Source: Thiobacillus sp.
Lineage (GTDB): Bacteria; Pseudomonadota; Gammaproteobacteria; Burkholderiales; Thiobacillaceae
Assembly: GCA_024710445.1 (NCBI GenBank)
Contig: JANJUT010000031.1
Location: 1-13,603, forward strand
Reading direction: 5' to 3'
DNA length: 13,603 nucleotides
The translations under genes were made by a program, and so were the position numbers. The notes under the pieces were generated by a model. The model saw only the letters and a program-made list of their open reading frames with translations. It searched no databases and was not told the origin of the DNA. Positions 1-13,603 of the stretch are shown here, in pieces; position 1 is the first letter of the stretch; every line of letters begins with the position of its first letter.

Positions 1-93
1 TGGGGCGGGATGCTTCTGCTGCATGGTGAAAAAATCGGGTGAGAACTGACTGGGCGAACCGGCCAGCCAGGGCCAGTTCTGGCTCAGACTCCT

Positions 94-1236
94 TCAGCCC
101 ACAATATTTTCCTGGAACTGCAGCTGGATTTCGTCGATCAGGCTGCGGTTTTCGATGAGCGCATTGACGCAGTGCGCATCCAGCTTTTTGCCTGCCAGCT
201 TGCGCAACAGATCGAATGCATCGTCGTTGCTCCATGCGGGCTTGTAGGGTCGGCGACTGGTGAGTGCGTCGAAAATATCGGCCACCGCGACGATGCGCGC
301 CTCGACAGGAATATCCTCGCCAGAACGCCCATCCGGATAGCCCGAGCCATCGACTGACTCGTGATGAAACAGGGCGATATTGCGCAGGATATTGCTTCCC
401 TGCACTGCCCCCATGTCGAAGTGCAACAGCATCCTGTCGATGATTTCCCGCCCACGGGCCGGATGCGTCCGCATCAACGCTTCCTCTTCCGCGTCGAGCT
501 TGCCGGGCTTTAACAGAACCCGGTCCGGGATGGCAATTTTTCCAATGTCATGCAGCGGGGAAAAGATGAATATCTTCTCGATGTATTCGTCGGTCAATCC
601 GTAGCGCTCGGCAACCGACTGGGCAATGATGCGGGCGAATCGCGACATGCGGTCAAGGTGCGACCCGGTTTCCCCATCCCGCGCGTGAGTCAGGTCGCGT
701 GCCGTTTTTACCGTGGCAAGCAGGGTATGCAGGGTGGTCAGGTCGTTGATGATGGTGAGCGCGATCAGATGCCCGAATGGATCGATCTGGCCCAGCACTT
801 CCTCGGCAAAACAATCCGGCTCGTGTGAATTGAAAAACAGAAAGCCAAACAGATGTCCATTCTGATACATGGGCATGGTGTAGCTGGCGCGATAGCCTTT
901 GGCGGCAATGCGCCTGGCATGTTCTCGCGGGCTGTTGGCGAAAATGGCCAGATCGTTCACCACGCGCGGCCGGCCGAGCTCGATGATTTCGCTCAGGGTC
1001 AACGTATCCGACAGCCTGGCCGTGTAATGCGTGAGTGGAACATTTTGCTCGCCGGTCTGCAGAAAGGTCTGGAGCGTGTCCGTTCCGGGGTCGTAGACCG
1101 CTGCGGCAATATGCCGGATAAAAGCAAAGCGCTCCCGCAACGCGGCATGGATCGTCTGCACCTTGTCCTCGAGGCTGACGTTCTGGTCGAGCGAGCCCAG
1201 TCGATCTTCATGATCGAACATGGTTGGTGTGTTCAT
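94..1236 (-). CDS. GAF domain / HD-GYP cyclic-di-GMP phosphodiesterase
   Basis: 380 aa. The C-terminal half is a complete HD-GYP domain, the class that hydrolyses cyclic di-GMP at a metal centre. Visible motifs are E189-x3-H193, the HD pair H229-D230 in HDIGK, H258-P-x2-G262, H291-H-E293, DGSGYP (296-301) and D320 followed by RPYK at 329-332, so all expected metal ligands are present. The N-terminal part, about residues 23-165, looks like a GAF sensor domain because of its length and its MPMYQNGHLFGFLFFNS strand pattern; its ligand cannot be told. There is no signal peptide or membrane segment, so it should be cytoplasmic. No strong Shine-Dalgarno precedes the ATG at 1236, and an internal Met at residue 6 is an alternative start. 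It lies 114 bp downstream of queD on the same strand, with no functional link apparent. Confidence 0.93.
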   Translation of the reverse strand: MNTPTMFDHEDRLGSLDQNVSLEDKVQTIHAALRERFAFIRHIAAAVYDPGTDTLQTFLQTGEQNVPLTHYTARLSDTLTLSEIIELGRPRVVNDLAIFANSPREHARRIAAKGYRASYTMPMYQNGHLFGFLFFNSHEPDCFAEEVLGQIDPFGHLIALTIINDLTTLHTLLATVKTARDLTHARDGETGSHLDRMSRFARIIAQSVAERYGLTDEYIEKIFIFSPLHDIGKIAIPDRVLLKPGKLDAEEEALMRTHPARGREIIDRMLLHFDMGAVQGSNILRNIALFHHESVDGSGYPDGRSGEDIPVEARIVAVADIFDALTSRRPYKPAWSNDDAFDLLRKLAGKKLDAHCVNALIENRSLIDEIQLQFQENIVG

Positions 1237-1350
1237 TGGTGCATGTCCATTTTGTCCCTGTGACGTGTGCGTACGGTAGTACTGTCGGATATGAAGGGGA
1301 ACAACGACCGGACACGATTCCCGCGCCAGACCCGCGATCCAGTCATGGGA

Positions 1351-1710
1351 TCAGCATTCCCCACGATAGACGCAGCCCGAGTCGTGCGTTTCCATGACTT
1401 TCACCCGGGACAGGTCCGTCAGCTGCGGCTTGAGTCGCTGCCACAGCCCGACCGCCAGATTTTCGCTGGTGGGATTGGCCAGCCCCTCGATATCGTTCAG
1501 ATAGCGATGATCCAGTGCCGCATGGATGGGCTGCCAGGCAATCTGGATCGCCTCAAAATCAAGCACCCAGCCCATCGCCGGATCAACCACTCCGCTGAGA
1601 GTGAGCTCGACCTCGAAGGAATGGCCGTGCAGGCGCGAACAGGGATGGCTGTCGGGCAACGCGGGCAGACGCCTGGCGCACTGCAGGTGAAAGATGCGGA
1701 AAATATCCAT
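1351..1710 (-). CDS. queD: QueD-type 6-carboxytetrahydropterin synthase, with one zinc ligand replaced
   Basis: 119 aa, the usual QueD length. QueD converts 7,8-dihydroneopterin triphosphate to 6-carboxytetrahydropterin, an early step towards preQ0 and queuosine. It aligns without gaps to E. coli QueD as I remember it through the N-terminal region. Catalytic Cys24 and zinc ligands H28 and H30 lie in CSRLHGH. The D67-H68 pair is in LDHRYLND, NPTSEN is at 79-84 and E107 is in METHDSGCVYRG. The striking change is at residue 13: the family has a zinc-binding His (AAHRLP) and this protein reads CARRLP, so His is Arg. I checked the codon (AGG) directly. Either this is a divergent or inactive paralogue, or another residue completes the zinc site. 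It is divergent from the rhodanese gene across 106 bp. No other queuosine gene is in the window. Confidence 0.85.
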   Translation of the reverse strand: MDIFRIFHLQCARRLPALPDSHPCSRLHGHSFEVELTLSGVVDPAMGWVLDFEAIQIAWQPIHAALDHRYLNDIEGLANPTSENLAVGLWQRLKPQLTDLSRVKVMETHDSGCVYRGEC

Positions 1711-1816
1711 GCGGCATTTTCGCGCAAGTCGGCGGCGCTGGCTACGCCATAAGCACGCTACACAGCACGAGTATCCACAGATACACTACGGGCTATCCCG
1801 TTTCCCCGGAGCCGCC

Positions 1817-2248
1817 ATGTCGGTGCCACGATTATCCGTTGCGATTATTGCCGTCTTCATGCTGATGCTGAATGCGTGCACCAAAGACGGCGATTCCACG
1901 CTGAGCGCACCTGACGCCTACGCCATGGTTCAATCCGGCGAACTCACCCTGATCGATGTCCAGCGGCCTGACGAGTGGAAGAAGACCGGCATCGCCCTGG
2001 GTGCGCTGCACATCGACATGTCCAGCACGCAGGGCGAGGCGGGCTTTATCCGTCAGGTCAGCGACAAGGTCCATGGCGACAAGAACGCACCCATCGGGCT
2101 CATCAGCCAGGCGGGAAACCGTTCGGAGAATGCGCGCCAAACGCTTCACGCCGCCGGCTTCACCCAGGTCTACAACATCAAGGAAGGCATGGACGGCAGC
2201 AGCGCCGGGCCAGGCTGGATTGCCCACAAACTGCCGGTCAAGCCATAA
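1817..2248 (+). CDS. Rhodanese-fold lipoprotein lacking the catalytic cysteine
   Basis: 143 aa from the ATG at 1817, preceded by CCGGAG five bases upstream. The frame is open further upstream, but that region has no ribosome site and would bury the signal peptide. Residues 6-20 are a hydrophobic signal ending in the lipobox LNAC with Cys21. The +2 residue is Thr, not Asp, which favours the outer membrane. The rest is a single rhodanese domain: LIDVQRPDEW (45-54), the active loop ISQAGNRS (96-103) and GFTQVYNIKEGMDG (114-127). In active sulfurtransferases the loop reads CxxGxRS; here the Cys position is Ser97 (codon AGC). It therefore probably cannot form a persulfide and may serve binding or structure instead. 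It converges with the rubredoxin reductase gene, leaving only 27 bp between the stops. Confidence 0.88.
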   Translation: MSVPRLSVAIIAVFMLMLNACTKDGDSTLSAPDAYAMVQSGELTLIDVQRPDEWKKTGIALGALHIDMSSTQGEAGFIRQVSDKVHGDKNAPIGLISQAGNRSENARQTLHAAGFTQVYNIKEGMDGSSAGPGWIAHKLPVKP

Positions 2249-2275
2249 AACAGGCCTCGGCGCCGATAGACGAAA

Positions 2276-3412
2276 TCAGGCAGCCAGTTCCTTCACCAGC
2301 GTGGCACGACGGCCGGTTTCGCTGCCGGTGAGCGCAAAGCCCTGCAGCACGCCGTTTTCGTCCACATGCAGCGCACAGATGCCGGTGTCGTTGCATTCCA
2401 CTTTCCAGCCGCCGCTCGCGCCCATTCTGGGTGGCAAGACTGCCACCGGGTGCGCGGGGGTTTTGACCATGACCGGCATGGGCGGGTAAATCACCGGGGT
2501 CGGGGTTCCGGTCAGGGTGGCGGCCAGTGCACGCGCCTGCACCATCAAGGGCTGAACGTAGGGCAGATTAAGCCCCTCGACTTCCGCGCAATCGCCCATG
2601 GCGTAGACATTCGGCGCCCCGGTTTCGAGCAGGCGACTGGTCTGGATGCCGCGCCCGACTGCAATGCCCGCCGCCTGAGCCAACTGGATGCGCGGCCGCA
2701 AGCCGATCGCCGACAGGACGACATCGGTTGCAATCGTCGCGCCGTCATCGAGCACCACCTGATAGCCCTCGCTGGCCGACTCGACCCGCCTGGCGGTATG
2801 CCCGAAATGCCAGTTCACGCCCAGCGCGGCCAGTCCGTCCGCCAGGCGCTGGCCGGCCTCGACCGGTATCAACCGTTCCAGCGGCCAGTCCCCGAGATGC
2901 ACCACATCAACCGCAAATCCGGCATGCGCCAGATCGTTGGCGAACTCGCAGCCGATCAAGCCACCGCCCAGCACCGTGATACGTTTCTTGCCATCGATGG
3001 CTTTCCGAAAGGCTGCATAATCGGTCAGATCATTCACCGCCAGCACCGCCGCCGCACCGTCCCCGCTGAGTCCGTGCGGAATCGGATCGGCGCCCAGCGC
3101 AAGAATCAGGGCGCTATACGCCAGTTCGCCGTTATCCATGTGCACACGCTGTGCAGCCGTATCAATTGCATGCACCCGCGTATGCGCCAGGACAGTGGCA
3201 TTCAGGTCGGCCGCCAGCTTCTCGGCGCTGGCACTTGCCAGATCCGCTGCCGTTTTTTTGGCTGCAAGCGCGTTCGACAGATTGGGCTTGGCATAAAACG
3301 CACCGTCGTCCGCGGTCACGAGCGTGATCGGCGTGGTGCGGTCACGCTTGCGCAACTCCTTGAGCAAGGTGTATCCGGCAAGGCCGGAACCTACAATGAC
3401 GATGGGGTGCAT
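2276..3412 (-). CDS. rubB: NAD(P)H-dependent rubredoxin reductase (FAD flavoprotein)
   Basis: 378 aa, typical for the RubB type of rubredoxin reductase, which passes electrons from NAD(P)H through FAD to rubredoxin. It has two Rossmann folds. FAD binding is shown by GSGLAG (8-13) and YAMGDCAEVEG (270-280), and NAD(P)H binding by GGGLIG (149-154). LALGADP (104-110) and SAIGLRP (234-240) are the usual linking motifs. The C-terminal 60 residues match the rubredoxin-binding domain of this subfamily. AAGGAG lies six bases before the ATG. It is the last gene of the rubrerythrin-rubredoxin-reductase operon and sits just after an intrinsic terminator-like hairpin, so its expression is probably set below that of rubredoxin. 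Ferredoxin and nitrite reductase subunits share the fold, but the adjacent rubredoxin gene makes this assignment firm. Confidence 0.93.
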   Translation of the reverse strand: MHPIVIVGSGLAGYTLLKELRKRDRTTPITLVTADDGAFYAKPNLSNALAAKKTAADLASASAEKLAADLNATVLAHTRVHAIDTAAQRVHMDNGELAYSALILALGADPIPHGLSGDGAAAVLAVNDLTDYAAFRKAIDGKKRITVLGGGLIGCEFANDLAHAGFAVDVVHLGDWPLERLIPVEAGQRLADGLAALGVNWHFGHTARRVESASEGYQVVLDDGATIATDVVLSAIGLRPRIQLAQAAGIAVGRGIQTSRLLETGAPNVYAMGDCAEVEGLNLPYVQPLMVQARALAATLTGTPTPVIYPPMPVMVKTPAHPVAVLPPRMGASGGWKVECNDTGICALHVDENGVLQGFALTGSETGRRATLVKELAA

Positions 3413-3425
3413 ACAGGGCTCCTTG

Positions 3426-3454
3426 AAAAAAATCGGCGCACCCCTGGTGCGCCG
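3426..3454 (-). terminator. Intrinsic terminator or attenuator between rubredoxin and its reductase
   Basis: Read on the minus strand, a perfect 9-bp stem CGGCGCACC / GGTGCGCCG closes a three-base loop AGG and is followed by A and seven T. This is a textbook rho-independent terminator. It lies after the rubredoxin stop and directly before the ribosome site AAGGAG of the reductase. Because the reductase is co-directional with no obvious promoter of its own, it probably acts as a partial terminator that lowers reductase transcript relative to rubredoxin and rubrerythrin. Confidence 0.85.
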
Positions 3455-3472
3455 GCGGTAAGTCGGGAACGA

Positions 3473-3643
3473 TCAGGCCGCGATTTCAACCATCTCGAAA
3501 TCCATCTTCGATACGCCGCAGTCAGGACACTCCCAGCTTTCCGGCACATCCTCCCAGCGGGTGCCGGGTGCGATGCCGTGATCCGGATCGCCCTTGGTCT
3601 CGTCATATTCATATCCGCACACAATACATTGCCATGTTTTCAT
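3473..3643 (-). CDS. rubA: Rubredoxin
   Basis: 56 aa, standard rubredoxin size. One iron is held by four cysteines in two knuckles: C6-x2-C9 (CIVCGY) and C39-x2-C42 (CPDCGVSK). The family motifs [20 protein letters not shown] and W37 are present. I chose the ATG at 3643, not the upstream one at 3685, because AAAGGA stands six to eight bases before it and the extra 14 residues do not resemble any rubredoxin. It is a small cytoplasmic electron carrier. Here it most likely takes electrons from the reductase downstream and passes them to the rubrerythrin encoded 42 bp upstream, which lacks its own rubredoxin domain. It could also serve other oxidoreductases. Confidence 0.96.
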
Positions 3644-3685
3644 CGTGATTCCTTTCAATGCGTTCAATTTGGTTTGAGTATTCAA

Positions 3686-4159
3686 TCAGGCTGCAATCGC
3701 GTCTTTTTGCGCCTGGTAGTGCCTGGCGTGCTTCTCTTCCACCTTGGCCAGCGCGGCAAAACGCTTGGCGGCCTTTTCCAGCACGCCCCTGAACATTTCG
3801 GCATGCTCTTTCGACTCGGCAATCTGCTCGTCGATTTCGGCGACAGCCGCATCGTGACCTTCCTGCATCGCTTCGTGGCGGAATTTCGGGTACATCTCGG
3901 TGTACTCGTGGGTTTCGCCGTCGATCGCGTATTGCAGGCACTTGGCCGGCGTCATGGTCTCGTCGGCGAACAGCAGTTCGGCGTGGCCAAACGCGTGCAG
4001 CATTTCCTGCGCCGCGGTGTCCTCGAACACCCTGGCCGTGGCTTCGTCGCCGGCCTTGCGGCACTGGCGGGCAAACCACATGTATTTGATATGAGCCATC
4101 GACTCGCCGGCGAAGGCGGCTTCAAGGTTCTGGATGGTTGGGGATTTCGTGTTCTGCAT
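3686..4159 (-). CDS. Rubrerythrin, diiron peroxidase without C-terminal rubredoxin domain
   Basis: 157 aa, an all-helical ferritin-like protein. Diiron ligands are visible as E19 (FAGESMAH), E52-x2-H55 (QEMLHAF), E82 and E85 (GETHEYTEMYP) and E141-x2-H144 (AKVEEKHARHY). Rubrerythrins reduce hydrogen peroxide to water in the cytoplasm with electrons from rubredoxin. Classical ones end in a CxxCG rubredoxin domain; this one stops after the helical bundle, and a separate rubredoxin gene follows 42 bp downstream. Relative to short rubrerythrins as I recall them, about 15 extra residues lie between the third and fourth ligand helices. AGGAGC lies seven bases before the ATG. It is the first gene of the operon, with a palindrome and a promoter candidate upstream. 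Sulerythrin-like diiron proteins are the nearest alternative. Confidence 0.93.
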   Translation of the reverse strand: MQNTKSPTIQNLEAAFAGESMAHIKYMWFARQCRKAGDEATARVFEDTAAQEMLHAFGHAELLFADETMTPAKCLQYAIDGETHEYTEMYPKFRHEAMQEGHDAAVAEIDEQIAESKEHAEMFRGVLEKAAKRFAALAKVEEKHARHYQAQKDAIAA

Positions 4160-4207
4160 ATCTGGCTCCTGTCTGGTTAATGTTCTGAATCAATCGAAAC
4201 TTGAGAC

Positions 4208-4237
4208 ATGATAGACACACTCAATATATCGATCCAA
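4208..4237 (-). promoter_or_regulatory. Candidate sigma70 promoter of the rubrerythrin operon
   Basis: On the minus strand TTGGAT (4232-4237) and TATCAT (4208-4213) are separated by 18 bases. The -10 lies about 50 bases before the rubrerythrin ATG. The match is moderate and found by eye only. Confidence 0.35.
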
Positions 4238-4256
4238 CGGATAGTCTTGATAGGTT

Positions 4257-4275
4257 CGATTGACTATATCAATCG
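4257..4275. promoter_or_regulatory. Perfect 7-5-7 palindrome, candidate operator of the peroxide operon
   Basis: CGATTGA-CTATA-TCAATCG is an exact inverted repeat in the divergent region between rubrerythrin and the DUF3617 gene, about 20 bp upstream of the candidate rubrerythrin -35. A further TCAATCG half-site is at 4190-4196, inside the rubrerythrin leader. The position suits an activator of the LysR type, and OxyR would make sense for this operon. The spacing does not fit the E. coli OxyR consensus, so the regulator is unknown. Confidence 0.5.
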
Positions 4276-4334
4276 CTTTTTTCCTTACCGGTGCTGTGCA
4301 ACACTTGCAGCTCAATTCATTTTGGGAGCCCACC

Positions 4335-4766
4335 ATGCGCCGCTTGCCGACCGCCGTCCTGCTTGTCCTGTCCCCTCTTCCTGCCGTCGCAGCGGCACCC
4401 ATCATGCAACCCGGCCTGTACGAGGTTTCCGTGCAAATGGTGATGAAGGGCATGCCGATGCAAATGCCCGCCTCCTCCTTCCGGCACTGCATCACGCCCC
4501 AGGACATTGTCGACGGCAAGGCCTATGCCAGCAGTAAGGACAACAAGGACTGCAAAATCAGCAACCTCAAACAAAGCGGCAACGCGGTCAGCTATGACTT
4601 CGCCTGCGTCATGCAAGGCCACGGCAACATGGTTGGACGCTCCAGCGGAACCAGCCATGCAACCGGCTATGACATGCAGATGACCGGGCGCTTCGTCCCG
4701 GCGATGGAAGGCATGAGTGAATTCAGCCAGAAGATGAGCGCAAAGCGGCTTGGGGCCTGCAAGTAA
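4335..4766 (+). CDS. DUF3617 family secreted protein
   Basis: 143 aa from the ATG at 4335, which has GGGAG six bases upstream. The longer open frame adds residues without a ribosome site and hides the signal peptide. Residues 1-20 form a Sec signal peptide (basic MRRLPT, a hydrophobic core, then AVAA before AP). The mature part starts PGLYEVSVQMVMKGMPMQM, the signature opening of DUF3617 proteins, small periplasmic beta-rich proteins of unknown role in proteobacteria. Four cysteines (52, 73, 91, 142) follow the family pattern HCITPQD, KDCKIS, FACVM and GACK and could pair as two disulfides in the periplasm. The mature protein is unusually rich in Met. It is divergent from rubrerythrin. No function can be assigned. 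Confidence 0.85.
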   Translation: MRRLPTAVLLVLSPLPAVAAAPIMQPGLYEVSVQMVMKGMPMQMPASSFRHCITPQDIVDGKAYASSKDNKDCKISNLKQSGNAVSYDFACVMQGHGNMVGRSSGTSHATGYDMQMTGRFVPAMEGMSEFSQKMSAKRLGACK

Positions 4767-4801
4767 TGCCTGTAAGTAATAAGGGGACAGAGTCCACGAC
4801 T

Positions 4802-4825
4802 GAAAACCGGGCAGCTATTAGCCCG
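4802..4825 (-). terminator. Possible intrinsic terminator downstream of the GIY-YIG gene
   Basis: On the minus strand CGGGC / GCCCG with an eight-base loop (TAATAGCT) is followed by GTTTTC. The stem is short and the T run is only four, and it lies about 220 bp past the nuclease stop. It is the best terminator candidate for the Fic-helicase-nuclease unit. Confidence 0.3.
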
Positions 4826-4882
4826 AAATCACGGCTCCCTGATTGAGGAACCAGCAGGCTCCTTTTTAGCGGCCGCCCGGTT
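4805..4882. repeat. Long-armed inverted repeat in the island junction
   Basis: AACCGGGC (4805-4812) and GCCCGGTT (4875-4882) are perfect reverse complements 62 bases apart, extendable by two bases with one mismatch. GGCTCC occurs twice inside as a direct repeat. The right arm abuts a GCGGCCGC palindrome at 4869-4876. It could be a structured RNA or the trace of a lost element; I do not recognise it as either. Confidence 0.4.
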
Positions 4883-4908
4883 CTGAAGGTACATTTATCG
4901 CTGCCCGA

Positions 4909-4989
4909 TCAATAGCGGAAGTGCATGCCGATAAACGCATCCGGCTCTTCCTCGGCCGTTGCGGCCAGCAGTTCATCGCCCGAAGAACG
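4909..4989 (-). pseudogene. Orphan C-terminal fragment, resembles the end of an outer-membrane protein
   Basis: A 26-codon stretch on the minus strand ends EEEPDAFIGMHFRY followed by a stop. It has no start codon of its own and an in-frame stop lies directly upstream. Alternating residues and a terminal Tyr are the signature of the last beta strand of outer-membrane barrels. I read it as the tail of a gene whose body was removed, possibly when the neighbouring island entered. The parent family is not recognised. Confidence 0.35.
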
Positions 4990-5042
4990 TCAGCCTCAGA
5001 ACGCGAATCTGTCAGAAATAATTCACAAAATTCCGCACGTGT

Positions 5043-6224
5043 TCAGCCAACCAACCGAGCTGTTTTTGGGTCGTAGACCACCTCAGTAATTGACCCATCC
5101 CGAATGCGCTGAACCGCTTCGTCAATCACTTGCAGCGGCACCAGAAACCACTCTCTCGGCTTGACCGGATTCCCGAAGCGGTCTGAGAGGGTCAGGTCGA
5201 GCTGTGCAGCGCCGAATAAGCGATGGAAGATGTTTTCCAGTCTGGTGCGGTTGAGGTTGTGCAGCTTGTAGGTGGCAACTATTTCCACATCAGCCAACAG
5301 GTAGGTGGCATCTTTTTCTGCATTGGCGATACGTGTTTCCACCTTGCCGCCTGTTACCCCGATCTTGTGAATCAGCTCGCGATGCTCGGCGACGAATGGG
5401 TGGCTGGACAGGCTGCGCAGCACATAGATGGTTCCGGTTTCAATGTCGTCCGGCTCAGGCGCATCGCCAAACAGTGGCCCCATGTCCGGATCGGTCAGGC
5501 GGCGGCCGGTGTCGTCCTTGTAGAGCGCCCGCTGCAGCGAGCGACGCAGCAAGTTGCTTTCCGTACCGTTGGCGTAGATAACGCGCAAACGCGCATCGCT
5601 TTCGCCGTTCGGCGCCTTGATGGTTTCGCCGATTTCGGCCACATAGGCAAGCTGTCCGCCAACGATAAAGAAATTCCCGCTGGCAATACTGGCATCGCGG
5701 CCGAAGCGCAGCGTTTTGCGGACGCCGGATTTCAACTCCCGCTCCACCTGCTCGAACAACGGTTGGAATTTGTCGAAATCCGCACACGGCGTGCGGTCGG
5801 CAACTTCCTCCGCCGCACGTTTTTCAACGCTGGAACGCACATGGCGCAGCACGGTGATGTCGTTCTGGTCGGCGGATTCATCGCCAATGCCCAACTCGGC
5901 CAGCAAGGCGTCTTCGTCCAGGTTGTCCACATCGGCCGGAGCTGCTGCTTCACCCGACAGCAGGCCTGGGCCATCCAGACCAGCCAGCAGGGTGTGCGCT
6001 TCCGGCAACTTGCGCAGCTGGTCCAGGCGCACGGCATACAGGCGTTCGAAAATATCGCGATCCTCGCCGTGCAGTGGGGCGCGCCCATGGGCCTGATGGA
6101 AGCGCAGAATGTCCTCGAAGCCCGCGATGATGCGTTCCTCGCGCGGGGTCCGGCTAGCGGCCTTGAGCGGGGCGACTTCTACACCCAGCGCATCCAGCAG
6201 TTCGTCGTCGTCCATCTCAGCCAT
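5043..6224 (-). CDS. GIY-YIG nuclease family protein, last gene of the restriction-like locus
   Basis: 393 aa from the ATG at 6224, which overlaps the helicase stop (ATGGCTGA). The frame runs back to a GTG at 6266, adding 14 Arg-rich residues, and an ATG at 6215 is also possible. Residues 263-365 carry a GIY-YIG fold of the T5orf172 kind: TIYVLRS (Y267), HKIGVT (G289), R298, the metal-binding E330 in RTRLENIF, then REWFLVPL. These enzymes cut DNA as monomers on one metal ion. The N-terminus holds an acidic-Leu motif, DDDELLDALGV (5-15), repeated as DEDALLAELGI (103-113). Between them (residues 27-73) is a helical module with HGRAPLHGEDRDIFERLY that resembles the helicase C-terminus. Overlap with the helicase implies coupled translation and joint work. 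It is the likely DNA-cutting component, but its target is unknown. Confidence 0.85.
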   Translation of the reverse strand: MAEMDDDELLDALGVEVAPLKAASRTPREERIIAGFEDILRFHQAHGRAPLHGEDRDIFERLYAVRLDQLRKLPEAHTLLAGLDGPGLLSGEAAAPADVDNLDEDALLAELGIGDESADQNDITVLRHVRSSVEKRAAEEVADRTPCADFDKFQPLFEQVERELKSGVRKTLRFGRDASIASGNFFIVGGQLAYVAEIGETIKAPNGESDARLRVIYANGTESNLLRRSLQRALYKDDTGRRLTDPDMGPLFGDAPEPDDIETGTIYVLRSLSSHPFVAEHRELIHKIGVTGGKVETRIANAEKDATYLLADVEIVATYKLHNLNRTRLENIFHRLFGAAQLDLTLSDRFGNPVKPREWFLVPLQVIDEAVQRIRDGSITEVVYDPKTARLVG

Positions 6225-8340
6225 TGCCGGATGCGCCTTGTGCCTGAGTCGCCTTGGCCTGCGCACGGTAGCGCGCCAGTGCGGTCACGCCCTCGGCCAT
6301 GCGTTTTTCCCACGCATCGGCGGAATGGATGTCCGGCAGGCGGCCACGCTCGCTCTTGAACTGCAAGGCGCGCCTTGCCAGGTCACGGGCTTCGTCTTCG
6401 GGAATGCTCACCTTCTTGGCGGCAATACTGGCCTGCACCTGGCGCAGCGATTTCTCATCCATCGCTTTCGCCAGCACCGCATAGGCGGCATCGAAGGGAT
6501 TGATGCGGTCGATCAGGTCGATGTCCAGGTCGCGCACGTTGATGAACTTGCGCACCCCGTCGATCAAGGCCGTACTGCCCTGAATGCTGCCATCACCATT
6601 CGCATCGGCCTGTGCCAAGGCCAGCTTGGCCTGCTGGGTAATATTCATGGCGGCGATAGCGTGTTGACGGATAGCCTCCTGATCACCGTCGCTCAACTCC
6701 GGGTAACGCTCGCGCACGATCTTGCCCATGCGCAATTGCGTCAGCTCTTCGGGCAAGGTGTTTTCCTTGTCGAACAGGCCGCGCTCCAGCACGGTCTTGT
6801 CCTGCAGGAAACTGGTGACGACTTCGTTCAAGTCCTCCTTGCAGATGCGCGTGGCCTCCGGGCTTTGCGGTGTTGCCAGCCCGTTGATTTCCACATGAAT
6901 CTGGCCGGTGTCCGTGTTCACCCCGATGTTATGGCCGCCTTCCTTGTAGTTTCCATCGCCGTAATCGAAGCCCGGCAGTGGCCCATTGTTCCTGGGCGTG
7001 AACTCATAGCGCGGGGCCAGCACCTGCTCCATCAGCAGGCTGGCAGAAATCGCCTTGAGCATGTCGTTCACCGCCTCGGCCACGGCGACTTGTTCGGCTG
7101 CGGGTTCAGCGATCAGGTTGGTGAAGCGCGCCCGCTCCTTGCCCTCGGCATCGCGGGTAGCACGGCCGATGATCTGCACGATCTCGGTCAGGCTGCTGCG
7201 GTAGCCGATGGTCAGCGCGTGCTCGCACCAGATCCAGTCAAAACCTTCCTTCGCCATGCCCAGCGCAATGATGATGTCCACATGGTCGCGGTTGTTCTTC
7301 TGCGCCGGGTCTTTCAGCGCGGCCAGCACTTTTGAACGCATAGCCAGGTCACTGTCATCTACAAGGTCCGCCACCTTCAGCGTGCGGCCTGTCTTGGTTT
7401 GTATCTGGTGAAAGCCAGTGGCCGGGTCGATGCCTTTCCATTCGCCCAGCGAATGCATGATCTCGTTGACCTCGCGCTCCTTGTCCTTCAGGCTTTCGCG
7501 GGCATTGACGTTGGGAATGTGGACGATGGTTTTAAGCGCAGGGTCCAACACCTTCTCCACGGCTTCCACATAGCGGCCCGTGTAGAAGAAGTAGCCGATG
7601 TCCAGCGATTTGAGCCAGTGGTAGCCGTTGAGCTGCTCGTAATAGGTGTACGTCACCGTCTCGAACCGCGCCTCGTCCGCCGGGGCCAGCACCGCTTCGC
7701 TGTCGCCCCGGAAGTAAGAGCCGGTCATGGCCACCACATGCACCTTGTCGCGGGCGATGAACGCGCCCAGCTGATTGCCCAGCACGTTGTCCGGGTTGCT
7801 GGAAACGTGGTGGAACTCGTCGATGGCGATCAGGCGGTCATCGAAAGCCTGAATACCCAACTCCTCCACCGCAAAGCGGAACGTGGCATGGGTGCAGACC
7901 AGCGCCTTGTCGGTGCTTCCCATAAACGTGCGCACCGCATCCACCTTGGACTTCGCCACGCGCGGCTCGTCCACGCCAGGGGCATTGCACAGGTTCCACT
8001 GCGGGGCCACCTGCCAATCCCAATAGAAGCCGTGCTGGCTCAAGGGTTCGTCGGCAAAGCTGCCGCCGATGGAGCGCTCCGGCACCACGATGATGGCCTG
8101 CCGCAGGCCCTGGTTGTGGAGTTTGTCCAGCGCGACAAACATCAGCGCGCGGGATTTCCCCGAAGCGGGTGGCGACTTGATCAGCAGGTATTGTTCGCCG
8201 CGCCTGGCATAGGCGCGTTCCTGCATGGCGCGCATTCCCAGCGCGTTGGCCTTGCTCGATGCGCCGGTACGCGCCGTGGTGATGGACACCGACGGCACGG
8301 TGTAGGCGTTGGTCGGGTTGGTTGGGCTTGATTCGGTCAC
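6217..8340 (-). CDS. SF2 DEAD/DEAH-box helicase of the restriction-like locus
   Basis: 707 aa, starting at a GTG (8340) 35 bp after the Fic stop, with a weak GGA seven bases upstream. It carries the SF2 motor: motif I SPPASGKSR (56-64), motif II DEFH (174-177), motif III TGS (206-208), GMAKEGFD (361-368) as motif V and QIIGRATRD (389-397) as motif VI. The layout recalls the Res subunits of type III restriction enzymes and other translocases that move along duplex DNA using ATP. No nuclease motif is visible in its 300-residue C-terminal part, so cutting would have to come from the GIY-YIG partner. Residues about 650-691 form a small module with GRLPD and WEKRMAEG like helicase-associated domains. 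The 8-base overlap with the nuclease gene suggests a fixed ratio of the two proteins. Confidence 0.9.
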   Translation of the reverse strand: MTESSPTNPTNAYTVPSVSITTARTGASSKANALGMRAMQERAYARRGEQYLLIKSPPASGKSRALMFVALDKLHNQGLRQAIIVVPERSIGGSFADEPLSQHGFYWDWQVAPQWNLCNAPGVDEPRVAKSKVDAVRTFMGSTDKALVCTHATFRFAVEELGIQAFDDRLIAIDEFHHVSSNPDNVLGNQLGAFIARDKVHVVAMTGSYFRGDSEAVLAPADEARFETVTYTYYEQLNGYHWLKSLDIGYFFYTGRYVEAVEKVLDPALKTIVHIPNVNARESLKDKEREVNEIMHSLGEWKGIDPATGFHQIQTKTGRTLKVADLVDDSDLAMRSKVLAALKDPAQKNNRDHVDIIIALGMAKEGFDWIWCEHALTIGYRSSLTEIVQIIGRATRDAEGKERARFTNLIAEPAAEQVAVAEAVNDMLKAISASLLMEQVLAPRYEFTPRNNGPLPGFDYGDGNYKEGGHNIGVNTDTGQIHVEINGLATPQSPEATRICKEDLNEVVTSFLQDKTVLERGLFDKENTLPEELTQLRMGKIVRERYPELSDGDQEAIRQHAIAAMNITQQAKLALAQADANGDGSIQGSTALIDGVRKFINVRDLDIDLIDRINPFDAAYAVLAKAMDEKSLRQVQASIAAKKVSIPEDEARDLARRALQFKSERGRLPDIHSADAWEKRMAEGVTALARYRAQAKATQAQGASGNG

Positions 8341-8375
8341 GGTGCGATCCAGACAGCGGGTGGTAGACGATGGGT

Positions 8376-9533
8376 TTATTCCGTCTCGCCTTGAGACAGC
8401 AAACTCACAAGAGGAACATTAATGAAATACAGGTGTTTTCCCTGGCTGTGTTCCCGTACCAGCCCGGCATCGGCCAGTTTTCGCAAGTAGCGGGCAGCCG
8501 TTTGTCGGGTGATGTTCAAATCCCGCTGTACAAACTCGATGCGCGTGTAGGGGTGGCGGAAGAGGTTGTTTAGCAAGTCCTGCGAATACAGCTTGGGCAA
8601 CTCCTTGCGCATGCGGTGTTTTGTGTCCGCCATCAAGGTTCGCATGTCGCCCACCAGCCCAACGGCACGTTGTGCAGTGTCCGCCACGCCAAGCAACATG
8701 AATTTCACCCAGGCTTGCCATGGTTCGGCATGGGGCTCGGCACTGGGCGAGGCATCGCGCACGGCTTGCAACAGGCGGTAATACTCGCTCTTGTTGTGGT
8801 TAATGTAGCGCGACAGGTAAAGCACCGGCGAATCGAGCAGGCCAGCCTGCACCAGATACAGCACGCACAGAATCCGTCCGATCCGCCCATTACCATCGCT
8901 GAAGGGATGAATGCTCTCGAACTGATGGTGGATCAATGCCATCTTGATGATCGGATCAAGCTGGCTAACGCCGTCATCGTTGATGAACTTTTCCAGCGCC
9001 TGCATGTGCGCCTGCACGCTGGCCCCATCCTGGGGCGGCACAAACACCGTAGCGCCCGTTCTATCGTTTTTAAGCACCGTGCCGCCGCTGGTGCGAAACG
9101 CTTCGCTGCTGTTCTTGAGGAGCTGAAACATCGAAATCAGCGTACCGTTGCCGATGATTCCCTGCTGCTGACGCATACGCTCGTAACCATGCATCAATGC
9201 CTCGCGGTAGCGTGAGACCTCCTTGGCTGAGGGCGAAATCCATTCGGCAATATGCAGATCAGCCTGAAATAACTCGTCTTGCGTCGTGACATAACTCTCG
9301 ACTTCAGAACTTGCCTTGGCCTCTTGCAGCGCAAGGGTGTTGATCAGGATGGCCTGATTGGGAATGCTGGCCGCGCAGCCTTTCAGTTCCGCCAGATACC
9401 GGTGAGCCGCCACCAGCGTCCGCAGCAATTCAGGCGTCTGGAAATCGATGCCTGCCAACGGCAGCTCGGGTATCCGGTAATCGGGCTGCAAAGTCATGTC
9501 GAGATTCCGTGATTGATCGAGCGGGGGTAACAT
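8376..9533 (-). CDS. Fic family protein with C-terminal winged helix
   Basis: 385 aa. The Fic core has the full catalytic loop HPFSDGNGRIGR (209-220), so AMP transfer (or another nucleotide transfer) from ATP to a hydroxyl on a target protein is expected. The N-terminal inhibitory helix reads SSEVES (75-80): the Glu that blocks ATP binding (E79) is kept, but the following Gly/Asn of the usual S/TxxxE(G/N) motif is Ser. Residues 328-372 form a winged helix (FVQRDLNITRQTAARYLRKLADAGLV plus a basic wing), as in Shewanella SoFic. The ATG at 9533 has GAGG six bases upstream and lies inside a palindrome; an internal ATG at 9497 with GGAA is a fair alternative. It heads the unit Fic-helicase-nuclease and may be its autoregulator. 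Confidence 0.92.
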   Translation of the reverse strand: MLPPLDQSRNLDMTLQPDYRIPELPLAGIDFQTPELLRTLVAAHRYLAELKGCAASIPNQAILINTLALQEAKASSEVESYVTTQDELFQADLHIAEWISPSAKEVSRYREALMHGYERMRQQQGIIGNGTLISMFQLLKNSSEAFRTSGGTVLKNDRTGATVFVPPQDGASVQAHMQALEKFINDDGVSQLDPIIKMALIHHQFESIHPFSDGNGRIGRILCVLYLVQAGLLDSPVLYLSRYINHNKSEYYRLLQAVRDASPSAEPHAEPWQAWVKFMLLGVADTAQRAVGLVGDMRTLMADTKHRMRKELPKLYSQDLLNNLFRHPYTRIEFVQRDLNITRQTAARYLRKLADAGLVREHSQGKHLYFINVPLVSLLSQGETE

Positions 9534-9551
9534 GAGGCGCCTCTCGTGTTA
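9528..9551. promoter_or_regulatory. Operator-like palindrome O1 over the Fic start
   Basis: TAACATGAG, six bases (GCGCCT), then CTCGTGTTA: 9-bp arms with one mismatch. It covers the ATG and ribosome site of the Fic gene. The left arm read backwards, CTCATGTTA, is identical to the right arm of O2. Confidence 0.65.
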
Positions 9552-9564
9552 ACAAAACGCATTA

Positions 9565-9593
9565 TTTTTAACACAATGCGGCCCTCATGTTAA
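9565..9593 (-). promoter_or_regulatory. Candidate sigma70 promoter of the Fic-helicase-nuclease unit
   Basis: On the minus strand TTAACA (9588-9593, five of six against TTGACA) and TAAAAA (9565-9570, four of six) are 17 bases apart in an AT-rich patch. The start point would fall near 9557, about 24 bases before the Fic ATG. O2 fills the -35 to -10 interval. Confidence 0.5.
9569..9592. promoter_or_regulatory. Operator-like palindrome O2 over the promoter
   Basis: TAACACAAT, six bases (GCGGCC), then CTCATGTTA. It has the same 9-6-9 layout as O1, 41 bp away centre to centre (about four helical turns). Outer TAACA/TGTTA bases match fully; the inner left arm is weaker. Confidence 0.6.
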
Positions 9594-9818
9594 AAAATTT
9601 GCGTATCGAGGCCGCATACAAAAACAAGGGGAGAGCGTGGTGGCTGATCCGGAACCACGCCCACTCGAGGGCAAGTACAGGTTCAGTCGGCCAGATCAAG
9701 ACCATCATCCCGCTTCGATACCATTGACACTAGCGTGAATCGCGCTACCATGCGCAGGCGACTAGCGCACTCGTTTCGATGCGAGCCGTCCCTTCCGGGC
9801 CTAGTCGTTCCAAATACC
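9594..9818. other. Non-coding gap between the two units of the locus
   Basis: No convincing gene on either strand. It holds a 7-bp hairpin GCGTGGT / ACCACGC at 9635-9641 and 9654-9660 without a T run, and GCGCTA / TAGCGC arms at 9742-9747 and 9763-9768. Either could slow or end transcription from the DUF3800 gene, but neither is a clear terminator. Confidence 0.4.
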
Positions 9819-10532
9819 CTAAGGCCAGCGTTGAATGTGTACATTCCCGCTGGCCTTAATCTTTTCCCAAGCCGTTTTCACTTCCTGTTCATGCCAGCGG
9901 TCGGGTACATCGTTGTTGTTTTCGTAGCGTCCCGCCATGTACACCAGCAAATCCGCCACCTGCAAGAACCGGCTGTGATGCGATTGGGTGAAATACACCG
10001 TGTCCAGCAAGCGGCCCAGCGGGCGGCCAAAGTACATCGGTGTTTTGCCCTGGCTTTTGTATTCCGAGAAATCCACCACTGCGCCGGTCACTTCGTCGGC
10101 CTCGTAATCCCCGAACACCAGCCCCAGGTCATCCGCCTTATCCAGATATTCCGAAAAGCGTTCCAGAATCAGCATTAGCCCGAGCCGATAGGCCGGCATG
10201 GGGTATTGGTACTTGTTCTTGTGTTTTTCGACATTGATGCACACCATGCGCACCGGAATCTGGTTGTTGGTCACAAAGGTGGCCACATCCTGAAACACCT
10301 GCACCCGCTCTTCCAGCTTGCGGCCTTTGGCATTGCCCTTGCCGTGAAAAAGCTCCTTGCCGTGAAACTCATTGGCCTGGATCAATGAACGCGCACCAAA
10401 GAAGTTGAATGCAATCTGGTTCAATGTGTTCTCAAAATCCAACGCCTTCTTATCCGGGATCAGCAGCCCGCCGATAAAGAAGTGGGGCTTGTCCGGGCCA
10501 TGCTTGTTTTCATCGAAATAGCACAGATGCAT
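9819..10532 (-). CDS. DUF3800 domain protein
   Basis: 237 aa. DUF3800 proteins are common in defence islands and phages and are thought to have an RNase H-like fold with a cluster of acidic residues; their activity is not established. Family marks here are CYFDEN near the N-terminus (D7, E8; many relatives have DESG), EFHGKEL (E55), a central GDYEADE (141-147) and RFLQVADLLVYMAGR near the end (D194). These acids could form a two-metal site. The ATG overlaps the methyltransferase stop by one base (TGATG), so its translation is probably coupled to it. It therefore belongs with the methyltransferase and not with the effector unit downstream. A nuclease or RNA-processing role is possible but unproven. 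Confidence 0.88.
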   Translation of the reverse strand: MHLCYFDENKHGPDKPHFFIGGLLIPDKKALDFENTLNQIAFNFFGARSLIQANEFHGKELFHGKGNAKGRKLEERVQVFQDVATFVTNNQIPVRMVCINVEKHKNKYQYPMPAYRLGLMLILERFSEYLDKADDLGLVFGDYEADEVTGAVVDFSEYKSQGKTPMYFGRPLGRLLDTVYFTQSHHSRFLQVADLLVYMAGRYENNNDVPDRWHEQEVKTAWEKIKASGNVHIQRWP

Positions 10533-13378
10533 CAGATACCCTCCAGGGTTTGCGCCTGCATTTTCGCCTTTTTTACCTTCGGCGCGGCTTTGAACGCGGC
10601 CGCCGTCATCTTCGTATAAAGCTCAAACAGCTTTTCCAGCCGCTCGGTGTCGTTCCTGAAGCGGCGGCCGATGTAGATGCGCTCCAGCACCTCGTCGTTG
10701 CGCTCGTGGGCGCGGCGCAGATTTTCCGGCATATTGTCCGGGTCGTAGAGGTCGGCGATGGTGGCGGGGAAATGCGCTTCGCGCGCCAGCAGGATGGCCT
10801 CGGCGCAGGCGGTCAGGTCGGCCTTGTTCTGCTCGGTGAGCAGGGGGACGGGGAAGGTGTTCCAGCCGAGGGTGTTGGAGTAACGGTAGCGCGTTTCCAG
10901 CTTGCCGCATACCGTAGCGATCCAGACGAGGTGCAGGCGCGAGGCGATGAGCGCCAGGTTCCAGAGGGGGGCGTCGTAGAGGGCGAAGGCCTGATCTTGA
11001 ATGACGGCATCGCTCAGCAATAATCCGACCGGTAGACAGGGGCGATTCTCGGAACTGACGCGCGGTACGACCAGCGTGTGAGTGTGGCCGGATTCTTGAT
11101 CGCGGAAGCGGTAAGGCGTGGTCGCCAGCTTCTGCGCCGCCTTGTCCTGCGTCGCAGCTTTTCTTGATTCCGCGACGGTATGCATTCTTGCCGCAACCGG
11201 CGCGATACGCGCTGCCGCTTCGGCCTCGTGATCCTGAATCCAGAGGCAGGCGCGTGGTGCGCAGTCGATGAGTTCTTTCGAGCCATAAAGCGGGCGGATG
11301 AAACGCGCGGCTTCCGGGGCAGCCGTGCGCAATGCGCGCGCTTCGTCCTGCGAAAAAATCAGCGCCGCGCCGTAGTAGGGATGGTTTCCGAACTGCATCG
11401 GTGCCAGCCCCGACATCGGGGCTGTGCGTCCATCAACCTCGACGTTCGGTGCAGAAATCAGATAAGCGTTGATGTTTTCGGCGTCGCGCACCGCTGTTCC
11501 GTCGTTGTCCGAGGGCGCATAAAGACGCCGGGTTTTGCCCGCCCGACGGGACAGACCGACGATGACCACGGTCACGCCTGCGTTGTGGCTGGCGAGGTTG
11601 GCCCACTTGAACGAAGTGTGTGCGAACGCGATTTCGTTCCCGGTGGCGAAGATCGCGGGCCAGAGTATCGGCACCTGCTGCCCTTGGCAGATCGAGTTCG
11701 TCGATACAAGTGCAGCGGCGGCGTTTGTTCTCGTGCCGTAATCGGCGGCTTTCATAAACCAGCCAGCGACGTAATCCAGCGATTTCCAGCCTTTGACGCG
11801 CTTGTCGAATACCGCTTGTAAATCCTCCTTGTGCTCGGCGGTTTGCCATTTGCTGCCCAGATACGGCGGATTACCACAGATATAAGTCTCGCCGCCTTCG
11901 TTCACGAAGTCGATTTCAGTCTGATCCAGCGGCGTGTTGAAGAGATCGTCTCCCTGCACTTTCACCCCCGTACCCGTGGCAGGGCAGATGCTCAACCAAT
12001 CCAGCCGCAGCGCGTTACCGCACACGATCCAGTTCTGCGCATCCAGCGGCAGAAATTCCGCCAGCGCATCCTTCTGCCCGCGATACAGCACGTCGCACTG
12101 GAACTCGGCAATGATGAGGGCGAGGCGGGCAATCTCCGCAGGGAAGTCGCGCAGTTCGATGCCGCGGAAGTTGGTCAGCGGGATTTCCGATTTCAGGTGG
12201 GTTTCGTCACGGCGGCGGTTGATTTCTGCCTCGATCTGGCGCATCTGTTTGTAGGCGATGACCAGAAAATTTCCGCTGCCGCAGGCCGGGTCGAACACGC
12301 GGATGCGCGCCATGCGCTTACGCAGATTGAGCAGCTTGATTTTGTTGTCGCCCGCCTCAGCCAACGCGACGCGCAGCTCATCCAGGAACAAGGGGTTCAA
12401 CACCTTGAGGATGTTGGGCACGCTGGTGTAGTGCATGCCCAGTGCGCCGCGCTCTTCGTCGTCGGCCACGGCCTGGATCATGCTGCCGAAGATGTCGGGG
12501 TTGATCTGTTTCCAGTTGAGGTTGCCGGCGTGGGTGAGGTAGGTGCGGGCCATGCGGGTGAAGCGCGGCACGTCCGTTGCGCCTGCGAACAGGCCGCCGT
12601 TCACATAAGGGAACTGGTCTGCCCAGCTCCGAAGCCCGGCGGCTTTGCGGTGGCGGTCGTCCAGCTTGCCCTCGTGCCGGGTGGGCGTGTTCATGGCGCG
12701 GAAAATCTCGGACAGCACCTCGTGGGTGTTGCTGCCGTCGCGCTCGCTCATCTGCTCGACGGTGTGGGTGAACAGGCCTTCGCCATTGAAGATGTCGGTG
12801 TCTTCGGCGAAGAAGCAGAACACCAGCCGCGCCATGAAGTGATTCATGTCGGGGCGGCGCTCGTTGGCGGCCCAGTCCGGGTTCTCGCGCAGCAGTTCGA
12901 CGTACAGCTTGTTGAGCCGCCCGGTGGCGCGCACGTCGATGGGGTTGTCCTTGATCTCCTTGACGGTGGAGATGCCGGCCAGCGGCAGGAAGAAGCCAAA
13001 GTGGTCGGGGAAGTCGGGGTAGGCGCAGGCGATGGTTTCGCCACCGGCCAGTTCTTCCGCTTCCAGCGTCTGCCCGTCGGTGGCGAGGATGAATTTGGCC
13101 TTCGCTTTTGCGGTGGCCGGGCTGGCGCGCAAGGCTTTGAGCGTTTCGCCTACGCTGCCTGCTTCGCACACGGCGAGATGGATGTTGCTGCGCTGGAGCA
13201 CCGCATTGATGACGCCCGGGCCGGTCACGTCCGAGGCGTTGTTGTTGCCCGTGCGCAGGCGCTTGAGGGTGGTGTCCTTATTGCCGAAAGCGGCGAGGAA
13301 GGCGAATGGGAACTCCGCCGCGTCAAAGAGCTCAAGGGCGAGGTCGGAAATGGCTGCTTCGATTTCTACTGCGTTCAT
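10532..13378 (-). CDS. MmeI-type class I N6-adenine DNA methyltransferase
   Basis: 948 aa from the ATG at 13378. The frame is open upstream only to a TTG and the added residues are not family-like. It is a gamma-type amino methyltransferase in the MmeI/YeeA group: GMHYTS as motif X (314-319), DPACGSGNF as the SAM-binding motif I (363-371) and NPPYLG as catalytic motif IV (503-508), followed by a target-recognition region (about 660-820) and a helical C-terminus starting YSNTLGWNTFPVP. N6-adenine methylation of a specific duplex site using SAM is expected. Type IIL relatives such as MmeI carry an N-terminal D...ExK nuclease; I find no such motif in the first 200 residues, so it is probably a methylase only. 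It overlaps DUF3800 by one base and is the first gene of the locus. Confidence 0.9.
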   Translation of the reverse strand: MNAVEIEAAISDLALELFDAAEFPFAFLAAFGNKDTTLKRLRTGNNNASDVTGPGVINAVLQRSNIHLAVCEAGSVGETLKALRASPATAKAKAKFILATDGQTLEAEELAGGETIACAYPDFPDHFGFFLPLAGISTVKEIKDNPIDVRATGRLNKLYVELLRENPDWAANERRPDMNHFMARLVFCFFAEDTDIFNGEGLFTHTVEQMSERDGSNTHEVLSEIFRAMNTPTRHEGKLDDRHRKAAGLRSWADQFPYVNGGLFAGATDVPRFTRMARTYLTHAGNLNWKQINPDIFGSMIQAVADDEERGALGMHYTSVPNILKVLNPLFLDELRVALAEAGDNKIKLLNLRKRMARIRVFDPACGSGNFLVIAYKQMRQIEAEINRRRDETHLKSEIPLTNFRGIELRDFPAEIARLALIIAEFQCDVLYRGQKDALAEFLPLDAQNWIVCGNALRLDWLSICPATGTGVKVQGDDLFNTPLDQTEIDFVNEGGETYICGNPPYLGSKWQTAEHKEDLQAVFDKRVKGWKSLDYVAGWFMKAADYGTRTNAAAALVSTNSICQGQQVPILWPAIFATGNEIAFAHTSFKWANLASHNAGVTVVIVGLSRRAGKTRRLYAPSDNDGTAVRDAENINAYLISAPNVEVDGRTAPMSGLAPMQFGNHPYYGAALIFSQDEARALRTAAPEAARFIRPLYGSKELIDCAPRACLWIQDHEAEAAARIAPVAARMHTVAESRKAATQDKAAQKLATTPYRFRDQESGHTHTLVVPRVSSENRPCLPVGLLLSDAVIQDQAFALYDAPLWNLALIASRLHLVWIATVCGKLETRYRYSNTLGWNTFPVPLLTEQNKADLTACAEAILLAREAHFPATIADLYDPDNMPENLRRAHERNDEVLERIYIGRRFRNDTERLEKLFELYTKMTAAAFKAAPKVKKAKMQAQTLEGI

Positions 13379-13427
13379 TGGGCATCTTGCCTGTGTGATT
13401 TTTCCCCGCCTGTGTCCGGCTCGGTGG

Positions 13428-13450
13428 ACACCATTGTAAATGGTTGGTGT
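13428..13450. promoter_or_regulatory. Nested palindrome upstream of the methyltransferase
   Basis: ACCATT-GTA-AATGGT (13430-13444) is a perfect 6-3-6 inverted repeat, nested with ACACCA (13428-13433) and TGGTGT (13445-13450). On the minus strand it contains TACAAT, a good -10 hexamer about 55 bases before the ATG, though no clear -35 is seen at 17 bases. It shares no sequence with the Fic operators. It may be an operator or promoter for the methyltransferase. Confidence 0.4.
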
Positions 13451-13603
13451 GTGAGAGCTTCGCAAAGATGCAAACGGCTGTTCGGTCCCTTCGAGCCATG
13501 TCCGGACTTGGTTGCGAAACGGTCAAGAGTAATTTCAGGGCCAGCGTTGCTTATGGCCGGGAAATGGAAATCCGTGGTGATCAACCCGGCTGCCTGAACT
13601 TGG

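What the first reader, a model, noticed from the sequence alone, without database searches (positions are those of the whole stretch)
5043..13378. Five-gene restriction-like locus: MmeI-type methylase, DUF3800, Fic-wHTH, SF2 helicase, GIY-YIG nuclease
Seen: five co-directional genes, two overlapping pairs, complete catalytic motifs in methylase, helicase, Fic and nuclease. Known: methylase plus translocase plus nuclease is the core logic of restriction systems, and DUF3800 and Fic proteins turn up in defence islands. Inference: the helicase and GIY-YIG form an effector that spares methylated DNA, with Fic as controller or second-line toxin. The set matches no DISARM, BREX, type I or type III layout I know: there is no HsdS, no Res nuclease domain, no PglZ and no DrmB.
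Basis: partly seen in the sequence, partly recalled or inferred. Interest (0 to 1): 0.8.

Follow-up and report, generated by a model that had tools for sequence, protein, structure and literature searches.

The report
DnmA-YeeB-YeeC restriction-like system with cargo
These five genes are a known but poorly understood three-gene bacterial DNA-marking-and-cutting system (a DNA methylase, a motor and a nuclease) with two extra genes, a predicted nuclease and a protein-modifying Fic enzyme, lodged in a spot where relatives of the system repeatedly carry other defence-type genes.

Summary
The five co-directional genes are real but not one five-gene system. Methylase (M), helicase (H) and GIY-YIG nuclease (G) match the published DnmA(YeeA)-YeeB-YeeC trio of Bacillus subtilis. 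In 121 of 123 deduplicated relatives M precedes H on the same strand; the other two run off their contigs. Fic (F) and DUF3800 (D) are cargo at the M|H junction, which holds extra DNA in 61 of 121 loci; H-G does in 1 of 114. In 33 of 58 classified slots the cargo is YhcG, AlbA_2, RhuM, GmrSD_N, PDDEXK_4 or DUF3800. No relative had both F and D. M has lost MmeI's nuclease residues in 105 of 105; methylase, motor and GIY-YIG residues are kept. Its recognition domain is hypervariable (43% mean identity where helicases are at least 85% identical); contact residues follow the MmeI code and predict NNGG(m6A)C. Best reading: a split ATP-dependent restriction-modification system carrying second-line effectors. 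Activity is unproven: the B. subtilis locus was reported inactive, a Vibrio one protective. New variant of a known kind.

The parts
10532..13378 (-). M: MmeI-family N6-adenine DNA methyltransferase, DnmA/YeeA-like, nuclease residues lost
   Evidence: Pfam MmeI_N/hel/Mtase/TRD/C; PADLOC REase_MTase_IIG 3e-286; D70/E80/K82 equivalents not kept in 105 of 105, NPP[YF] in 105 of 105
12887..13378 (-). MmeI_N domain with degenerate PD-ExK site (residues 30-193 of the 977-aa frame)
   Evidence: profile A4 aligned to MmeI 5hr4; MmeI catalytic residues from PMC4833311; column counts
10841..11452 (-). target-recognition domain, hypervariable between relatives; contact residues predict NNGG(m6A)C
9819..10532 (-). 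D: DUF3800 protein, predicted RNase HII/HIII-like fold with D7, E8 and D194 invariant in 25 sequences; slot cargo
   Evidence: Pfam DUF3800, alignment A5, AlphaFold2 pLDDT 87.7, fold matches
9547..9573 (-). 27-bp inverted repeat TGTTAA-N15-TTAACA at -40 to -14 of the Fic start, operator-like
   Evidence: at least 9 of 12 consensus letters in 7 of 8 Fic relatives, 6 of them at -39/-40
8376..9533 (-). F: Fic adenylyltransferase with SSEVES (autoinhibitory-type) motif, HPFSDGNGRIGR and SoFic-like C-terminal domain; slot cargo
   Evidence: Pfam, SoFic chain 9tc4 E 1.3e-70
6217..8340 (-). H: YeeB-like SF2 ATPase
   Evidence: motifs conserved in 123 sequences, window included; AlphaFold2 pLDDT 82 with two RecA lobes like Hef, FANCM and RIG-I-like motors; relative on NC_019327 annotated YeeB
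5043..6266 (-). G: YeeC-like GIY-YIG/T5orf172 nuclease (ATG at 6224 possible start)
   Evidence: PF10544 and PF13455; Tyr281, Arg312 and Glu344 in 116 of 116, window included
4766..5043 (.). left edge of the acquired segment: similarity to 5 same-genus genomes ends at 4760-4770

Best explanation
The locus is a DnmA-YeeB-YeeC-type split restriction-modification system with two cargo genes in its methylase|helicase slot. Shown by sequence: M is a MmeI-family adenine methylase that keeps its methylase and recognition domains but has lost the N-terminal nuclease residues; H keeps the SF2 motor motifs; G keeps the GIY-YIG residues; the three are a conserved ordered unit; the recognition domain differs sharply between otherwise similar relatives. 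Inferred: M marks one strand of an asymmetric site (predicted NNGG(m6A)C), and on unmarked sites M recruits H, which moves on the duplex by ATP hydrolysis and brings G to cut, as type ISP and type III enzymes do. Inferred: D (RNase H fold) and F (autoinhibited AMP-transferase under its own operator) are second-line effectors released when restriction is defeated, like the toxins embedded in other R-M operons.
For: Order M-H-G in Pseudomonadota, Bacillota and Acidobacteriota. Published trio with the same domains; MmeI_TRD rings in the B. subtilis control genome. Nuclease residues kept in 0 of 105; methylase, motor and GIY-YIG residues kept. TRD 42.8% mean identity against 74-90% for the other M domains in 519 pairs with H at least 85%; the dip lies in M windows starting at 530-830 (35-67%, other M windows 73-95%). 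Contact pairs follow the MmeI code: E/R 42 and [KR]/D 58 of 105 at 806/808. Slot gap over 250 bp in 61 of 121, H-G gap over 150 bp in 1 of 114; 33 of 58 slots carry YhcG, AlbA_2, RhuM, GmrSD_N, PDDEXK_4 or DUF3800. Occupancy changes at least 31 times on the H tree. Fic in the slot of L135 beside HEPN, D in the slot of L129. D fold: RNase HII/HIII. Fic operator. V. crassostreae deletions of dnmA and yeeB raised sensitivity to some phages, as reported in PMC9973331.
Against: B. subtilis dnmA-yeeB-yeeC restricted neither plasmid uptake nor three phages, and its site is not avoided in phage genomes (PMC7261158, PMC9973331 passages). The V. crassostreae effect was absent for other phage subclades. 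No contact between H, G and M was shown; the shared motif of H 644-691 and G 37-87 is weak (probability 51%). D and F also occur away from the trio: D alone on a phage-like contig (L144), F in five of eight inspected plasmid regions without the trio; in a sixth an IS sits in M. 25 of 58 slots carry none of the reference cargo families and 2 of 58 have no co-directional ORF of 90 aa. L017 has only a short G-like fragment. The MmeI code was read from alignments only.
Confidence: 0.66

Rival explanations
1. A decayed restriction system kept for its methylase: M is a regulatory orphan methylase and H, G are relics, as concluded for B. subtilis DnmA.
For: B. subtilis single deletions had no phage or transformation phenotype (PMC9973331, PMC7261158 passages). 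L017 has only a fragment of G.
Against: Motor and nuclease catalytic residues are conserved in 123 and 116 sequences; TRD switching at near-constant helicase fits restriction better than gene regulation; V. crassostreae phenotype as reported in PMC9973331.
Confidence: 0.17
2. D and F are unrelated mobile passengers that merely landed in an operon, with no functional tie to M-H-G (compatible with an active or a dead core).
For: Lower GC than M, H and G (0.53 and 0.56 against 0.605-0.619); F has its own operator; relatives occur without the trio; the four nearest relatives by H have an empty slot.
Against: The M|H junction is opened in 61 of 121 loci while H|G is in 1 of 114, and 33 of 58 slots carry a few recurrent defence-type families; Fic recurs beside the trio in L073, L125, L135 and Acetobacter plasmids.
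Confidence: 0.35
3. All five genes are one obligate system in which Fic controls the helicase-nuclease effector.
For: Co-direction and overlaps.
Against: None of 123 relatives had both F and D; 60 of 121 have a gap of 250 bp or less between M and H; F has its own operator-like repeat.
Confidence: 0.05
4. M is a stand-alone type IIG/IIL restriction enzyme next to unrelated genes, as an automatic PADLOC call would say.
For: PADLOC REase_MTase_IIG 3e-286.
Against: MmeI nuclease residues not kept in 105 of 105; constant partners H and G.
Confidence: 0.02

Closest known systems
DnmA(YeeA)-YeeB-YeeC, Bacillus subtilis (PMC7261158, PMC9973331)
   Same: MmeI-like methylase without nuclease motif, then SF2 helicase, then T5orf172/GIY-YIG protein, same order; m6A at an asymmetric 6-bp site
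   Different: two cargo genes between M and H; different predicted site (NNGGAC against GACGAG); B. subtilis YeeB and YeeC were reported to lack C-terminal stretches present in V. crassostreae
MmeI, type IIL restriction-modification (5hr4, PMC4833311)
   Same: same domain order and recognition-domain code; E 6e-251 for the family profile
   Different: nuclease residues D70/E80/K82 gone; motor and nuclease are separate proteins
Type ISP and type III restriction enzymes (e.g. LlaBIII)
   Same: by analogy: one-strand m6A, SF2 motor, nuclease (recalled); LlaBIII is among the Foldseek hits of H (rank 4, E 2.3e-9, TM 0.35), a generic SF2 match
   Different: ISP is one chain with an Mrr nuclease (recalled); here three genes and a GIY-YIG nuclease
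R-M operons with embedded PrrC, DOC, RhuM or HEPN genes (PMC3710099)
   Same: toxin or effector genes in R-M gene neighbourhoods, proposed there as multi-level defence (passages)
   Different: described there around HEPN genes; here the host operon is the DnmA-YeeBC trio
SoFic (9tc4, 3eqx)
   Same: near full-length match, Fic motif, Glu of the inhibitory motif, C-terminal domain
   Different: 342 bits against the NCBIfam SoFic cut-off of 550

Membership tests
DnmA-YeeB-YeeC trio | MmeI-like methylase lacking the endonuclease motif | tested here: met
DnmA-YeeB-YeeC trio | order methylase, SF2 helicase, T5orf172/GIY-YIG on one strand | tested here: met
   in the window D and F intervene between M and H
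DnmA-YeeB-YeeC trio | helicase homologous to YeeB | tested here: inconclusive
   relative on NC_019327 annotated YeeB; B. subtilis YeeB itself was not aligned
DnmA-YeeB-YeeC trio | restriction of unmodified DNA or phage | not testable with these tools
   needs experiment; literature mixed
Type IIL/IIG (MmeI) | N-terminal PD-ExK nuclease in the methylase chain | tested here: not met
   D70, E80, K82 equivalents: no D, E or K respectively in 105 of 105
Type I R-M | HsdS and HsdR nuclease | tested here: not met
   no such Pfam or NCBIfam match in the five proteins
DISARM | DrmA, DrmB, DrmC | tested here: not met
   among the five proteins only DrmMI hits of M, weaker than IIG; the contig ends 225 bp upstream of M, so genes further upstream are unseen
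BREX | PglZ, BrxC | tested here: not met
   among the five proteins only weak PglX hits of M; same limit of the contig
SoFic adenylyltransferase | NCBIfam equivalog cut-off | tested here: not met
   341.8 bits against 550
Fic/DOC | HxFx[DE]GNGRxxR | tested here: met
   HPFSDGNGRIGR
DUF3800 | Pfam gathering score | tested here: met
   55.9 against 21 bits

The most novel reading that the evidence does not exclude
The methylase|helicase junction of the DnmA-YeeB-YeeC family is a modular effector bay: the trio is a widespread, active, ATP-dependent split restriction system that keeps re-targeting its recognition domain and keeps swapping second-line effectors (YhcG, Schlafen, RhuM, GmrSD, HEPN, PIN, DUF3800, Fic) in one fixed slot whose release is tied to failure of restriction.
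Probability: 0.42. Interest if true: 0.72.

Novelty: new variant of a known kind. Interest (0 to 1): 0.52.

Why it matters
PADLOC's best model files M under type IIG enzymes, although its nuclease residues are gone and its partners are constant. If the trio restricts, it is a large, largely untested class of ATP-dependent restriction system: all 7999 candidates that the helicase search could score were relatives. The question raised by the inactive B. subtilis locus becomes testable, with a predicted site and a natural series of relatives with and without cargo. The slot offers a ready list of candidate effectors, many without any Pfam match.

Tried and rejected
Five-gene unit: rejected; neither F nor D accompanies most relatives. 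Stand-alone IIG: rejected on the lost nuclease residues. A D-x7-14-[DE]xK pattern in the N-domain occurs in 6 of 105, but the aligned catalytic columns hold no D, E or K respectively. D as specific to the trio: rejected; a 74% identical copy on contig L144 sits alone among phage genes, and the remote DUF3800 genes looked at lie in unrelated loci (by eye). Shared domain of H and G: only a weak match, not used. PDB sequence profiles of H and G: no hit to E 0.01. The fold comparison of H spanned mainly residues 31-504; the C-terminal part was barely tested. No Rfam match in the window at gathering scores. No tRNA. Phage records: three partial or distant H hits. 26 viral-labelled contigs with H were scanned; some slots there hold YhcG or RhuM, but they are not in any count. 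MmeI+GIY-YIG+helicase+Fic+methyltransferase+defense: no paper; YhcG+RhuM+restriction-modification: none. Six helicase hits in genomes were fragments or at contig edges and were not fetched (G203, G519, G546, G791, G1011, G1064). My first 6-kb limit missed M in three loci; corrected.
Full report
OBSERVATION. The five genes exist as described. Their domains are MmeI_N/hel/Mtase/TRD/C for M, DUF3800 for D, Fic_N plus Fic plus SoFic-like C-terminal domain for F, SF2 motifs for H and T5orf172/MUG113 for G. PADLOC's best model is a type IIG enzyme for M and SoFic for F; H has one weak hit (PbeA, E 5e-4) and G none. The window is a whole contig of a genome of 292 contigs that is 77% complete.

WHAT THE CORE IS. 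Six further hits were fragments or lay at contig edges and were not fetched. After removing three duplicates 123 loci remained. M lies upstream of H on the same strand in 121 of 123; in the other two, L017 and L060, the contig starts within about 1 kb of H (L110, L111 and L135 were missed by my first 6-kb limit). G follows H in 118 of 123; in four of the other five the contig ends at or just after H, and L017 has only a short G-like fragment. Of 114 loci with all three genes counted, ranks were given for 75: 71 Pseudomonadota, three Bacillota, one Acidobacteriota. This is the DnmA(YeeA)-YeeB-YeeC trio. PMC7261158 (passages) says DnmA is 38% identical to MmeI, lacks its endonuclease motif and is followed by yeeB (putative helicase) and yeeC (putative endonuclease), and cites Morgan 2009 (not held) for a type I-like proposal. 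PMC9973331 (passages) finds the trio conserved, and no restriction in B. subtilis. It also reports a Vibrio crassostreae study (not seen by me) in which deleting dnmA or yeeB raised sensitivity to some phage subclades and not to others. I did not align B. subtilis YeeB; the links are the domain set, an Acetobacter relative annotated YeeB and the MmeI_TRD hit in B. subtilis.

M IS A METHYLASE WITHOUT NUCLEASE RESIDUES. PMC4833311 (passages) names D70, E80 and K82 as the catalytic residues of MmeI. In the profile alignment of 28 M proteins to MmeI these fall on G, A and C. Among 105 M sequences (window included) the E80 column holds no E, the K82 column no K, and the residue ten before E80 is never D (E in 3). 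Methylase motif IV is NPP[YF] in 105 of 105. H keeps PP[AS]SGKS in 123 of 123, and G keeps the Tyr, Arg and Glu of the GIY-YIG fold in 116 of 116, window included.

THE RECOGNITION DOMAIN DIFFERS SHARPLY. In 519 pairs of loci whose H proteins are at least 85% identical (pairs are not independent), mean identities of M domains are N 84.8, spacer 80.3, methylase 74.2, TRD 42.8 and C 90.1%. In 50-residue windows, in 491 such pairs that also have G, M windows starting at 530 to 830 average 35-67% and the others 73-95%; the lowest mean in H is 75% and in G 63%. The residues that read DNA in MmeI (PMC4833311 passages) change as pairs: at 806/808 E/R 42 (C at base 6), K/D 30 and R/D 28, others 5 of 105; at 774/810 K/S 27, L/R 22, A/R 15, R/S 13, the rest other pairs. 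K/D is the published pair for G; reading R/D the same way is my extension. The window has R/D (751/773, G at base 3), Q/R (774/810, bulky, so G at base 4) and E/R (C at base 6), hence a predicted NNGG(m6A)C; bases 1 and 2 are not predicted. This is inference from alignment. As expected for a variable domain, six random TRD columns give even more combinations (mean 89) than these six contact columns (59), against 27-32 in other domains; so the pairing, not the number of combinations, is the evidence.

THE SLOT. Between M and H, 60 of 121 loci have a gap of 250 bp or less and 61 a larger one. Of the 58 that classified, 56 hold a co-directional ORF of at least 90 aa (L007 and L034 do not). Between H and G a gap over 150 bp occurs in 1 of 114 (L084). 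In four near relatives with an empty slot the M stop overlaps the H start, as ATGA (L001, L006, L020) or GTGA (L002). Of 76 co-directional slot ORFs of at least 90 aa, Pfam finds YhcG in 13, AlbA_2 in 10, RhuM in 6, GmrSD_N in 3, PDDEXK_4 in 2, PIN in 2, and one each of AbiJ_NTD4, AAA_15, YafQ, RelB and DUF3800 (25 of 34 families shown; one protein can match several families). By comparison with reference cargo, 33 of 58 slots hold YhcG, AlbA_2, RhuM, GmrSD_N, PDDEXK_4 or DUF3800 and 25 do not. On a FastTree tree of H the occupied/empty state changes at least 31 times over 118 tips; 300 label shuffles average 39.4, and 1 of 300 reaches 31 or fewer, so occupancy follows kinship only weakly. The window's nearest relatives by H (L002 at 92%, L020, L001, L006) have an empty slot; the next, L083, has RhuM.

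ACQUISITION. Similarity of the flank to the five best of 39 other same-genus genomes stops at window 4760-4770 in all five, and the 11-16 kb stretches fetched hold no M, H or G. Among 117 family genomes the matches to H lie in three genera, and in the window's genus only in its own genome. The other edge is off the contig.

NOVELTY. The trio is published. That its M|H junction is a recurrent cargo slot I did not find in the searches made; PMC9973331 mentions an uncharacterised family that might be a further member of the locus in some bacteria. Effectors embedded in R-M operons are an old idea. Hence a new variant of a known kind.

Noticed in passing
window 2276-4159: Rubrerythrin (3686-4159), rubredoxin (3473-3685) and a NorW-like reductase (2276-3412) lie together, a likely peroxide/oxygen-stress operon with relatives in the genus.
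   Followed up: partly
window 94-1236, 1351-1710 and 1694-2248: GAF-HD-domain protein, a QueD/PTPS-like protein (89.8 bits against the cut-off of 89.25 for TIGR03367) and a rhodanese-domain protein.
   Followed up: no
L135:6103-14126: An 8-kb slot between M and H with LA2681-like HEPN, a 1535-aa protein with AAA helicase and MTES_1575 nuclease domains, a 114-aa protein and Fic.
   Followed up: partly
L055, L064, L067, L076, L107 slots (e.g. L064:7091-8302): A family of about 330-430 aa; the member scanned has no Pfam match, but by eye it resembles GIY-YIG/T5orf172 (KHLYIL, VKVGFS), a possible second nuclease as cargo.
   Followed up: no
L072, L090, L127, L130, L132 slots: A protein family with HGLRDFRNYIHPY near its C-terminus, HEPN-like by eye.
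   Followed up: no
L144: Phage-like contig with a terminase-like gene (by eye) carries D alone against the strand of its neighbours, plus an AbiEi/AbiEii-like pair (by eye).
   Followed up: partly
H residues 644-691 and G residues 37-87: Weakly similar helical motif (F..ergR.P) at the end of the helicase and the start of the nuclease; a possible docking or DNA-binding element.
   Followed up: partly
L084: The only one of 114 loci with a gap over 150 bp between H and G (662 bp).
   Followed up: no
L017: Contig of a Candidatus Nitrotoga with intact H but only a short G-like fragment after it, possibly a broken system.
   Followed up: no
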